NCBI GenBank assembly: GCA_002749205.1 | Contig: PDOP01000036.1 | Location: 1-64,000, forward strand | DNA from: Treponema sp. | Lineage (GTDB): Bacteria; Spirochaetota; Spirochaetia; Treponematales; Treponemataceae | Direction: 5' to 3' | Length of the DNA: 64,000 nucleotides | Part shown: in pieces, positions 1 to 64,000 of the stretch | How the letters are laid out: each line of letters starts with the position of its first letter | Numbering within the stretch: the stretch's first letter is position 1 | Notes under the pieces: model-generated | The model's database searches: none | Seen by the model: the letters and a program-made list of their open reading frames with translations, nothing else | Told to the model about the DNA's origin: nothing | Made by a program: the position numbers and the translations under genes

Positions 1-99
1 TATCGTGTTGGTGATTATAGAATTGTCTGCATAATTAAAGATTTAGAAGTAGAAATAAAAGCTGTGAAAATAGGTCATAGAAAAGATATTTATCAATAG
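1..99 (+). CDS. RelE/ParE-family toxin, 3' end only
   Basis: The window opens inside a reading frame coding for 32 residues and ending in TAG. The visible tail (YRVGDYRIVCII followed by a Lys/His/Arg-rich end) matches the C-terminal core of RelE-type mRNA interferases, where the RxGxYR strand carries catalytic residues. The N-terminal part and any antitoxin lie outside the window. A conserved motif (TAACATGGTGTAAA) follows 13 bases after the stop, and the same motif lies at the end of the decayed higA gene near 29.8 kb. The family call rests on a short stretch; activity cannot be judged. Confidence 0.75.
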   Translation, partial: YRVGDYRIVCIIKDLEVEIKAVKIGHRKDIYQ

Positions 100-112
100 A
101 AAATACTACGCC

Positions 113-126
113 TAACATGGTGTAAA
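113..126 (+). repeat. TAACATGGTGTAAA motif, copy 1
   Basis: This 14-base motif follows the RelE stop codon. Its upstream flank makes GCCTAAC, which fits the RYYYAAC core of integron attC sites. Other copies are at 3603-3616 (one mismatch) and 29838-29851 (minus). Each lies just downstream of, or at, the 3' end of a gene and reads in that gene's direction. No complete attC stem was recognised. Confidence 0.4.
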
Positions 127-217
127 GAGCATGTGTCTTTTTATACCGGAAAAATTGCACACTTTGGCTTTAGCAAAGATGCACAGCTTTTACAGGCGAG
201 TATGAGAGGTAACCATA

Positions 218-1078
218 ATGAAAAAAAATGTTACGAGATTTTTGATATTATTGACCGTTTTATTTATTTTTGGGGTTGATACAGGCAACACAATAGAACA
301 GCCTATTTCTTATCAAAGAACAACAAAGACAATTACATACAATAATATTGAGTTTAATGTTGTGATAGATAAACCTGATTTAAAGAAAGTTGATGTATTG
401 ATAATATTTCACGGAACCGTAAAAACTGATAGCAATATTATACCCCCGGCAAAAAGAACGCTGGATAAATTTAAAAATCTGTTAGATAAGCAGGATATGA
501 TGATTATAAGTGTAGCATATCCTCAACATAATATTCTTTTCGGCGATAATATAATTCAGGCAGAAGCGCCATTATTATGGGTAAAACATCGTGCTGATAA
601 GGCATTAGACATAACAATTAATAAGATATTTCTTGCAGGGCATTCACAGGGAGGCTACATTGTTACTCGCCTTAATACAATGCATCAAACCGATGGTGTT
701 ATTGCAAATGCACCCGGTCCGCTGAATTTAGTTTTTAGATGCAAATTAGAAGAAACAGGAAAGACGGCAAAAGGTTATGTATGTAATAGTTTAAGACAGG
801 TATATGGCACAACAACTACAAATCCTGATGCGTATTTTCAGCGCTCTTTATTAAACTTTACCGGTGGGTTTAAATCTGATATTTTATTTGTTCAGGGGTT
901 AAACGATAAGGCTATTCAAATGAAATCTTGGCAAAGTTTCAAACAAAATGTTTTAAATTGTACAGATTGTCATAACAAACAGTTTGTTGAGGTAACCGAT
1001 GCAGGACACGAAGCCTTATTTGAGAGTTCATCTGCAAAAACAGCATTTAATAATTTTATAAATAATCGGTGCAAATGA
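218..1078 (+). CDS. secreted alpha/beta hydrolase
   Basis: A 286-residue protein with a cleavable-looking signal peptide (Lys-rich start, hydrophobic stretch about residues 8-20). It has an alpha/beta-hydrolase layout: a strand and oxyanion-type HGT at 65-67, the nucleophile elbow GHSQG with Ser143, a probable acid Asp230 in QGLND, and His264 in DAGHE. These fit a Ser-Asp-His triad of an esterase, lipase or peptidase acting outside the cytoplasm. Four cysteines in the last third could form disulfides. The start is ATG with GAGAGG upstream. The gene stands alone between a toxin fragment and a chemoreceptor, in a stretch that looks acquired. The substrate cannot be told. Confidence 0.8.
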   Translation: MKKNVTRFLILLTVLFIFGVDTGNTIEQPISYQRTTKTITYNNIEFNVVIDKPDLKKVDVLIIFHGTVKTDSNIIPPAKRTLDKFKNLLDKQDMMIISVAYPQHNILFGDNIIQAEAPLLWVKHRADKALDITINKIFLAGHSQGGYIVTRLNTMHQTDGVIANAPGPLNLVFRCKLEETGKTAKGYVCNSLRQVYGTTTTNPDAYFQRSLLNFTGGFKSDILFVQGLNDKAIQMKSWQSFKQNVLNCTDCHNKQFVEVTDAGHEALFESSSAKTAFNNFINNRCK

Positions 1079-1362
1079 TGAGTTACTTTTTAAAAGTGGC
1101 TCAGTTATAAAAATATTGACAATTTTGCCTTTTACAAAACAAAGCCCTGTTTTGCAGCAGGTTAGTTATGAATGATGTTTAACAAATATAACAACATTAT
1201 CAAAAAATTGTATATTTATAAAGTTAATAATTTTAAAATTAGCCGTTAGCCTTTAAGCTCTCATTATAAAATATGTGTAAGAAATAAGATCGTAGGTATA
1301 TAGAAAAAAAAAGAAAAATTTTATATAATTAAAGACAGATGTTTAGTTTAGGAGGAATTTAC
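1079..1362. other. intergenic region with small hairpins
   Basis: No gene is seen here. A 7-bp-arm hairpin (CAAAACA/TGTTTTG) lies at 1135-1154 and could act as a weak terminator for the hydrolase gene. The phrase AAAGTGGCTCA near 1093 is one of several GAGCCACTT-type motifs in the window's intergenic spaces. A GGAGG ribosome binding site at the end serves the chemoreceptor start at 1363. Confidence 0.5.
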
Positions 1363-3584
1363 ATGGAAATAATAAGGGATTATATTACCCCCCCCCCCCG
1401 AAAAATTCGGCTGAAATAAAAACAAAGTCCAAAAAGAGTTGGTATAAATACAGCTCGTTATTTATTATAATAGCAATGGCTATTATACCGGCGCTTACAG
1501 TAGGCTTTATAAATTACATTAGAAGTTTAAATCAAAACTACGAAAACTACAACAAACAAATAGATAATGCATGCCTGCATATAGATTCTGAAATACGATA
1601 TTTATTGAGAGACCTGAAAGAGCTGAACAAAGCTCTTATAAAATCAGACTTAGTTTTAAATGCAAACGGAAACATTACTTCTTATGTTAATCTAAAAGCA
1701 AACACAGCCAAAGGCAAAATAAAAATGTCGCCTGAAGTTTTTGGTCAATATGAATTAAACTTATATAATATGCTAAAAGATTTTGTTGATTCATTTTCTT
1801 CGGTTACTTATTTAACCGTTGCAACTGAAAATGATGGCGGTATACTTATGTGTCCGACTAGCGACAGAAAACCGGGCTATGATTCCCGAAAAAGAAGCTG
1901 GTATAGAAATGCAGCTGATAGTCAAAACAGCCCCTTTATTTCTGATTTATACATATCATCATCCAAAGAGCTGTCAATAGAAATAACGAATAAAATTATA
2001 AAAAACAATAAATTTCAAGGTGTATTATCTACTTCGGTTGACCTGAGTTATTTAAAAGATATTGTCGCAACTACTCATATCGGAAAAACAGGATTTATTC
2101 TTATTGTTGATAAAAACCATTCTATTATAGCACATGGAAAAAATATTGATGCAATGGGAAAAAACTTAATAGAATATAATAAAGCATATGAGAAAGTTTT
2201 AAAAGAGACACAAGACAAAGCGTTTACAACAGATATTGACGGGATAAAATATGTCTTCCATCTTACAAAATCTAAAAATAACGAGTTAGGCTGGAAGTAT
2301 ATTACAGTTATAGAAGAAACAGAATACAAAGCACTCGGCAGAAAAATACTAAAAAACTTGTTATTCATAGTCATGGCTATTCTGTTATTTTGTATACTTG
2401 TAATAATTCTAATTATGAAGTATTTTATCAAACCACTCGAAAGTATTAGTGAAGCTTTGTATAACATTTCACTTGGCGAAGGAGACCTGACAGTACGCTT
2501 GCCCCTATCGGGAGTTTCCGAAATAAAAAATATATCTCGCTATTTTAATAAAACAATAGAAAAAATTGCATTATCAATACAAACCGTCTTAAAGACTTCA
2601 AAAAATATAAATGGCTTGGGAGAAAAATTATCTAGTCATATGACCGAAACAGCCGGCTCAATTGAACAAATTAGTAAAAATATTGAAAATGTAAAAGAGC
2701 AAGTGTTAACTCAAAGTTCAGGCGTTACCGAAACATCGGCGACTATGGAAGAAATTATTCGAACCATTCATAGCCTAGACAGACACATTGCAAATCAGGT
2801 ACAGAGCTTAGAAGAGTTAATTAATATTATTCATAGTAGTGATAAAACAACCGCTGAAACACTCAATATTTTAAACAAGAATGATAAACTAATTGATGAA
2901 TTAGTCGGTGAATCTTCCAAGGGTCAAAATGTTATAACGGAATCGGAACAAGAAGTAAATAAAATATTAGATGAGTCCGGCGGTCTTTTAGAGGCTAGTA
3001 GTATCATCCAAAATATTGCAAGTCAGACAAACTTACTCGCTATGAATGCGGCAATAGAAGCCGCCCACGCAGGGGAATCCGGCAAAGGTTTTGCCGTTGT
3101 TGCAGATGAGATTAGAAAACTTGCAGAAGAGTCAGCCTCGCAAGCAAAAGTAATAACAGCTTCCTTGAAAAATTTAAGTGGAGAAATCGAAAATGTTTCA
3201 AAATCATCAAGAAACATTGGCATGAGCTTCGGTTCAATTTTTGATAAGGTTAATCAGGTTAAAAAAAGAAGTGCGGGGATAATGAAAATTGCTGAAATAC
3301 GAAAAAACCAAAGTGAGCAACTATTGAACCTTATTAAAAGCGTAGACAGCATAACAAATGAAGTAAAAGCAGGTTCTGCGGAAATGTTAAATGGCGGAGA
3401 ACAAGTTGCAAATGAAATGAAAAGTTTGGATGAACTGACTCATACTATTACCGATAGTATGAACGAAATGGCAAGCGGTGCAACACAAATAAATACCGCC
3501 GTGCAAGAAGTCAACGGGCTTACGCAACAAAATAAAACAAGTATAAAGGAGCTGTCCGAAGAAGTAAAGAAGTTTAAAGTTTAG
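1363..3584 (+). CDS. methyl-accepting chemotaxis protein, out of frame at a poly-C tract
   Basis: A transmembrane chemoreceptor. The ATG at 1363 has an ideal GGAGG site 6-7 bases upstream, but its frame meets TAA after 18 codons. The receptor body is open in another frame from before the tract, with its first internal ATG at 1476. The two frames are separated by 12 C's (1388-1399); 13 or 10 C's would join them. Counting from 1476: a first membrane segment continues from upstream to about residue 17, a dCache-like sensor domain covers 30-285 ([22 protein letters not shown]), a second membrane segment 291-316, a HAMP domain about 317-370, and the cytoplasmic signalling domain follows with the conserved tip [18 protein letters not shown] near 515. 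The C-terminus has no CheR-binding pentapeptide. Either the gene is phase variable or the tract length is a sequencing error. Confidence 0.85.
1388..1399 (+). repeat. 12-base cytosine tract within the chemoreceptor start region
   Basis: An uninterrupted run of 12 C's, nine codons into the reading frame that starts at the well-placed ATG 1363. Runs this long slip during replication. At this length the receptor frame is off; a gain of one C or a loss of two restores it. Confidence 0.9.
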
Positions 3585-3602
3585 TCGGAAAAATAATATA
3601 GC

Positions 3603-3616
3603 TAACATCGTGTAAA
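3603..3616 (+). repeat. TAACATCGTGTAAA motif, copy 2
   Basis: It lies 19 bases after the chemoreceptor stop codon and differs by one base from the copy after the relE fragment. It reads in the direction of the preceding gene. Confidence 0.4.
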
Positions 3617-3618
3617 AA

Positions 3619-4167
3619 ATGCTTTGGTTTGTTTTGTTTTAATTTTTTTGTCATGTAACTCAAAAAATATTCACAACGATGAATATGAAGTAATTGGTAT
3701 TGGTACTTTTCAAAATGCAGTTACTAACCCTGATATTTTTTTTATTGATACTCCCTACGAAAGTATTAAGCCAACACATATTTTAGGTACAAAATCAAGT
3801 TATGACAGTAAATGGAATAAAGCAGAATTATAAACCAAACAATACAGAGTTGTCCCCATACATTTCATATTATACTATCGATAAGCATAATCATAAGTAT
3901 TCTTTTTTGATACATATAATGCCTTCAAAATTTGATAAAAATAAAAAAAACAGTGATGCCTTTGTTTTCACAACTGATTTTGATAAACAAATGTTTTCTA
4001 ATTTAAATATAGAACCATCAAAATCATATTTAAAACTTGGCTCAACTATCACAAAACAAAAATTTAATGATATACCTAAAAAAATTTTACAGAATAAATC
4101 AGGATTAATAGAATTTATATATTTATTTAATAATTGTTATATATATTCTGTTGTTTTTGTAAAATAG
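3619..4167 (+). pseudogene. broken lipoprotein gene
   Basis: Two overlapping reading frames seem to be pieces of one gene. The first (about 3624-3833) encodes a lipoprotein signal (hydrophobic stretch ending FLSC, lipobox Cys) and the start of the mature protein. The second (to 4167) continues in another frame with the globular remainder ending in VVFVK. The first frame opens only with TTG; the nearest ATG (3619) is in yet another frame and stops after a few codons inside a T-rich run. So there are probably two frameshifts, one in the signal sequence and one between about 3800 and 3833. The protein family is not recognised. Sequencing errors in A/T runs are the alternative. Confidence 0.55.
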
Positions 4168-4183
4168 AATATGTTTATTATAA

Positions 4184-5707
4184 CTAATAATGTAATCCCA
4201 AACCTATGAATATCTCGCTTATTCTTGAGCCGTCTCGTTTTGCCGTACCTTTTAGTTTAATAAGACCGGGTACATTTTTCAGCTCGGATAAATCAACCCC
4301 CAAACTCGCCCTGACATAAATACTGCGCATTTTCAAAGGGTAGACAATTACTTCAAGACCACCTGAATACCAACCGTCTTTTGGATTAAAGTATCTGCCG
4401 GTTTTTGCATCATGAGTAATTGCCATATCCAAGAACGGTACAAGGTGCATTTCAAAACCAAAAAACCTCGCCCATTCTTCACCCGTAACTTCCTGCATAT
4501 CCAAATATAAAACCTTAATGGGTATATCAATGCTTAAAGTCATGGCTGTATCGGTTTTAATCCGACTGTTTAAGATACCCCTTAAATTTTCACCGGCTCT
4601 TTCGGATTTTGCATTGTATAAATTATAGAACACATCAGCCTTTGCATAAATTCCAATTCTATCGAAAAATGTTAAATAGCCTGTAAGTGTAGTATCAAAC
4701 GAAATTGTAGGGTTACCTTTTTGGAAGGTATTATAATAATAAGAATTGCCCAAACTAAAATTCAAACCTTGTCTAAAGTTGTTTTTCCAATCAACCTTCC
4801 CGAGAGCCGTTGTATGCGAAAAATTTAAATCAGCACCTTTTATGGAATTCGGGCGAAGGGGTTTAAATACCCAGTTTCCTGCAACACTGAAAGACGGTGT
4901 CCATGTCAGTTTGCCGAAGTCATCCAAGTCAGCGATTATAAAAGGTGTGGATAAGAACAACTTATCCCGCATATAATACTTAAAACCTTTTGAGCCTATT
5001 GGATTACCGCTGTTTTGGTTAATCTTAAAATAGTGCATAAGACCGAAATTTATTTTCATAAATTTCAGCTTAGAATACGAAAAACCAACACCGCCACCAA
5101 AAGAAAAACTCGTGTCATTGCTATTTTTTTCAAACGGAATTGTACTCGATATATCAACTATACCCTTACCGTCAAGAGGTCCTGCCTGAAACAAAAATTC
5201 AAAATTGCTTGAAGCAGAAAAAGATTGCTCTTTATCTTCACTAAAAATATAATTTAAATCAAGATTGAATTCCTGCATGGTACCCAAAAAATTATAATCT
5301 TTAAGTTTTAGCTTAAAAAGAAAACCTGTATTCGAGTCAAATTTGGGATAAGGCAAAGCGATTATATTCCAAGAATCTTTTGTTTCAATTATCAACTTTA
5401 CCGGTGTATTGCCGTTCGGGTCAGTTTTACCGTACACCGGAGAAATATTTACATAGGCAAGCGTCCTCAAATTTTCCAAGTCAGTTTGAAGTTTTTTTAA
5501 GTATATATTAAACTCATCTAAATTTTTAAACACGGTTTTTTGGTCGACAGGCACAGCCGTTTCCAAAGCGTATTGTTGAGTCATTCCTTTAATTTTGTAT
5601 TCAACTTGTTTAATTATAAAATTTGTTTTCGAGCTTTGTTTCGCAAAAAAAACGCCAAAGCTAAATATAAATACAAGCGTCAAAAAAAATCGTTTCCGTC
5701 TATTCAT
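4184..5707 (-). CDS. outer-membrane beta-barrel protein of the BamA/TamA (Omp85) kind
   Basis: About 507 residues from ATG 5707. A TTG five codons further upstream is possible, but it falls near the predicted transcription start and is less likely. A signal peptide is followed by one POTRA-like segment (about residues 30-115, ending in an IIETKD strand), then a long run of alternating hydrophobic and polar strands typical of a barrel. The protein ends in IFIGLGLHY, a terminal aromatic as in outer-membrane proteins. It is shorter than BamA, with a single POTRA, so it is more likely an Omp85-related surface protein than the essential assembly factor. A sigma70-type promoter lies directly upstream; the gene appears to be transcribed alone. 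Confidence 0.65.
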   Translation of the reverse strand: MNRRKRFFLTLVFIFSFGVFFAKQSSKTNFIIKQVEYKIKGMTQQYALETAVPVDQKTVFKNLDEFNIYLKKLQTDLENLRTLAYVNISPVYGKTDPNGNTPVKLIIETKDSWNIIALPYPKFDSNTGFLFKLKLKDYNFLGTMQEFNLDLNYIFSEDKEQSFSASSNFEFLFQAGPLDGKGIVDISSTIPFEKNSNDTSFSFGGGVGFSYSKLKFMKINFGLMHYFKINQNSGNPIGSKGFKYYMRDKLFLSTPFIIADLDDFGKLTWTPSFSVAGNWVFKPLRPNSIKGADLNFSHTTALGKVDWKNNFRQGLNFSLGNSYYYNTFQKGNPTISFDTTLTGYLTFFDRIGIYAKADVFYNLYNAKSERAGENLRGILNSRIKTDTAMTLSIDIPIKVLYLDMQEVTGEEWARFFGFEMHLVPFLDMAITHDAKTGRYFNPKDGWYSGGLEVIVYPLKMRSIYVRASLGVDLSELKNVPGLIKLKGTAKRDGSRISEIFIGLGLHY

Positions 5708-5726
5708 TTCAGTGAGTACCAATTTT

Positions 5727-5755
5727 ATTTTATGATAATTTTAAAAAATAGTCAA
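5727..5755 (-). promoter_or_regulatory. sigma70-type promoter of the Omp85-like gene
   Basis: On the minus strand TTGACT and TAAAAT are separated by 17 bases. The expected transcription start is about 12-14 bases before ATG 5707. Confidence 0.6.
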
Positions 5756-5817
5756 CCTAAATACTTTTTATTTTAAAAGCACTTTTACAATTTCCGCCAA
5801 AGAATAATCAAAAAAAA

Positions 5818-6031
5818 TTTGCAATCCTCCGAATGCCTAGCGCCGGGTGTTTTTACGGGAAGTTAAGCAGAATACCGGCGAAATATGCCGACTCCGTTTG
5901 TTGCTGTGGCGACCGAAGTCTATCCTTTTTATCGTTCCCGGTATTAAGTAAAGAAGGCTCAAACTGAGACTTCGCTTATGTTAAACAGAAAAGATAAAAA
6001 GATTATGCGAGGGAGCGGGTTGCACGAGCGA
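5818..6031 (+). repeat. family 1 dispersed palindromic element (subtype A, long form)
   Basis: This element is about 80% alike, in the same orientation, to 22457-22686: shared blocks include GCAATCCTCC, ATGCCTAGCGC, AGCAGAATACCGGC and ATGCCGACTCCGTTTG. Its inner part is the family 1 hairpin: a 5' arm with CTATCC plus TTTTTATC, and a 3' arm GATAAAAA plus GATTATGCGAG. No convincing protein is encoded. Confidence 0.75.
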
Positions 6032-6046
6032 GAAGCTCGCTAATCT

Positions 6047-6733
6047 CTAAAAAACTTTATACGGCACAATTTCTTTTATTTGAATGTATACTTCCAGCTC
6101 AGCGTAGAATGTCCCGCTTTTCATGTACAGTCGCGGGTTGTCTTTAATAATCATTTCGCCGATAATTTCGCGGGGTTTATTTTTTGTGAGTGTTCGGGCA
6201 TAGTTTCGTACGGATTGTTTTGCGGCGTTTATATATGCGTTGTATACTCCGTTTATTTCTTGGTCGCGCTTACCCTCACCTCTTCCTTTTGAAGTTTTAT
6301 ACGAAATGCTTTTCCAGAATTCGCGACGTTTGGCTGTGTTGGGTGCAACTGAATATTCTGCCCAACAATAAAGATAAGGATATGCAGGGCGAAGCTCGGT
6401 TATTTTTAAGGCCGCATCTTCCGTTGATATTTCATATACCGGGGTCAGTTCAAAAAATTCTTCAACACTTCTGATTTTATCGTAAGGCGTGTATGAGAAT
6501 TTCCAGCCAAATGTCATTCCCGAAAGCAAAAATGCCGAAAGTTTTGTTAATGCTTTTCTTGGCGGAAGAGAGTCGCGTGCATCTTGTCCATTCGAGCCGG
6601 GTACGGTTTCCAAAAACACCCATACCGGTATTCTGACTATCATGCTGTCAGCATCGGACGATCCCGTATATGAGTTTGCAGGAAGTGAGTAAAAAATCGC
6701 AATAAATAAAAATACCGTCAGTACACGCTTCAT
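6047..6733 (-). CDS. exported protein of unknown function
   Basis: A protein of 228 residues with an N-terminal signal peptide (MKR, hydrophobic stretch, ANS-type cleavage site near residue 22). The mature part has no motif I recognise. It is rich in aromatic and charged residues, with a basic stretch around 145-190 and a C-terminal strand region (YAELEVYIQIKEIVPYKVF) that could be a beta sheet. ATG 6733 is preferred over the TTG one codon before. It is the last gene of a tightly spaced operon with the rhomboid protease (8-base gap), a diguanylate cyclase and a DUF5312-like protein, so a role in the envelope is possible. Confidence 0.7.
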   Translation of the reverse strand: MKRVLTVFLFIAIFYSLPANSYTGSSDADSMIVRIPVWVFLETVPGSNGQDARDSLPPRKALTKLSAFLLSGMTFGWKFSYTPYDKIRSVEEFFELTPVYEISTEDAALKITELRPAYPYLYCWAEYSVAPNTAKRREFWKSISYKTSKGRGEGKRDQEINGVYNAYINAAKQSVRNYARTLTKNKPREIIGEMIIKDNPRLYMKSGTFYAELEVYIQIKEIVPYKVF

Positions 6734-6741
6734 CAATTTGG

Positions 6742-7392
6742 TTATCGGCGATTAAACCAAACCTTTAAGGGCTTTATTCCGTATCGTATTCTGACATAAA
6801 GCCACGCTACAACCAGTCCTGCAAGATGCACTGCATGGGCTGTGTTGTCGGAAACAAAAAAGGCACTGTACAACTCAATTGCGGCGTAGATTAAAATCAA
6901 CAGCGGGGCGGGCATTGGGAGTATACCCCAGATGTAAATTTTGGCATCGGGATACAAAACAGCAAAAGCAAAGAGTAAGGCGAAAATAGCTCCTGATGCA
7001 CCGATTACTATGACCCTTGTTGATGTGTACAAAAACAGGTAATAGTAAAGCCCGCAGGCAATTACTCCACAAAGTGTTCCGCATAACAGATAAAACAACA
7101 AAAATTCTTTTGAGCCCATTCGCTTTTCCAACGGTATACCGAAGAAAAATAACGCAAGCATGTTAAAGAAAAGATGCCATATACCGCCATGCAAAAACTG
7201 ATAGGTGAACACTTGCCACAACCATTTAAGTTTTATCGTATACTCAGGCAGAAGAGCCAAATAAAGCTCGACATAATAGTTTCCGAATCTTTTAAAAATC
7301 GAAATAATAACGAAGACAATTATATTCACGGCAATTAAACCGATTGCGTAATTTTTGTAAGAGTAGTTAAAGGGTTTACGAATAAAGCTCAT
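6742..7392 (-). CDS. rhomboid-family intramembrane serine protease
   Basis: A polytopic membrane protein of 216 residues with about six membrane segments. The rhomboid signatures are complete: HGGIWHLFFNMLALFFFG (the His-x3-His-x3-Asn motif in the second helix), the catalytic serine in GASGA about residue 130, and the catalytic histidine in AHAVHLAG in the last helix. Such enzymes cleave transmembrane substrates within the lipid bilayer. It is third in a minus-strand operon, 8 bases after the diguanylate cyclase gene. The substrate is unknown; the exported protein encoded next is a candidate partner only by position. Confidence 0.92.
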   Translation of the reverse strand: MSFIRKPFNYSYKNYAIGLIAVNIIVFVIISIFKRFGNYYVELYLALLPEYTIKLKWLWQVFTYQFLHGGIWHLFFNMLALFFFGIPLEKRMGSKEFLLFYLLCGTLCGVIACGLYYYLFLYTSTRVIVIGASGAIFALLFAFAVLYPDAKIYIWGILPMPAPLLILIYAAIELYSAFFVSDNTAHAVHLAGLVVAWLYVRIRYGIKPLKVWFNRR

Positions 7393-7400
7393 CAGTTTTT

Positions 7401-8525
7401 TTACTTCCCTTTTTTCTCGGCTTTAAGATTTTTTTCGGATATAGTGTACCTGTTCTTACCGGAGTGTTTGGAATCATAAAGAGCCATATCGGAGCGTTCA
7501 ACCAGCATTTTCATGGACTCACGACTGTGTATGTACTGTGCAATACCGATTGAAATGGTAACCTTTATTGGTTTATCATCGTATATGATTTCCATATTTT
7601 CAACACGCTTTCTGATACGCTCGGCGATTGTTACGGCTATTTCAGAGTCGGCTTCAGACAGCAAGGCAATGAATTCTTCGCCACCATATCTTGCCGCAAG
7701 ATCTGTCTGGCGAATTGAATCACGAATGATTTTAGCCACCTGCTGTAAAAGCAAATCACCGCAGGCATGTCCATAAGTGTCATTGATTTTCTTAAAATCA
7801 TCGATGTCGAACATAAGCACGGATAAATCCGTAAATTCATCAATAGATTCAATTTTTTCGACAAGAACCGAATAAAAGTAATGTTTTAATTTCAACCTTG
7901 TCATCATATCCGTGGTTGTCATTTCCAACAACTGTGAGTTGTTTATGGCAATAGCGGCAAGTGATGCAATGTTAATTATGATTTGCCGGTCGTACTCACT
8001 GTACGGAACGGCGAATTCAATTTGCTCTCCTAAAAGTAATATACCCACAACATGGCTTTTAGCCTTTAAAGGGACAACAAGCGAAGGGCCTAAGTCGAGC
8101 AACATACTCAATACTCTGTCGTCTTGCTTGGCAAGTCCTGTTTTTAACTCATCGAGTGTAACACATTTATTCTGTTTACTTAAAAACTCAACCAGCTCGT
8201 GATTATCGGGGATTGAATATTGCTTTTCGCGATTTATTTCAAAACCGTAAAAATCGCTGTGCAATAGATAAATATCATCATCAAAAGACTTTTTTGTAAA
8301 AATAGCTACACCGAAGGTTTTCATCTGAGCCATTACAACGTATAAAATTGATTCAATCAAACGATTAAATTCCAGCAATGAGTTAAGGCTCTTGGAAATC
8401 TCCAACAGCTGTTGCAGGTCAAAGATTTCTTTTTCTTGTTGTGTTACCTTAGTACGCAATTCACTCAAGTGTTTTGCTAAATTAAGCTTCTTCCGTTTTC
8501 TTTTGTTCAATTTTTTTATCCCCAT
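7401..8525 (-). CDS. diguanylate cyclase (coiled coil-GAF-GGDEF)
   Basis: A soluble protein of 374 residues that would make cyclic di-GMP from two GTP. A lysine-rich start and a short coiled coil (about 20-55) lead into a GAF-like sensor domain (about 55-200). The GGDEF domain follows, with FDIDDFKKINDTYGHACGD and the active-site signature GGEEF. The product-inhibition site RxxD (RQTD) lies five residues before GGEEF, so feedback inhibition is expected. It has no membrane segment, so it senses a cytoplasmic signal. The start at 8525 has an AAAGG site. It is co-transcribed with the DUF5312-like gene upstream (10-base gap) and rhomboid downstream. Confidence 0.92.
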   Translation of the reverse strand: MGIKKLNKRKRKKLNLAKHLSELRTKVTQQEKEIFDLQQLLEISKSLNSLLEFNRLIESILYVVMAQMKTFGVAIFTKKSFDDDIYLLHSDFYGFEINREKQYSIPDNHELVEFLSKQNKCVTLDELKTGLAKQDDRVLSMLLDLGPSLVVPLKAKSHVVGILLLGEQIEFAVPYSEYDRQIIINIASLAAIAINNSQLLEMTTTDMMTRLKLKHYFYSVLVEKIESIDEFTDLSVLMFDIDDFKKINDTYGHACGDLLLQQVAKIIRDSIRQTDLAARYGGEEFIALLSEADSEIAVTIAERIRKRVENMEIIYDDKPIKVTISIGIAQYIHSRESMKMLVERSDMALYDSKHSGKNRYTISEKNLKAEKKGK

Positions 8526-8535
8526 ACAATCACCT

Positions 8536-10161
8536 TTAACCGCCTTCTTGGTTATCTCTTATATTAATTATAGCATAATTTTTCATAATTTCAAGGAATT
8601 TTTTCAAAACTACGACAGACTTATCAAATTCATTAAATAAATTTTTAGTTTTTTGTGAAGTTGTGAAAAACCTCATATTTCCAACCAACTCAGGGGTGGG
8701 TTGTTTTGAATCAGATATAATCATATTACAATTGTTATACAGATTTGTATACTGAGCAAATGCCTGTTGAACAATTGTTTTCGCTTCATAGTTTAAGAAA
8801 ACCACTATTTTTTCAAGATGTTGCTCAAAATTTGCACCGTTTTCAATTTCTTTTAAGTACCCTTGAATAGTTTCCAGACTGTATTTGGAAGAAGCCAAAA
8901 ACAAATTGTCAAATTCTTCAAATTTATGCGATAATCCTTCGCAATAATAATAGGCTGAACTCAAATTTTGTTGTTTCTTTTTATCCTGAAAAAGTCCTTC
9001 CACGAGTAAATTCTTTAAAAAACCCTTCATGCTTTGCTCAAAAAACCTTTTAGTAAATGTTCGAAGCAATTCCATTGGTCTGACCCAATCAAACGAAAGC
9101 ATTGTTAAATTATACAATTTTTTGTTTATTTCATCGTTATAACCCGAAAAAGAAAACAATTTACCGGTACCAAAAGTTTCAGTAATCATATTGCTGATTT
9201 GTGCTTCCTGATGAAATGCAAAAAGGCGTTTTGAGCCTGCTTCAAATCGAATTTCCAGCCTCTCTAAATAATCTTTAACCGGTGAAAAATCAACTTCAGG
9301 GGTAGCATCTCTAAATTCAGGCTCCCCTTTGGCTATTCTAATCATGTACAAAATTGTATTTTTACCCAATCGCTTATTTATTATATCTGAGGCATCGCTA
9401 AGCTGTTTGGAAATAAACAAAAACTTATCCTCTGAATTACCTACAACCTGTTTATAAATCATCTGAATTGCATTCAACAATTCCGTATCTATTTCCAAAT
9501 TTTGAAACAAAAAATTCAGGTCTAAAAGACTTGGTAAGATATCATCCACGAACACAGAGGTAAAACTTTCGGTATCTACAGTTTTTAAACGCTCAGCCCC
9601 ACCTGTCAAAGACTTATTAAAATGCAAAAAAAAGGAATAATAATCAAAACAACATAAATCGTAAAATGCAAACACCTTTTTAATTACAGCCTCCGCATTA
9701 TCAATGGCAGGTGTACGAAATTCCCTGACAAAAGCATTAAAAAGGCTCGTTTGGTCTTGTATCCTTTTTTTCACAACTGCTAAGTCGGAATTTATCGCAC
9801 TCCTTAAATCCGTCTCCCGTTGCAAAAAATCAAAACTGCTTTTTTCCTTTGCCTGCTCGGGAGAAATTGCTTTTTCAATCAATAAATCCTGAAAACCGGA
9901 AGAAACCCTCGCATCTTTGGAAGCAATAGTTTGATCTAATGTAGTCTTTACGGTGAGTAAAACAACATACAGCTCATATAATACTCTTGCAAATTCAGGC
10001 GTTACGGCACCGTCTTTAGTCATAACGGGAAAAGAGAGCTCATTTAATTTTGCATAAAGCTCCTTTAATTTTACCCGCCTTTGGTTTTCAGGTGAAGAAG
10101 GAAAAAAAATAGAAGTGAAAAATATTCGTATCGCATCAAATAGCGTTATCAACAAATCCAT
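8536..10161 (-). CDS. large helical protein, DUF5312-like (paralogue of 37556-39265)
   Basis: A protein of 541 residues, mostly helical and without a signal peptide. Its first 20 residues are hydrophobic and amphipathic (LLITLFDAIRIFFTSIFF), a possible membrane anchor. It resembles the 569-residue protein at 37556-39265 in overall length and especially in a C-terminal block (TFTKRFFEQSMKGFLKNLL here, TFIKTFLTKM and MAGLLKTLVMDGKFY there). I take both as members of a spirochaete family of unknown function. A promoter ends 9 bases before ATG 10161, giving almost no leader. It is the first gene of the operon with GGDEF, rhomboid and an exported protein. Confidence 0.65.
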   Translation of the reverse strand: MDLLITLFDAIRIFFTSIFFPSSPENQRRVKLKELYAKLNELSFPVMTKDGAVTPEFARVLYELYVVLLTVKTTLDQTIASKDARVSSGFQDLLIEKAISPEQAKEKSSFDFLQRETDLRSAINSDLAVVKKRIQDQTSLFNAFVREFRTPAIDNAEAVIKKVFAFYDLCCFDYYSFFLHFNKSLTGGAERLKTVDTESFTSVFVDDILPSLLDLNFLFQNLEIDTELLNAIQMIYKQVVGNSEDKFLFISKQLSDASDIINKRLGKNTILYMIRIAKGEPEFRDATPEVDFSPVKDYLERLEIRFEAGSKRLFAFHQEAQISNMITETFGTGKLFSFSGYNDEINKKLYNLTMLSFDWVRPMELLRTFTKRFFEQSMKGFLKNLLVEGLFQDKKKQQNLSSAYYYCEGLSHKFEEFDNLFLASSKYSLETIQGYLKEIENGANFEQHLEKIVVFLNYEAKTIVQQAFAQYTNLYNNCNMIISDSKQPTPELVGNMRFFTTSQKTKNLFNEFDKSVVVLKKFLEIMKNYAIINIRDNQEGG

Positions 10162-10170
10162 ATCCGAAAC

Positions 10171-10199
10171 AGTTTACTCTGTTATTGCTAAAAATTCAA
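10171..10199 (-). promoter_or_regulatory. promoter of the DUF5312-GGDEF-rhomboid operon
   Basis: On the minus strand TTGAAT and TAAACT are separated by 17 bases. The -10 box ends 9 bases before the ATG at 10161, so the transcript would be nearly leaderless. Confidence 0.55.
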
Positions 10200-10341
10200 G
10201 TGCTATAATATGGAAATTATCGAAAAATCCAAAACATTTGTCAATTTCAATACGAAAATATAACTATTGTATGCCGGTCAAGTTTCGTTAAACAATTTTT
10301 GCTTTTTTCCTCATGTTAGAACAAATTTATTGAATTTTCAT

Positions 10342-10370
10342 TTGACTAAATTTAAAATTTTCAGTAATAT
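10342..10370 (+). promoter_or_regulatory. promoter of the lipoprotein gene at 10377
   Basis: TTGACT and TAATAT are 17 bases apart. ATG 10377 follows the -10 box after only six bases, so the start codon would be at or next to the transcription start. No Shine-Dalgarno is present. Confidence 0.6.
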
Positions 10371-10376
10371 AAAGAC

Positions 10377-10958
10377 ATGAAATTGATGAATAAACTTACT
10401 TTTTTTATTTTAATTTTTTCTCTGTTAATTTTTGCTTCTTGCGAAACAGTACAGGAAAAGGACGAGGAAGTTGCCGATAAAACTACGGCAACCGAGGAAC
10501 AGGATAACGGAAAAACAACAAAAAATCCTGATAAAACTACGAAGCCCAAAGAAGAAATTGTGGCAACCTTTGGAAATGTTACTATTACAAAGCAGGATTA
10601 TATAGACACAAAGTCAGAAATATCCGAAGTAGTTGACAATCTTAACGAAATAACCAAAAACAACGATTATGATCGCTGGCTGCAATATCTTTCCGATGAT
10701 TACATTGAATATTATTCAAATAAATCCGTGTTGGCAAAGGTATCAAAATCACTGCCGGTAAAAAACATACATCTGAACAGCTTACAAGACTATTTCAAAT
10801 TTGTGTTTGTACCGTCCAGAAAAAACATCCGTGTCGACGATATAAAATTCCTTTCGCCTTCTGCCGTTAACGTGATTATGAGGAACAAAAAAGGCTCATT
10901 GTTGGTCTATATTTTGGAAAAACAAGCGGGTAGATGGAAATTGGTTCCAAAAAAATAA
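10377..10958 (+). CDS. lipoprotein with NTF2-like C-terminal domain
   Basis: A protein of 193 residues. A type II signal peptide ends in FASC (lipidated Cys about residue 21). A linker rich in Glu, Lys and Thr (22-60) leads to a folded domain from about 65, with aromatic residues in the pattern of SnoaL/NTF2-like folds (DRWLQYLSDDYIEYYS, then strands ending VYILEKQAGRWKLVPKK). It is presumably anchored in the inner or outer membrane facing the periplasm. The promoter just before the ATG fixes the start. It is followed 91 bases later by a HEAT-repeat protein with its own ribosome binding site. The role is unknown. Confidence 0.65.
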   Translation: MKLMNKLTFFILIFSLLIFASCETVQEKDEEVADKTTATEEQDNGKTTKNPDKTTKPKEEIVATFGNVTITKQDYIDTKSEISEVVDNLNEITKNNDYDRWLQYLSDDYIEYYSNKSVLAKVSKSLPVKNIHLNSLQDYFKFVFVPSRKNIRVDDIKFLSPSAVNVIMRNKKGSLLVYILEKQAGRWKLVPKK

Positions 10959-11049
10959 AGGTTTTACACTGTTTTCAACCGAAAGCACTTGACTTTATGT
11001 GAAAAATGCTTGAAAATATAATTAAATACCGGACCACAGGAGGTCATTG

Positions 11050-11769
11050 ATGAAAAAAATTGTTTGTATTCTTTTTGGACTTTTTGTTTTGTCGGGTGCT
11101 GTAACGGCACAAGATGATTCGGAAGACATGATGACTGTTGAAGAAGCCTACCTCAACACGGTTGAAGGTGTGGTTATCAACGAAATGCTTAAAACCGATG
11201 GCCGAGACTCAAAGTTTGTTGCATTACAGTACATAGAAGAAGCCATTGAAAACGGAAGAGACTCAGAGGATATACAGAAGGCTTTGGGCAAACTGGCAAC
11301 TATCGGCTTATCGACTACCGTACTTGAAAACGGAAGAGTAGCCAATAATTATCCTGATGTACGAATAAAAGCCTGTGAGCTTTTGGGTAAATCCAAAAAC
11401 AAAGAAGCAAAATACGCATTAAAGCAAGTTATGTTTATGGACAACGAGCCTTCGGTAATTACTTCTGCAGTTAAAGCCTTGGGCGAAATAGGTTTTGATG
11501 AAAACGATGAAGAAATACTGGAAACAATCAACTGGGTAAACCAAAAGTTTGATATTTGTAATCCAACAAGCTCCTTGGCATTGGCACTTTTGAACACTTA
11601 CGAAAAAATTGCTCCAAATGTAAAAAACCGCAAAAGTCTAATCGAAGGCGTTATGCGAATTGCAAGCAATTACAGTTATGTAACACCTGTTCGAAATCGA
11701 GCCAAAGAAGTTCTTAGCAGCATAGCCGGACTTGGCGGCTCATCAAAAAAAAGCAAAAAAGGAAAATAA
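11050..11769 (+). CDS. exported HEAT-repeat protein
   Basis: A protein of 239 residues with a clear signal peptide (MKKIVCILFGLFVLSGAVTAQ). The mature part is alpha-helical, with HEAT/PBS-lyase-type repeats, for example VRIKACELLGKSKNKEAKYALKQ and VITSAVKALGEIG. These form a curved solenoid that binds other proteins. The ATG at 11050 is chosen because AGGAGG ends 6 bases before it; a TTG one codon upstream is less likely. The C-terminus is Lys/Ser-rich. The neighbouring lipoprotein may act with it, but only position suggests this. Confidence 0.8.
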   Translation: MKKIVCILFGLFVLSGAVTAQDDSEDMMTVEEAYLNTVEGVVINEMLKTDGRDSKFVALQYIEEAIENGRDSEDIQKALGKLATIGLSTTVLENGRVANNYPDVRIKACELLGKSKNKEAKYALKQVMFMDNEPSVITSAVKALGEIGFDENDEEILETINWVNQKFDICNPTSSLALALLNTYEKIAPNVKNRKSLIEGVMRIASNYSYVTPVRNRAKEVLSSIAGLGGSSKKSKKGK

Positions 11770-11819
11770 AATCCAACCTGCAAAGTCGGAAAAAAAATCG
11801 GCTTTGCAGATTTTAACTT

Positions 11820-12431
11820 ATGCTTTTGCTCGCCTCTAAATCAACGGAACGAAAAAAATTACTTGAAAGCCTACGAGTGATCTGTGAATCCGCAGAATCC
11901 GGCTTGGACGAAGAAGCGCTTAAACAAAAACTCGCAGTCAAAAACCTAACCCCCATTGAGCTTGCAGTTGAACTGGCTCTTGCAAAACTAAAAGCGACCA
12001 TAGACAACTATGACACGCAAAAATATGCGATGGTGCTGACTGCCGACACAATGATTTACATTGACAAGAACACAATTTTCGGAAAACCAAAGACAGCCCA
12101 AGAAGCAAAATCCATGCTCAGCAAATATTCAAACAACACCCACAATGTCGTTACCGCACTCGCCGCATACAACCCCAAAACCAAAGCGACCAAAACGACA
12201 ACCTCCGTTTCAAAAGTAACCTTCAAACAACTTGCCCCTAACGACATATCCTGCCTACTCGCCTCGCAAGAATGGAAAACCGCCGCCGGCGCATACCGAA
12301 TTCAAGGACTCGCCGCCAAATTCATCGACAAAACCGAAGGCTCATACACAGGCGTAATCGGACTGCCCGCAGACGAATTTCTAAAATTAGCAAAAGACCT
12401 GAAAACAGAGCACTCAGAAATTTTTTATTAA
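11820..12431 (+). CDS. maf: Maf-family nucleoside triphosphate pyrophosphatase
   Basis: A cytoplasmic house-cleaning enzyme of 203 residues that removes non-canonical or surplus nucleoside triphosphates by releasing pyrophosphate. Family marks are the start LLLASKSTERKKLLE (usual form LASxSPRR), TADTMIYIDKNTIFGKP with the catalytic acidic residue, and GAYRIQGLAAKFI followed by GSYTGVIGLP near the end. The first motif has Thr-Glu in place of Pro-Arg, so substrate preference may differ. The start ATG lies 51 bases after the HEAT-protein stop, with no clear ribosome binding site. Confidence 0.88.
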   Translation: MLLLASKSTERKKLLESLRVICESAESGLDEEALKQKLAVKNLTPIELAVELALAKLKATIDNYDTQKYAMVLTADTMIYIDKNTIFGKPKTAQEAKSMLSKYSNNTHNVVTALAAYNPKTKATKTTTSVSKVTFKQLAPNDISCLLASQEWKTAAGAYRIQGLAAKFIDKTEGSYTGVIGLPADEFLKLAKDLKTEHSEIFY

Positions 12432-12454
12432 TTTTTAAAATATTTTTTTAAAAA

Positions 12455-12580
12455 GCAACCCGCGCTCGCCTTAAATCTTTTGTTTTTTACTGCATAACAT
12501 AATCAGTGTCTCAAGGTTGAGCCACTTTTAACTGAAAATAACATAATCAAACAAAAGGATAACGGCGAGCTTAAAATCAG
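12455..12580 (-). repeat. family 1 dispersed palindromic element (subtype B)
   Basis: The outer ends carry GCAACCCGCGCTCGCC and GGCGAGCTTAAAATCAGG. Between them TTAAATCTTTTGTTTT pairs imperfectly with AACAAAAGGATAA. The centre contains a GTCTCAAGGTTGAGCCACTT segment. The element follows maf and precedes a family 2 element, as at 43135-43492. Confidence 0.65.
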
Positions 12581-12644
12581 GTATAAGCGTCCTGTTTAGC
12601 ATGTTGGGTGTTCTTGGATATTTCACGCAAGCGGCTCCCGAGCC

Positions 12645-12780
12645 TGCCGAGGGGGTAGCGGAAAAACAATTGCCTTGCTTTTAAAAAAAAGAAGTCGAGG
12701 CTGAAGGTTATGAAGACTCGACTTAATGTAATACTTAAAAAAGGCAATTTTTTGAAGCGAGGGGGAGACTTCCCCCTCCC
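12645..12780 (+). repeat. family 2 nested-hairpin element
   Basis: The order is GAGGGGGTAGCGG, then AATTGCCTT, an inner hairpin with arms GTCGAG and CTCGAC, then AAGGCAATT, then GCGAGGGGGAGACTTCCCCCTC. The AATTGCCTT/AAGGCAATT pair encloses the inner stem, so the whole folds as a nested structure. Copies are at 43356, 45441, 55341 and 61816. Confidence 0.7.
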
Positions 12781-12818
12781 TAAAAAATAATTAAATATAA
12801 GCATTCAGTTTTTTAGTA

Positions 12819-12847
12819 TTGATTTTTTATGGAAAAAGTTGTATAGT
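12819..12847 (+). promoter_or_regulatory. promoter of the beta-barrel gene at 12883
   Basis: TTGATT and TATAGT are 17 bases apart. A GAAGGAG ribosome binding site follows before ATG 12883. Confidence 0.6.
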
Positions 12848-12882
12848 TTTAAAAATTAACAAGACCTTGCGAAGGAGTTTTT

Positions 12883-13554
12883 ATGAAAAAATTACTTTCA
12901 GTTTTTTTACTCGGCGTTTTTTTTGCGACTTCGGCATTTGCAATTGATTTAAGTGCCGGCGGAAGTTTGGGATATACACAAAATTGGCATTATGTTACAA
13001 AACAAATATCATCAAATAAACGAAAAACAACCACCTCACTCGGATACATAAATGTAGATGCGTTTTTTGATGCTCAATATATTAGACTGACTTTCGGGCC
13101 GAGTTTTTCTGCCGGATATAAAAAAACAAAATCAAAGCCGGCAAATGCCACAGACGGTTTTGACGAAACAACTCCGAATTACACTAATTTAAATTTCGGC
13201 ATTTTGGGAAAGTATCCGTTTCAAGTGGGGTTTGCAAAAATTTTCCCGCTGGCAGGACTTGAAATGTCGTTCAATATTTCTGCAAAATACAATGATATGG
13301 AATTAAGAAAAACTGCAGGCTATACAAAACAAGTCAAAAATGACCTTAACCACTATTACTTTGTTGCAGGTGTTGGAGCAGACCTTAGTATTGTAGGTAA
13401 CTTTTTTATAACCCCAACAGCAATTTTTGGAGTGGATTTAAGAAAACCGAGCAATTATAAAACTACAAAAAAAGGAATAACAAAACAATCCGGTAAGTAC
13501 TCTAACAATACATTTCTTGCAAAAATTACTTTAGGCTTCGGATATAAATTCTAA
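12883..13554 (+). CDS. outer-membrane beta-barrel protein
   Basis: A protein of 223 residues. The signal peptide ends at SAFA (residue 20). The rest is a series of amphipathic strands with many Gly, Tyr and Phe residues (SAGGSLGYTQNW, FGILGKYPFQVGF, YYFVAGVGADLSI), and it ends in AKITLGFGYKF with a C-terminal Phe, the usual outer-membrane insertion signal. It would form a small barrel of about eight strands. The gene has its own promoter and a strong terminator, so it is monocistronic. The function is unknown. Confidence 0.75.
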   Translation: MKKLLSVFLLGVFFATSAFAIDLSAGGSLGYTQNWHYVTKQISSNKRKTTTSLGYINVDAFFDAQYIRLTFGPSFSAGYKKTKSKPANATDGFDETTPNYTNLNFGILGKYPFQVGFAKIFPLAGLEMSFNISAKYNDMELRKTAGYTKQVKNDLNHYYFVAGVGADLSIVGNFFITPTAIFGVDLRKPSNYKTTKKGITKQSGKYSNNTFLAKITLGFGYKF

Positions 13555-13560
13555 AACTGA

Positions 13561-13597
13561 AAAACTGCTTTTTTTAACTAAAGAGCAGTTTTTTTTA
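13561..13597 (+). terminator. rho-independent terminator after the beta-barrel gene
   Basis: Arms AAAACTGCT and AGCAGTTTT pair perfectly and are followed by a run of T's. Confidence 0.85.
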
Positions 13598-13606
13598 TTT
13601 TTACTC

Positions 13607-13635
13607 TTGTTTATTTAACTGTAATCTCTTATAAT
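13607..13635 (+). promoter_or_regulatory. promoter of pepF
   Basis: TTGTTT and a perfect TATAAT are 17 bases apart. ATG 13642 follows after six bases and there is no Shine-Dalgarno, so the message is probably leaderless. Confidence 0.6.
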
Positions 13636-13641
13636 ATTAAT

Positions 13642-15477
13642 ATGAAAAACTTAACTACACCTAAACGCTCTGAAGTAGCAGAGAAAGACAAATGGGATTT
13701 GAGTTCGCTTTACAAAACAGAAGCGGACTGGAATGCGGATTTAGAAAAACTTCCGGGACTAACAGATAAGGTTGCAAAATATCAATCCGTAATAGAAGAC
13801 GGAGAGAACTTAACAGCTGAAGCTTTTTTGGAGTTTCTAAAAGCGTATTCAGAACTTGACCGTCTTGCCGCAAAAATCGGACATTATGCTTGGCTTATGA
13901 AATCAACAGATTCAGGTGATTCTGAAAATGTTGAAAGAATGGGCAAGTTTATGATTAAAGCAGTCGACACGTCTTCAAAGATAAGTTGGTTTGAGCCTGC
14001 CATTATGGCTCTTCCTGAAGACAAACTCCGATCATGGATAGATCCTGCAGGCTCTACCGGCAAAGACTTTGCCGATTACCGTGTTGCAATCGAAAAAATG
14101 TTGTATATGAAGTCGCACATTCTTTCAGAAAAAGAAGAAAAGATTTTGTCATTATTGGGCGAATCGATGGGGACGGCAAATGAAGGCTTTTCGGTTTTAA
14201 CCAATGTAGATTTTGACTTCGGAAAAATAACCACGCCGGAAGGGGAAAAAGAGTTGACACAGTCTTCGTATTCACAATTCTTGCAGAGTACTGACAGAAA
14301 ACTTAGAGAAAAAGCCTTTAGACAGTTTTACTCTGTTTTCGACAATCATAAGAATACAATCGCAACACTTTATGCAGGAAGCGTAAAGCAAGATGTTGCC
14401 ATGGCTCGAATCAGAGGGTTTAACTCTGCGAGAGAAGCCGCTCTTTACGGAGATAAGGTGCCGGTTAAAGTTTACGATAACTTAATTGACACTCTGCATA
14501 AAAATTTTGCACCACTGCATAAGTTTTACTCAATCGTAAAAAAAGTACTCAAAGTAGATGACCTGCGTCATTATGATGTTTATGTTCCGCTTGTAAGTGC
14601 CGTAAAAAAGATAACGCCATATAATGAAGCCGCCGAAATAATTAAAGAAGCTCTGCAACCGCTCGGCACAGAATATGTTGACACATTATATGACGGACTT
14701 TTAAACGGCTGGGTTGACAGATACGAAAATAAAGGCAAGCGCTCAGGTGCTTTTTCTGCCGGTGGATTTGACGGTGTACCTTTTATGTTCCTAAATTACA
14801 AACCCGATGTAATTAGAGACCTGTTTACAATGGTTCATGAAGGCGGGCATTCAATGCACTCATGGTACTCTGTCAGAAATAATCCGTACATGTCGCATAG
14901 CTATACTATTTTTGAAGCAGAGGTTGCATCGACTTTTAACGAAGAGCTTTTATTCAGGCACTTAATTAAAAATACAGATGACCCAAAAATGCGGGCATAT
15001 CTTTTAAGTATTCACGCCGGTGATATTCTTGCAACATTGTATCGACAAACAATGTTTGCCGAATTTGAAAAAATAACACATGCGGCTCTGGAATCAGGTA
15101 CACCGCTTACGGTTGATTTCCTTCGAAGTGAATACAGAAAACTGCTTGAAGCATATTTTGGTCCTGAAATGAAATTTGAAGATGTAAGCGACTTAGAAGG
15201 CTTGAGAATTCCGCATTTTTACAGAGCTTTTTATGTTTACAAATACTCAACGGGAATTTCAGCATCACTCACGCTTGCCGACAGGGTGCTTTCAGGTGGA
15301 GCGTCAGAAAAAGAAGATTATTTTAACTTCTTAAAGTCAGGCGGCTCACGATATCCGATTGAAGCATTAAAAGTAGCAGGCGTAGATATGGCAAGCCCCG
15401 AACCAATTCAAGCGGCGTGTAACTACTTCGCTAAACTAGTTGATGATTTAGAAAAGGCGTTATCACAAATAAAATAA
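13642..15477 (+). CDS. pepF: oligoendopeptidase F (M3B metallopeptidase)
   Basis: A cytoplasmic zinc peptidase of 611 residues that cuts peptides of roughly 7-20 residues taken up by transporters. The N-terminal half is the helical oligopeptidase domain. The M3 zinc motif HEGGH is in MVHEGGHSMHSWYS (about residue 409), with the third zinc ligand Glu in YTIFEAEVAST about 28 residues on. Near the C-terminus, RIPHFYRAFYVYKYSTG carries the conserved Tyr residues that bind substrate. The length is normal for the family. The gene has its own promoter and terminator and fits a peptide-fermenting lifestyle. Confidence 0.96.
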   Translation: MKNLTTPKRSEVAEKDKWDLSSLYKTEADWNADLEKLPGLTDKVAKYQSVIEDGENLTAEAFLEFLKAYSELDRLAAKIGHYAWLMKSTDSGDSENVERMGKFMIKAVDTSSKISWFEPAIMALPEDKLRSWIDPAGSTGKDFADYRVAIEKMLYMKSHILSEKEEKILSLLGESMGTANEGFSVLTNVDFDFGKITTPEGEKELTQSSYSQFLQSTDRKLREKAFRQFYSVFDNHKNTIATLYAGSVKQDVAMARIRGFNSAREAALYGDKVPVKVYDNLIDTLHKNFAPLHKFYSIVKKVLKVDDLRHYDVYVPLVSAVKKITPYNEAAEIIKEALQPLGTEYVDTLYDGLLNGWVDRYENKGKRSGAFSAGGFDGVPFMFLNYKPDVIRDLFTMVHEGGHSMHSWYSVRNNPYMSHSYTIFEAEVASTFNEELLFRHLIKNTDDPKMRAYLLSIHAGDILATLYRQTMFAEFEKITHAALESGTPLTVDFLRSEYRKLLEAYFGPEMKFEDVSDLEGLRIPHFYRAFYVYKYSTGISASLTLADRVLSGGASEKEDYFNFLKSGGSRYPIEALKVAGVDMASPEPIQAACNYFAKLVDDLEKALSQIK

Positions 15478-15497
15478 AAAAAACGTTTTTAAAAACT

Positions 15498-15527
15498 AAG
15501 CTGTCTTTATTTTAAGACAGCTTTTAT
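15498..15527 (+). terminator. rho-independent terminator after pepF
   Basis: Arms AAGCTGTCT and AGACAGCTT pair perfectly and are followed by TTTATATTTTT. Confidence 0.8.
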
Positions 15528-15555
15528 ATTTTTCAATATAAGAGCATGCAAAACC

Positions 15556-16506
15556 ATGTCTGATGATTTAAAGCAAGCCCAAAAACTGATTGACTCAAAA
15601 CTGTTTGCGGATTTTTTAAAACCCGACATAGACAGATGTGAATTTATATGCTCATTTTTAAAAGCCGCTGGCGTTCCTTTCAAAATTGTAAACTTACAAA
15701 CAAAAAAACACATTATCGTAAAATACGATGATAACTGCTATACGGAAGAATTTAAAAAAAAGACCTTAGTTGCACATTATGACCGAGCCGAAAATACCGA
15801 AGGAGCAAACGACAACTCCGCCGCCTGCTTGCAACTAATGCTTTTTTCGGTAAAACTCGCAAAAGAAAAAAAAACACACAACATAAAAATTATATTCACT
15901 GACGGCGAAGAAGCCGGAGCAGACGGAATAACCAATCAAGGCTCATTCTTACTTGGAACAGCTTTAAGAAAGTTAAATTTTCATAAGGCAGAAGACATAT
16001 TTGTGTTTGACTTATGCGGTAAAGGCGACTGTCTTATTATTTCTCAATCCGGTATTTTCTGTCGTGATACCCAAAAAACAGATAAACTGGTTGAGTTGCA
16101 CAAAACCTGTTGCAGATTCGCCGAGCTTGCAAAGTTAGATTACCTTTCAATTCCGACACCGTATAGCGACAATGCAGGTTTTATTGCAACCGGAACTAAC
16201 GCACAGGTGATTACTATTCTTCCCAAAAATGAAGCTATCCCCCTCACCCAATATCTACACGGACTTCCCAACACTAAAATGCCAAAGAAGTCAGTATTGC
16301 TGTTTGAAAATCAAACCGACTCTGAATTCGCACATATACTTGTAACCAATACTCGCCCAACACCCGGCTCGAAGTTCAGTAAAATAATCCCTTCAACATG
16401 GCAAACAATTCACAGTAAAACCGACTGTAAGTCAAAGCTCACAGCAGAGGCCTTTGTGATAATTCAAAAATTCTTAAACATAATTCTTTCGCAGAATTAT
16501 AAATGA
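15556..16506 (+). CDS. M28-like zinc aminopeptidase
   Basis: A cytoplasmic protein of 316 residues. It has the ligand pattern of co-catalytic zinc peptidases of clan MH: HYD in VAHYDRAENTEGANDNSA (first His, then bridging Asp in NDNSA), the catalytic Glu pair in TDGEEAGADG, a later Asp region (VFDLCGKGD), and SDNAGF. No signal peptide is present. It probably releases N-terminal amino acids from peptides and sits next to pepF, which would supply such peptides. The start at 15556 has no clear ribosome binding site. Confidence 0.75.
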   Translation: MSDDLKQAQKLIDSKLFADFLKPDIDRCEFICSFLKAAGVPFKIVNLQTKKHIIVKYDDNCYTEEFKKKTLVAHYDRAENTEGANDNSAACLQLMLFSVKLAKEKKTHNIKIIFTDGEEAGADGITNQGSFLLGTALRKLNFHKAEDIFVFDLCGKGDCLIISQSGIFCRDTQKTDKLVELHKTCCRFAELAKLDYLSIPTPYSDNAGFIATGTNAQVITILPKNEAIPLTQYLHGLPNTKMPKKSVLLFENQTDSEFAHILVTNTRPTPGSKFSKIIPSTWQTIHSKTDCKSKLTAEAFVIIQKFLNIILSQNYK

Positions 16507-16548
16507 GCCACTTAAAAAAGCAACCGGTTTTTGCAAGTGCCTCAAAAC

Positions 16549-16580
16549 AAAAAAAAGCAGACAGTGAAACACCGTCTGCT
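16549..16580 (-). terminator. terminator after the DPBB-SPOR gene
   Basis: Arms AGCAGACAGTG and CACCGTCTGCT pair with one mismatch. On the minus strand the stem is followed by a run of T's. The plus-strand peptidase gene converges on it and may share it. Confidence 0.75.
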
Positions 16581-16606
16581 TACTTTATTTTATAGTCAAC
16601 TGAGTT

Positions 16607-17962
16607 TTATTTTATAACCTTAAAGAAAGAATCCTTAAAGCCAAATTTGTAAAAGCGAGCCATTACCGCACCCATTTCATCTTTTACAAGAGGGCCTACA
16701 AAAACCTTATATCGTTTTTTACGCCCCGCCCCTGCTTTTTCAACTACAATCGGATAGAAATTAGAATGTTTACTTAAAACACCCTTTACATTCAGCTCAT
16801 TTTTATAGCTTGCAATTTGCAAGTAGTACTCACCTCTTTGAAGTTTACCTACATACATTTCGGCATCATCCGAAAGCTCATACTCCTCTACCTCCACAGG
16901 CATTTTAGAAGTAATTACTTGCGCAGGTTCAGGCTCATATACATCTTCAACCGTAGGTTCAAAAGCTTCTTCCACTTCGTAAACAGGCATATCTGTACTT
17001 GAAGTTTCAGGCTCAGGTTGCACAGGCGTTCCAACTTCACCTACAGACATCTGAGCTTCATCGTTATCCACAACAGGCTCAACAGGTGAACTGACTTCAT
17101 TAACAGCTTTTTCAACATCATTACCGCCTGAAACAGGCTTAACAGGTGAGCTTACTTCATTAACAGCTTTTTCAACATCATCACCGCCGGAAACAGGCTT
17201 AACAGGTGTGCTTACTTCAGCCACAGGCTTGTATTCTTCGGGTATGTTTTCTGTATCGTTTAAATCCGTACCGTTCTTTTTATCAAGTGTTTTTGGCTTT
17301 GTTTGAGGCTCAATATGAATACCAAAACCTTTGGGTGGTCTAAGCTCTGCTTCTTCCAAATAAGCGTCTTTTTCATAAACAGGTTGAACTACAGGCTCCG
17401 GCTCGACTATAGGTTCAGGTTCAATTACAGGCTCCGGCTCGACTATAGGCTCATATTTTTTAGGCGTTTTATAATCTTTTGAAGAAGCCTCATCAAAAAA
17501 TACAGTTGCTTTTATACCGTCATCTACTTCTTGAAGCGAGTTATCCAAAATAGCATCACCTACATCGGCAATAGCTTTTTTCGGATTATAATCAATATCA
17601 TCTGTTTCAATAGAGCCGTCAGCCAGCATACTATCTGATTCAATGCGTTTAGGCATAGTTATACGAACACGCACTATTTTTCCACGAGGAATACCAAGTT
17701 TTTCTCCGAGAGTCGGCGAAAGACTGACCAAAAGCCCTGCAATACCGGAATCCCCAATTACAACCGCACGAGCACTTGTTCCATTCTCCAAGTTGACAAT
17801 TTTAATAATGGTATTTCTGGGAAACATATCACTTTTTACAGTCATACCGGCTTTAGAAAATCCAATATGATTTCCAACACCGGCATTGCCTTCCCATATT
17901 GCCCAAGAAAAAGTAAAAGTAAAAATTGCAAAAAGTAAAGTTAATAGTACTTTTTTTTTCAT
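16607..17962 (-). CDS. exported protein with DPBB and SPOR domains joined by Pro/Glu repeats
   Basis: A protein of 451 residues. A signal peptide (MKKKVLLTLLFAIFTFTFSWA) leads to a double-psi beta-barrel resembling RlpA (about 25-110: SDMFPRNTIIKIVNLENG, VVIGDSGIAGLLVSLS). A long low-complexity linker has EPEPV/I repeats and 20-residue repeats (EVSSPVKPVSGGNDVEKAVN). The last 75 residues are a SPOR domain (YYLQIASYKN, RYKVFVGPL), which binds denuded glycan strands at division sites. The catalytic Asp/His pair of RlpA is not obvious, so it may be a structural septal protein. ATG 17962 is used because a GGGGGG stretch lies 8 bases upstream. It forms an operon with the exported protein upstream. 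Confidence 0.8.
   Translation of the reverse strand: MKKKVLLTLLFAIFTFTFSWAIWEGNAGVGNHIGFSKAGMTVKSDMFPRNTIIKIVNLENGTSARAVVIGDSGIAGLLVSLSPTLGEKLGIPRGKIVRVRITMPKRIESDSMLADGSIETDDIDYNPKKAIADVGDAILDNSLQEVDDGIKATVFFDEASSKDYKTPKKYEPIVEPEPVIEPEPIVEPEPVVQPVYEKDAYLEEAELRPPKGFGIHIEPQTKPKTLDKKNGTDLNDTENIPEEYKPVAEVSTPVKPVSGGDDVEKAVNEVSSPVKPVSGGNDVEKAVNEVSSPVEPVVDNDEAQMSVGEVGTPVQPEPETSSTDMPVYEVEEAFEPTVEDVYEPEPAQVITSKMPVEVEEYELSDDAEMYVGKLQRGEYYLQIASYKNELNVKGVLSKHSNFYPIVVEKAGAGRKKRYKVFVGPLVKDEMGAVMARFYKFGFKDSFFKVIK
17041..17220 (-). repeat. 60-base tandem repeats in the DPBB-SPOR linker
   Basis: The blocks 17101-17160 and 17161-17220 are nearly identical 60-base units, each coding 20 residues. 17041-17100 is a diverged third unit. 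Copy number may vary between strains. Confidence 0.85.
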
Positions 17963-17976
17963 ATACAAAGCCCCCC

Positions 17977-18480
17977 TTAGTGAATTTTCTTTGAAACTTT
18001 TCCGGATATATTTTTTGCAATCTTTTTCAACTGCTTATATACATCTTTTTCAGACTTCGCTGTTTTCACTTTTATATTCTTATCGTAAATAGTTTTTTCG
18101 GTTTGATAATCCAACAATATCCAAGAAACCGATTTTAAATCAGGTAATTCTGCTTTATCCTTTGAGCTGTAAACAGGCTCTTTTGCATACGAAAAATAAA
18201 TCAATAAAACATATTCTGTAGGACTTTCCAAAGTTTTTTTTACGATGTTTATATCGTTATAATTCGCCTCAGCAATGCTTAATAAAGGCACATTACTCGC
18301 AATAAGCCCAGATTCAAAAAAACAATCAAACAATAATTCTTCAAACTTCACTGTTGTTTCATTTGAATTTTCGTAAGCATCAGGATTTTGCATACACGAA
18401 AAAACTATGTTTTCCGAAAAAACAGGTAAAGTCAAAAAAACAGCAAATAATATCAAAAGTACTTTATTCCAAAATTTCAT
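17977..18480 (-). CDS. exported protein of unknown function
   Basis: A protein of 167 residues with a signal peptide (MKFWNKVLLILFAVFLTLPVFS). The mature part reads as an alternating strand-helix domain: NIVFSCMQNPDAYE, VKFEELLFDCFFESGL, VLLIYFSYAK, VSWILLDYQTEKTIYDKN, then a Lys-rich amphipathic helix. Two cysteines (FSC, FDC) could be bridged in the periplasm. A GGAGG site precedes the ATG. It sits 14 bases upstream of the DPBB-SPOR gene, so both are made together. I do not recognise the family. Confidence 0.7.
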   Translation of the reverse strand: MKFWNKVLLILFAVFLTLPVFSENIVFSCMQNPDAYENSNETTVKFEELLFDCFFESGLIASNVPLLSIAEANYNDINIVKKTLESPTEYVLLIYFSYAKEPVYSSKDKAELPDLKSVSWILLDYQTEKTIYDKNIKVKTAKSEKDVYKQLKKIAKNISGKVSKKIH

Positions 18481-18524
18481 AAAAGTCCTCCATAAGGATT
18501 ATCGGCATTCAAAATAAATTATTA

Positions 18525-18569
18525 ACAAAAAAAAGCCATTTGTGGGCGAAAACACACTCACAAACGGCT
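18525..18569 (-). terminator. rho-independent terminator after yebC
   Basis: Arms at 18534-18548 and 18553-18569 (AGCCATTTGTG and CACAAACGGCT cores) form a long stem, followed on the minus strand by eight T's. Confidence 0.85.
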
Positions 18570-18630
18570 CATAGATTTCAGTTAATTTTAAATTAACCCA
18601 TGATTTTTTTTAACCTGAAATACACAATGC

Positions 18631-19371
18631 CTATTCGGCTTCAAATCCCTCAGGAATATCAATGTTTGTATACACACTTTGAACATCGTCATCATCTTCA
18701 AGTCTGTCTATCATCTTCAAAACTTTACGAGTTTCTTCATCCCCTAAACTCATATAAGTATCGGGAACCATAGAAATTTCTGCAGAAACAGACTCAAAAC
18801 CTTTACCCTGCAATGCCTCCAATACATTCTCAAAATCCGCCGAATCAGTCGTAACCGTAATAACACCGTCATCTGTTTCAATATCCTCGGCACCGGCTTC
18901 AAGCGCACACTCCATAAGCGTATCTTCGGAAACGGTGGTTTGATCGTATTCAATAACACCCTTGCGGTTAAACATATAAGCCACAGAGCCTGTTGAGCCC
19001 AAATTACCGCCACTTTTTGTAAAGTGATTTCTAACAGCGGCAGCCGAGCGATTCTTATTATCTGTCAAAACTTGAACCAACACCGCAACACCACCTGGCC
19101 CGTACCCTTCATAAAGCAACTCTTCATAGTTTGTTGCACCAAGCTCTCCTGTACCCTTTTTGATACCTCTTTCGATATTATCTTTCGGCATATTTGCCGC
19201 ACGCGCTTTTAAAATAGCCGTTCTCAATCTGGGATTTGAATCGGGATCGCCCCCGCCCATTTTTGCGGCAATCGAAATTTCTTTTATCAATTTAGTGAAT
19301 ATTTTTCCACGCTTTGCATCTGCAGCACCTTTTGCATGCTTAATTGTAGCCCATTTACTATGTCCAGACAT
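18631..19371 (-). CDS. yebC: YebC/PmpR-family protein
   Basis: A cytoplasmic protein of 246 residues, a typical length. The family signature is at the N-terminus: [21 protein letters not shown], then [26 protein letters not shown]. The acidic C-terminal domain ends in IPEGFEAE. Members bind DNA as regulators, and some rescue ribosomes stalled at polyproline stretches; which role applies here cannot be told. A GAGGAG site lies just upstream, and a promoter and a terminator frame the gene. Confidence 0.95.
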
Positions 19372-19395
19372 TCTAACTCCTCAATAACACCCGCA

Positions 19396-19424
19396 TTCTA
19401 ACATAACAAAAGCAAAAATGTCAA
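19396..19424 (-). promoter_or_regulatory. promoter of yebC
   Basis: On the minus strand a perfect TTGACA is followed after 17 bases by TTAGAA. Confidence 0.6.
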
Positions 19425-19524
19425 GTAGCAAAAATAAATCTACCCGGAAAATAATTGGTTCAAAAAATTGCAAAATATGCTATGTTTTAAAAGAATCTTG
19501 GTTTACACAGACATAAAAATAATA

Positions 19525-20478
19525 TCAAAACACAGGCGAAGATTCATATCCGGCATTTTTTAACGCTTCAGACATTGTTCCCGAGCTGTTTTGCTTAACT
19601 AATACAACATAATATGTTTCTGTCTTTCTCTGCTCCGATTTAATAAAAGCATCAAAGCCTTTCTTTTTTAACTCGCTACATTGATTATCTGCATAAGTTT
19701 TATTTTTATAAAAACCAATTTGAAAAAACTTTGGCTTTTGAATTTTTGTATAGGAAGTTTTTACTTCCTTGTAACTGTTTTCTTTTTGCGAATTTGAAAT
19801 CTGATTATCCGAGCGTGGCATTAAATACCAAAAAGCCGAAGGAGTAAGAGTTGCTTTACCTGAAACAACTGAAGATTCAAGTGAATTGGGGTATCGTTTA
19901 AGTAAAGTATTTTTAGCAGTTTCATCTTCATCAATCCACCATAAAACAAAAAGCAACATCGGATGATAATACTCATAATCTGAAGAGACAACCAAACTAC
20001 GCACATTCTTTAATGTTGTCTCTGTCGAGTAAACTGAGCCAGCCAAACATTCATAAACATTCGCTTTAATTTTTACCCGCTTTGTTGCAGAATTTGCTTT
20101 TATGTATTTAATTAACTCAAAAGCAGTTTCAACATTGCCCGACAACATATAAGCCCTTGCCGCATCCAACTTCAACATCTGAGACTCTTCTGCGGAAGAA
20201 AGCAATGAAGCCGAAGAAAAATGATTAGCCGCATCATGAAAAAAACCGGCACTCTCTTCATAAGAGGCAAGAAATGCAAAAGCTACCTTTCTATCGGATA
20301 CATTCTGAAGATACGGGATCCTGCGCTTCAAAAAATCGCATATATTTTCAGAGCTTTGCAGCTTAAAAGACTCGGCAATTAAATTCTTAACTTCCGCCGA
20401 ATACTTTCCGTCAAAACTTTGAGAAAAAATCGAAAGTTGAAAAAAAATAAATAATACAAATAATAATTTACGCTTCAT
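19525..20478 (-). CDS. exported SPOR-domain protein
   Basis: A protein of 317 residues with a signal peptide (MKRKLLFVLFIFFQLSIFSQ). The middle (about 30-200) is helical and resembles tetratricopeptide repeats (FAFLASYEESAGFFHDAANHFSSAS, AARAYMLSGNVETAFELIKYIKA). The last 75 residues form a SPOR domain (FFQIGFYKNKTYADNQCSELKKKGF, ETYYVVLVKQ) for binding septal glycan. It overlaps the upstream LapA-like gene by 11 bases, so translation is coupled. Probably part of the envelope or division machinery. Confidence 0.78.
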   Translation of the reverse strand: MKRKLLFVLFIFFQLSIFSQSFDGKYSAEVKNLIAESFKLQSSENICDFLKRRIPYLQNVSDRKVAFAFLASYEESAGFFHDAANHFSSASLLSSAEESQMLKLDAARAYMLSGNVETAFELIKYIKANSATKRVKIKANVYECLAGSVYSTETTLKNVRSLVVSSDYEYYHPMLLFVLWWIDEDETAKNTLLKRYPNSLESSVVSGKATLTPSAFWYLMPRSDNQISNSQKENSYKEVKTSYTKIQKPKFFQIGFYKNKTYADNQCSELKKKGFDAFIKSEQRKTETYYVVLVKQNSSGTMSEALKNAGYESSPVF

Positions 20479-20854
20479 TATCCTTTTTTTCGTTAGTCTC
20501 TTTTTTTCCTATTAACTTTTGAAACCATGATTTTTTTTCACCCTTTAACTCAACAGTCTCAAAGCCCAAAGAAGCGTTATCTTCACCCTTCTTTTCGTAA
20601 TTTACGGAATTTTCATTGTTATCTTTATTCTTGTCTTTTTTGCCTTTTTTAACCGTCTTATTTGAAGACTTGAAAAAAAACGGAAGTGTTAAAACACACC
20701 CGATTAAAAACGAAAATATAGACAACAAAAACACAGGAACCTGCTCAAACAGATGAAACCCGAGAGAAACATCAACATTGTTCTTTAAATTAAAACTTGA
20801 AAACAAAGCAAATACCAAAAGTATAAAAACAAAATAAATTGCCTTAAAAGACAT
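20468..20854 (-). CDS. LapA-like membrane protein
   Basis: A protein of 128 residues with two membrane segments (about 5-22 and 38-61) and a charged cytoplasmic tail rich in Lys, Glu and Asn. The pattern of two helices around NVDVSLGFHLFEQVPVFLLSIFSFLIGCVL fits the LapA domain family (DUF1049). A GGAGG site precedes the start. It overlaps the SPOR gene downstream and follows miaB after 30 bases on the same strand, so all three may be one transcript. Confidence 0.65.
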   Translation of the reverse strand: MSFKAIYFVFILLVFALFSSFNLKNNVDVSLGFHLFEQVPVFLLSIFSFLIGCVLTLPFFFKSSNKTVKKGKKDKNKDNNENSVNYEKKGEDNASLGFETVELKGEKKSWFQKLIGKKETNEKKDNEA

Positions 20855-20884
20855 ACCAACACCTCCATATCATACAGTAATATT

Positions 20885-22264
20885 TTAGCTGAGCTTCTTT
20901 GCTCTAAAAGTTTTTCCCCTAAGCGAATCTAAACGAACACCGACAAAATTACCGATAACCGCATCTGAAGTCATTCCTTCTATAACAACCATCTCACCGC
21001 ATTCGGTATGTCCGAAAAGCTCATCAGGATTATTTCTTGAATGAGACTCCACCAAAACAATAGTCTCACTCCCTATTTTTTCAAGCATTTTCCTCTCCGT
21101 AATTTTCATCTGCAAATCTATAACCCGTTGCAACCGCTCTATCTTGGTTTTATCGGGTATCCTGTTCGGAAAATCAAATGCCTTCGTTTTCTCCCTCGGG
21201 TTATAATGATACATAAAAGCCGAATTAAATTCAACCCCCCGCATTACTTCTAAAGTTGCTTCAAGGTCTTCATCGGTTTCATCAGGAAAACCGATTAAAA
21301 TATCAGTTGAAAGAGCAAGACCTTCAACCCTCTGTTTGAGCTTTTCTATAAGACTCAAATAATGCTCAATAGTGTACCGCCTGTTCATTCGCTTCAACAC
21401 AGGATTAGAGCCGTGCTGCATCGGAAGATGAACCAAATTGCAAACCCGCTCCTCCTCGGCAATAACCGTTATCAAATCATCGGACATATCTTTCGGGTGG
21501 CTTGACATAAAACGAATCCACCTGATAGAATCAGATTCCTCGCATTTACGCGCAATTAAACGAAGCAAAGCAGGAAAATCAATTTTCTTGCCGTCATTAT
21601 CCACCCCGCGATATGAATTAACATTTTGTCCGAGCAAGGTAATCTCCTTAACTCCTTTATCCGACAGCAATTCTATTTCATGCAAAATGCTTTCAACAGA
21701 CCTTGAAACCTCCCTGCCCCTCACATAAGGGACAATGCAAAAACTGCAAAAATTATTACACCCGTTCATAATCGGCACATAACTTTGGAACCCGCCTGTA
21801 TCTGTGTTGTATGAAGTTTTTGAAAAAACATAAGTTGAAACAGGATTTTCGCTCAAGGCTATATTACTGTATTCATTTTCAAACTCGCAAAGATTATCAC
21901 AACCAACCTTCTTTTCAATCCGGGCAAAAATCTCATCAAACCGTCTGCGCTCGGAAACCCCGACAACATAATCGACAAGCGGAAATTTTTTTTGTAAATC
22001 CTCGCCCAGTCGCTCCGCCATACACCCGATTACCATAATAAAAAAATCTCGCCCGGACTTTTTTTTCATTGCCGAAAAATGAGCCAACCTGCCAAAAACA
22101 CGCGTCTCCGCAGTTATCCTTACAGAGCAAGTATTCACAATAAGCAAATCACACGCATCGGCAGACTCCGCAGACTTCCAACCACGCATCGCAAGAGACT
22201 CGGCAATTCCGGCAGACTCCGCCTGATTCATCTGACAGCCGTAAGTTTCAAAAAAATATGTCAT
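20885..22264 (-). CDS. miaB: tRNA 2-methylthio-N6-isopentenyladenosine synthase MiaB
   Basis: A radical-SAM methylthiotransferase of 459 residues acting on A37 of tRNAs that read U-starting codons. The N-terminal UPF0004 domain has the auxiliary cluster cysteines in TYGCQMNQ, VNTCSVR and IGCMAER. The radical-SAM motif CNNFCSFC (CxxxCxxC) lies in the middle. A TRAM RNA-binding domain closes the protein (about 390-459). ATG 22264 is chosen because family members start with a few residues before ETYGCQMN; an upstream in-frame ATG would add an unlikely hydrophobic leader. Confidence 0.96.
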   Translation of the reverse strand: MTYFFETYGCQMNQAESAGIAESLAMRGWKSAESADACDLLIVNTCSVRITAETRVFGRLAHFSAMKKKSGRDFFIMVIGCMAERLGEDLQKKFPLVDYVVGVSERRRFDEIFARIEKKVGCDNLCEFENEYSNIALSENPVSTYVFSKTSYNTDTGGFQSYVPIMNGCNNFCSFCIVPYVRGREVSRSVESILHEIELLSDKGVKEITLLGQNVNSYRGVDNDGKKIDFPALLRLIARKCEESDSIRWIRFMSSHPKDMSDDLITVIAEEERVCNLVHLPMQHGSNPVLKRMNRRYTIEHYLSLIEKLKQRVEGLALSTDILIGFPDETDEDLEATLEVMRGVEFNSAFMYHYNPREKTKAFDFPNRIPDKTKIERLQRVIDLQMKITERKMLEKIGSETIVLVESHSRNNPDELFGHTECGEMVVIEGMTSDAVIGNFVGVRLDSLRGKTFRAKKLS

Positions 22265-22335
22265 AACGGCATAATCGCATAATTTCAAAAAATAGTAAAT
22301 ACAAAAAATAATAATCAAAAAAAATTGGGCGCTCC

Positions 22336-22358
22336 CCCTCGAAGAAACTTCGAGGGGT
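22336..22358. other. perfect 10-bp hairpin upstream of miaB
   Basis: CCCCTCGAAG and CTTCGAGGGG pair around AAA. There is no T run on either strand. It may be a remnant of a family 2 element, which shares the GAGGGGG-rich ends. Confidence 0.5.
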
Positions 22359-22456
22359 CGGCGAGCTGCGGACTTCGGCTATCGCCTCCGACTAAAACTT
22401 GCGGCTTATAATTAACGCCTTAGTTTTATTTTGCAAACGGTTTTCTTAAAAAACCG

Positions 22457-22686
22457 TTTGCAATCCTCCGCATGCCTAGCGCGGGCTCATTTATCAAACT
22501 TGAATGTTTACGGGCAATTGAGCAGAATACCGGCAAGATATGCCGACTCCGTTTGCTGTTGTGGCGAGCGATGTCTATCCTTTCCGTTGATTAAACTTAT
22601 AAAAAAAAGCGGCTCGACAGAGACGCTGATTAAACAAACCGGAAAAAACGGAAAGATTATGCGAGCGAGCGGGTTAGAAGAGCGTA
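22457..22686 (+). repeat. family 1 dispersed palindromic element (subtype A, long form)
   Basis: This is the second long copy, alike and in the same orientation as 5818-6031. Its inner arms are CTATCCTTTCCG and CGGAAAGATTATGCGAG: the last bases of the arms have changed together (ATC/GAT there, CCG/CGG here). Confidence 0.75.
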
Positions 22687-22713
22687 ACAATTGCTTTTTA
22701 AAAAGCAATTGTT
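22686..22713. repeat. perfect 28-base palindrome
   Basis: The sequence reads AACAATTGCTTTT and its complement around a central TA step. It directly abuts the family 1 element and lies about 100 bases before ackA. Confidence 0.75.
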
Positions 22714-22816
22714 CAAAAGCGATAAATTACCTTAAAAGAAAAAAAAGAGGTGCTGGACTTTTTGCTTGTTTTTTGATAATATCTATTGTAATTTCAATAT
22801 TTTAAGGAGTTGTGTT

Positions 22817-24004
22817 ATGAAAATCCTCATCATAAATTGCGGAAGCTCTTCGCTGAAGTATCAATTGATGGATATGATGACCGAAGAAGTTTTGGTTAAA
22901 GGGCTTGCCGAAAGGATAGGTATTGAAGGCTCAAGAATTAAACATCAAAAGACGGGTATTGACCCTGTTATAATCGAAGAGCCTATGGCAAATCACACAG
23001 AAGCTGTAAAGTTAGTTCTCGATGCAATTGTCGATTCAAATCACGGTGCAATAAGTTCAATGAGCGAAATTACGGCTGTCGGACACAGGGTTGTTCACGG
23101 TGGCGAAGCATTCAGCTCGTCTGTTTTGATTGACGAAAAAGTTCTTGATGCAATTAAAGAATGCAGTGAGCTTGCCCCTCTGCATAATCCCGCCAACTTA
23201 ATGGGAATTGATGCCTGCAAAAAACTGATGCCGGACACTCCAATGACGGCGGTTTTCGATACGGCTTTCCATCAAACAATGCCTGCAAAAAGTTACATAT
23301 ACGCATTGCCTTACGAATACTACGAAAAGTACAAGGTACGCCGTTACGGGTTCCACGGTACTTCACATAAATATGTGTCCGAAAGAGCTTCGGAAATAAT
23401 CGGCAAAAAAGATGCGAAGATCATTACCTGCCATTTAGGCAACGGTGCAAGTGTGGCGGCTGTTGACGGCGGTAAATGTATGGATACTTCGATGGGTTTA
23501 ACACCGCTTGAAGGTCTGGTAATGGGAACACGCTCTGGTGATTTGGATCCTGCAATCTTGCCGTTCATCATGAATAAGGAAAATCTTTCAGCCGATGAGA
23601 TGAGTAATATTTTAAATAAAAAATCAGGTGTTTTGGCTGTTTCAGGTGTAAGCAGTGATTTTCGAGACTTAGAAGAAGCCGCCGAAAAAAACAACGAAAG
23701 AGCAAAACTTGCTCTTGACTTATTTGCAAGCAGAGTCAGAAAATATATCGGCGCTTATGCAACTACTCTGGGCGGGGTTGATGCAATTGTATTTACCGCA
23801 GGTATCGGCGAAAACGCACCTGAACTTCGAGAAGAAATCTGTAAAGGGCTTGAGTTCATGGGTGTAGAAATTGATCCCGCCGAAAATAAAATTCGAGGCA
23901 AAGAAAAAGTTGTAAGCAAGGCATCGAGCAAGGTTCAAATTTTGGTTATCCCCACAAATGAAGAGCTGATGATTGCAAAAGACACAAGGTCTCTTATCAA
24001 ATAA
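22817..24004 (+). CDS. ackA: acetate kinase
   Basis: A protein of 395 residues that makes ATP and acetate from acetyl phosphate, the energy-yielding end of fermentation. Signatures are complete: [14 protein letters not shown] at the N-terminus, [12 protein letters not shown], the catalytic region [33 protein letters not shown], and [19 protein letters not shown] near the C-terminus. ATG 22817 is preceded by AAGGAG. No phosphotransacetylase gene is in the window. Confidence 0.97.
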
Positions 24005-24007
24005 ATT

Positions 24008-24040
24008 CAAAACTTCCCCGATGTAAAAGGGGATGTTTTG
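24008..24040 (+). other. 12-bp hairpin between ackA and lptC
   Basis: CAAAACTTCCCC pairs with GGGGATGTTTTG with one mismatch. No T run follows, so this would be at best a partial terminator, allowing some read-through into lptC. Confidence 0.5.
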
Positions 24041-24063
24041 AAAAATAAAAAATAGAGCAGTTT

Positions 24064-24663
24064 GTGAAGGTACATAATTTTTTTTTCATATTTGGTATTC
24101 TCTTAATAGCATGTAGTTGCTCTTTTGAGAGTACCGATGCTTTTTTGGATTATAATCCCCCAAAACTGATTTTTACGAATATGACCATTACACAATTCAA
24201 AAACTTAAAAAAATCAACCGTTTTTGAAGTAGACTATTTAGAAAATTATGTTGATGACAGAGTTTCGGCAGGAAGAGGTTTATATTTCATTAACTACAAT
24301 TTGAATGAAAAGCCAAACGACAATAACGAATACCCCGTAAAAATCAAAGGACGCATAGGCTCAATCCTTTTCGATGAGAAGAACAACGAATTTTTTTTAG
24401 GCGATTCTGTTTTTTTGAAAATTGCAAAAGAGGATTTAACCATTTCAGCGCCAATGTTGTTTTTTAATCGGAATAAACATGTAGTAAGCGCTCCGGCAGA
24501 ATCAACGGTGGAAATCAAGAAAGGGTACGATTTAATAATTTCAGGAAAAGGATTTGTTGCCAATACCCTGTCCAAAAATTTTGTTTTTAAATCGGCCAAA
24601 GGCATAGTTTCAAAAACACCTGAAAATACGGAAACGGAAAATTCAAAAGCAAGGAATGAGTAA
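24064..24663 (+). CDS. lptC: LptC-like periplasmic lipoprotein
   Basis: A protein of 199 residues starting at GTG. A type II signal peptide ends near ACSC (lipid on Cys). The body has the beta-jellyroll strand pattern of the LptC/YrbK family (MTITQFKNLKKSTVFEVDYLENY, GRIGSILFDEKNNEFFLGDSVFL, then APAESTVEI...GKGFVAN). It lies directly before lptA with no gap. LptC links the inner-membrane exporter to the LptA bridge. The substrate in treponemes, which lack classical LPS, would be another glycolipid. Sequence identity to the family is weak, and context carries much of the call. Confidence 0.7.
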   Translation: MKVHNFFFIFGILLIACSCSFESTDAFLDYNPPKLIFTNMTITQFKNLKKSTVFEVDYLENYVDDRVSAGRGLYFINYNLNEKPNDNNEYPVKIKGRIGSILFDEKNNEFFLGDSVFLKIAKEDLTISAPMLFFNRNKHVVSAPAESTVEIKKGYDLIISGKGFVANTLSKNFVFKSAKGIVSKTPENTETENSKARNE

Positions 24664-25401
24664 ATGAAATATAAAAAAAAACTGTTTACTATTATCTTAA
24701 TCGGTATGTTCATGGCAACCGCCTTTGCAGAAAAAACAAAAATCGAATTTTCCGCCGACAATATGACCGGCTCCATCATCAACGATAATGCCGATACCAC
24801 TTTGAGCGGTAATGCCGTTGTAAAAACAGATGACTTAAACATAAAAGGCGAAACAATTAAACTAACCGGTAAAGACTTCAGATACATAACCGCAAGCGGT
24901 AAAGTACAGGGGGAAAACCAAAAAGAAGAGTTTTCGTTTCAGGCAGATTTAATTAAATATGACCGTGAGCAAAAAACAGCTGAATTTTTTGGTAATGTTC
25001 AGTTTTCGGATAAAAAAAACGAAGCCGTGCTAAATGCGGATTATGCCCATTATGACGAAAACACTGAAACACTGATTTTGCGGTTTAATGTCTCCATCAC
25101 ACAAAAAGAAACAAAATGCAATTCATTTTTTGCAACATATCGCAGAAAAGAATCAACCCTTGATTTAGTCGGAAAGCCTTGTGTTGAAAAAGAAGGCGAT
25201 GTTTTTAATGCACAAAGAATTATCATCAATCTTGATACCGAAGAAATTAGCCTTGAAGGAAAAGTGAGCGGAAGTGTAATCGAAGATGTAAAAGACGAAA
25301 AACAAGACACAGAAACTACAAACGAAACTTCTTCAAACACCGAAAAAAACGAACCTGTAGACAATACCGTAACAAACGAAGGAAATACCGAAAATGACTG
25401 A
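24664..25401 (+). CDS. lptA: LptA/OstA-like periplasmic protein
   Basis: A protein of 245 residues. A signal peptide ends at TAFA (about residue 20). It is followed by the OstA-type repeat of beta strands: [36 protein letters not shown], then repeated Y-D-x-E blocks ([35 protein letters not shown]). Such jellyroll proteins polymerise into a bridge across the periplasm. The last 40 residues are low-complexity and rich in Glu, Thr and Asn, unusual for LptA. It starts right after the lptC stop and overlaps lptB by 8 bases. Confidence 0.82.
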
Positions 25402-26242
25402 CACGCATGAAAACTTAACCAACACAGCTTTTGAAAACATTACGGATAAAAGCCAACAAGAAGCAAAAAACAATCAGAGCGAAGACAACAACACTAACGA
25501 TACATGCAAAGAAGATATTTCACACTTAAAAATAGTCAGCCTTAATAAATACTTTGGCAAAAAACGAGCCGTATCCGACCTGTCGTTCAAAATGAAACAA
25601 GGCGAAGTTGTCGGCTTACTCGGGCCAAACGGAGCCGGAAAAACAACCACCTTTTACATGATTGTCGGTTTCCACAAACCCGACTCAGGTAATGTTTTTT
25701 TTAATAACACCAACATCACCTTACTGCCCATGTACAAACGGGCAAGAATTGGTATTTCATATTTACCTCAGGAAGCATCAGTTTTTAGAAAACTTACAGT
25801 AGAGCAAAATGTATACGCTATATTGGAAACCCGCAAAGACTTAAACGAAAGCGAAAAAAAACAACGGTTGAACTTTTTGCTCAATGAGTTCGGAATAGAA
25901 TCAAAGCGAAAACAACCTGCATACACACTTTCAGGCGGAGAGCGCCGCCGCACTGAGATTGCCCGCGCCTTAGCCATAGAGCCAAAATTCCTTTTATTGG
26001 ACGAGCCTTTTGCCGGAATTGACCCAATTGCCGTCCACGACATTAAATCCATTATATCGATTCTTGCAAAACAAAATATCGGAATTCTTATAACCGACCA
26101 TAATGTTAGAGACACTCTTGAAATAACGGACAGAGCCTATATAATAAACAACGGCGAAGTTGTAGAAAACGGCCCAAAAGAAAAAATTCTCAACTCCGAA
26201 ATCGCCCGCCAAGTTTACCTCGGCGAAGAATTCAGAATGTAA
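25394..26242 (+). CDS. lptB: LptB-like ABC transporter ATPase
   Basis: A protein of 282 residues, about 40 longer than usual because of an N-terminal extension rich in Asn, Glu and Thr. The ABC core starts near residue 48: Walker [11 protein letters not shown]-loop [17 protein letters not shown], signature [16 protein letters not shown], Walker [17 protein letters not shown] and switch [12 protein letters not shown]. The phrases around the Q-loop and signature match LptB closely. It energises export together with LptF/LptG, which are not in the window. It ends 13 bases from the converging FMN-binding gene. Confidence 0.9.
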
Positions 26243-26255
26243 TCTAAATCACTTT

Positions 26256-26612
26256 CTATTTTGCTTTTTCATATTTTGCTTTTTTTAAAGCGTCCTCAAC
26301 AGCATCTAAAAAACCGTTACTCGTATAAGTTGCCCCGGCGACTGTATCAACATCGGTTGACTTTTTTTTAACAACAGCCTTAATAAGATAGTCAAAAACA
26401 TTACCGCCAATCCCGGGCGTATCGCAATATTCCAGTACACTTATATCAACCATCTTATGCCTCTTGTCAACAACAACTTCCACCTTTATCGGTCCTGAAT
26501 TTCCCTGTCCCACACCTATATACGAACCCTGCTTTAATTTCTCCGAATCGCCACTACAAGAACCCAAAACTGCAACACAAAAAAACAAAACACAAAATCT
26601 TATAATTTTCAT
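26256..26612 (-). CDS. FMN-binding domain lipoprotein
   Basis: A protein of 118 residues. A type II signal peptide ends in LGSC. The rest is one FMN_bind domain: GSYIGVGQGNSGPIKVEVVVDKRHKMVDISVLEY, and DTVAGATYTSNGFLDAVEDAL, whose SGAT-like motif (here AGATYTS) carries the threonine to which FMN is covalently attached in RnfG/NqrC relatives. It may take part in extracytoplasmic electron transfer. ATG 26612 is preferred; a TTG three codons upstream is possible. Attachment would need an ApbE flavin transferase, not seen here. Confidence 0.85.
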   Translation of the reverse strand: MKIIRFCVLFFCVAVLGSCSGDSEKLKQGSYIGVGQGNSGPIKVEVVVDKRHKMVDISVLEYCDTPGIGGNVFDYLIKAVVKKKSTDVDTVAGATYTSNGFLDAVEDALKKAKYEKAK

Positions 26613-26743
26613 ATCCTGCAAAGTTTAACACCAATTAAAAAAATAATCAAGAGGAGATTCTCCAAATATTAGCCGTTTGTAAATTGCAAGTAATATTGCA
26701 AAAAAAAACTTTTCATGTTATATTGCGATAAGGGTGATAAAAT

Positions 26744-28090
26744 ATGTTAGAAGAAAATGCACAAACTATCGTTGAACTACTAAAAGAAAAGCAATTTCCA
26801 AAAGCAAAAGAGCTTTTAATTGATATGAACGAAGTTGACATTGCAGAAATATTTGGTCTTGTTCCAAATGCAGACATGCTTTTAATGTTTCGTATTTTAC
26901 CCAAAACATTGGCAGCAGAAGTTTTTGCATATCTTGAAAAAGATGACCAAGCAACAATTGTATCAGCCTTTACCGATGCCGAGCTTGCGCCTCTTTTAAA
27001 ACAACTTTTCATAGATGATGTAGCCGACCTCGTTGAAGAAGTCCCCGCAAATGTTGCAAGCAAAATATTAAAAAATGCAGATGAAGCAGAGCGTAGCATG
27101 CTTAATCAAATACTAAAATACCCTGAAAATTCAGCAGGAAGCATATTAACAACTGAATATGTTTCATTAAAAAAGCAGATGACAATAGAGCAGGCAATAA
27201 AAAGCATTCGCAAAAACGGTCTAAAAAAAGAAACCATCTACACCTGTTACGTAACCGATGAAAACAGAATTCTACAGGGCATTATTTCTCTTAGAAAACT
27301 TGTTTTATCCGAGCCGACACTCGTAATAGAAGACATATACGAAGAAGACTGCATCTATGTTTATACCAACGATGACAGGGAAACTGCCGCAAAAAAATTC
27401 CGAAAATACGGCTTCATCGCACTGCCTGTTGTCGATAACGAAAAAAGACTGGTGGGAATAATCACGGTTGATGATATTATGCACATCATGGAGCAGGAAG
27501 TAACTGAAGACTTTCTTAAAATGGCAGCTATGCAACCCTCCGAAGAAAAATACCTTGACATGAGTGCCTTTAATCTTGCAAAACACAGAATATTCTGGCT
27601 CATGCTTTTAATGGTTACACAAATATTCACAGGAGGCATAATCGAAAAGTTTACAACCCTACTCGCTCAGTACACAATACTTACGGCATTTATTCCGATG
27701 ATAATGGGTACAGGAGGGAACTCAGGAAATCAGTCATCAACGCTAATAATTAGAGGGCTTGCAACCGGTGAGCTTACAACAGCAGACTGGCTAAAAGTTG
27801 CATGGAAAGAAATACGCATTGCCTTATATGTTTCACTAATTCTTGGGGGAGCAATGTTCCTAAAAAACTTTTTCCTCAGCCACAAAGACATTATTGTCTC
27901 ACTGACTGTTTCTCTGACACTTTGCTTTACAATACTGATTGCAAAAACTACAGGGGCTCTTTTGCCAATGCTCGCAAAAAAACTAAAACTCGACCCCGCA
28001 ACAATGGCAGCCCCCATGATTACAACATTTGTCGATACAATCAGTCTCTTAATTTATTTCAGCTTAGCAGGCTTCCTTCTTTTTAATTAA
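26744..28090 (+). CDS. mgtE: magnesium transporter MgtE
   Basis: A protein of 448 residues, the normal length. The cytoplasmic N-terminal superhelical domain (1-130) is followed by two CBS domains (about 130-255; GIISLRKLVLSEP, KRLVGIITVDDIMHIME) that sense magnesium, a plug helix, and five membrane helices. The pore signature PMIMGTGGNSGNQSSTLIIRGLA is present, with further helices to the end. It takes up Mg2+ and closes when cytoplasmic Mg2+ is high. An AAGGGTG site precedes the ATG. It converges with the next gene, the stops being 10 bases apart. Confidence 0.95.
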   Translation: MLEENAQTIVELLKEKQFPKAKELLIDMNEVDIAEIFGLVPNADMLLMFRILPKTLAAEVFAYLEKDDQATIVSAFTDAELAPLLKQLFIDDVADLVEEVPANVASKILKNADEAERSMLNQILKYPENSAGSILTTEYVSLKKQMTIEQAIKSIRKNGLKKETIYTCYVTDENRILQGIISLRKLVLSEPTLVIEDIYEEDCIYVYTNDDRETAAKKFRKYGFIALPVVDNEKRLVGIITVDDIMHIMEQEVTEDFLKMAAMQPSEEKYLDMSAFNLAKHRIFWLMLLMVTQIFTGGIIEKFTTLLAQYTILTAFIPMIMGTGGNSGNQSSTLIIRGLATGELTTADWLKVAWKEIRIALYVSLILGGAMFLKNFFLSHKDIIVSLTVSLTLCFTILIAKTTGALLPMLAKKLKLDPATMAAPMITTFVDTISLLIYFSLAGFLLFN

Positions 28091-28100
28091 AACTAAAATC

Positions 28101-29516
28101 TTACGGACTGAAAAACCCTACATCAGGAGCTTTAATTCTAACTAAAGCAGTAAACGATTTTTTATTTCTGAGAATAAAATCCCGTATATCTGTTTCCTCG
28201 GCAGCCTCATACACATCAATATGAAAATTCCCGAGTATGTCGAAATAGGGAAAAAATGCTACAGCATGATAATACTGCCTCAAAGAAGGATTTCCCATTT
28301 CTTGATTTACAGCACCAAGGTAAAAATTGCCCGGCTCAGTAATAGCCAAATAATAAAGCAAAGCCTCCAAATATTCGGTTTGATAACCGACGTTCTTAAA
28401 ATAACCGCCAAATTTTTGCTCTGAAATTCTTCCACCCAACACAGGAAGACTAAAAGCAAAAGGCACAAGTTTTACATCAATCCCTGCCTCTTGCGGATAC
28501 ACGGTTCGCCTCATTGTTAAACTGAGCCTTGCCGCCGCAAGATTTCTAATCCAATCAAGACCAAAAAACAAATCTCGCTGTTCGGCAAAAGGGCTTGAAA
28601 AATTAGTTAAAGGAATATCGGTAGGTCGTTTTAACGAAGTAATATAAGTGCCTTGTCCTGCGATCGGTTTTATTATTCCGTCTACTATCCACTTTACAAA
28701 ACCGGAGCAATTCACACCGCCTTTAATTTTTTGCTCCTTTTCCTGACCTTTTTCCTGATTTTTCGCCGCATACAGTATAGCACTTTTTTCCTGAGGTTTT
28801 TCTGTTTCAATATAAACCGGCTTACCAAAAGCACTAAACGCACCGTCATCTATTCTTACAAGCATCTGCATTTTTCTTCTGATTATTGCCGACATTGATT
28901 CAACTGCCCTGTATGTTACAGGCGGCTCAAAAATATGCCACGGCAAAGTATCTTTCGTCATCTGCTTTAATTCCGACAAAGTTGTATAATACAAATCATT
29001 AAAACTGATGCCAACAGCAACCCCTTTGCGTACATAAGCTGAAAACAAACAGAAATCAGCATAAGACCTAGTTCCAACTTGTATATTTGAAGTAGGATTC
29101 AGCTTAATAAACAGCTCCGGTGTTTCTCGCGGAAATATCTTTATGCAAACAGGCTCACCGGTTGTAAAGTCTCGTTGCAATATCCAAATACCCTGCGGGG
29201 TTCTCGAATTTGATGTTTTAGTAAAAATTGTGTCTTCGGGAGTTATTTTTACTTCGACTATATTTTGAGATTCAAGTTTATAGCTTTCAACCTTGAACCG
29301 CTTTCCCGTAGAGTCGGTATACACTTGTGGCGATAATGTCAATACATCCATAGGTGAAGCCAAAAGCCAAGTAGCCGCAAGTGTCTTTCTTAAACCTGCT
29401 GAATCAGGAATTCTATCTATAGGAATAATCGGTACGGTAGGACCATTCGCAAAAACCCGAAACAAAAAGGCTGTCAAAAAAAATAAAGTAAAACACAGTT
29501 TTCTTAAAATTCTCAT
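28101..29516 (-). CDS. large exported protein of unknown function
   Basis: About 471 residues from ATG 29516, chosen because it opens a good signal peptide (MRILRKLCFTLFFLTAFLFRVFA). A longer in-frame opening to 29702 would add a non-signal leader that reads through a DNA inverted repeat. The mature protein contains a segment ending KGGVNCSGFVKWIVDGI, which resembles the Cys-Ser-Gly-Phe active-site helix of NlpC/P60-type or related papain-fold peptidases. A basic Glu/Lys/Gln-rich stretch precedes it. A histidine later in the chain (YYHAVAFFP) could be the partner. I suggest a papain-like cell-wall or peptide hydrolase, with low certainty. Confidence 0.6.
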   Translation of the reverse strand: MRILRKLCFTLFFLTAFLFRVFANGPTVPIIPIDRIPDSAGLRKTLAATWLLASPMDVLTLSPQVYTDSTGKRFKVESYKLESQNIVEVKITPEDTIFTKTSNSRTPQGIWILQRDFTTGEPVCIKIFPRETPELFIKLNPTSNIQVGTRSYADFCLFSAYVRKGVAVGISFNDLYYTTLSELKQMTKDTLPWHIFEPPVTYRAVESMSAIIRRKMQMLVRIDDGAFSAFGKPVYIETEKPQEKSAILYAAKNQEKGQEKEQKIKGGVNCSGFVKWIVDGIIKPIAGQGTYITSLKRPTDIPLTNFSSPFAEQRDLFFGLDWIRNLAAARLSLTMRRTVYPQEAGIDVKLVPFAFSLPVLGGRISEQKFGGYFKNVGYQTEYLEALLYYLAITEPGNFYLGAVNQEMGNPSLRQYYHAVAFFPYFDILGNFHIDVYEAAEETDIRDFILRNKKSFTALVRIKAPDVGFFSP

Positions 29517-29596
29517 AGAATCGTTATCGGCAAATTTAAATAAAGCCTTTATTTTTTGCAAATCAAGATTTAAATACCTATTTATATTTGGGCGAA

Positions 29597-29659
29597 TTTT
29601 TGCATTGCGTTTTGAAATAACGACAATCAAGTGTATCGATATTTTACGCAATGCAAAAA
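29597..29659. repeat. perfect 13-bp inverted repeat
   Basis: TTTTTGCATTGCG at 29597-29609 pairs with CGCAATGCAAAAA at 29647-29659 around a 37-base loop. It lies just upstream of the exported-protein gene. Confidence 0.7.
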
Positions 29660-29702
29660 CCGTGCTATCCGCTTTTAATTTTAATGCCTCTTCTTTTATC
29701 AT

Positions 29703-29838
29703 CCGTAGTGTTTTCCGTTAGACTTCAACCACTACTACTTTTTTTTAAAATCGGCATTAAAATTCCGCTACTATCACTTTCGCGCCTTAACCCTTGCAAG
29801 TTTTATCACATCTAATGCAATGCAGATAACCGGAGAGT
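29703..29838. other. intergenic region
   Basis: No gene is seen between the exported protein's upstream region and the truncated higA. The plus strand has GTTAGAC near 29715, which fits the GTTRRRY integron core, but no matching stem was found. Confidence 0.4.
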
Positions 29839-29851
29839 TTACACCATGTTA
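29838..29851 (-). repeat. TAACATGGTGTAAA motif, copy 3
   Basis: It is identical to the copy at 113-126. It supplies the stop codon of the truncated higA frame, at the point where similarity to HigA is lost. Confidence 0.5.
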
Positions 29852-29970
29852 TACGAAGTTACTGCAACCTTATTTATTTCTTTAGCTAATCTATATGCAC
29901 TTATACCTAATGGTTCTAAAAACTCTTCTTTCAATATTTCTCCCGGTCGTATATTGGGTAATCTATTCAT
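29839..29970 (-). pseudogene. higA: truncated HigA-type antitoxin
   Basis: The 43-codon frame opens with a GGAGG site and MNRLPNIRPGEILKEEF, then LGISAYRLAKEIN, the start of the helix-turn-helix of HigA-family antitoxins. It then breaks off into unrelated residues and stops. A whole HigA has about 95-100 residues, so the recognition helix and C-terminal half are gone. The break lies next to a motif that also follows the relE fragment at the start of the window, which suggests a recombination end point. Confidence 0.75.
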
Positions 29971-29980
29971 ATTAAACCTC

Positions 29981-30262
29981 CTAATGGTAATCTATAATTT
30001 TTACACTTAAAGCATTTCCATTTTGCCACTTAAAACATATTCTCCATTGATCATTAATTCTTATACTAAAGCAACCCTTCTTATCACCTTTTAAAGCTTC
30101 CAATTTGTTATTGGGAGGAATTCTTAAATCATTTAAATTAACAGCATTATTTAAAATTCGCAATTTTCGCCTAGCTACAGATTAAATATCTGTTGGAAAT
30201 TTCTTTGAAACAAAACCATTCCAATTTTTTTTTGTTTCTTTTGAAGAAAAATTAATTATCAT
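29981..30262 (-). pseudogene. higB: HigB-type toxin gene with an in-frame stop
   Basis: From ATG 30262 the frame reads MIINFSSKETKK and continues as a HigB/RelE-superfamily toxin: SVARRKLRILNNAV, LRIPPNNKLEALKGDKKG, SIRINDQWRICF and IIDYH. Codon 27 (30182-30184) is TAA where relatives have Gln, one base from CAA. No other defect is seen, so a single nonsense change disables the toxin. The surviving open part after the stop is 60 residues. Loss of the toxin fits the loss of its antitoxin just downstream. Confidence 0.82.
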
Positions 30263-30268
30263 ATATAA

Positions 30269-30296
30269 ATAATAACATTTTCGTTAGTATTGTCAA
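30269..30296 (-). promoter_or_regulatory. promoter of the higBA remnant
   Basis: On the minus strand a perfect TTGACA is followed after 16 bases by TATTAT. The higB ATG would be at the transcription start. Confidence 0.65.
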
Positions 30297-30305
30297 GCGT
30301 TAGTA
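30282..30305. promoter_or_regulatory. direct repeats over the higBA promoter
   Basis: CGTTAGTA occurs at 30282-30289 and 30298-30305, 16 bases apart, flanking the -35 box. The spacing of about 1.5 helical turns and the position fit an operator for the lost HigA repressor. Confidence 0.45.
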
Positions 30306-30841
30306 ATATGACAACCTTTTGCAATTTCGTATAACAAACAAATAAAAACGATTGTTTTTTTGATAAAATTTTAGTTTTTTCACTTGGAATCAATCCTGTA
30401 GAAAGGCCTCTTCTCTAGTAGGCTTCCGCTTAGTTAAGTCGCATTAGGCATAAAATAAAAAGCCCGACCAAAATAGGATGGATTTTTTAATCGGAGTGAT
30501 TAGCGAAGTGATTATATGAAGAAATTTGCAAAAGCTGGATTTTTTCGTAATCTTAAGAAGCTACAGTGCACAAGCGATTGAAATGGTAAATTGCAAGTTT
30601 TTCAAAACTTGCAATTTAAATCCATTTTTCGCGATATTTTAGCGAAAAATTAGTCGAAGCCATGTAATGAGCGGTTTTTTGCTTTGCAAAAAATGTGCCC
30701 GTAAAATTAAAAAACTTTCCTAACTTTTGCACTTGCAATCACATAAATCCTATGGTTCAATAATATTGAGGTGCTACCAATTTTATAAAGGTCTTAGTCT
30801 AACACAATAGTGTTAAACTTCAAACCATACCCCCGACCGAT
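30306..30841. other. 536-base intergenic region with palindromes
   Basis: No gene is supported. It holds a perfect 14-bp-arm palindrome at 30588-30617, an arm pair ATTTTTCGC/GCGAAAAAT at 30624-30650, and a hairpin at 30797-30818 (GTCTAACAC/GTGTTAAAC with one mismatch) just beyond the htpG stop. Confidence 0.6.
30588..30617. repeat. perfect TTGCAA-type palindrome
   Basis: AAATTGCAAGTTTT and its complement surround a TC loop. Related palindromes with AAATTGCAA ends occur at 32846 and near 51735. Confidence 0.75.
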
Positions 30842-32755
30842 TTATGACAACAACTTGTTAAGTCGTTTAACAAATTCCGCAGGATCGCTTAACTCCCCGC
30901 CTTCAGCCAACTTTGCCTGGTCGAGCAAAACATGCGTAAAATCGTTTATATAAGCCTCATCATTTGAATCTTTCATCTTCTGCAAAATAGGATGCGAAGC
31001 ATTTACTTCCAAAATTGGAGGAGCCTCTGCAAAACCTGTCTGCCCCATAGCCTTCATCATTCTTGCCATCTGGAGGCTTGGGTCTTTATCGTCAAAAGTA
31101 ATACAGGCAGGAGAATCCGAAAGGCGTTTTGAAATACGCACTTCCTTTACAGACTCACCAAGCTCGGTTTTCATCTTTTCGAGTAAATCCTTAAAGTCTT
31201 TTTCCTGCTTTTCGATTTTTGCTTTTTCATCGCTGTCTGTAAGTGCATCATCTAAATCAGCACGATTTGCCGCCTTTAACTCAAACTCTTTATACTTATT
31301 CAAAGTCGGAATTACAATTTCATCAATTTCATCGGTCATCAATAAAACTTCAATTCCCTTCGCCTTATATGCTTCGATATGAGGAGACTGACGGAGTGTT
31401 TTTTCATCATCGCCTGCGATGTAATAGATTGCCTTTTGCTCACTTCCCATCCTCTCAACATATTCTGCAAAACTCGTCCAACCGTCATTTTCAGTTTGGT
31501 CAGCCGTTGTTTTAAATCTCACCAAATCTGAAATCTTTTCACGATTTTCAAAATCCGAATAAAGCCCTTCTTTTAAAGGCTTATTGAACTCTGCAATAAA
31601 CTTAACATATTTTTCTTTATCATTTTCGGAAAGCTTTTTTAACTCGCCTAAAATCTTTTTAACCGATGCCGACTTAATGGAAGACAGAACCCTGTTTTGC
31701 TGTAATATTTCACGGCTGACATTCAAAGGCAAATCTTCACTGTCAATAATACCCCGTACAAACCGCAGGTAAGTAGGAAGCAAATCTTTATCATCATCAG
31801 TAATAAAAACCCGCTTTACAAAAAGTTTTACGCCGGGTTTGTAATCCGCATGAAACATATCAAACGGAGCCTTTGACGGAATATAAAAAAGAGTTGTATA
31901 CTCTTGCGTACCTTCTGCCTTTGTGTGCACATAATGCAAAGGATCTTCACCGTCATGCGAAAACGACTTGTAAAAATTAAAATAATCTTCCTCTTTCAAA
32001 GACGACTTTTGCTTCTGCCACAATGCACTTGCGTCATTTATCTGCTCGGACTTAGGAGCCTCCGATTTGACATTACCCTTATCATCATACTCCTTATGCA
32101 CATAATGCAAATAAATCGGAAAAGCAATATGGTCAGAATATTTTTTAATAATCTCCTGAATTCTCCAGCGCGATGCAAAATCCTTATGCTCGTCTGTAAG
32201 ATGAGCAACAATACACGAGCCGCAAGAATCCTCAGGAACATCATCAATCAAAGGAAACGCATCAGCCCCGCACTCTTCAATTTCGTAAGACTCAGTTCCA
32301 TCCGATGTCCACTTCCAAACCTTTTCTTCGCCTGCCTTCTTCGTAATCACCTCAACTTTTGAAGCAACCATAAAGACCGAATAAAACCCGACACCGAACT
32401 GCCCGATTAAATTGGAATCCTTTTTCTGCTCGTTTGCAAGTTTTTCCAAAAACGAACTCGTGCCTGAGCGTGCAATAGTTCCCAAATTATTACGCAAATC
32501 TTCATCGTTCATACCAAGACCGGTGTCGCGGACAGTAATCGTTTTATTCTGCTCATCAAAAACAATATCAACACGCGGCTCGAATTTCAACGACTTCAAA
32601 CTCTCGTCCGACACAGTCAAAAATTTCAGCTTATCCAATGCGTCTGAGCTGTTAGAAATAAGCTCCCTCAAAAAAATCTCGTTGTTTGAATAAAGTGAAT
32701 GAACAATCAGCTTTAACAACTTGCTGACTTCCGTTTCAAATTGATACTTTGCCAT
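30842..32755 (-). CDS. htpG: chaperone protein HtpG (Hsp90)
   Basis: A protein of 637 residues, full length. The N-terminal GHKL ATPase domain carries LRELISNSSDALDKLKFL (catalytic Glu and Asn), VRDTGLGMNDEDL, and GQFGVGFYSVFMVA. The middle domain includes DLPLNVSREILQQN with the catalytic Arg. The C-terminal dimerisation domain ends in FVKRLNKLLS. It folds or protects proteins under stress using ATP. Its own promoter lies upstream. No CIRCE-type operator was seen. Confidence 0.97.
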   Translation of the reverse strand: MAKYQFETEVSKLLKLIVHSLYSNNEIFLRELISNSSDALDKLKFLTVSDESLKSLKFEPRVDIVFDEQNKTITVRDTGLGMNDEDLRNNLGTIARSGTSSFLEKLANEQKKDSNLIGQFGVGFYSVFMVASKVEVITKKAGEEKVWKWTSDGTESYEIEECGADAFPLIDDVPEDSCGSCIVAHLTDEHKDFASRWRIQEIIKKYSDHIAFPIYLHYVHKEYDDKGNVKSEAPKSEQINDASALWQKQKSSLKEEDYFNFYKSFSHDGEDPLHYVHTKAEGTQEYTTLFYIPSKAPFDMFHADYKPGVKLFVKRVFITDDDKDLLPTYLRFVRGIIDSEDLPLNVSREILQQNRVLSSIKSASVKKILGELKKLSENDKEKYVKFIAEFNKPLKEGLYSDFENREKISDLVRFKTTADQTENDGWTSFAEYVERMGSEQKAIYYIAGDDEKTLRQSPHIEAYKAKGIEVLLMTDEIDEIVIPTLNKYKEFELKAANRADLDDALTDSDEKAKIEKQEKDFKDLLEKMKTELGESVKEVRISKRLSDSPACITFDDKDPSLQMARMMKAMGQTGFAEAPPILEVNASHPILQKMKDSNDEAYINDFTHVLLDQAKLAEGGELSDPAEFVKRLNKLLS

Positions 32756-32782
32756 CTTATTTCCTCATAAATAGTTTTTCGT

Positions 32783-32811
32783 AAAATAATAAAACAAATA
32801 AAAAAAGTCAA
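32783..32811 (-). promoter_or_regulatory. promoter of htpG
   Basis: On the minus strand TTGACT and TATTTT are 17 bases apart, with a GAGG ribosome binding site before the ATG. Confidence 0.6.
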
Positions 32812-32845
32812 GGCTAATATAAAGATATTTTTTATGTAACAGAGA

Positions 32846-32877
32846 AAATTGCAAAAGTCAGAGGAGTTTTGCAATTT
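32846..32877. repeat. TTGCAA-type palindrome
   Basis: AAATTGCAAAA and TTTTGCAATTT surround GTCAGAGGAG. The same sequence, inverted and with one change, lies at about 51503-51528. Confidence 0.7.
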
Positions 32878-32925
32878 CTTCCAAAATATACCAAAAAGCG
32901 CAATGAAATGAGCTTATTAGAGTTG

Positions 32926-32955
32926 CTTGCAAAAAGTTATTCAACTTTTTGCAAG
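32926..32955. repeat. perfect 13-bp-arm palindrome
   Basis: CTTGCAAAAAGTT and AACTTTTTGCAAG surround ATTC. It abuts a family 1 element, as the palindrome at 22686 does. Confidence 0.75.
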
Positions 32956-33193
32956 TGGCGCCCGCCTTAAATCTTTTGTTTTTTTCTGTATTTCATAATC
33001 AGCGTCTCACTTTCGTGAGCCACTTAGAGCTACTTGTAAAAAGTAATGAACTTTTTTATAAGTAGCTCTAACACCGATGGACAGGACATCCGGTTAAAGT
33101 AAACAAGGGTAATAATTACACAGGACGGGTGATTATTACCCTCCGATAGGGATGTCAAAAAAATATCGTGATAACGGCGAGCTTAAAATCAGG
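32956..33193 (-). repeat. family 1 element (subtype B) with inserted hairpins
   Basis: The ends (GGCGCCCGCCTTAAATCTTTTG at the left, GATAACGGCGAGC and TTAAAATCAGG at the right) match the copy at 12455-12580. The middle is about 110 bases longer and holds an extra palindrome at 33025-33070 and a nested hairpin at 33085-33156. Confidence 0.6.
33085..33156. other. nested double hairpin
   Basis: Outer arms GACATCC/GGATGTC enclose inner arms GGGTAATAAT/ATTATTACCC. Both are perfect. Confidence 0.6.
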
Positions 33194-33270
33194 ATAACAT
33201 TAATGAATAAAAGGCGGGGTTTCTGTTTAAAAAGCATCAATCAAAAACAAAAAAAATTAACATAATTCTA

Positions 33271-33299
33271 TTGCATTAAACAAAAAAAAGTTGTATCAT
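33271..33299 (+). promoter_or_regulatory. promoter of the zinc-ribbon gene
   Basis: TTGCAT and TATCAT are 17 bases apart. The -10 box ends six bases before ATG 33306, which rules out the in-frame TTG at 33291 as a start. Confidence 0.55.
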
Positions 33300-33305
33300 C
33301 TAATC

Positions 33306-33719
33306 ATGAAACTGTCTATTACTGCAATTATAGCCATAATATTTATCGTAGCACTTTTGCTTGGAATTCTTTATTCTTTAATCACATTTTCAAGACGCTC
33401 AGAGCCTCCAAGCAAAAAATACGACAAATACGGAAAACCCGGAGACAAAGGAGTCTGTCCTGTCTGCACAACGATATTAAGTGCCAACGAAAAAATAGTA
33501 ACAACGGTTTACCCCGGAGACGATGACCAAGTTTGTTATATTTACGGTTGCCCGCATTGCTACCCGGTTGCCGAAGAAGACAGATACCGCTCTTGCCCCG
33601 TATGCAAAAAAAAACTCGGAGCAGAGTCTTTTTTATACGCCAGATATTTCGACAGAAAAGACTCATCGCAACACATACATATTTTGGGTTGTGCAAAATG
33701 CAGACATAAAAAACAGTAA
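33306..33719 (+). CDS. membrane-anchored zinc-ribbon protein
   Basis: A protein of 137 residues. One N-terminal membrane helix (about 5-27, ITAIIAIIFIVALLLGILYSLI) is followed by a cytoplasmic or periplasmic part with paired cysteines: CPVC, CPHC, CPVC and CAKC, plus single cysteines and histidines. These form two zinc ribbons like rubredoxin or zinc-finger knuckles. The function is unknown; metal-bound scaffold or protein binding is the likely mode. It is monocistronic, with a promoter ending right at the start codon. Confidence 0.75.
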   Translation: MKLSITAIIAIIFIVALLLGILYSLITFSRRSEPPSKKYDKYGKPGDKGVCPVCTTILSANEKIVTTVYPGDDDQVCYIYGCPHCYPVAEEDRYRSCPVCKKKLGAESFLYARYFDRKDSSQHIHILGCAKCRHKKQ

Positions 33720-33790
33720 AAGTTTACTTTCGCTTAAATTCCTGCTGCGTACCGAATAAAGAATACCTGCCTGATGTACAAAGCGCTTAA

Positions 33791-33925
33791 AATGATTTGG
33801 ACGGGCACGTCTATCCTTTTTGTCGCTTAAATTTTTTAAGAAAAAACGGCTCTAAAAGAGACAGTTTTTAAAACTAATTAAGTAAAGGCAAAAAGATTAT
33901 GCGAGCCCGTCGGGTTACAAGAGCG
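33791..33925 (+). repeat. family 1 dispersed palindromic element (subtype A)
   Basis: The 5' arm is GGGCACGTCTATCCTTTTTGTC and the 3' arm GCAAAAAGATTATGCGAGCCC, followed by GTCGGGTTAC. The centre contains ACGGCTCTAAAAGAGACAG. Confidence 0.75.
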
Positions 33926-33945
33926 AATAAATAAAATATAAAACC

Positions 33946-33975
33946 TTGAAACAATCGACAAAAGTAGTGTATAAT
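33946..33975 (+). promoter_or_regulatory. promoter of the dihydroorotase gene
   Basis: TTGAAA and a perfect TATAAT are 18 bases apart. ATG 33982 is six bases after the -10 box, and there is no ribosome binding site. Confidence 0.6.
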
Positions 33976-33981
33976 TAACTT

Positions 33982-35022
33982 ATGATAGATCCGCATGTAC
34001 ATTTACGCGACTGGGAACAGTCAGAAAAAGAAACTATTGAGCACGGCATTACCCTTGCATTTGACGCAGGGTTTTCCGCTTTTTTTGATATGCCTAATAC
34101 AAAGCCTACATTGACGAATTCGGATAGTTTGGCAAGGCGTTTGGAATTCGGACAAAAAATTGCACGGCAAATTGACAGCAGTATTTTTTATGGTGTTTAT
34201 GCAGGTATTACAGCCGACAAAAAGCAAATAGAGGATATTGTCGATTTTCATTCAAAGCATTTTCCAAACTGTGTCGGGTTTAAAATGTTTGCAGGTCATT
34301 CAACCGGTAACATGGGCATTACTTCAGATGAAGCACAAAGGCAAGTTTACCGAAAGCTCGCTGAATTAGATTATACCGGCGTAGTTGCAGTCCACTGCGA
34401 AAAAGAAGAGCTACTGTGTCATGAGGCTTGGAATCCCGCAGTGCCGGAAAGCCACAGCATCGCTCGCCCTGAAATTGCGGAAGTCAAATCAATTGAAGAC
34501 CAAATTGAATTCTCACGCTCTTGCGGTTTTAAAGGACATTTACATATCTGTCATATCAGTACGAAAGAAGGTATCGACTTGGTTGTACAGGCAAAACAAA
34601 GCGGCTTAAAAATATCTTGTGGGGCGACAGCTCATCATGCTTTGCTTGATACGAGTGCATACAGCCGTTTCGGCATTTTTGCAAAAATGAATCCGCCGCT
34701 TAGAAATCCAAAAAACAAAGAAGCCGTTTTTTTAAGTTTGATTAACGGCAAAATTGATTTAGTCGAAAGTGATCACGCTCCGCACACTGCTGAAGACAAA
34801 AAAAACGGTGCTTCGGGGGTGCCGGGTTTTGCAGGCTCACTCATGCTTTTGCAAAAGCTTCGAAGCGAAGGTTGCAGTGAAGCAAGACTTAAAGAGCTTT
34901 TCGGAAAAGCGGTAAACAGAATTTGGAATATGAACTTAACCGTAAGATTGCCTTCAAACGAAAAAATAGCCGAGTGCTTGCCGAAACTTAAAGCCGGATA
35001 TCCGTATAATGTGTTTGAGTAA
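33982..35022 (+). CDS. pyrC: dihydroorotase-type amidohydrolase
   Basis: A protein of 346 residues. It starts directly with the metal-binding DPHVHLRDW, followed by FFDMPNTKPTL, the carboxylated-lysine region GFKMFAGHSTGNMG, VHCEKEE and HICHIS (metal-binding His), and the catalytic Asp in ESDHAPHTAEDK. GASGVPGFAGSLML completes the class I dihydroorotase pattern. It would close carbamoyl-aspartate to dihydroorotate in pyrimidine synthesis. It is shorter at the N-terminus than class I enzymes, lacking the small beta domain, so another cyclic amide as substrate is possible. No other pyr genes are nearby. Confidence 0.85.
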   Translation: MIDPHVHLRDWEQSEKETIEHGITLAFDAGFSAFFDMPNTKPTLTNSDSLARRLEFGQKIARQIDSSIFYGVYAGITADKKQIEDIVDFHSKHFPNCVGFKMFAGHSTGNMGITSDEAQRQVYRKLAELDYTGVVAVHCEKEELLCHEAWNPAVPESHSIARPEIAEVKSIEDQIEFSRSCGFKGHLHICHISTKEGIDLVVQAKQSGLKISCGATAHHALLDTSAYSRFGIFAKMNPPLRNPKNKEAVFLSLINGKIDLVESDHAPHTAEDKKNGASGVPGFAGSLMLLQKLRSEGCSEARLKELFGKAVNRIWNMNLTVRLPSNEKIAECLPKLKAGYPYNVFE

Positions 35023-35058
35023 AAATCGGCTTTTACAAGTGGCTCACTCACTGCTTAC

Positions 35059-35086
35059 TTGACAAAACAAAAAATATCAGTAGTAT
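35059..35086 (+). promoter_or_regulatory. promoter of the AroH-GlgA fusion gene
   Basis: A perfect TTGACA and TAGTAT are 16 bases apart. An in-frame ATG at 35085 lies inside the -10 box, so the start must be the next one, ATG 35097. Confidence 0.6.
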
Positions 35087-35096
35087 GCAAAGAATT

Positions 35097-37079
35097 ATGA
35101 AGAACAGACTTTTTGCGGTTAGAGGAGCAATATCAGCGGATAATAATAAAGCAGATATTCAAAAAAGCGTTGCCGAATTATATTCGCAATTATTAAATAT
35201 AAACAACATTGCTGAAGACTTAATTGTTTCGGTATATTTTACGGTTACAGATGATTTGACGGCTTTAAATCCTGCAACTGCCCTGCGTAATAAAGGCTTT
35301 GCACAAGACCTTCCGCTTATGTGTTTTTCGGAGCCTAAAACAGACGGCTCACTTAAAGGCATTATCAGAATCTTAATTCAGTTTTACGGCACGGTCAAAC
35401 CTGAGCCTGTATATCTAAAAGAAGCAAAAAACTTGCGCCCTGATTTGTTGCAATCTTTAAATAAAAAATCACTCTGGATTGTTGCAAGGGAGTATGCCGG
35501 AATTGCCGAAGCAGGCGGTGTAAAAAATGTTATAAAGGATTTGGCCGAAGGAAGTGCAGAGCAAAACATAAACACGACTGTATTCCTGCCATTTTACGGC
35601 TGTACAAAAAAAACAGGTAAAAAAGCATTTTCATCAGAAATAAAAATATCAAATAAAAAGCATTTCGTGAATTTTTTAAAAGTTAAGTCAAAAACAGAAA
35701 ACTTAAACTTTGTATTTATTGACACAAAAATTTTCAATACAAAAAAAGGCATCTATACTTACACATGCGAAGAAGCAAAAGAGCTTTCAAACATAAACCC
35801 CGAAATAAAAAAAGGCGTTGCATACATTGACACAAATGAAATGAACACTGTTTTTCAGTTTGCAATTTTAAGCTATGCCGCAACAATGGGTATTGCTCCG
35901 AATGTGCTTCATTGCCATGATGCACACACAGCTTTACTTCCTGCATTGGTAAACATAAATGCAAAACAATTATTTGCAAATACAAAATGTTTTGTAACAA
36001 TTCACAATGCGGGGAACAGTTACAGGCAACAGCTAGGCGACATAAATTATGCAAAAACACTGACAGGTTTGCCCGAAGAAGTATTGCAGGATTGCGTTGT
36101 TGACAATCTTGTAGAGCCGTTTTTGATTGCCTCAAAATACGCAAAACTTACGACTGTTTCTCCGTTCTACGCAGAAGAAATTACAAAGCCCCAAACTTCT
36201 CCGTTTTCTAAAAATTTTTCGGCAATACTTTTTGAAAAACACATTCAGATTACGGGAATTACAAACGGCATTAAATACGAAAATTACAAACCGCAGGATA
36301 AAAATATTTCACTCTTGCCTTTTGAATTTGATCCTTTAAACAAAAAATTTGACGGGAAATATAAATCTCGTCAGCTTTTTATTTCAGAAATAAAAAACTG
36401 CTTCAAAAATTCAAAAGGCTTTTCCGATATTGCAGAAGGGGTAAAATGTTTTGGGGCGATTGAAGAAACAGAAAATAAAAAACACACTTACTTCGCATAT
36501 CACGGAAGGCTGGTGCATCAAAAAGGTATAGATGTATTATTGCAAACAATTCACAAGGTGTTTTCGATAAACCAAAATATCAAATTTATCATTATGGGAC
36601 AGGGCAGTGAAGATTATGAAAACAAATATGCCAAGATTGCAAAAATATATTCAGGAAAGTTAGTTTACTTTAGAGGTTACGATAAACGAATTGCCAGAAT
36701 GGTTTCGGCAGTGGCGGATTTTATTTTAATGCCCAGCCTTTTTGAGCCATGCGGACTTTCAGATTTCATTGCACAGATTTATGCTACAATTCCAATAGCA
36801 CACGCTGTCGGCGGATTAAAAAAAATACAAGACGGCAAAACCGGTTATCTTTTTTCGAGCATTTTTGATAACCTCGAAAATCAGGAAGAAAACATGGTCG
36901 AAAGTCTGAGCAGTATAATTTTGGAAAAAGCCGACTGCTTTGAAAATTCCGAGTACAAGCATATTCTCGATGCCCCCGAGTACAGCGAAATTATTCAATC
37001 TGCAAATCTGGAAATTAAAAATAAATACTCGTGGGATTTAATCATAAAAAAAGATTATTTTAATTTATACGGATTTTAA
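35097..37079 (+). CDS. fusion of AroH-type chorismate mutase and glycogen synthase
   Basis: A protein of 660 residues. The first 120 form an AroH-fold chorismate mutase with every active-site residue of the Bacillus enzyme in place: Arg in AVRGAIS, Cys and Glu in MCFSEP, Arg in GIIRILIQ, Tyr in VYLKEA, Arg in LRPDL, with matching spacing for most. From about 125 on it is a GT5 glycogen synthase: AREYAGIAEAGGVKNV, LHCHDAHTALLP, GRLVHQKGIDVLL and LFEPCGLSDFIAQIY. The ADP-glucose-binding lysine of the KTGGL motif is Glu here, so the donor may differ or synthesis may be impaired. Chorismate mutase makes prephenate; no metabolic link to glycogen is known to me. The start is set by the promoter. 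Confidence 0.88.
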   Translation: MKNRLFAVRGAISADNNKADIQKSVAELYSQLLNINNIAEDLIVSVYFTVTDDLTALNPATALRNKGFAQDLPLMCFSEPKTDGSLKGIIRILIQFYGTVKPEPVYLKEAKNLRPDLLQSLNKKSLWIVAREYAGIAEAGGVKNVIKDLAEGSAEQNINTTVFLPFYGCTKKTGKKAFSSEIKISNKKHFVNFLKVKSKTENLNFVFIDTKIFNTKKGIYTYTCEEAKELSNINPEIKKGVAYIDTNEMNTVFQFAILSYAATMGIAPNVLHCHDAHTALLPALVNINAKQLFANTKCFVTIHNAGNSYRQQLGDINYAKTLTGLPEEVLQDCVVDNLVEPFLIASKYAKLTTVSPFYAEEITKPQTSPFSKNFSAILFEKHIQITGITNGIKYENYKPQDKNISLLPFEFDPLNKKFDGKYKSRQLFISEIKNCFKNSKGFSDIAEGVKCFGAIEETENKKHTYFAYHGRLVHQKGIDVLLQTIHKVFSINQNIKFIIMGQGSEDYENKYAKIAKIYSGKLVYFRGYDKRIARMVSAVADFILMPSLFEPCGLSDFIAQIYATIPIAHAVGGLKKIQDGKTGYLFSSIFDNLENQEENMVESLSSIILEKADCFENSEYKHILDAPEYSEIIQSANLEIKNKYSWDLIIKKDYFNLYGF

Positions 37080-37140
37080 AAACGACCCGATTTCACACAG
37101 AGTGAAGTTTATAAGCAAACCGGAAAGTTGCACAAATTCA

Positions 37141-37277
37141 CTTAACCTGATTTGGCTCTTCGCCGTTATCCTTTTGCTCGATTGTTTTTTTAAGAATAGG
37201 TGGTTGTAGCGATAGCGGAAAACACCGCTTATTTATTTTAAGAAAAGAGCAAAAGATTTAAGGCGAGAGCGGGTTGG
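37141..37277 (+). repeat. family 1 dispersed palindromic element (subtype B)
   Basis: The left arm is CCTGATTTGG, CGCCGTTATCC and TTTTGCTC. The right arm is GAGCAAAAGATTTAAGGCGA, then GAGCGGGTTGG. A small inner hairpin AGCGG/CCGCT lies in the centre. Confidence 0.75.
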
Positions 37278-37355
37278 CGTTTAGCAATTAAAAAATTTGC
37301 CGGCAAAATTCTATTGACTAAATTAAATATTATTGCTACAATGCGGTTGTGTCAT

Positions 37356-37426
37356 TCCCCGGTTGTGTAATGGTAGCACCACAGATTCTGGTTCTGTATG
37401 TGGGGGTTCGAATCCTCCCTGGGGAA
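37356..37426 (+). tRNA. tRNA-Gln (CTG)
   Basis: The acceptor arms TCCCCGG/CTGGGGA pair with one G-T. The anticodon stem ACAGA/TCTGT holds loop TTCTGGT, anticodon CTG. The T stem GGGGG/CCTCC holds TTCGAAT. No CCA is encoded. It is separated by three bases from the tRNA-Glu gene, so both come from one transcript. Confidence 0.93.
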
Positions 37427-37429
37427 ACC

Positions 37430-37501
37430 GGTCCCTTCGTCTATCGGTTAGGACATGAGATTCTCAATCTTAAAAGACGGGTTCGATTCCCGTAGGGACT
37501 G
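37430..37501 (+). tRNA. tRNA-Glu (CTC)
   Basis: The acceptor arms GGTCCCT/AGGGACT pair with one G-T. The anticodon stem TGAGA/TCTTA holds loop TTCTCAA, anticodon CTC. The T arm is ACGGG-TTCGATT-CCCGT. No CCA is encoded. Confidence 0.92.
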
Positions 37502-37555
37502 AATATTTTGGATTTGATGTAGCTTTAAAACAAAGGATGTGATATAATCAAAAAT

Positions 37556-39265
37556 ATGAATAAAGCTGTTTCAACTTTCGATAAACTCGTTCAAACTATA
37601 TCATCTGATGAAGCAAATGATATGCTTTCAAAAATTCAGTCTACGGTCAGTGCCGTTGACGCAAAAGTTGCCGGCTCTGCTTCTGCATCCGAAAAAGCCT
37701 TCGTTGTAAAAAACAGAGTTCCTGCTTCAATTACTGAAGAGCCTTTTTTGTTAAGATTGCTTTTAAGAATTATTTCTTTTGTTCGCTCAACACCGGTTGA
37801 AAAAATTTATGACGATTACCTTATAAAAAGTTTAGGCAGGGATCTAAAGCGACAGGCCTCCACATTTATAAATATAGACAAAAATACTTATACCTCAAAG
37901 TTTTACGATTCTTTGCGAGATTTAAGAAAAGCACAAATGTTTTTTTCAGGTTTGCTTACCGCTTATGATTCAGAAAAGGGTAAGTTTTATATGCTCGTTT
38001 CATCGTTCATAGCCCCTTCTGTTTATGAATCGCTAATGGCAAAGACAGACCCTTCCGACACTCAAATGGAAAAACAGGCAACACCCAATCTAAAAGCAAA
38101 TCTTCTTCGCAGTATTGATGAAGCATTTTCGCAATTAACCGGAGAGCATAAAGCAAAAATATACGCATGTGCCAAAGGTATTGAATGGATGAAGAGTTTA
38201 TGTGATATTCCGCTTGATAAAGTGATTTTCAGGTTTGATGTAAACTCTGAAAATGATGTATACTGCTCTCCTGCGTCAATACAAAATGAAATGCAGATGC
38301 TCTCGTCTGTTCTAGCTTCTTCAAAGCGTATTCCTGAAGTTTCATTACAGGCTCTTTTTTTACTGTGCCAACAAGATATTATTACAGGACAGCCGGAAAA
38401 TTTACAAGAAAAATTAAGCGGCTTTTTGGAAGATGCTATTGCTTCACTCGAGTGCATTCATAAATTTGTTTCTGTAATTCCGTTGATGCAAATTATTCGA
38501 TATGTCGGGAAAGATATAAAATGGACTCCTCTCAAAATTGACGGCGGTGAAGAATGGTTTGTGTTTTTCAAACATGCTTGGAAAGAAAGATTTAACGAAA
38601 AATGGGGATTTTGGGCATCTAAACAACAAAAGGAAGAGCTGTCCGAAAGAATGCTTATATTCCTCAAACAAAAAAAACTCATGAATTTAGCTTACACGCC
38701 TTGGAAAAAATTAACTTCCCCTGTTGTATTTAAAAGAGAGCTTTCGCTGACTTTCATAAAAACTTTTTTAACGAAAATGTATAACCCTAAAATGGCAGGG
38801 TTACTTAAAACACTTGTAATGGACGGTAAGTTTTACAGAAAAGAAAACAAGAGCGAAATTACAGATGCGTTTGCAAATTTAAGAATACAGACCGATTTAC
38901 TGGCGGAGTATGAAAGACTGTTAAGCCCTGACGGTGAAATAGGCGATGGTTTTGCAAAATTAAAATCAGAAAAACTTGTAGGCTTGAAATTTAAAAACAC
39001 GCTGGATATGCTTATGCGAAGTGTTGAAACAAATGCAAAGCAACTGTCAAACGGCGTTTCGTCAGCATTAAAATCAATGTACTCTGTATTGACGGGAGTC
39101 CTAACAGGCGGTAAAACGGGTATTTATGCAACCATTGCCAACAAGCGGGAAATCAAAGGGGCTAACAATAGAGAGTATATCGAAGACCTTGAAAAAGTAT
39201 GTGAACAAGTAAAAAAAGCTCTTAACATGCTTGAAACTTTGGAAAAGATAGAAAGCAATGGATAA
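37556..39265 (+). CDS. large helical protein, DUF5312-like (paralogue of 8536-10161)
   Basis: A cytoplasmic-looking protein of 569 residues with mostly helical sequence and no signal peptide. A hydrophobic helix occurs near 62-75 (PFLLRLLLRIISFV). The C-terminal half shares a block with the protein at 8536-10161 (TFIKTFLTKM, MAGLLKTLVMDGKFY, AEYERLL). TATAAT at 37543-37548 ends seven bases before the ATG; a -35 box is not evident. It overlaps pgeF by 8 bases, so both are translated together. The function is unknown. Confidence 0.65.
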   Translation: MNKAVSTFDKLVQTISSDEANDMLSKIQSTVSAVDAKVAGSASASEKAFVVKNRVPASITEEPFLLRLLLRIISFVRSTPVEKIYDDYLIKSLGRDLKRQASTFINIDKNTYTSKFYDSLRDLRKAQMFFSGLLTAYDSEKGKFYMLVSSFIAPSVYESLMAKTDPSDTQMEKQATPNLKANLLRSIDEAFSQLTGEHKAKIYACAKGIEWMKSLCDIPLDKVIFRFDVNSENDVYCSPASIQNEMQMLSSVLASSKRIPEVSLQALFLLCQQDIITGQPENLQEKLSGFLEDAIASLECIHKFVSVIPLMQIIRYVGKDIKWTPLKIDGGEEWFVFFKHAWKERFNEKWGFWASKQQKEELSERMLIFLKQKKLMNLAYTPWKKLTSPVVFKRELSLTFIKTFLTKMYNPKMAGLLKTLVMDGKFYRKENKSEITDAFANLRIQTDLLAEYERLLSPDGEIGDGFAKLKSEKLVGLKFKNTLDMLMRSVETNAKQLSNGVSSALKSMYSVLTGVLTGGKTGIYATIANKREIKGANNREYIEDLEKVCEQVKKALNMLETLEKIESNG

Positions 39266-40049
39266 TAGCTATATCAGCTTTTCATTCAATATAGAAAACA
39301 GCAATAACGCTAATGCTAAAAAATTACCTTCCTGCATATTGTCAACACTTCAAGCAGGAAGCGCATTACCACAAACAAAAACAGGAATTACAAACAGAAA
39401 AAAACTTTTTAAATCGCTTAATATTGATATAAACAATATATTATCGGTAAAACAAATTCACAGCAGGAATGTTTTCGCCACAGATGAATTAAAGGAGCTT
39501 CCTGACGGAGACGGCATTATTACCTGCAATCGCTCTCTTATACCAAGCGTAGTTGTTGCAGATTGTATGCCGGTGTTTTTGTTCGATCCTGTTAAGGGTT
39601 GCTTTGGAGTGCTTCATTCAGGATGGGCAGGAACCGGAATAATTGCCGATGCACTAAACCTTGCAAGCAAGCGATATGGTGCAAAAGCCGAAAACTTTCG
39701 GGTAATATTAGGCCCGCATATAAGAGACTGCTGTTATACAATCACAGAAGAGCGTGCCGAATACTTTAAGAAAAACTTTGGTACAGACTCAATATCCCTT
39801 GATGAGAAAAGAGCAATAGCCGGAAACAAATGGCAATACCGCCTATCGCTTGCAAGCGCTAATCTAAATATTCTTGCAAAGACGGGGGTTCGAGCCAAAA
39901 ACATAATAGACACCAATCTATGCACTTACTGCACAAAGAAAAACGGTGATTTTTTATTTGGCTCGCACAGACGACAGACCAAAGAGCTTGCCCCCGATGA
40001 AGAGCGAAAAGGAAAATTTACGCAAATGGTTGCATCTGTTTTTTGGTAA
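39258..40049 (+). CDS. pgeF: PgeF/YfiH-family laccase-domain protein
   Basis: A cytoplasmic protein of 263 residues. The family signatures are SVKQIHSRNVF (first His), DGDGIITCN, ADCMPVFLFDPVKGCFGVLHSGWAGT (Cys and His of the metal site) and ILGPHIRDCCYTI, with LCTYC and SHRR near the end. Members correct peptidoglycan precursors that carry Ser instead of Ala, or act as purine nucleoside phosphorylases. The overlap with the DUF5312-like gene suggests a functional tie. Its stop lies one base from that of the converging ricT gene. Confidence 0.9.
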   Translation: MDNSYISFSFNIENSNNANAKKLPSCILSTLQAGSALPQTKTGITNRKKLFKSLNIDINNILSVKQIHSRNVFATDELKELPDGDGIITCNRSLIPSVVVADCMPVFLFDPVKGCFGVLHSGWAGTGIIADALNLASKRYGAKAENFRVILGPHIRDCCYTITEERAEYFKKNFGTDSISLDEKRAIAGNKWQYRLSLASANLNILAKTGVRAKNIIDTNLCTYCTKKNGDFLFGSHRRQTKELAPDEERKGKFTQMVASVFW

Positions 40050-40050
40050 A

Positions 40051-41004
40051 TTAATCATCAAGTTCAGATTCAACAATGAATCTATTATTCTCTTTTTTGA
40101 TTTTTGAAGCAGGAAAAGTAATAACACTTCCGGCATTATCAGTACATGATACAGTGCCTGAAACCAAATTAACTTCAGAAACCCTTAACATATTATCTTC
40201 AAAAAATATCTTAGTACCTTCAGCCGGCATGGTTCCCTTTTCATCGGCATACCAATCATGCTCATAAGAAAGACAACATAAAAGCCTGCCGCATTGTCCG
40301 GATATTTTTACCGAATTAAGTGAAAGACTTTGGTCTTTTGCCATTTTTATTGAAACAGGTTGGAGTTTATCGGTTATTGAATGGCAACAAAAAACCCTTC
40401 CACAAGAGCCTATCCCGCCGGTAATTCTGGATTCATCGCGTACACCAACTTGACGAAGCTCGACACGAATTTTAAATACAGAAACAAGGTCTTTAACCAA
40501 TTTACGAAAATCAACCCTGTTATCCGCACTGAAAAAGAACAGTACTTTTGGCTCCTCCAATAAAAAATGAGTCTTTAAAAGCTTCATATCAAGGTTGTTT
40601 AATGCAACTTTTTCAGAAAAAATTTTACCCGCATCTAAAGACTTCTTTTTGTTTTGCTCATAGTTACCGATATCCTGTTCCGTGGCAAGCCTTTTTATTA
40701 AATTCACATCTTTGCGTTTCAAACCGCTCGGAACAGCCACTTGCCCTGTAACCCGAACTATATCATCACCGTATCTAGTTGTAGCAATTACATAATTTCC
40801 GGCTTTAATATCGAGCTTTGTATCAGAAGTTGCGTAATAACTTTCTTTTGAATAATCCAAACAAAGTATATATAAACCATTTGGAAATTCTAAATCATCT
40901 TTTTCGCAAAGACCCTCTTGAGATTCTACATTTTCTGAAGTCTCATCATTTTCCGAGCATAAAATATCTTCTTCTGCTGTTGCTTTTAAATCTATATCGT
41001 CCAT
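40051..41004 (-). CDS. ricT: RicT/YaaT (PSP1 domain) protein
   Basis: A protein of 317 residues. An acidic N-terminal stretch (1-50) leads to a PSP1 domain. The signature cysteines are GIGSCGRVFCCHS and ISGQCGRLLCCLSYEHDWY, which bind the Fe-S clusters of the Ric complex in Bacillus. There RicT works with RicA and RicF to activate RNase Y processing of mRNAs. RicA and RicF are not seen here. Its neighbour YaaR mirrors the Bacillus yaaR-yaaT region. It is the last gene of the M23-bactofilin-yaaR-ricT operon. Confidence 0.9.
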   Translation of the reverse strand: MDDIDLKATAEEDILCSENDETSENVESQEGLCEKDDLEFPNGLYILCLDYSKESYYATSDTKLDIKAGNYVIATTRYGDDIVRVTGQVAVPSGLKRKDVNLIKRLATEQDIGNYEQNKKKSLDAGKIFSEKVALNNLDMKLLKTHFLLEEPKVLFFFSADNRVDFRKLVKDLVSVFKIRVELRQVGVRDESRITGGIGSCGRVFCCHSITDKLQPVSIKMAKDQSLSLNSVKISGQCGRLLCCLSYEHDWYADEKGTMPAEGTKIFFEDNMLRVSEVNLVSGTVSCTDNAGSVITFPASKIKKENNRFIVESELDD

Positions 41005-41019
41005 AATTTATAACAATCC

Positions 41020-41526
41020 TCATCTCAATAAATCAACCAACAAACCCTTTATTTCTTCCAACCTTTCAAGAATTTGCAGTTGCGAAAGTTGATTCAGTAA
41101 AAGCTGCGAAGCAAACCTTTCGAGCTTTTGGTCAATGACACGAATAGGTGATGACTGCGGCTTTGAAAATGACATTCGCCTTGTATTAGCTTTTTGAAAA
41201 TCATAAGCATTATTTACAACATAATTAACAAAATTCCTGACAGCAGTTTTATACTCCAATATACTCTCAGGGGAGACTCGTTTTTTTAATGTATCTCCGG
41301 TAGAATGAACCATATCCTGCAAATGAACCAAAAGCTCTTCATCTGTCATATCGTTAGTCTCAAGTATTTCGCTTTCTTTGGAAAATAAAATACCTTCTTT
41401 TACCATCTGAGCAAAACGACTAACCTTTCCTTGTTTTTTCTTTTCTTGGCGTTTTTTTTGTTTAACAGCCATAGAATGAGTATTAGCAATACCTGAAATA
41501 TAATTAGTATCAATTTCTGTAGGCAT
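41020..41526 (-). CDS. yaaR: YaaR-family (DUF327) protein
   Basis: A cytoplasmic protein of 168 residues. The N-terminus is Lys-rich (KQKKRQEKKKQGK). The DUF327 core follows: VHSTGDTLKKRVSPESILEYKTAVRNFVNYVVNNAYD, then RVIDQKLERFASQLLLNQLSQLQILERLEEIKGLLVDLL. It is wholly helical. The function is unknown; in Bacillus the gene lies close to yaaT, as here. It is 10 bases downstream of the bactofilin gene. Confidence 0.88.
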   Translation of the reverse strand: MPTEIDTNYISGIANTHSMAVKQKKRQEKKKQGKVSRFAQMVKEGILFSKESEILETNDMTDEELLVHLQDMVHSTGDTLKKRVSPESILEYKTAVRNFVNYVVNNAYDFQKANTRRMSFSKPQSSPIRVIDQKLERFASQLLLNQLSQLQILERLEEIKGLLVDLLR

Positions 41527-41536
41527 AACACTCCCA

Positions 41537-41959
41537 TCACTTAAAACCAGACACAGTGGAATTTAGAAAAACCTGTCTGTTTTTATAATCTTTCTCTGCG
41601 TCTTCAAATCCCTGACGGTCACTTCTGGCATAGCAAAAACCGGACAAAAGTACATTTTCTTCGACTTTTAAAAACTTCGTAATTACGGCTCCAAAAACTA
41701 TGGCAGAAGAATGCAGATAAACCCCCTCAGGTGCAATTATATCTCCCTTCACAATACCGCCAATTACAACAGCAGCAGCACGGATATTACCGTTTATCCT
41801 TGCCGTTTCGGAAACAACAACCCTGCCTTTAGACACAATATCCCCGTTTACATCTCCGTCAATCTTTAAAAATCCGGGTGCTGAAATTCCGCCACTTACA
41901 AATGCACCGGGTCCTACTATTGTATTTACTGAAATATCGTCAACAAATTTTCGTGCCAT
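41537..41959 (-). CDS. bactofilin
   Basis: A polymer-forming cytoskeletal protein of 140 residues. The core is a right-handed beta helix with Gly/Val/Ile periodicity every six residues (TIVGPGAFVSGGISAPGFLKIDGDVNGDIVSKGRV and VVIGGIVKGDI split over several turns). Bactofilins form non-polar filaments on the inner membrane and recruit cell-wall enzymes. The M23 peptidase gene six bases upstream is the usual partner, as with CcmA and Csd1 in helical bacteria, so the pair probably sets cell curvature. Confidence 0.92.
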   Translation of the reverse strand: MARKFVDDISVNTIVGPGAFVSGGISAPGFLKIDGDVNGDIVSKGRVVVSETARINGNIRAAAVVIGGIVKGDIIAPEGVYLHSSAIVFGAVITKFLKVEENVLLSGFCYARSDRQGFEDAEKDYKNRQVFLNSTVSGFK

Positions 41960-41965
41960 CAGATC

Positions 41966-42988
41966 TTATCTACCGGTTTTAATATTCAAATACTTCGCCG
42001 GATCAACAAGATCCGAGCCAATATGAACTTCATAATGAAGATGAGCACCTGTCGAAATACCGGTATTTCCTAAATACCCGATAGTCTGCCCCTGTTGAAC
42101 ATACTCGCCTCTTTGAACTCTATGAGACTGTAAGTGAGCATATCGGGTATAAAACCCGTGTTTATGCTTGATAATAATATAATTACCCCAACCCGGATGA
42201 TATTCAACAGTAACAACCTGTCCGTCCGCAGTTGCTATAATCGGGTCTCCGGGTCTGCCTGTTGCTATATCAATACCTTGGTGGATATACCATTTTTGTG
42301 TAAATGGATGCCTGTTTTGTCCGAATCCCATCGTAACGCGACCAATACCGCCCTTAATCGGCCACAAACTCGGAATATCAGAAACCAAAGCCGCCTGCGA
42401 ATTAAGAATTTTCCCCATCTCCTGCACAGGCTTAACCGAATCTCTAAGATATGACGCCAAAAGTTTTAAATCGGCGGCCTCACGGGAAATACCGGAATTA
42501 TCCTCTTTAACATCAAACAATGTAGAAAGATCATCGCTTTCCGTCAAACTTGAATGGGTCGCCATAACTGATTCCAAGCCCAACGAAGTCAAAGTTTCAG
42601 ACAAAGTTTCCTTAAAATCATTGGAACTCTTGATTAAGTCGGCAGTTTCATTTTTCAGCACATCTAAACTCGCCTGAGTTTTCTTGGTTTCCGCCTTTAA
42701 ATTAGCCAATTTTTCCGAAACCAAAATGGACTTACTCGCAAGTAAAAAAACAAACACAAACACTGCTATAAAGAATATAAAAGTCCCCGCAATCGAAAAT
42801 ATACTCACTTGGAAATTCATACTTTTCTTCTGAGAATGCGGAACGACCATAATTGTCATTTTCTGACGACCAAAGCGTATAAATCCTACAAATCCGTCAA
42901 TAACAGAGCCGGCAATACCCTTAAAAAAATTACTTACTTTTTTTACTAATAAATTCTCAGCTCGTTTATATCTACGTGTTCTTGCCAC
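41966..42988 (-). CDS. membrane-anchored M23 (LytM) peptidase
   Basis: A protein of 340 residues starting at GTG with AAGGAG upstream. A basic cytoplasmic start (1-50) and one membrane helix (about 64-88) lead to a periplasmic coiled coil (90-150) and a C-terminal LytM domain. The zinc ligands and catalytic residues are intact: HQGIDIATG (His and Asp), YTRYAHLQSH, and GAHLHYEV (HxH). It would cut peptidoglycan stem peptides or cross-links. The operon with bactofilin suggests a role in cell shape, and the coiled coil probably controls the enzyme. Confidence 0.92.
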   Translation of the reverse strand: MARTRRYKRAENLLVKKVSNFFKGIAGSVIDGFVGFIRFGRQKMTIMVVPHSQKKSMNFQVSIFSIAGTFIFFIAVFVFVFLLASKSILVSEKLANLKAETKKTQASLDVLKNETADLIKSSNDFKETLSETLTSLGLESVMATHSSLTESDDLSTLFDVKEDNSGISREAADLKLLASYLRDSVKPVQEMGKILNSQAALVSDIPSLWPIKGGIGRVTMGFGQNRHPFTQKWYIHQGIDIATGRPGDPIIATADGQVVTVEYHPGWGNYIIIKHKHGFYTRYAHLQSHRVQRGEYVQQGQTIGYLGNTGISTGAHLHYEVHIGSDLVDPAKYLNIKTGR

Positions 42989-43013
42989 AAAAAACTCCTT
43001 GCTATTATGTTAA

Positions 43014-43042
43014 AATATATCATTAAATATAAAATATGTCAA
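43014..43042 (-). promoter_or_regulatory. promoter of the M23-bactofilin operon
   Basis: On the minus strand a perfect TTGACA and TATATT are 17 bases apart. Confidence 0.65.
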
Positions 43043-43134
43043 ACCCCTTACGGGAAAAAACTCCATCAAATTTTCGGCAAAACCTGTACAAAGCTTTATT
43101 TTAGATTAAAATTTATCGCAAATTCCTCTATTTT

Positions 43135-43260
43135 GCAACCCGACGGGCTCGCATAATCTTTTTGCCTTTTCTTTTTATTTCAAACAGCGTCTAAGAATAG
43201 CCGCTTTTTCTTAAAAAATTTAAGCGACAAAAAGGATAGACGAGCCCGCCCAAATCAGGC
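43135..43260 (-). repeat. family 1 dispersed palindromic element (subtype A)
   Basis: It reads GCAACCCGACGGGCTCGC, then ATAATCTTTTTGCC, a central region with AGCGTCTAAGAATAGCCGCT, then GGCAAAAAGG-type pairing ACAAAAAGGATAGACGAGCCC and CAAATCAGG. A family 2 element follows at 43356. Confidence 0.75.
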
Positions 43261-43355
43261 TAAAGATAAAAGCTCATCATGCCGGTTTTCTGCCAAGCAT
43301 CACAACTCCCTGTTAAGTGGAGAAGTTCCCGCACTTCGGCAAGCTCAGTAGCCGC

Positions 43356-43492
43356 CTGCCGAGGGGGTAGCGGAAAAACAATTGCCTTGTTTAAATTTTT
43401 AAGTAATCGAGGCTGACGGTTAGGAAAACTCGATAGAATTTTTTTTTAAGAAAAAAGGCAATTTTTTGTAGCGAGGGGGATACATCCCCCTT
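43356..43492 (+). repeat. family 2 nested-hairpin element
   Basis: The order is GAGGGGGTAGCGG, CAATTGCCTTG, inner ATCGAG/CTCGAT, AAGGCAATT, GTAGCGAGGGGGATACATCCCCCTTC. It is the closest match to 12645-12780, in the same orientation relative to the adjoining family 1 element. Confidence 0.75.
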
Positions 43493-43524
43493 CAAAAATA
43501 CCTGATACAAATTTTTAACTCGGC

Positions 43525-43552
43525 TTGACATTTGTTTTTTTTTAAGTAAGAT
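43525..43552 (+). promoter_or_regulatory. promoter of the DUF2157 pair
   Basis: TTGACA and TAAGAT are 16 bases apart. GGAGG precedes the ATG. Confidence 0.6.
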
Positions 43553-43568
43553 TTCGGAAGGAGGCGAA

Positions 43569-44849
43569 ATGATGAAGATTTTATCGGAATTGGAAAATTT
43601 AGTCGCCGCACAAGTTATCGATACGGAAACTGCCGAAAAAATACGGCTGTATTATACGCAAAAAGAAAAGAAGGTTCAAACCGGCTTTGTCTTTGGAGTA
43701 CTTGGGGCGGCGTTGGTCGGGCTCGGAATTATTTTACTGATTGCTCATAATTGGGACGGCATTACAAGACCCGTCAAAACGGCAATCGCTTTTTTACCGC
43801 TTGTTATCGGACAGGGACTTTGCGGTTATACGCTTGCAAAAAAAGCCTGCAATAAAACTTGGAGAGAAAGCAGTGCGATTTTTCTGGTGCTTGGATTGGG
43901 TGCAAGTATAGCTTTGATTGCTCAAGTGTATCACATCCCCGGTTATCTTTCGGATTTGCTGTTTCTTTGGATGCTGCTTGCGCTTCCTGTTGTATACATT
44001 ATGCGCTCATCTGTTGCGGGGCTGTTTTACATTGTGGGGATAACAGGTTTTGTGCTGTCGTTTGATTTTTTTCAAAACAAAACCGCCCGCCTTTTCTATC
44101 CGCTTTTGCTGGCAAGTGTTTTACCGTATTATTATTTTTTGGCTCGCAAAAATATTGAAAGTCGTGTCGTTCCGTTTTTTAATTTTTTTATTTCGGCATC
44201 GCTGACAATCTGTTTGGGATTTATAATAACAGCCTTAAAACCTACGGAAATGACTGCTTGGCTTTTTTATATAAACCTTTTTGCGTTTTACATCTTACTT
44301 GGACAAACCAAGTTTTTAAAAAAACAATTTGCGGGCGGAAGTATAATCTCTGTTTTTGGACATTTAGGAATGCTTGTCATTCTTTTTATAGCAAGTTTTT
44401 TTAAATCGGAATATACACAAGCTGTTAATAAATCGAACATTGTATTTTTACTTGCCATACTGATTTTTACGGCGTTAATTGCTTTTTTTGTTTTACAAAA
44501 TAGATACAAAATCAAAAGCAACATAATAAGCATACCACTCATCAATTATGTATTTATTCCGATTTTTATCATTTTTTCTTTCAGCAAATGGGGAACGGCT
44601 TCGCGTTTGGCAATTAACCTGCTAATTTTTTTAACTGCTCTTTATTTTATTATTAACGGACTAAAGGCTGTAAAAGCAGGTGTGCTGAATTACGGATTGA
44701 TTATCTTAATCGCTCTTGTTGCTTTTAGATTTTTTGACACTTCGATTAGTTTTATAATTAGAGGAGCAGCCTTCGTGATTGTCGGTGTCGGATTTTTCAT
44801 TGCAAATTATGTATTATTTAAAAAGAGAGGTAAAAATGAAAATAAATAA
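43569..44849 (+). CDS. DUF2157 polytopic membrane protein
   Basis: A protein of 426 residues. A soluble N-terminal helical segment (1-40) with LVAAQVIDTETAEKIRLYY is typical of DUF2157, and the first membrane helix carries GAALVGLGIILLIAHNWDGI. About twelve membrane helices follow. A second ATG directly after the first is an equal start option. It overlaps the GDYXXLXY gene by 14 bases; these two families are a common gene pair whose function is unknown, probably acting together in the inner membrane. Confidence 0.85.
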   Translation: MMKILSELENLVAAQVIDTETAEKIRLYYTQKEKKVQTGFVFGVLGAALVGLGIILLIAHNWDGITRPVKTAIAFLPLVIGQGLCGYTLAKKACNKTWRESSAIFLVLGLGASIALIAQVYHIPGYLSDLLFLWMLLALPVVYIMRSSVAGLFYIVGITGFVLSFDFFQNKTARLFYPLLLASVLPYYYFLARKNIESRVVPFFNFFISASLTICLGFIITALKPTEMTAWLFYINLFAFYILLGQTKFLKKQFAGGSIISVFGHLGMLVILFIASFFKSEYTQAVNKSNIVFLLAILIFTALIAFFVLQNRYKIKSNIISIPLINYVFIPIFIIFSFSKWGTASRLAINLLIFLTALYFIINGLKAVKAGVLNYGLIILIALVAFRFFDTSISFIIRGAAFVIVGVGFFIANYVLFKKRGKNENK

Positions 44850-45393
44850 ACTGCTCATTTTTGGAGTGCTTGTTTTGGTGCAATTATTTTTTCCTGCAAA
44901 GATGATTTGGCAGCAGGAACATATTATCAAACACGGCAAACTTTATCGATTTAAAACAAAGCCGATTGACCCGACCGACCCTATACGGGGAAAATACATT
45001 TCGCTTAATTTTGAAGCAAATGAATTTAAAATCAGCAACAAAACAGATTGGGAAGATGTATATTGTGCATACGCCATAATCGAAACGGACGAAAAAGGAT
45101 TTGCCAAAGTAAAAAGTGTAAGTAAAACAAAACCAACCGACACCGAAAACTTTGTTTGGATACGAACCGGCCTTTTCAGTTATGACGATGATGAGGACAC
45201 CCTTACATTAAGATACACCTTCGATAAATTCTACATGGAAGAGTCAAAAGCAGCTAAGGCAGAAAAACTGTATCAAAAAACGAGCGAACAAGATATTACT
45301 TACGCAACAGTTTACATCAAAAACGGGAAGGCTGTTTTGGGCAATGTTTACGTAAACGATAAACCGATTAGCGAATTGATAAAACAGAAATAA
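44836..45393 (+). CDS. GDYXXLXY-domain protein
   Basis: A protein of 185 residues. An N-terminal membrane or signal helix (MKINKLLIFGVLVLVQLFF) is followed by an extracytoplasmic domain with the family motif in the form DPIRGKYISLNFEANEF, and TVYIKNGKAVLGNVYVNDKPI near the end. ATG 44836 is preceded by AGAGG and lies inside the end of the DUF2157 gene, the usual arrangement. The motif has Lys instead of the usual Asp in GDY. The function is unknown. Confidence 0.82.
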   Translation: MKINKLLIFGVLVLVQLFFPAKMIWQQEHIIKHGKLYRFKTKPIDPTDPIRGKYISLNFEANEFKISNKTDWEDVYCAYAIIETDEKGFAKVKSVSKTKPTDTENFVWIRTGLFSYDDDEDTLTLRYTFDKFYMEESKAAKAEKLYQKTSEQDITYATVYIKNGKAVLGNVYVNDKPISELIKQK

Positions 45394-45440
45394 AGCCAAA
45401 TAGTATGTCGATAAGTTTTATGTGTAGCGTCTTATTTAGT

Positions 45441-45575
45441 TTGGGGGGTAGCGACGGATCCTTGCTTATGTTTAAATTTAATTAAGAATTGTGATTTGAA
45501 GTGATAACGGAAAATCACAAATAAAAGAAAACAGAAAAATAAGCAAGAGCCAAAGCGAGGGGGAGCCCCCCCTCT
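45441..45575 (+). repeat. family 2 element, diverged
   Basis: It keeps GGGGGGTAGCG at the left and GCGAGGGGGAGCCCCCCCTC at the right. The enclosed arms are CTTGCTTAT/ATAAGCAAG and the inner hairpin is TTGTGATTT/AAAATCACAA. So the stems are kept while their sequences differ from the other copies. Confidence 0.6.
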
Positions 45576-45612
45576 TAAAGTATTTTAAATTTCTTCATTA
45601 GTTTTTAGAGCT

Positions 45613-46926
45613 TTATTCCAACACGGCAATTGTTTCAACATGTGCAGTGTGCGGAAACATGTCAACCGGCATAATTTTTTTTACGCAATAGCTTTGTTTT
45701 AAAATTGCAATATCTCGTGAAAGTGTCGAAGGCTTACAACTTACATAAATAATGCGAGACGGTAAAATACGCAAAATGGTTTTTAAAACTTCAGGGGCAC
45801 AACCGCTTCTTGGCGGATCCAAAACAATTAAATCAGGCTTTTCGTATTGTTTAATCCATTTTGTCAAAACACAAGACGCCTTACCGCATTCAAAAATTGC
45901 GTTTTCAATATTATTCAACTCGGCATTTTCTTTTGCATTTTGAATTGAAGAAAATGCAATATCGTTTCCGCGAACCAGTTTTGCTTTTTTTGAAAGCATC
46001 AAACTTATTGTACCGACACCGCAAAATAAATCCCAAACTTGCTGACAGCCCGTTAATTCGGCAGACTCAAAAATTTTTTTATACAACACTTCCGTTTGCA
46101 AATGATTAACCTGAAAAAAAGTATCCGCAGAAATTTTAAAACGCAAACCTGCAAGCCTGTCAGTAATACTACCCGTACCATACAGCACTTCAATAATACC
46201 GGTTTTCGCATCTTGCCGGACAACGCTTTCAATCGAAGGAAAAGCCTTTATTAAACTGTCGGCTAAACCCTTCAAGAGCGACAAACCTCTTTGAGCCTTA
46301 CACTCACCTTTTATTACAATTAACTTTTTGTTGTCGAAAGCGGTTCGAATAATCAATTCAGAAATTACGCAACTTCTGTCAACCGTATTTAACCACACAC
46401 TACATTCATCTAAAATAGCAGCATTTTCTTTTTTGTAAATAATGCTGTCATGCTCGAACAGCACATCATTTGAATTAGGCAAATAAGAGCCAAACCCAAT
46501 CCGCCCGTCTGGCATAACCGCAGATGCGTACCTTGCCTTGTTGCGGTATCGGTCAGGATCGGTCATACCGATAATCGGCTCAAAGACATTGTCCAGAAGA
46601 TTCACTTTTGCAATTCTATTCAGTGCATTTTTGACAATCGCATTTTTTTCACTTAACTGTGCCGAATACTGCAACCTTGAAATTGCAGCCCCACCGCTAC
46701 ACCTTTGATATTTATCATGCGGTACAACGCTTAACGGCGAAAAACTTTCAACTTCCAAAACTTCCGCAAACGCATAACGCTTTTTTTTACTGCACACTTT
46801 TATTCTGACAACATCTTGCGGAATTGCCCCTTTGACAAAATATGTAAAACCGTCCTTATGAGCAACACCTCGCCCATCATCAGTAATCGATTCAATTCTA
46901 ACTGTTTCGCCTGTTTTCATTTTCAA
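45613..46926 (-). CDS. rlmD: 23S rRNA (uracil-5-)methyltransferase, RlmD/TrmA family
   Basis: A protein of 437 residues. An N-terminal TRAM domain (1-58) is followed by the methyltransferase: QVWDLFCGVGTISLML (SAM binding), VLDPPRSGCAPEVLKTI and the catalytic Cys in IIYVSCKPSTLSRDI. FFQVNHLQTEVLY precedes the SAM site. Only one Cys (RCSGGAAIS) remains where RlmD has a CxxCGGC-type Fe-S cluster site, so this member seems to lack the cluster. It methylates a uracil in 23S rRNA, or possibly tRNA; the exact site cannot be told. It is monocistronic. Confidence 0.88.
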   Translation of the reverse strand: MKMKTGETVRIESITDDGRGVAHKDGFTYFVKGAIPQDVVRIKVCSKKKRYAFAEVLEVESFSPLSVVPHDKYQRCSGGAAISRLQYSAQLSEKNAIVKNALNRIAKVNLLDNVFEPIIGMTDPDRYRNKARYASAVMPDGRIGFGSYLPNSNDVLFEHDSIIYKKENAAILDECSVWLNTVDRSCVISELIIRTAFDNKKLIVIKGECKAQRGLSLLKGLADSLIKAFPSIESVVRQDAKTGIIEVLYGTGSITDRLAGLRFKISADTFFQVNHLQTEVLYKKIFESAELTGCQQVWDLFCGVGTISLMLSKKAKLVRGNDIAFSSIQNAKENAELNNIENAIFECGKASCVLTKWIKQYEKPDLIVLDPPRSGCAPEVLKTILRILPSRIIYVSCKPSTLSRDIAILKQSYCVKKIMPVDMFPHTAHVETIAVLE

Positions 46927-47000
46927 AAAAGTAACACAATAAAACCATTAAGTCAATGCAAAAAAAAAGGCATATTTTCTAATAAGTCGCTTCGCTTTTC

Positions 47001-47133
47001 AACCCAACGGGCTTGCATAACCTTTTGCCCTCTACCGGAATAAATGAACAACGCTTCTTCTGCCGGCGAAGGTTGTTTCTTTTTGAATTTAATCGGGCAA
47101 AAGTGTAGACGGCGCCCGTTCAAATCAGGTTAA
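47001..47133 (-). repeat. family 1 dispersed palindromic element (subtype A)
   Basis: The left arm is AACCCAACGGGCTTGCATAACC plus TTTTGCCC. The right arm is GGGCAAAAGTGTAGACGG, then CGCCCGTTCAAATCAGG. A GAAGGTTGTT/AACAACGCTTC stem lies in the centre. Confidence 0.7.
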
Positions 47134-47202
47134 ACGAAATTGCATACAGGGCAGGACTTTTAGATAACTTAACGATAGCTTGTGTATAATGGGTATGGTG
47201 TA

Positions 47203-47235
47203 AAATCAAATCGGGGACACCTTATGTCCCCGATT
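47203..47235 (-). terminator. terminator of the prd operon
   Basis: AATCGGGGACA and TGTCCCCGATT pair perfectly, nine bases after the prdB stop. A T-rich but interrupted stretch follows on the minus strand. Confidence 0.7.
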
Positions 47236-47243
47236 AAATCCTT

Positions 47244-47969
47244 TTATACCACAGCGATATATTCGTATGGTATTGGAACAATCTTGCCCGCTGATGGTAT
47301 TTCAATCAGCTGTCGCAATGTGTCTTTTAGGATATTTGTTTGCATTTCAGGATTGTTAGGCTCGCCTACATTTGCACCCATAGGCACAATAGGAGCTACA
47401 GCCCTTGGTGTTCCGTTTTGTCTTACGACCGGTGGTAATGCCGCTATGATTATCGTAGGAATACCCGATTCCTCTATCGCTCTCTGTACAATTACAGCTG
47501 AGCGGTGGCAAGTACCTCATCCTGCGGTAAGAACAACAGCATCTACATCTTCCTCTTTTAATTTTTTTGCGATAGCAGGGCCTGTTTCTTGGGTGAACTT
47601 AGTTTGATCACCACCACCGCCCATGAAGCCGAAAAGCACAGGTGCAACCGACTTAATAAAGCCTTCTTTTTCAAGTTCCTGCAAACGCGTAATAGGGAAC
47701 ATGCAGTTAATGTCTTTGTTTACATCACCGTTGTCATAACCACCATGCGAAACCATTAAATCACCGGGTTTTGTATTGCCGGGTATTTCTCTAAATGAAG
47801 AGTCTCCTGCTAAATTAAACCTGGCATCTGTTTTAAGATGCACACCTGCCGCAGTTGCAATAGCAACACGCATATCTTTCAGCTCTTTTGTTACCGGAGT
47901 CCACACTGGTGGCGGAGTAATCGGTACAAAAATTTCAGACTGTAAGCCTTTAACTGTTGTAAGACTCAT
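47244..47969 (-). CDS. prdB: D-proline reductase subunit PrdB (selenoprotein)
   Basis: A protein of 241 residues read through an in-frame TGA at 47517-47519 (Sec151). Before it comes VDAVVLTAG, after it GTCHRSAVIVQRAIEESGI, the GrdB/PrdB selenocysteine site, and the frame ends at TAA 47244. The selenocysteine attacks the alpha carbon of D-proline during ring opening to 5-aminovalerate. ATG 47969 has GGAGG seven bases upstream; longer frames start in the upstream gene. A SECIS-like hairpin lies just after the TGA. It is the last gene of prdC-prdA-small protein-prdB and overlaps the small gene by 20 bases. Confidence 0.95.
47479..47503 (-). promoter_or_regulatory. bacterial SECIS-like hairpin of prdB
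   Basis: On the minus strand GCTC and GAGC enclose CTGTA and TACAG around loop ATTG. It starts about 13 bases after the TGA codon, within the range for SelB recruitment. Confidence 0.6.
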
Positions 47970-48225
47970 TGTTAGCCTCCTTAATAATTGCTCGTTTTTT
48001 GTTGATGTACTCTGAATCGACAGCATCACTCATAACTTCAGGGAAGCTCATCATAAAGCCGACTATCATACCAACTTTAAGATCGTAATCGGAAATAACC
48101 ATTCTAAGCGGTAATCTCATATATCCCAGTCTTCCCTTAAAATCAATTGCAACCGATCCATCGGTAACCTCAACAATTATACCTTCCATATAGCGCTCAG
48201 TTGAAATATATTTCAACTTTTCCAT
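47950..48225 (-). CDS. small CBO2463/CBO2479-type protein of the proline reductase operon
   Basis: A cytoplasmic protein of 91 residues: a small beta-strand domain (ERYMEGIIVEVTDGSVAIDFKGRLGYMRLPLRMVI split over strands) then SDYDLKVGMIVGFMMSFPEV and a Lys-rich end. I recognise it as the small protein found beside prdA in proline-reducing clostridia. Its chemical role is unknown; assembly or regulation of the reductase is a guess from position. AAGGA in the prdA end serves as its ribosome binding site. The gap to prdA is two bases. Confidence 0.75.
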   Translation of the reverse strand: MEKLKYISTERYMEGIIVEVTDGSVAIDFKGRLGYMRLPLRMVISDYDLKVGMIVGFMMSFPEVMSDAVDSEYINKKRAIIKEANNESYNS

Positions 48226-48227
48226 AA

Positions 48228-50090
48228 CTATTCCTTCTCGTAAATCTCAGCGCGCTTCTTGCTCTTTTCCAAAACCTGCTCATTTTCAACAAGCTCAATT
48301 TTAGTTCCCAATTCTTTTTCAATTGCTGCAATATTATTGAGCTTTACATTCCTGTTCCATTTTCGCTCTGCGGCTTTTACTTCTTCGCCTGCAATTACAG
48401 ATTTCAGCATTGATAAAGCTCGTATAGCATCTTCAGATGTCATACAGTTATTTTCAAGAATTTCGTTTTCGATACCTTGCTGTGATTTATTGTTGTCAAC
48501 CATATTTTTCATATATTCATTTCCAACAACCAATGCACCTTGTACTGCCGAGAATGTCATACCGACAACAGGTATTCCGCGTTTACCTACTTCTTCATGG
48601 TGAGCGGCAAAGTCAATGTGGTTGTTTCCAAAGCCTTCAGTTGTAATAATTACACCATCAGGATTTACAGCCTCAACTGCCATACCAAGTCTTCTGGAAA
48701 CATAGAATTTTTCTGAATTTACCTGTGGTGAGCCAACAAATAACACACCGCAAAGATCTATTTCAGGGTCAGCCATTGCTTCAAGAACAAGTGGCTCTCT
48801 GAAATAATGTCTTGATGTTTCTTTTGATGCAGGACCGATACATGTTAAAGCATGTATACCACCGTCTAATACCTCAAGCGGAGAAAGCATAACAGGAACA
48901 TTACCTAAGTCAACATTAGGCTTTGCACCAAGTGTTCCTACCGGTTCAAGCGGTAAAATCAAATTGTCGTGCATAGCACCTTGTCCCATTATTTCTTTAC
49001 AGATAAGAACCTTAGTTTTTCCGGGTCGTCTTACTTGCTCGAATTTTTCGTTTCTAACTTCAAGTGAAGCTTCAGCTTTTTTCAAGGCTTGTCTAATTTC
49101 ATCAACTATAACGTCTGATGCCTTATGAGCCGCCAACGGACCTCTTCTTTCCATATTTGTTCCGGCTTTAATAACAACTTCTGTTTTGATGAAAATCTCA
49201 CCCTTATCAGGTGAACCGGGTCTGCCCCACATAATGTTTCTGTCCATACGACCTTCAGATGAACCGAACTCACCAATTTGTACACCGTTTTCATCGGTTC
49301 CTGTTACTATAAAGACAGTACCGTCAAGCACGCGTGTAACACCTTCGCCAAGATCTCCGTCTTCTTTTGTAGCGATAGGTTGAACATCCATTATAGTTTC
49401 GGAATATTCAGAATATTTTTCCGGTGTAATAATATCCATCTTGAGTTTTACAACAAGCTCTTCAGATGCAACAGCATCTTTTTCTATGTCATCGCGAATA
49501 TAAAGTGTTGTACCATCAAGCTTTGTTTCAGAACCACGCTTGATTTCAGAAATCTTAAAGTATTTCCTTTCAAGAGTGCGTAAAACTCTTTCTGACTGAT
49601 TGGCACCTGTTGATGCAGCTGAATTCATACCGGCAACACCGGCTAAAGCCCCACCTGCTACAGTTTGTGAAGGGGCATAAGAACCGCCCATAGGTATTTC
49701 CAAATTAATGTTTTTACCTTCGCCAATGCTGATTTTAAGCACACCTGCATTAGCTGTTTGGGCCATGTTTGAATTGTTGCTCTGTACTGCCACAGGTGCA
49801 GATTGCTCAGCCACTGCATCTTGTTTTGCAGGCAGACTTGAAGCACCGTCTACAAGATCAGGGGTAAGCGGTGTAAGAGCATCAACTGTTTTTGTTAATT
49901 TTCCACCGAGAACCTCTCCAATTTTAAGACAGTTATCAGGTATTGTCAACAATCCGGAGTCTACAAGATCAGGGAAAATTGCCGGATCTTCCAAGTTGGA
50001 TGGGTCAATAGAACTGCCACCCTCAAATCTACAACAAGTAATAGCTGGGTCATTCTCATGTTGCTTTGCTGTTTCATTTGTAATAGACAT
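48228..50090 (-). CDS. prdA: D-proline reductase proprotein PrdA
   Basis: A proprotein of 620 residues. It self-cleaves at Cys417 in GGIHALTCIGPA, leaving a pyruvoyl group on the new C-terminal chain that holds proline as a Schiff base. The N-terminal chain has a CC pair (AITCCRFEGG) and a low-complexity Ala/Gln/Asn linker (about 85-160). Further marks are RGPLAAHKASDVIVDEIR and EIMGQGAMHDNLILPLEPVG. It pairs with PrdB, and PrdC delivers electrons. AGGAGG precedes the ATG. It lies 23 bases after the extended prdC stop. Confidence 0.95.
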   Translation of the reverse strand: MSITNETAKQHENDPAITCCRFEGGSSIDPSNLEDPAIFPDLVDSGLLTIPDNCLKIGEVLGGKLTKTVDALTPLTPDLVDGASSLPAKQDAVAEQSAPVAVQSNNSNMAQTANAGVLKISIGEGKNINLEIPMGGSYAPSQTVAGGALAGVAGMNSAASTGANQSERVLRTLERKYFKISEIKRGSETKLDGTTLYIRDDIEKDAVASEELVVKLKMDIITPEKYSEYSETIMDVQPIATKEDGDLGEGVTRVLDGTVFIVTGTDENGVQIGEFGSSEGRMDRNIMWGRPGSPDKGEIFIKTEVVIKAGTNMERRGPLAAHKASDVIVDEIRQALKKAEASLEVRNEKFEQVRRPGKTKVLICKEIMGQGAMHDNLILPLEPVGTLGAKPNVDLGNVPVMLSPLEVLDGGIHALTCIGPASKETSRHYFREPLVLEAMADPEIDLCGVLFVGSPQVNSEKFYVSRRLGMAVEAVNPDGVIITTEGFGNNHIDFAAHHEEVGKRGIPVVGMTFSAVQGALVVGNEYMKNMVDNNKSQQGIENEILENNCMTSEDAIRALSMLKSVIAGEEVKAAERKWNRNVKLNNIAAIEKELGTKIELVENEQVLEKSKKRAEIYEKE

Positions 50091-50113
50091 TCATTCCTCC
50101 TAAAAGTATGATT

Positions 50114-51388
50114 TTAATTTTCAGTTTTTCTGTATAGCCTATGCCAACCGGCACGGAGAACATGGTCAGTTGAATGATAAAGCGGAACTCCTAACCTAGG
50201 AGCTGTAGTTGCAACCGTGTTTGTTCATCCTTCGCAAGTGCCGGCTATGATCACTTGCGCTCCTTCTTTCTTTAAGTATAAAACTTTTTCAGCTTGACCG
50301 GGACAAATACCTGGTAAATCACATCTAAGTCGACCGTTTACATCAACCATTCTTTTGCAGTTAGTAGAAGCAACAACTTCACCTCCCATATCCTCTGCAA
50401 TTTGTGTAAGCCTTGGAATACCTGCCCCGCATTCACACCCTATTACACCAAATTTTCTGGTTTCCTTAGGGAACGGAACAGCTGCCAAAACACCGCCCAA
50501 AGTCTTAACAACAGGTCTGTTTTCATCGCCGGGTTGTCCCGTAAAAGGACCTCCCAATACAAGCTCACCACGAGGCTCAATAAAACCTCCTGCTTGTTCA
50601 ACATATGTTGAAATAGGTGAGCCAATCGGTACATCAAAAAACACTTGCGGATTTTGCACCCGACCGGCGACAGTAATATCCTTAACAATACAAGGCATTT
50701 TTTTATCCACAGCTCGAACTATGTTTTTTATTGTTTCAACATTTGAAACTACTGCATTCGCCTTTGACGGAAGTTGTCCCGGCTCCAGCACAATGCCAAG
50801 AATTTCTCTTATAATAACCCTTTCATCACCGGCAGGATACATTTCAGGCAATGCTTTAACCGTTATGTTCTTAATCTCTTTACAAGCCCTTCCTAATGCA
50901 GTCATTGCTTTTAAGTTTTTTGTTTTAATCGCAATATAACCTTGATCGGCTTGCACAATATCCATAACAATCTGCAAGCCACGAATAATCATCTCAGGGT
51001 GAGCTTCAGCAAACTTAATGTTATGCTTTAAAAAAGGCTCACACTCAGCGGCATTAACAATAACAGTGCCTTTTGGAACGGGAGTGGCAAACTTAACAGC
51101 CGCAGGAAACCCGGCGCCACCTGCCCCTATAATTCCGGCCTCTTTGATTAAATCAAGTGGCTCAGTCGATTTGAGCGGAACAAATTCGTCTGATTGCACC
51201 TTATCCGCATCAATAGTGATTGAATTATCGTCTATAGACACAACCCTACCGGCAACACTTGAAAAAATATTCGCTCCAAGCCCGTTAGGTTCAGCAATTA
51301 ACGAACCTCTCTTTACAACAGCATCTACCTCAACAACCGGCACACACGGCGCTCCAACATGCTGTTTTAACGGAAAAACATAATTCAC
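50114..51388 (-). CDS. prdC: proline reductase electron carrier PrdC (selenoprotein)
   Basis: A protein of 424 residues once the TGA at 50225-50227 is read as Sec388. The frame then runs GUTNTV, later VPLYHSTDHVLRA and WHRLYRKTEN to TAA at 50114, which is the conserved PrdC tail. The body is RnfC-like: an N-terminal barrel-sandwich domain (VEVDAVVKRGSLIAEPN), a nucleotide-binding IIGAGGAGFPAAVKF, VNAAECEPFLKHN, and cysteines in GCECGAGIP and KEGAQVIIAGTCEG. It passes electrons, probably from NADH, to PrdAB. GTG 51388 has GGAGG five bases upstream. A gene caller that treats TGA as stop would lose the last 37 codons. Confidence 0.95.
50186..50204 (-). promoter_or_regulatory. bacterial SECIS-like hairpin of prdC
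   Basis: On the minus strand AGCTCCTA and TAGGAGTT surround GGT, with a one-base mismatch low in the stem. The loop carries the G and U expected for SelB binding. It begins 20 bases after the TGA. Confidence 0.65.
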
Positions 51389-51770
51389 TTCAACCTCCAG
51401 AACACTAAAGGGCTTACCAAAAGAATTGACAATACCCTTAGATTTAATCTATACGAATTTTCATTCGGCACCTTAAAACAGATAAACGAGCAACCTGCAA
51501 AACTCTTCTGACTTTTGCAATTTCCTCAACCTTTAGTTTCAAAGTACGAGGAAAGTATATCAAAAAAAATATTTCCTGTCAATCATTTATTCAATAACTC
51601 TCAATATTTTTTTATTTTTTTTAAACTTTATACCCCCTAAAAAAAGTCGTCTTTTAAAATTTCTTCAATTCAAAAAACGACCTTTCAAAGCATACCCTCG
51701 TTTGAGGGTATAACTTTTTATAAACGAACCAATTGCAAAAAAAATCGGTTGCTTTTGCAATTTCCTCAAA
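51389..51770. other. intergenic region upstream of prdC
   Basis: No gene is seen. It holds the ABC operon terminator (51639-51681), a hairpin ATACCCTC/GAGGGTAT at 51692-51711, and two TTGCAA-type palindromes (about 51503-51528 and 51735-51760). A promoter for prd must lie here, but I could not choose one. I see no -24/-12 (sigma54) box of the kind used with PrdR in clostridia. Confidence 0.5.
51639..51681 (-). terminator. rho-independent terminator of the ABC exporter operon
   Basis: On the minus strand GTCGTTTTTT pairs with AAAAGACGAC (one T-G), followed by seven T's. Confidence 0.7.
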
Positions 51771-53498
51771 CTAAACGGCCTGTTGCGCCTTCAACATATT
51801 GGCAAAAACCCCGCCCTTAGATTTAAGCTCATCAGGGGTGCCTGATTCTGCAATCCGGCCGTCTTTAATTGCAACAATTTTATTTGCCCCAACAACGGTT
51901 CGCATTCTATGCGCAATAACAAGCACGGTTTTATCCTTTATAAGAGCACTAATAGCCTGCTGGATTTTACTTTCGTTTTCGGCATCAAGGCTCGCAGTAG
52001 CTTCATCAAGCAAAATCACCGGTGCATTTTTAAGCAAAGCTCGCGCTATAGAAATCCTTTGCCTCTCGCCACCGGATAACTTTTCACCGTTTTCGCCAAT
52101 CAGAGTATCATACCCGTCAGGCAATCGTTTAATAAATTCATCGCATTGTGCCATTCGAGCCGCTTCCTTTACTTCCTCATCACTTGCATCTTTTCTGCCT
52201 AAGCGTATATTTTCCATCACACTTGAATTAAACAAAAGCACATCTTGAAATACAATCGAAAAATTTTGAAGAAGTGTCTCAGGGTCTATTTTTGAAATAT
52301 CCTCACCGCCAAGTGTTACAACACCGCTGTCGACATCCCAAAAGCGTGCGGCAAGTTTAGCCGCAGTACTCTTTCCGCCTCCTGATGGTCCTATAAGAGC
52401 TGTAACCTCACCCTGTTTTGCAACAAAATTGACTTCCTTTAAGGTTTGCATACCTTTTTCATAAGAAAAGTCAACATTCTTAAATTCAATATCATACCCT
52501 TTAGGAGAAAACTCTTTTGCACCTGTTTGGCGTGGCATATTATGCATTTCTTTCATTCTGTTTATTCTTACATCCAAAAACAAAAGAGCCGCCATATTAT
52601 TCATGGAGTCTATAAACGGGTCATATATTCGCCCAACCATAACCAAAAATACCAAATAGGTAAATATATTTATGGTACCGGATGCAAGAAAATATGCACC
52701 TGCAAATATTACACTGGGCAAACCCAGCTTAAAGAAAAACTGCGAAAAAATAATCAATGAACCGCCTACCAACTCACTTTTAATTAACTCACCTTCGTAT
52801 TCGTCTAATTGAGAGCTAAGCTCAGAGAAATACTTTTCCTCTTGATTATAAGATTTAACCTCCTGAACGGTATCCAACCCTTCCTGTATTTTTTCTGAAA
52901 TATTCCGCTTCTTCAGGTACACCACATTATGACTTTTACTCATTGTTTTTTTCGAAAAAGAAAAAACAATAAAAGCAACGGGTACAACCCAAATTAAAGA
53001 GAGAGTCATTCTCCAATTGTAAAAAAACATCATGATTATCATTAGCGACATTGTAACAAAAGATGCAAATATTTGCGGAATAGTGTGAGAAAACAACTGC
53101 TCAAGCTGTGTTACATCTTCCATTATAATCGCACTCAAATCAGCTATATCTTTTTTGCCGAAAAAAGCCATAGGCAGTTCCCGCAATGTTTCTGCTAACT
53201 TAATACGGTTTGTCTCACTTTCATTGTAAACACGCACATAAGTAGCATCATAATCAATATACGAAATGATGTACATTACAAGAAGCGAAATCACCCCAAA
53301 CACCACATAAAAAAGCCAACCTCTTTTTGGCTCTGTACCGTTTACAAGTAAGCCAAAATAATCCTCCAAAAACATAAATGCGACCATAACGGGAGCCAAA
53401 AAAGAAAAATTCAATATACTGTGAGTTATAATACTTTTGCGTAAATCCTTGGCTCCTTTTTCGCTCATGGCAAATTTATCCTGAAAAAATTTAATCAT
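51771..53498 (-). CDS. ABC exporter half-transporter (membrane + ATPase), second gene
   Basis: About 575 residues. Six membrane helices in the first 320 residues are followed by the ATPase: Walker A GPSGGGKST, Q-loop IVFQDVLLFNSSVMENIRLGR, signature LSGGERQRISIARALL, Walker B VILLDEATASLD, and H-loop VIAHRMRTV. All catalytic residues, including the Glu after Walker B, are present. Of two adjacent ATGs, 53498 has better spacing (6 bases) to AAGGAG. It begins 10 bases after the first gene, so the two form a heterodimer. The substrate is unknown: peptide, lipid and siderophore exporters share this build. Confidence 0.9.
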   Translation of the reverse strand: MIKFFQDKFAMSEKGAKDLRKSIITHSILNFSFLAPVMVAFMFLEDYFGLLVNGTEPKRGWLFYVVFGVISLLVMYIISYIDYDATYVRVYNESETNRIKLAETLRELPMAFFGKKDIADLSAIIMEDVTQLEQLFSHTIPQIFASFVTMSLMIIMMFFYNWRMTLSLIWVVPVAFIVFSFSKKTMSKSHNVVYLKKRNISEKIQEGLDTVQEVKSYNQEEKYFSELSSQLDEYEGELIKSELVGGSLIIFSQFFFKLGLPSVIFAGAYFLASGTINIFTYLVFLVMVGRIYDPFIDSMNNMAALLFLDVRINRMKEMHNMPRQTGAKEFSPKGYDIEFKNVDFSYEKGMQTLKEVNFVAKQGEVTALIGPSGGGKSTAAKLAARFWDVDSGVVTLGGEDISKIDPETLLQNFSIVFQDVLLFNSSVMENIRLGRKDASDEEVKEAARMAQCDEFIKRLPDGYDTLIGENGEKLSGGERQRISIARALLKNAPVILLDEATASLDAENESKIQQAISALIKDKTVLVIAHRMRTVVGANKIVAIKDGRIAESGTPDELKSKGGVFANMLKAQQAV

Positions 53499-53508
53499 CA
53501 TTTTCTCC

Positions 53509-55284
53509 TTATATCTTCCAATCAACGGATTGCTGATATTCATTCCACATAGTCGTATACAAACCGTCTTCTTTTAAAAGCTCGTCATGCGTACCGCTTT
53601 GCACAATCTTCCCATTATCAACAACCAAAATTTTATCCGCATTTTTCACGGTAGTCAGTCTGTGAGCAATCATCAGTGTTGTTTTATTTTTACTCAACTC
53701 ATGCAAAGCCGCCTGAATAAGATGCTCGTTTTCAGGGTCGGCAAAAGCAGTTGCTTCATCTAAAATTACAATTGGAGCATCTTTTAAAATAGCCCGAGCA
53801 AGCGCTATCCTCTGCTGCTCACCGCCGGATAAATATGTCCCCTCTTTTCCTATCACCGTCTCAAGACCTTCAGGTAAACCGTCAATAATTTCCCTACTCT
53901 GCGACAGGTCAACAGCTTTTTGAATTTCAGCTTCTCCGGCATTTTCATTACCGTAAATTATATTCTCTCTAAGTGAAGTTTTAAAAAGTTTTGTATTTTG
54001 AAAAACAAAAGAAATCCGATCCATTAAATCCTGCTTGGCAAAACTCTTTATGTTTTTTCCGCCAATTAAAACCTCACCTGAATCAGCATCCCAAAAACGC
54101 GTAGCAAGTCGCGCAATAGTAGTCTTACCGCCACCCGATGCTCCGACAAGCGCAACACTCTCGCCTTCCTTTACATCAAAACTCACACCGTCAACAGCAT
54201 TCTGTTTTGCATCGGCATAAGCAAAAACAACATCCTTAAATTCAATTGTATTTTCATTAACACCAACGCTCTCTTTTTCAAACACCATTTCAGGGTAATC
54301 CAAAATATCATCAAACCTGTTCAAGGCTTGTGCCGCCAGCTCTGCAAAACTCTGAAAATACATACTCTTCATCAAAAGCATGGTAAAGTTTGGAGCAATC
54401 AACAGATAAAACGTAAAATCCGTCAACACCTCCGCAATATTTCCGTCTAAAGTAATAAACAAAATAGAAAAAGGTACAAGGAAAAAAGCGGCAGCCTGCA
54501 TAATGACTGTATAAAATGACATCGGTTTTTTCCATATCAAAGTAACCGCAATAACCATTTCTTTATAACTTTTAATACTGTCAACAAATCGCTTAAAAGC
54601 AAAAACACTCTGACCGAATGTTTTTACAACAGGAATACCCCTTACGTACTCAACAGACTCACTGCTCACCTTTTCAAGCCTGCGAAAAAATTCCAGCCTT
54701 AACTTTTTACCCTCATCTGTCATCATCAAACTCATTGACATAAGACCTAAGACAATCGGAATCATGGAAACCAAACCCAACCGCCAGTCAAAAATAAAAA
54801 GTAAAGCCAGCATAATAATCGGGGCAAGGACAGTTCCCGCCAAATCAGGAAGCTGGTGAGCCAAAAAAGTATGCGTCTGGGCGGCATTATCGTCTATAGC
54901 CTTGCGTAATTTTCCGCTTTGATTTTTACTGAAAAAACCCAAGGGCATATTCATAACCCGCTGCATTCCAACCTTCCGAATTCCCATCTCCGCATGAAAA
55001 GCCGCAAAATGCGACGACAATAAAGCAAAAAAGTAAACCAAAGTTCCAAGCACCGCAGAGCCCAACGCCATAAACGCATAAAACTTAACGCTGTCAAACG
55101 AAACTGCACCACTGCTTACAAACAACTCTTTCGCAATGAACCACAAAAAAACAAACGGCAAAATTCCAAGCACAGCCGAAATTGCCGAAAGAACCAACGA
55201 AACGGAAAACAAATATTTTTTATTTCCCATGTACGGAAGCAGCCTCTTTAAAGTTGACTGCCTCTTTTTCTTTTCATTAGCCAT
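53509..55284 (-). CDS. ABC exporter half-transporter (membrane + ATPase), first gene
   Basis: About 591 residues from ATG 55284, which has GGAGG six bases upstream; a longer frame runs back through a repeat element and is rejected. Membrane helices cover about 20-310. The ATPase has Walker A GASGGGKTT, Q-loop FVFQNTKLFKTSLRENIIYG, signature LSGGEQQRIALARAIL, Walker B IVILDEATAFADPENE and H-loop MIAHRLTTV. The D-loop reads AFADPEN instead of ASLD, as in one half of heterodimeric exporters of the IrtA/IrtB or YbtP/YbtQ kind. A siderophore role is thus possible but unproven. Confidence 0.9.
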   Translation of the reverse strand: MANEKKKRQSTLKRLLPYMGNKKYLFSVSLVLSAISAVLGILPFVFLWFIAKELFVSSGAVSFDSVKFYAFMALGSAVLGTLVYFFALLSSHFAAFHAEMGIRKVGMQRVMNMPLGFFSKNQSGKLRKAIDDNAAQTHTFLAHQLPDLAGTVLAPIIMLALLFIFDWRLGLVSMIPIVLGLMSMSLMMTDEGKKLRLEFFRRLEKVSSESVEYVRGIPVVKTFGQSVFAFKRFVDSIKSYKEMVIAVTLIWKKPMSFYTVIMQAAAFFLVPFSILFITLDGNIAEVLTDFTFYLLIAPNFTMLLMKSMYFQSFAELAAQALNRFDDILDYPEMVFEKESVGVNENTIEFKDVVFAYADAKQNAVDGVSFDVKEGESVALVGASGGGKTTIARLATRFWDADSGEVLIGGKNIKSFAKQDLMDRISFVFQNTKLFKTSLRENIIYGNENAGEAEIQKAVDLSQSREIIDGLPEGLETVIGKEGTYLSGGEQQRIALARAILKDAPIVILDEATAFADPENEHLIQAALHELSKNKTTLMIAHRLTTVKNADKILVVDNGKIVQSGTHDELLKEDGLYTTMWNEYQQSVDWKI

Positions 55285-55294
55285 AATGCCTCCA

Positions 55295-55323
55295 AATATA
55301 AAAACCGACAAAACATCGATCAA
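55295..55323 (-). promoter_or_regulatory. promoter of the ABC exporter operon
   Basis: On the minus strand TTGATC and TATATT are 17 bases apart. Confidence 0.5.
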
Positions 55324-55340
55324 TATCCTAAAATTATTTA

Positions 55341-55392
55341 AAGGGGGAAAAGTCCCCCTCGCTCCAAACCAAAGGTTTTCCGCTACCCCCTT
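55341..55392 (-). repeat. family 2 element, short form
   Basis: GGGGGAAAAGTCCCCCTCGCT and GGTTTTCCGCTACCCCC keep the ends of the family, but the nested middle is missing. It is followed by CGGGGGACACCCCCG, a further hairpin. Confidence 0.55.
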
Positions 55393-55576
55393 TAGCGGGG
55401 GACACCCCCGCAACGCCCCCGTCATTAAACTCTTTTTAAAAACATTCTCTCACTTGTTCAAGTATAGAAATTATAAAAAAAATGTCAACCATATTTGACA
55501 AGTTTTTTTATTTATTTTCAATTCTATTTTGCAGGCATCGTATCCGGCAGAAAACCGGCATGCTTTAGCAAAAACC

Positions 55577-55716
55577 TTAACCTGATTTTAGCGACCGCAG
55601 TCTACCTTTTTGTCCGCTTTTATAAAACAAACAAAGACCTTCGCCGGCAGAAGAAGCGTCTATTAAATCCAACAAGCAAAGGACAAAAGGTTATGCAAGG
55701 TCGCCGGTTGCACAGC
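55577..55716 (+). repeat. family 1 dispersed palindromic element (subtype A)
   Basis: The left arm is TTAACCTGATTTTAGCGACC, CAGTCTACC and TTTTTGTCC. The right arm is GGACAAAAGGTTATGCAAGG, then TCGCCGGTTGC. The central stem is CTTCGCCGGCAGAAG. Confidence 0.75.
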
Positions 55717-55783
55717 AAATAAATGTTGTTAAAACAACATTTATTTGCTTTTATTTTTTATTAAATTTTTGTATACTTGTTTC

Positions 55784-56773
55784 ATGGATATTGAGGCTTT
55801 GGAATTTCGAGCGGCGTGCATTCAATCTGTTCGAGAATTTTTTGTTCGCGAAAATTATTTGGAGCTTGACACACCGGCTCTGGCACCTGAGTTGATACCG
55901 GAAAGTTGTTTGGAAGTTTTTCGCACTGAATATGTTTCGCCCGTTTCAAGGCGAGATTTGTTTTTAGTCCCTTCGCCTGAAGTTTATATTAAGCAGGTGA
56001 TTGCGCAACACGGCAGGTCGGTTTTTCAAATTTCAAAATGCTATCGCAATGCAGAATCTTTCGCTCGTATTCACAGACCGGAATTTACGATGCTTGAGTA
56101 TTATACGATGAATGCAGACTATCTTTTTTCACTTGAAGTAACAGCGAGACTCTTTAAATTTGTTGCCGAAAAAATTTCAGGTCTGCCTCTTTGCGAAAAA
56201 AAATCTTGCGAAATGTTTTCCGCTCCGTTTAAGATTTTAAGCATGAATGATGCTTTCAAAAAATATTGCGGATTTGCACTTTCAGAGCAAACAACAGAGA
56301 GCCTTGCACTCAATGCGGAAACATTAGGTGCAGGCGAATACGAAAAACTGCGAGAACTTTCGTGGGACGATTTATACGAGCTTATTTTAGTTCACACAAT
56401 CGAGCCTAAGTTAGCCGAATGCGGAATTGTTGCATTGATTGATTATCCTGCGAAGGCGGACTGCTTGGCAAAGGAGCGTTCGGATACGAGTAACCCTGAT
56501 TTTAGTGTTAAGGAGCGTTGGGAAATTTACGCTAACGGTGTTGAGCTTGCAAACTGTTATACGGAAGAGCGAAATGAAAATATGATTGAAAAATATTTTT
56601 CAGCTGAAACAAAATTAAAAAACTCCGCCTTGGTAAGGCACCCAAGCGTAAAAAACTTTGGCGAAATCTGTTCAAAGATGCCTGAATGTTCCGGAGTCGC
56701 ATTGGGTGTGGATAGACTGATTATGTTGCTTGCGGGTAAAAAAACACTTGACTCATTCGTGTATGAATTTTAA
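55784..56773 (+). CDS. epmA: EpmA/GenX-type lysyl-tRNA synthetase paralogue
   Basis: A protein of 329 residues: the class II synthetase core of LysRS without the anticodon-binding domain. Motif 2 is FQISKCYRNAESFARIHRPEFTMLEYY, and motif 3 is SGVALGVDRLIMLLAG; YANGVELANCYTE is the amino acid site. EpmA attaches beta-lysine to a lysine of elongation factor P. EF-P and the aminomutase EpmB are not in the window, so the substrate is inferred. ATG 55784 is chosen; TATACT ends six bases before it, again a nearly leaderless start. Confidence 0.92.
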   Translation: MDIEALEFRAACIQSVREFFVRENYLELDTPALAPELIPESCLEVFRTEYVSPVSRRDLFLVPSPEVYIKQVIAQHGRSVFQISKCYRNAESFARIHRPEFTMLEYYTMNADYLFSLEVTARLFKFVAEKISGLPLCEKKSCEMFSAPFKILSMNDAFKKYCGFALSEQTTESLALNAETLGAGEYEKLRELSWDDLYELILVHTIEPKLAECGIVALIDYPAKADCLAKERSDTSNPDFSVKERWEIYANGVELANCYTEERNENMIEKYFSAETKLKNSALVRHPSVKNFGEICSKMPECSGVALGVDRLIMLLAGKKTLDSFVYEF

Positions 56774-56818
56774 AACACAAAATTACCGACCTTGAATAAA
56801 AGTCAAAATTATATTAGT

Positions 56819-57448
56819 ATGTCGGTAATGATCAATAAAGAGCCAAAACCGGAAAAAAATTTAGTTTACCGTGAAAATATTAAAATCCTTATCAAGCTTT
56901 TTTTTGTTTTCTTTAAAATAGGTGCCGTTACTTTTGGCGGCGGACTTGCAATGCTGCCTATTTTGCGCAGAGAAATAGTTGACAGGTTAAAATGGGCAAC
57001 AGACGAAGAAATGCTTGACTATTATGTTATCGGCCAAAGCACACCCGGCATAATTGCAACCAATGTTGCAACCTTCATCGGGTTTAAGCGATTCGGGTTT
57101 ATCGGCTCTCTTGTTGCAAGCATAGGTATTGTTATGCCCTCCGTTATTGTAATTACCGTAATTGCCGCCTTTATTACAAACTTTTCTCAAATCGAAATCG
57201 TACATAAAGCAATGCGCGGAATAAATGTCGCCGTTGCAATGCTTTTGACAGATGCCATTTTGAATTTGGGAAGCAAAACAATTCAGGGCATTTTAACATT
57301 CCTGATTGCAGTGGCCGCTTTTTTTGCAATGAGTGTGTTAAATATTTCTGCAATTTGGATTGTGCTTGTAGCCGCCGCTTTGGGTATTATTATTCAGACG
57401 CTAAAAGAAATCATAAAAAAAGCATCTACAAAGGCGGATAAAAAATGA
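56819..57448 (+). CDS. chromate transporter family protein, first half
   Basis: A membrane protein of about 209 residues with one CHR domain: FFKIGAVTFGGGLAMLPILRREIV, then YVIGQSTPGIIATNVATFIGF, with six or so helices. Together with the next gene it forms a two-component CHR transporter. Such proteins move chromate or other anions, and many have no proven substrate. ATG 56819 is taken; ATG 56828 is also possible, and neither has a strong ribosome binding site. It overlaps the second half by four bases (ATGA). Confidence 0.85.
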   Translation: MSVMINKEPKPEKNLVYRENIKILIKLFFVFFKIGAVTFGGGLAMLPILRREIVDRLKWATDEEMLDYYVIGQSTPGIIATNVATFIGFKRFGFIGSLVASIGIVMPSVIVITVIAAFITNFSQIEIVHKAMRGINVAVAMLLTDAILNLGSKTIQGILTFLIAVAAFFAMSVLNISAIWIVLVAAALGIIIQTLKEIIKKASTKADKK

Positions 57449-58005
57449 GTTTAATCGCCCTTTTTTTTCTGTTTGCTTACATCGGGTTTTGTGTTATCGG
57501 CGGCGGCTTAGTCGGCATCAGTATTATGCAACAAGAGCTTATCCCGAGGGGCTTAATTACAGAGTCGGACTTTTACGCAATGATTGCAGTAGCAGAATCC
57601 ACTCCCGGCCCAATCGGCGTAAACATGGCAACATTTATCGGGTATAAACTGCATGGCGTTCTAGGCGGTATAGTCTTAACGGCAGGGCTCGTGCTTCCGT
57701 CTTTTGTGGTGATTGTTTTAATTGCCGCATTCGCAAAATCCTTAAAAGAAAACACTCTCGTAAAAAAAAGCCTTTACGGTATTCGCGCAAGTGCAACGGG
57801 TATGATTGCAGTTGCCGCATGGGGAATTTTAAGCATTACAATTCTTAACCGCTCTGCAATTTCGAGCTTGGATTTTAAGCATGTTTTAAACATTCCGCAA
57901 TTGATATTTTTTGTTGCAAGCCTCGCTTTAATGCGTAGTGTTAAAAAACTGCACCCGATTATGTTTGTCGTTGCAGGTGCCGTTTTTGGAATTCTTTTTT
58001 TATAG
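57445..58005 (+). CDS. chromate transporter family protein, second half
   Basis: A membrane protein of 186 residues with one CHR domain: FAYIGFCVIGGGLVGISIMQQELI, VAESTPGPIGVNMATFIGYKL and four further helices. The motifs parallel those of the first half (GGG, STPG, NxATFIG), which shows an old duplication. It starts inside the end of the first gene, so the two are made in equal amounts. Confidence 0.87.
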   Translation: MSLIALFFLFAYIGFCVIGGGLVGISIMQQELIPRGLITESDFYAMIAVAESTPGPIGVNMATFIGYKLHGVLGGIVLTAGLVLPSFVVIVLIAAFAKSLKENTLVKKSLYGIRASATGMIAVAAWGILSITILNRSAISSLDFKHVLNIPQLIFFVASLALMRSVKKLHPIMFVVAGAVFGILFL

Positions 58006-58057
58006 AATAAGAGCTTTAGCTCTACAGTCTTTTTTTATTTTGCCGACATCTTTATGT

Positions 58058-59074
58058 ATGAGTGTTTTTCGTTTTAAAAAAGCCGTTATGGTCGGTATAG
58101 TCGGATTATTTTTATTGGTCGCAGTTTTTTCTATCGATACTAGTACAGCAGATGCACAAGGGAAAAATGAATGGCTTCCTGTTTTTCCTTCAGCACTTTT
58201 TGTTGAAAACTTAAAACCCAATAATTTAAATAAACAGATTTATTATGTAAAAAACATCACCGAAATAGAAGCCGAAAAAAAAATGGCTGAAAGTCGTTTG
58301 CAATCTGTTTTATTAAATAACGATCTTTTCGGAATTTACGGTAAACCCAATGCTTATACAATGGGAATGCTCGGTCAGTATAATGTAGAAGACTTAGATC
58401 CTATTATGGACAAATATGTCAAAATCTATGATGAGGCAAACGGTAACAGGGGGATTATTCCCGCCCTATATATTATTTACGGCACCTGTTTCCCGGGTGG
58501 CGATATTGGATTGCTTTCAGATGCAACAACACTAAAATACATTAAATATGCGACAGAAAGAGGGTGGTATGTTTTTTTGGATCACCAAATCGGAAAATAT
58601 TCGGTTGAACATGCAATGAATGCAATTCTGCCTTTTTTGAAATATCCGAATGTGCATCTTGCCATTGACCCCGAGTGGCATACAACGAAACCAAGGGAAG
58701 TAATAGGCTCTGTAACCGCAGAAGAAATAAACAAAGCACAACAGATGATGCAGGATTATATTGTCAAGCATAATATTTACGGAAGGCGCTTTTTTGTTAT
58801 TCATCAGTTTCATTCAGCTATGATTAAAAGCAGGCATAAAGTAAAAAGCAATTTTGAGCGCGTACAATTAATTCACTGCTCAGACGGACACGGCTCACCA
58901 CGAGTGAAAAGAGACACTTATGCTTTTAACGGTATAGCAAAGAACATGCCTCTCAAATCTTTCAAACTGTTTACAAAAACTACTGTCGAAGGACCGGGAT
59001 ATGACATTCCGCTTATGACTCCTAAGGAAGTGTTTGAATTAAAACCGCGCCCTTATTTTATCATGTATCAGTAA
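58058..59074 (+). CDS. exported protein of unknown function with a DPEWH motif
   Basis: A protein of 338 residues. ATG 58058 is chosen because it opens a membrane or signal helix (VMVGIVGLFLLVAVFSID). The body has alternating strands and helices like a TIM barrel: NNDLFGIYGKPN, GIIPALYIIYGTCFPGGDIG, GWYVFLDHQIGKYSVEHAMN, HLAIDPEWHT (two acids at a strand end, as in glycosidases) and FFVIHQFHSAMIK. This pattern recalls actinobacterial envelope proteins with a DPEW motif. A carbohydrate-active role is a guess. It follows the chromate pair by 52 bases. Confidence 0.65.
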   Translation: MSVFRFKKAVMVGIVGLFLLVAVFSIDTSTADAQGKNEWLPVFPSALFVENLKPNNLNKQIYYVKNITEIEAEKKMAESRLQSVLLNNDLFGIYGKPNAYTMGMLGQYNVEDLDPIMDKYVKIYDEANGNRGIIPALYIIYGTCFPGGDIGLLSDATTLKYIKYATERGWYVFLDHQIGKYSVEHAMNAILPFLKYPNVHLAIDPEWHTTKPREVIGSVTAEEINKAQQMMQDYIVKHNIYGRRFFVIHQFHSAMIKSRHKVKSNFERVQLIHCSDGHGSPRVKRDTYAFNGIAKNMPLKSFKLFTKTTVEGPGYDIPLMTPKEVFELKPRPYFIMYQ

Positions 59075-59099
59075 AAGCATAACAATAAGAGTGCTGTTG

Positions 59100-59226
59100 C
59101 CTGATTTTAAGTTCGCCGGTATCCTTTCGCTCGTTTTAAATAAACTAAAGAGACCTTTGACAGGAAGGAAAAGCGTCGATTGTTTTTTAAGAAAAGAGCG
59201 AAAGATTTAAGGCGAACGTCTGTTGG
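59100..59226 (+). repeat. family 1 dispersed palindromic element (subtype B)
   Basis: The left arm is CCTGATTTTAAGTTCGCCGG, TATCC and TTTCGCTCG. The right arm is AGAGCGAAAGATTTAAGGCG, then AACGTCTGTTGG. The distal arm bases (CGCTC/GAGCG) differ from the copy at 37141 (TGCTC/GAGCA) on both sides. Confidence 0.75.
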
Positions 59227-59297
59227 AGCTTTAGCTCAAAAAAAACTTAAACATTTTTTTTTAATTCCGATAAAGAATTATAGCGGGAGGAATTGCT

Positions 59298-60020
59298 ATG
59301 AAAAGATTATTAACATTTTTTGCAGTTTTTTTTATCACAGGTTTTTTATTTGCACAAAGCGATATTTTATCGGCAGAAACTTATGCGTCATTCTACGGCG
59401 AGGCTTTCCACGGAAGGAAAACCGCAAGCGGCGAAATTTACGATATGAACGCATACACTGCCGCACATAAAACTTTACCTTTCGGCACTGTTGTTGAAGT
59501 TACGAATTTAAATAACGGCAGAAAAATTTTTGTCCGCATAAATGACAGAGGCCCTTTTGTAGCAAACCGCGAAATTGATTTATCAAAAGCGGCCGCCTCG
59601 GCATTGGGTATGTTGCAACAAGGTGTAGCTCGAGTTTCACTCAGGCTTATCAGTTTGGGAAAAGATACTCAATCAACTCCACAACCAACTATACCACAAC
59701 CGAACATGCACGCGAAAACTCCACCGGCTTATGTTCAATACACAACAACTGCACCTGTGCTTATATATCAGCCAACAAACTCCAGAGAAACCTCAGGTAT
59801 ACTTTGGAGAATTCAACTTGGTTCGTTTACCCGAGAAGAAAACGCTTACAGGCTTGTTAAAAAGCTCAGAAAAATCGGTTTTGAGCCTGCTTATGAAAAA
59901 AGCGAAAACTTAATTCGAGTCGTTCTTCACGGAATTAAACCTATGGATTTAAATCGAATAAAAAGTGTTCTTAAAGAAAACCGAATCACGGATTATATTA
60001 TAAGACAAGAAGCGTGGTAA
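59298..60020 (+). CDS. rlpA: RlpA-family protein (DPBB + SPOR)
   Basis: A protein of 240 residues. The signal peptide ends at LFAQ. The double-psi barrel (about 30-115) has ASFYGEAFHGRKTASGEIYDMNAYTAAHKTLPFGT split over strands, and VRINDRGPFVANREIDLSKAAASALGM, including the catalytic-type Asp of RlpA lytic transglycosylases. A Pro/Thr/Gln linker is followed by a SPOR domain (RIQLGSFTREENAYRLVKKLRK). It cuts or binds denuded glycan strands at the septum. GGGAGGAATT precedes the ATG. Confidence 0.92.
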   Translation: MKRLLTFFAVFFITGFLFAQSDILSAETYASFYGEAFHGRKTASGEIYDMNAYTAAHKTLPFGTVVEVTNLNNGRKIFVRINDRGPFVANREIDLSKAAASALGMLQQGVARVSLRLISLGKDTQSTPQPTIPQPNMHAKTPPAYVQYTTTAPVLIYQPTNSRETSGILWRIQLGSFTREENAYRLVKKLRKIGFEPAYEKSENLIRVVLHGIKPMDLNRIKSVLKENRITDYIIRQEAW

Positions 60021-60032
60021 AATCGATATTTG

Positions 60033-60067
60033 AAAAAAGGGGCTATCTTAAAGCCCCTTATTTTTTT
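60033..60067. terminator. bidirectional terminator between rlpA and the converging barrel gene
   Basis: AAGGGGCT and AGCCCCTT pair perfectly. T runs follow on both strands, so it serves both genes; it overlaps the stop codon of the minus-strand gene. Confidence 0.85.
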
Positions 60068-61062
60068 GCCCTCACAAAAAAACCTACACTCATTTTCCCG
60101 TACTCCGCAGTTTGCCCCGCACTACCCTTAGGATACACCGCCGTTAAAATTTTCCCTGAATAGGTTTTTGTCATCCCCTTTTTGTTAAGCATAAATTTGT
60201 ATTCAGCCCCAACGGTTAAACCGATGTATTTTGAAAAAAGCCACTTTACTTCCGTGTTAATTCCAAGACCAAATCCGCCGGTTTTAAACTCATCATAAAA
60301 TCTTTTATTTCTTAAAATATGATAATCAAGCGAATTGGAAAAATAATAAGGCATTATTTCAAAACCGGTTTTAACATAAACCTCTTTTGGCATTACGACA
60401 AAATGCAAATCCAATCCAATTGATGTGGTAATCCTTTGAAGCTCATAAGTAATTTGAGTACCCGAATATTCTTTATAACCATACCAGTCATAAGTTCCAT
60501 GCCCGTCAATACCCTTCCATTTTTGCCTTGAATATTCGACACCTAAAAGAGGCTCAATAAAAATAAGCGTATGCTCCGATTTTAAATATTCGGTTTGTGG
60601 TAAATTAAATTTCCAACCAACCGTTCCTCCAAGCGAATACTGCCATAGCAAAAACGCATCGTGAATTGAATCCCCAACCTTTTTTTTCACACCGTTTTTA
60701 TATTTATAATCTTTATCGGTTAATTTACCCGCGAATATTCTTGGCGAAAAAACGGAGTTAAACTTTAAGTTAAACCCCTGCTTTAACTCAAATCGCATGT
60801 TTGCAAAAATAAACACAAACGGATACATCGGCCAACGCAAATCACTTGCTATATTACCGGCACTGTAAACCAATTCGTGGGCTTCACCTACAGAAATCCC
60901 AAAACCTAAATCAAAATCAAAATCAAAAATAAACCGTGTCGCCGAATTTACAAAATTTTTATTTTTTTCTTTATGTTTATTTTCATAAGAATACTCTTCG
61001 GCAATACATGCGTATCCTGTTAAAGCAAAAATAAAAACAAACAATAAAAAAACTTTTTTCAT
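60058..61062 (-). CDS. outer-membrane beta-barrel protein
   Basis: About 334 residues from ATG 61062, which opens the signal peptide (MKKVFLLFVFIFALTGYACIA). The mature part is a chain of amphipathic strands rich in Tyr, Phe and Gly (FDFDFDLGFGISVGEAHELV, LLWQYSLGGTVGWKF, GFGLGINTEVKWLFS) and ends in KMSVGFFVRAKK. The lack of a terminal aromatic residue is slightly unusual. The function is unknown; it may be a surface antigen or porin. Confidence 0.68.
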   Translation of the reverse strand: MKKVFLLFVFIFALTGYACIAEEYSYENKHKEKNKNFVNSATRFIFDFDFDLGFGISVGEAHELVYSAGNIASDLRWPMYPFVFIFANMRFELKQGFNLKFNSVFSPRIFAGKLTDKDYKYKNGVKKKVGDSIHDAFLLWQYSLGGTVGWKFNLPQTEYLKSEHTLIFIEPLLGVEYSRQKWKGIDGHGTYDWYGYKEYSGTQITYELQRITTSIGLDLHFVVMPKEVYVKTGFEIMPYYFSNSLDYHILRNKRFYDEFKTGGFGLGINTEVKWLFSKYIGLTVGAEYKFMLNKKGMTKTYSGKILTAVYPKGSAGQTAEYGKMSVGFFVRAKK

Positions 61063-61130
61063 CACAATAGTTTTACATAAAATATAAATTTGCAAAAGTT
61101 CAAAATTACTTTTACAACCAAAATTCTACC

Positions 61131-61778
61131 CTACACAAACCTTAAAATCTCAGAAGGCTGACTCACAATTACATCGGCACCGGCATCTTCAATTTCTTCT
61201 TTGCTTCTAAAGCCCCATAAAACACCGACCGTAAAAAGCCCCGCACTCTTTCCTGTTTTCATATCAGTACCCGTATCGCCGATATAAATACATTCATCTT
61301 TTCGTAAATGCAATTTTTCCAAAACCTCAAACACGCCGGCAGGATCAGGCTTAATCGGAAAACCTTCGCGCTGACCAACTACAACCTCGAATGTCCCCGC
61401 CCCGAAAAAATGCTCGACAACTTTTTCTGCTGTGCCTTGAGGCTTATTCGTAACCACGGCAATTTTCAAGCCTCGCGCCTTCAACTCATTTACCAGCTCA
61501 CAAATTCCATCATAAATTTTGCACTTATACAAAAAGTTAGCATCGTACGCCGCATTATAATCCTGCAAAATCTTATCCTCCGGCGCCTCATCTTTCCTGC
61601 CGTGAAATGCCAACGCCCTGCGAATTAAATTGCGAGCCCCGTCTCCCGTAAAAATCTTAAACTTCTCGGAGGGAATTGCCGGCATATCATATTTCGCCAA
61701 CTCAGCATTCACAAAATACGCCAACGTTTCAACAGTGTCAGTCAAAGTTCCGTCCAAATCAAAAATACAAGCCTTCAT
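61131..61778 (-). CDS. gph: HAD-family phosphatase, phosphoglycolate phosphatase type
   Basis: A cytoplasmic protein of 215 residues. HAD motif I is FDLDGTLTDT (nucleophile Asp), motif II VVTNKPQGT, motif III Lys in IKPDPAGVFE, and motif IV YIGDTGTDMKTGKSAGL. The alpha-helical cap inserted after motif I marks subclass IA. Such enzymes remove phosphate from phosphoglycolate or similar small molecules; the natural substrate cannot be read from sequence. Confidence 0.88.
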   Translation of the reverse strand: MKACIFDLDGTLTDTVETLAYFVNAELAKYDMPAIPSEKFKIFTGDGARNLIRRALAFHGRKDEAPEDKILQDYNAAYDANFLYKCKIYDGICELVNELKARGLKIAVVTNKPQGTAEKVVEHFFGAGTFEVVVGQREGFPIKPDPAGVFEVLEKLHLRKDECIYIGDTGTDMKTGKSAGLFTVGVLWGFRSKEEIEDAGADVIVSQPSEILRFV

Positions 61779-61815
61779 AAAAACAGTCTACAATTTTTCA
61801 AAATAAAAATCAAGA

Positions 61816-61947
61816 TGAGGGGGTGTCTCCCCCTCGCTTGCAAAAAATTGCCTTTTTTCAGGTTTTAAATTATATCGAGTCTTCCTCACGTCAGCCTCGA
61901 TTGCTTAAAAATTTAAGCAAGGCAATTGTTTTTCCGCTACCCCCCTA
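61816..61947 (-). repeat. family 2 nested-hairpin element
   Basis: In minus orientation it reads GGGGGTAGCGG, CAATTGCCTTG, inner ATCGAG/CTCGAT, AAGGCAATT, GCGAGGGGGAGACACCCCCTC. It is close to 43356-43492. Confidence 0.75.
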
Positions 61948-62002
61948 TTTTAAAAGAACGCTAAACAAAAAAACGACAAAAATATTTTTTTATAAATTTT
62001 GC

Positions 62003-62063
62003 AAAATCGGTATGTTGGCAGTTGACGAGTTATTAAAATAATGCTAAACTTCCCACCGATTTT
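62003..62063. promoter_or_regulatory. 9-bp inverted repeat around the glm promoter
   Basis: AAAATCGGT (62003-62011) and ACCGATTTT (62055-62063) flank the glm promoter. The second arm directly precedes the ribosome binding site. It could be an operator or a leader hairpin. Confidence 0.5.
62022..62050 (+). promoter_or_regulatory. promoter of the glutamate mutase operon
   Basis: TTGACG and TAAACT are 17 bases apart. AGGAGG precedes ATG 62075. No cobalamin riboswitch was recognised. Confidence 0.65.
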
Positions 62064-62074
62064 AGGAGGTCAAA

Positions 62075-62491
62075 ATGGCAAAAACAAAACTTGTCCTTGG
62101 AGTAATCGGCTCCGACTGCCATGCCGTAGGGAATAAAATACTCGACTACGCATTAACCGAAGCGGGATTTGATGTTGTAAATATCGGTGTTTTAAATCCG
62201 CAAGAAGACTTTATCAATGCGGCTATCGAAACCAATGCGGACGCTATTTTGGTCTCTTCCTTATACGGACAAGGTGAATTGGACTGTAAAGGACTTCGTG
62301 AAAAATGTGATGAAGCAGGCTTAAAGGGAATTAAACTCTTCGTCGGCGGAAACATTGTTGTCGGAAAACAAGATTTTAGCCAAGTAAAAAAGCGTTTTGA
62401 GGCTATGGGCTTTGACCATGTATACCCTCCGGGTACGCCGGTTGAAACAACAATAAAAGATTTACACTCAGACTTTCCTGATAATAACTAA
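62075..62491 (+). CDS. glmS: glutamate mutase small subunit GlmS
   Basis: A B12-binding protein of 138 residues, the normal length. The cobalamin motif DxHxxG is in [13 protein letters not shown], followed by the SxL region [11 protein letters not shown] and the GG region [12 protein letters not shown]. With GlmE it interconverts L-glutamate and threo-3-methylaspartate by a radical rearrangement. It opens the glmS-glmL-glmE operon, with an AGGAGG site. The pathway would feed glutamate carbon to pyruvate and acetate, matching the acetate kinase in this window. Confidence 0.96.
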
Positions 62492-62507
62492 GTAAATTGG
62501 AGAAATA

Positions 62508-63890
62508 GTGAACTGTTTTTTATTTGTCGATTTTGGCAGTACAAATACAAAGATCACTTTAGTTGACTCGGATAAAGAGGAGATCGTTGCTACGGCGAAG
62601 GCATACACCACTGTCGAAACCGATGTAATGACAGGATACAATAACGCATTGTCAAAAATCAATGAGCAAGTACAAGACTACACTGTTATAAAAAGTCTGG
62701 CATGCTCTTCCGCCGCCGGCGGATTAAAAATCATCGCCATAGGATTAGTCCCGGAACTTACCAGCGAAGCCGCAAAAAGAGCCGCATTGGGAGCCGGCGC
62801 AAAGGTTATTAACACATACAGCCACAACTTAACAATCTCGGAAACACAAGAAATAATAAATTCAAATGCCGACATAATCTTATTGGCAGGCGGTACAAAC
62901 GGCGGAGATAAAAACTGTATTTTACACAATGCAAAAATGCTAAAAGAGCATGGTGTAAAAGTACCGGTTGTAGTTGCAGGAAACAAAAGTGCCGCAGATG
63001 AAATATGCGAAATTTTTGGCGATTCAGTAGAATATCATATTGTAGAAAATGTCATGCCAAAAATCAATAAACTGAATGTCGAGAATGCCAGAGAAACAAT
63101 CCGTCAAATCTTTATGGAAAATATTGTAAAAGCAAAAGGAATGAAGAACATTCAGGATAAAATAGACGGACTTATAATGCCGACTCCCGCAGCCGTATTA
63201 AAAGCCGCCGAAATTTTATCGAAAGGCACGGACGATGAAGAAGGACTTGGCGACCTGCTGATTGTTGATATAGGCGGTGCAACAACCGATGTCCACTCTG
63301 CAGCAGACGGAGACCCCAGCAGTAGCGGAGTATTCCTGTATGGACTTGAAGAGCCGTTTATGAAGCGAACGGTAGAAGGGGACCTTGGAATGCGTTATTC
63401 AATCCCATCGGTTGTAGAAGTAGCCGGAAAGCGTGGGCTAAGACGGTACCTGCCAAACGAAAAACAATATGACGTTGAAGCAGAAGTAAAAAAACGAAAC
63501 ACCGAAACAAGCTTTATTTCACAAACCGAAAAAGATTTGGATTTTGATTCTGCAATAGCAAAAATTTGTGTCGATATATCCATGAAAAGACATGTAGGAA
63601 CTTTAAGGCAAGTATATAATGGAAGCAACGGCGCAAGTTTCCAACAAGAAGGAAAGGATTTAACCTGTACGCCTTACTTAATAGGAACAGGCGGAATTCT
63701 TGTTTATAACAGCAGATACAAAGATATTTTAGAAGCAGGGTTGTTTCGTGAAGACGAACCATTTTCTTTAAAACCCAAAAAACCGAAATTCTTATTGGAC
63801 AAAAAATACATTCTTTCTGCTATGGGGTTACTTGCAACAGTAAATCCCGATATGGCAATTAGAATATTAAAAAAGAATTTAGTCGAATAA
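62508..63890 (+). CDS. glmL: GlmL/MutL, reactivating ATPase of glutamate mutase
   Basis: A protein of 460 residues starting at GTG with GGAGA upstream. It belongs to the ASKHA fold: phosphate-1 loop VDFGSTNTKITLVD, and a second loop in LLIVDIGGATTDVHS. IILLAGGTNGGDKN is also typical of MutL. It is thought to exchange inactivated cobalamin in the mutase. Its place between glmS and glmE is the classic order. Confidence 0.94.
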   Translation: MNCFLFVDFGSTNTKITLVDSDKEEIVATAKAYTTVETDVMTGYNNALSKINEQVQDYTVIKSLACSSAAGGLKIIAIGLVPELTSEAAKRAALGAGAKVINTYSHNLTISETQEIINSNADIILLAGGTNGGDKNCILHNAKMLKEHGVKVPVVVAGNKSAADEICEIFGDSVEYHIVENVMPKINKLNVENARETIRQIFMENIVKAKGMKNIQDKIDGLIMPTPAAVLKAAEILSKGTDDEEGLGDLLIVDIGGATTDVHSAADGDPSSSGVFLYGLEEPFMKRTVEGDLGMRYSIPSVVEVAGKRGLRRYLPNEKQYDVEAEVKKRNTETSFISQTEKDLDFDSAIAKICVDISMKRHVGTLRQVYNGSNGASFQQEGKDLTCTPYLIGTGGILVYNSRYKDILEAGLFREDEPFSLKPKKPKFLLDKKYILSAMGLLATVNPDMAIRILKKNLVE

Positions 63891-63918
63891 AATCACTATC
63901 GTTTAAGGAAGGAAAACA

Positions 63919-64000
63919 ATGAGACTGAACAAAAAAATCCCCGAAGGGGATTTCATGGCTGAACGAGAAGAAGTTTTGCAAACATGGCCGACAGGAAAAG
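63919..64000 (+). CDS. glmE: glutamate mutase large subunit GlmE, 5' end only
   Basis: Twenty-seven codons are visible before the window ends: MRLNKKIPEGDF, then EREEVLQTWPTGK, the usual N-terminus of the epsilon subunit, which forms the substrate-binding barrel. AAGGAAGG precedes the ATG. It follows glmL by 28 bases. Confidence 0.9.
   Translation, partial: MRLNKKIPEGDFMAEREEVLQTWPTGK

Follow-up and report, generated by a model that had tools for sequence, protein, structure and literature searches.

D-proline reductase is best described from clostridia. In Clostridium (Acetoanaerobium) sticklandii and Clostridioides difficile, its genes form one cluster comprising prdC, prdA, a small gene, prdB, prdD, prdE, prdF and prdG, to which PrdR is added in C. 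difficile. The reductase mechanism and the role of the enzyme as an electron sink in clostridia are covered in PMC3091704. Among spirochaetes, a related system is Grd, the glycine/sarcosine reductase of Treponema denticola and Brachyspira, which is likewise selenium-dependent and belongs to the same superfamily. Grd differs from proline reductase in its substrates and in its protein A/C chemistry. The selenoprotein list for T. denticola, as excerpted from PMC1794560, includes glycine reductase and does not include proline reductase, and we found no literature report of proline reductase in a treponeme. The enzyme described here is itself of a known kind; its host and the two-part layout of its genes differ from those of the clostridial system.

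The prd group and its selenocysteine codons

The window (the whole 64,000-nucleotide stretch of a Treponema sp. contig, C45, that was analysed) carries four co-directional genes on the minus strand at 47244-51388, in the order prdC, prdA, a CBO2463-domain gene and prdB. Assignments were made with NCBIfam profiles and their curated cut-offs, at equivalog level for PrdC, PrdA and PrdB and at domain level for the small gene. The prdC gene (50114..51388, minus strand) has a GTG start and encodes a predicted RnfC-like electron-transfer selenoprotein of 424 residues, with Complex1_51K and RnfC_N domains (TIGR04481, 560.7 bits; cut-off 490). It is followed by prdA (48228..50090, minus strand), encoding the 620-residue D-proline reductase proprotein (TIGR04480, 974.5 bits; cut-off 700), and by the small CBO2463/CBO2479-domain gene (47950..48225, minus strand; 91 residues; NF041553, 88.1 bits; domain cut-off 50). 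All 80 named Bacillota loci have a homologue of the latter behind prdA; these loci are the best 80 of 490 relatives, a sample biased to close ones. The last gene, prdB (47244..47969, minus strand), encodes the selenoprotein subunit of 241 residues (TIGR04483, 414.7 bits; cut-off 300); its start was placed at an ATG after an AGGAGG-type ribosome site, while the longest frame begins at 48029. The initial annotation had proposed that a spirochaete carries an operon for D-proline reductase as a selenoprotein, and these genes, with profile scores above the cut-offs, bear it out. PrdA also contains a Thr-Cys processing site, predicted from sequence, in the motif LTCIGPASKE: Cys417 (codon at 48840..48842, minus strand), which follows Thr416, is the predicted pyruvoyl precursor, a role assigned by analogy with the clostridial enzyme as presented in PMC3091704.

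The reading frames of prdB and prdC stay open only when one UGA is read through in each. In prdB this is codon 151 (47517..47519, minus strand), and the same site was U in all 76 motif matches, found in 75 of the 82 loci scanned; the corresponding selenocysteine of C. sticklandii PrdB is residue 152 of 242, against 151 of 241 here (PMC3091704). In prdC it is codon 388 (50225..50227, minus strand), within a C-E-G-U (CxxU) motif. A scan for this motif gave matches in 40 of 82 loci, with 26 U and 15 C at the site. The treponeme resembles C. sticklandii in having selenocysteine in both PrdB and PrdC, whereas the PrdC of C. difficile has cysteine (PMC3091704). A candidate SECIS hairpin lies just 3' of the prdB UGA (47478..47504, minus strand; -14.1 kcal/mol, z -1.74) and is suggestive only; the sequence 3' of the prdC UGA folds no better than its shuffles (z -0.62). 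Judged by eye, the upper stems of the SECIS candidates seem to occupy different registers. The initial annotation had named a lack of selenocysteine machinery as grounds for abandoning its proposal; the source genome contains selA (494.9 bits), selB (321 bits), tRNA-Sec (score 69.4) and selD (343.7 bits, with its own in-frame UGA), and the proposal therefore survives this genetic test.

A second set of prd genes on another contig

The four genes had further been read as a minimal set, without prdD, prdE or prdF (proline racemase). Elsewhere in the window we found none of these genes: PrdD and PrdE queries were significant in prdA alone, and the best PrdF match had an E value of 4.1. We nevertheless rejected the minimal-operon reading, because prdD, prdE, prdF and a TauE-like gene sit on a second contig of the same genome, C47, where the search for prdF elsewhere in the genome, suggested by the initial annotation, found its target. 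PrdD from this contig scores 344.4 bits (cut-off 320), PrdE is recognised as the C-terminal half of PrdA (181.5 bits), and PrdF scores 603.6 bits against the proline racemase profile (cut-off 556). The product of the TauE-like gene would be the predicted PrdG; homologues occur in 58 of the 80 named Bacillota loci, in 53 of them directly behind prdF and on its strand.

As related enzymes of the family act on sarcosine, glycine and betaine, we considered whether the proteins reduce some other cyclic or modified amino acid (e.g., a hydroxyproline) and not D-proline. This is improbable: PrdA, PrdB and PrdC all exceed the cut-offs of D-proline-reductase equivalogs, and the racemase passes the proline racemase cut-off but falls below those for 4-hydroxyproline epimerase and trans-3-hydroxyproline dehydratase.

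In C. sticklandii and C. difficile the same proteins are encoded in the same order within each half; unlike the single clostridial cluster from prdC to prdF, however, the genes here, in a spirochaete host, are divided over two contigs as separate units, with the break falling between prdB and prdD. Of the 76 named loci whose sequence runs on for 3.5 kb or more downstream, 71 retain prdD/E behind prdB. Two spirochaetes of another family (G080 and G088; loci L125 and L124) share the order prdC, prdA, small gene, prdB with the window, but in both a prdD-like match follows prdB, so that these loci, unlike that of the window, are unsplit. Their PrdA proteins are 57% identical to that of the window, and their PrdC proteins have cysteine where the window PrdC has selenocysteine.

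The source genome is a draft of 69 contigs, 91% complete, with an estimated contamination of 0.05%. Misassembly could therefore mimic the split between prdB and prdD, although neither junction is at a contig end. The draft state also speaks for the rival idea that clostridial contigs carrying the prd genes were wrongly binned into a spirochaete genome, as do (i) the presence of PrdA and of prdF in only one each of eight genomes of the genus and (ii) the neighbouring RlmD (45613-46926), for which one match is 48% identical and the rest near 40%, the named ones being from Bacillota. We regard contamination as very improbable, given the low contamination estimate and the remaining neighbours. The PSP1 protein (40051-41004), 6 kb from prdB, has named matches in spirochaetes only: among the best 120 of 7630 matches, one of which is the protein itself, five of the other 119 are named, and all five are from spirochaetes, three of them Treponema. 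The DUF5312 protein (37556-39265), 8 kb from prdB, is present in eight of eight genus genomes. Further, in their tetranucleotide use, both prd groups and the C47 flanks come closest to other stretches of the source genome; for the C47 flanks, correlations are 0.90-0.95 with five such stretches and at most 0.59 with eight clostridial loci. On the basis of this correlation of its flanks, C47 belongs to the source genome.

Promoter-like and terminator-like sites of the two units

The two prd halves each carry a match to a sigma-70-like promoter (11 of 12 positions) together with a terminator-like hairpin. Upstream of prdC the match is TTGACA-17-TATACT with a TG (51554..51582, minus strand); when the 202 bases upstream of the gene were put through 2000 mononucleotide shuffles, 15 reached this score. 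The hairpin, with a 12-pair stem, lies directly after the prdB stop (47209..47235, minus strand). Over whole regions, neither kind of site was in clear excess: sigma-70 matches numbered 6 where shuffles averaged 11.1, and 21 where they averaged 15.3 (sd 4.1), while terminator-like sites numbered 7 in the prdB region against 4.6 in shuffles, and 6 against 5.4.

No sigma-54 site was seen upstream of prdC, prdD or trxB; for prdC this covers 402 bases at up to three mismatches. Such a site precedes prdC in 31 of 68 named loci, compared with 65 of 1360 random stretches, and the other 37 of the 68 also lack one (two mismatches). Nor did a scan for GAFTGA, the PrdR signature, give a match in the window or in five further stretches of the source genome, unlike the situation in C. 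difficile; the signature itself matches only 14 of the 80 named loci. Sigma-70-like promoters, with no sigma-54 site seen, would set these units apart from the clostridial cluster, and each half is probably driven by its own housekeeping-type promoter, and not by the clostridial PrdR/sigma-54 switch. Different regulation, at which the initial annotation had hinted, is suggested to this extent by the sequence.

Origin of the genes and proposed role

In PrdA trees, the window protein is nested in Bacillota. A careful tree of 54 rows, hand-chosen from the 131 of a quick tree and omitting long-branch rows such as L077, places it with Peptoniphilaceae and a Clostridium MAG (support 100/100); the quick tree leaves its position beside L077 open. 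Quick trees carry SH-aLRT support only, and in the listed part of that for PrdC the window protein adjoins a Proteocatella group (95). In the Peptoniphilaceae loci L081, L084, L098 and L113, prdC is not directly before prdA. The trees do not name a donor genus: those for PrdA and PrdC differ in the nearest group, and that for PrdF gives no resolved placement. A single clade of the window PrdA with those of G080 and G088 was rejected (AU p 3.6e-7). Identity to the window PrdA is 73 to 76% for its 19 nearest proteins, which include two NCBI records, P0009 and P0020 ("MAG ... [Treponema sp.]"), that are already named PrdA; these two fall in one clade with the window PrdA and further rows (support 99/95). 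As PrdA was found in just one of 274 genomes of the family, the MAGs behind the two records must lie outside that set or outside the family. The Bacillota-nested tree and the narrow distribution, in genus and family alike, support the later gain at which the initial annotation had hinted, and a Bacillota donor is the likely source of the prd genes.

We did not find the insertion site; 20-kb stretches round the DUF5312 gene in five genus genomes share little order with the window. Of the flanking genes, RlmD has distant matches only, and the ABC pair has many paralogues in the genus. The C47 proteins do not group, in the PrdF and PrdE trees, with the groups nearest PrdB and PrdC, as would be expected had prdDEFG been acquired separately, from another donor than prdC, prdA, the small gene and prdB, and not split off after one transfer. 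In AU tests, however, trees that place PrdF together with those groups are not rejected (p 0.13, 0.07 and 0.25), and we hold separate acquisition to be somewhat less likely than not.

The gene content points most likely to a working D-proline reductase that is used as an electron sink. We put at roughly four in five the probability of the reading as a whole, namely that the products of both contigs would act together as an electron sink by converting D-proline to 5-aminovalerate, from genes of Bacillota origin under their own promoters. By analogy with clostridia, PrdF would racemise L-proline to D-proline, electrons from NADH would pass through the CxxU centre of PrdC to PrdB, and the PrdB selenocysteine would open the proline ring. 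The 5-aminovalerate may then be exported by the TauE-like protein. PrdD and PrdE, as copies of parts of PrdA, are probably stabilisers of the complex. As a source of proline we also considered ornithine, via ornithine cyclodeaminase; no PF02423 match was found in the 91% complete genome, and this route is therefore unsupported.

More tentatively, and with rather less than even confidence, we suggest that the spirochaete took up a whole clostridial prd regulon, which was then divided between prdB and prdD, and placed both halves under housekeeping promoters. A proline-induced switch would so have become a standing electron sink, in addition to the glycine-type reductases and the methylaspartate glutamate pathway of the host; spirochaetes would then have acquired the enzyme at least twice. 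The split cluster offers a testable case of what becomes of a regulon that is transferred, perhaps without its switch. A census of 5-aminovalerate producers confined to clostridia would overlook such an organism, and a spirochaete with both glycine and proline reductases could make use of the two classic acceptors of the Stickland reaction and be a competitor for proline. Relatives of Grd are encoded in the source genome, with grdA on C47 and two GrdE/GrdB-type pairs on C27 and C58, as is the Rnf complex subunit RnfC (436 bits).

Proline reductase genes in two halves

On the minus strand of the window, from 51388 down to 47244, lie prdC, prdA, a 91-residue CBO2463/CBO2479-domain gene and prdB, as the initial annotation had proposed. 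Gene identities were assigned from NCBIfam profile scores relative to family cut-offs, and all four genes exceeded theirs: prdC with 560.7 (cut-off 490), prdA with 974.5 (700), the small gene with 88.1 (50) and prdB with 414.7 (300). The PrdC and PrdB frames each require one UGA to be read through, at codon 388 of 424 in PrdC, within a C-E-G-U motif, and at codon 151 of 241 in PrdB, whose ATG is at 47969. Across 82 other loci scanned, the PrdB site was U in 76 of 76 motif matches, spread over 75 loci; the PrdC motif was matched in 40 loci, with U at the site in 26 matches and C in 15. Window PrdA carries Thr416-Cys417 within LTCIGPASKE, and we take Cys417 to be the pyruvoyl processing site. 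In clostridia, the PrdA proprotein is processed to give a pyruvoyl group, according to passages of PMC3091704. A terminator-like hairpin of 12 pairs (47235-47209) directly follows the prdB stop.

The PrdA model, run against the genome, led to a split PrdA-like pair on another contig, C47, in a group that also lies on the minus strand (coordinates of locus L041): trxB (11406-12359), trxA (10995-11312), grdA (10431-10901; UGA at codon 43, the part behind it scoring 181.4, cut-off 130), prdD (9468-10238; 344.4, cut-off 320), prdE (8983-9456), prdF (7938-8942; proline racemase, 603.6, cut-off 556) and a TauE-family membrane gene (6990-7865). For PrdE on C47 no dedicated model matched; its sole match was to the C-terminal half of PrdA (181.5 bits). 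Ahead of the unit from prdD to the TauE-like gene lie a terminator-like site behind grdA (10415-10379) and a sigma-70-like promoter (10338-10310, 11 of 12 matches), and a terminator-like site at 6965-6926 closes it. We infer that the TauE-like gene is PrdG, a membrane protein that may export 5-aminovalerate (PMC3091704, in part). The initial annotation had read the lack of prdD, prdE and prdF beside the window genes as a minimal set; that reading falls, since the genome holds all three on C47.

We compared both halves with the best 80 of 490 relatives, all 80 of whose titles, by our reading, name Bacillota. The small gene and PrdB followed PrdA in 80 of 80 loci, and PrdC lay directly upstream of PrdA in 70 of 80, or 70 of the 79 loci that extend 1.5 kb or more upstream. 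Among the 76 loci whose downstream sequence runs to 3.5 kb or more, prdD/E-like genes lay downstream in 71 and prdF in 59 (anywhere in the locus, 70); overall, 72 of the 80 held prdF, which in some of the Lachnospiraceae loci compared is upstream on the opposite strand. A TauE-like homologue was present in 58 of 80, in 53 directly behind prdF on the same strand. This gene order indicates that the window and C47 halves correspond to one clostridial cluster, broken here between prdB and prdD. Scattering of part of the set has precedent, prd genes being “either clustered or stand-alone” (PMC6615313, in part). In two spirochaetes of another family (L124 of G088, L125 of G080), prdC, prdA, the small gene, prdB and a prdD-like match lie in a row, and their PrdC has Cys where window PrdC has Sec. 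The treponeme gene set is real and, setting prdR aside, complete: a D-proline reductase of known kind in a split layout.

Selenium machinery and partner pathways

The genome (1.91 Mb, 69 contigs, 91.05% complete, 0.05% contaminated) also encodes the selenocysteine machinery that, like prdF, the initial annotation had suggested seeking outside the operon: selA (494.9 bits), selB (321 bits), tRNA-Sec, i.e., selC (69.4 bits), and selD (343.7 bits, one in-frame UGA). The enzyme is probably working, and would serve as an electron sink. RnfC is encoded on C68 (436 bits). The end of the window's contig, C45, carries the genes for glmL, methylaspartate mutase E and methylaspartate ammonia-lyase (window 62508-63890 and, beyond it, L015 920-3717), a glutamate fermentation pathway that could feed electrons to this sink. 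Ornithine cyclodeaminase was not found in this 91.05% complete genome. Two GrdE/GrdB-type reductase pairs are present (L042 8497-10844 on C27; L043 7784-10123 on C58); their alpha subunits come nearest the sarcosine model, below its cut-off, and their B subunits, scored up to the UGA, pass the general family cut-off and no substrate-specific one.

A literature search over titles, the first lines of abstracts and text passages, with most subscription papers and supplements outside its reach, turned up no report of proline reductase in a treponeme; passages of PMC9751293 and PMC10484987 were among those covered. Passages of PMC5029168 count proline reductase in 110 organisms without naming them there. 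As excerpted, PMC1794560 lists SelD, Gpx, GrdA, two GrdB and thioredoxin as T. denticola selenoproteins, and PMC2897892 gives Brachyspira a glycine reductase, its sole “proline reductase” being a family name. Oral biofilms convert proline to 5-aminopentanoate (PMC7855038, in part).

Host genome and origin of the genes

That the operon belongs to a spirochaete was borne out by its neighbours and by tetranucleotide use. Among the matches listed for the PSP1 protein (40051-41004), the 5 of 119 other rows that carry an organism name are all spirochaetes, and the DUF5312 gene (37556-39265) is present in all seven other genus genomes (39-45%). In tetranucleotide use, the flanks of the C47 group correlate at 0.90-0.95 with five other stretches of the genome; against five stretches from the genus the correlation is 0.69-0.81, and against eight clostridial loci it does not exceed 0.59. 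For the window operon itself, the corresponding values are 0.75-0.83, 0.58-0.67 and at most 0.63. Counted against a single spirochaete genome was the RlmD-like gene adjoining prdB (45613-46926), whose best match is 48%, followed by matches of about 40% whose names are Bacillota; genus copies match it at 26-40% only, six of the seven partially. This gene, closer to Bacillota than the genus copies are, may itself be foreign.

Strong matches to PrdA (E no higher than 1e-60) occurred in 1 of 274 family genomes; in the phylum, a sample of 392 genomes taken from a larger group contained 3, namely this one and the two of another family. Within the genus, PrdA exceeded the cut-off in 1 of 8 genomes (weak matches elsewhere, at most 60.6 bits), and prdF was present in 1 of 8. 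Among the protein-search matches listed, 19 PrdAs showed 73-76% identity. NCBI labels two of these Treponema sp. MAG, in tension with the family count; these MAGs may lie outside the genomes searched or belong to another family.

Transfer from Firmicutes, which the initial annotation had raised, gained support from a careful PrdA tree of 54 rows, rooted by our choice on the two other-family spirochaetes. Window PrdA joined the eight included near rows (7 of the 19, plus P0022) at 99/95; that clade sits in a group of 17 rows (100/100), shared with Peptoniphilaceae and a Clostridium MAG, within Bacillota. A quick tree of 131 rows gave the same surroundings, with the fork around the window open. 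Grouping window PrdA with the two other spirochaetes was rejected (AU p 3.6e-7), as was grouping it with both these and the Treponema-labelled clade (AU p 0.003). In quick PrdB and PrdC trees, the window fell close to Proteocatella and related loci, in the PrdB case without a starred fork. Joining C47 PrdF with the groups nearest to window PrdB and PrdC was not rejected (AU p 0.13, 0.07 and 0.25), which is compatible with either a shared or a separate origin of the C47 half. The spirochaete likely gained its D-proline reductase genes from a donor in Bacillota.

Promoters and conserved DNA

Of 68 scorable named loci, 31 had a sigma-54 site (at most 2 mismatches) within 402 bases upstream of prdC, against 65 of 1360 random stretches from the same loci; none precedes prdC, prdD or trxB in the treponeme, even with 3 mismatches. 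The sigma-70-like site before prdC (51582-51554) matches at 11 of 12 positions, a score reached in 15 of 2000 shuffles before prdC, 11 of 2000 before prdD and 86 of 5000 random window stretches; whole regions showed no clear excess. These predicted promoters would be the ones used. The 17-base repeat TTTTGCAATTTCCTCAA has two copies upstream of prdC (51513, 51753) and one behind trxB on C47 (L041 11366, minus strand), with none in four other stretches of the genome, nine genus stretches and the 82 other loci scanned.

The stretch behind the prdB UGA is, judged by eye, strongly conserved as DNA across the compared loci. Window 47469-47519 and L111 9793-9843, in the Geosporobacter subterraneus prd locus, share 35 identical bases starting seven bases behind the UGA. 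This conservation perhaps reflects a constraint beyond the protein.
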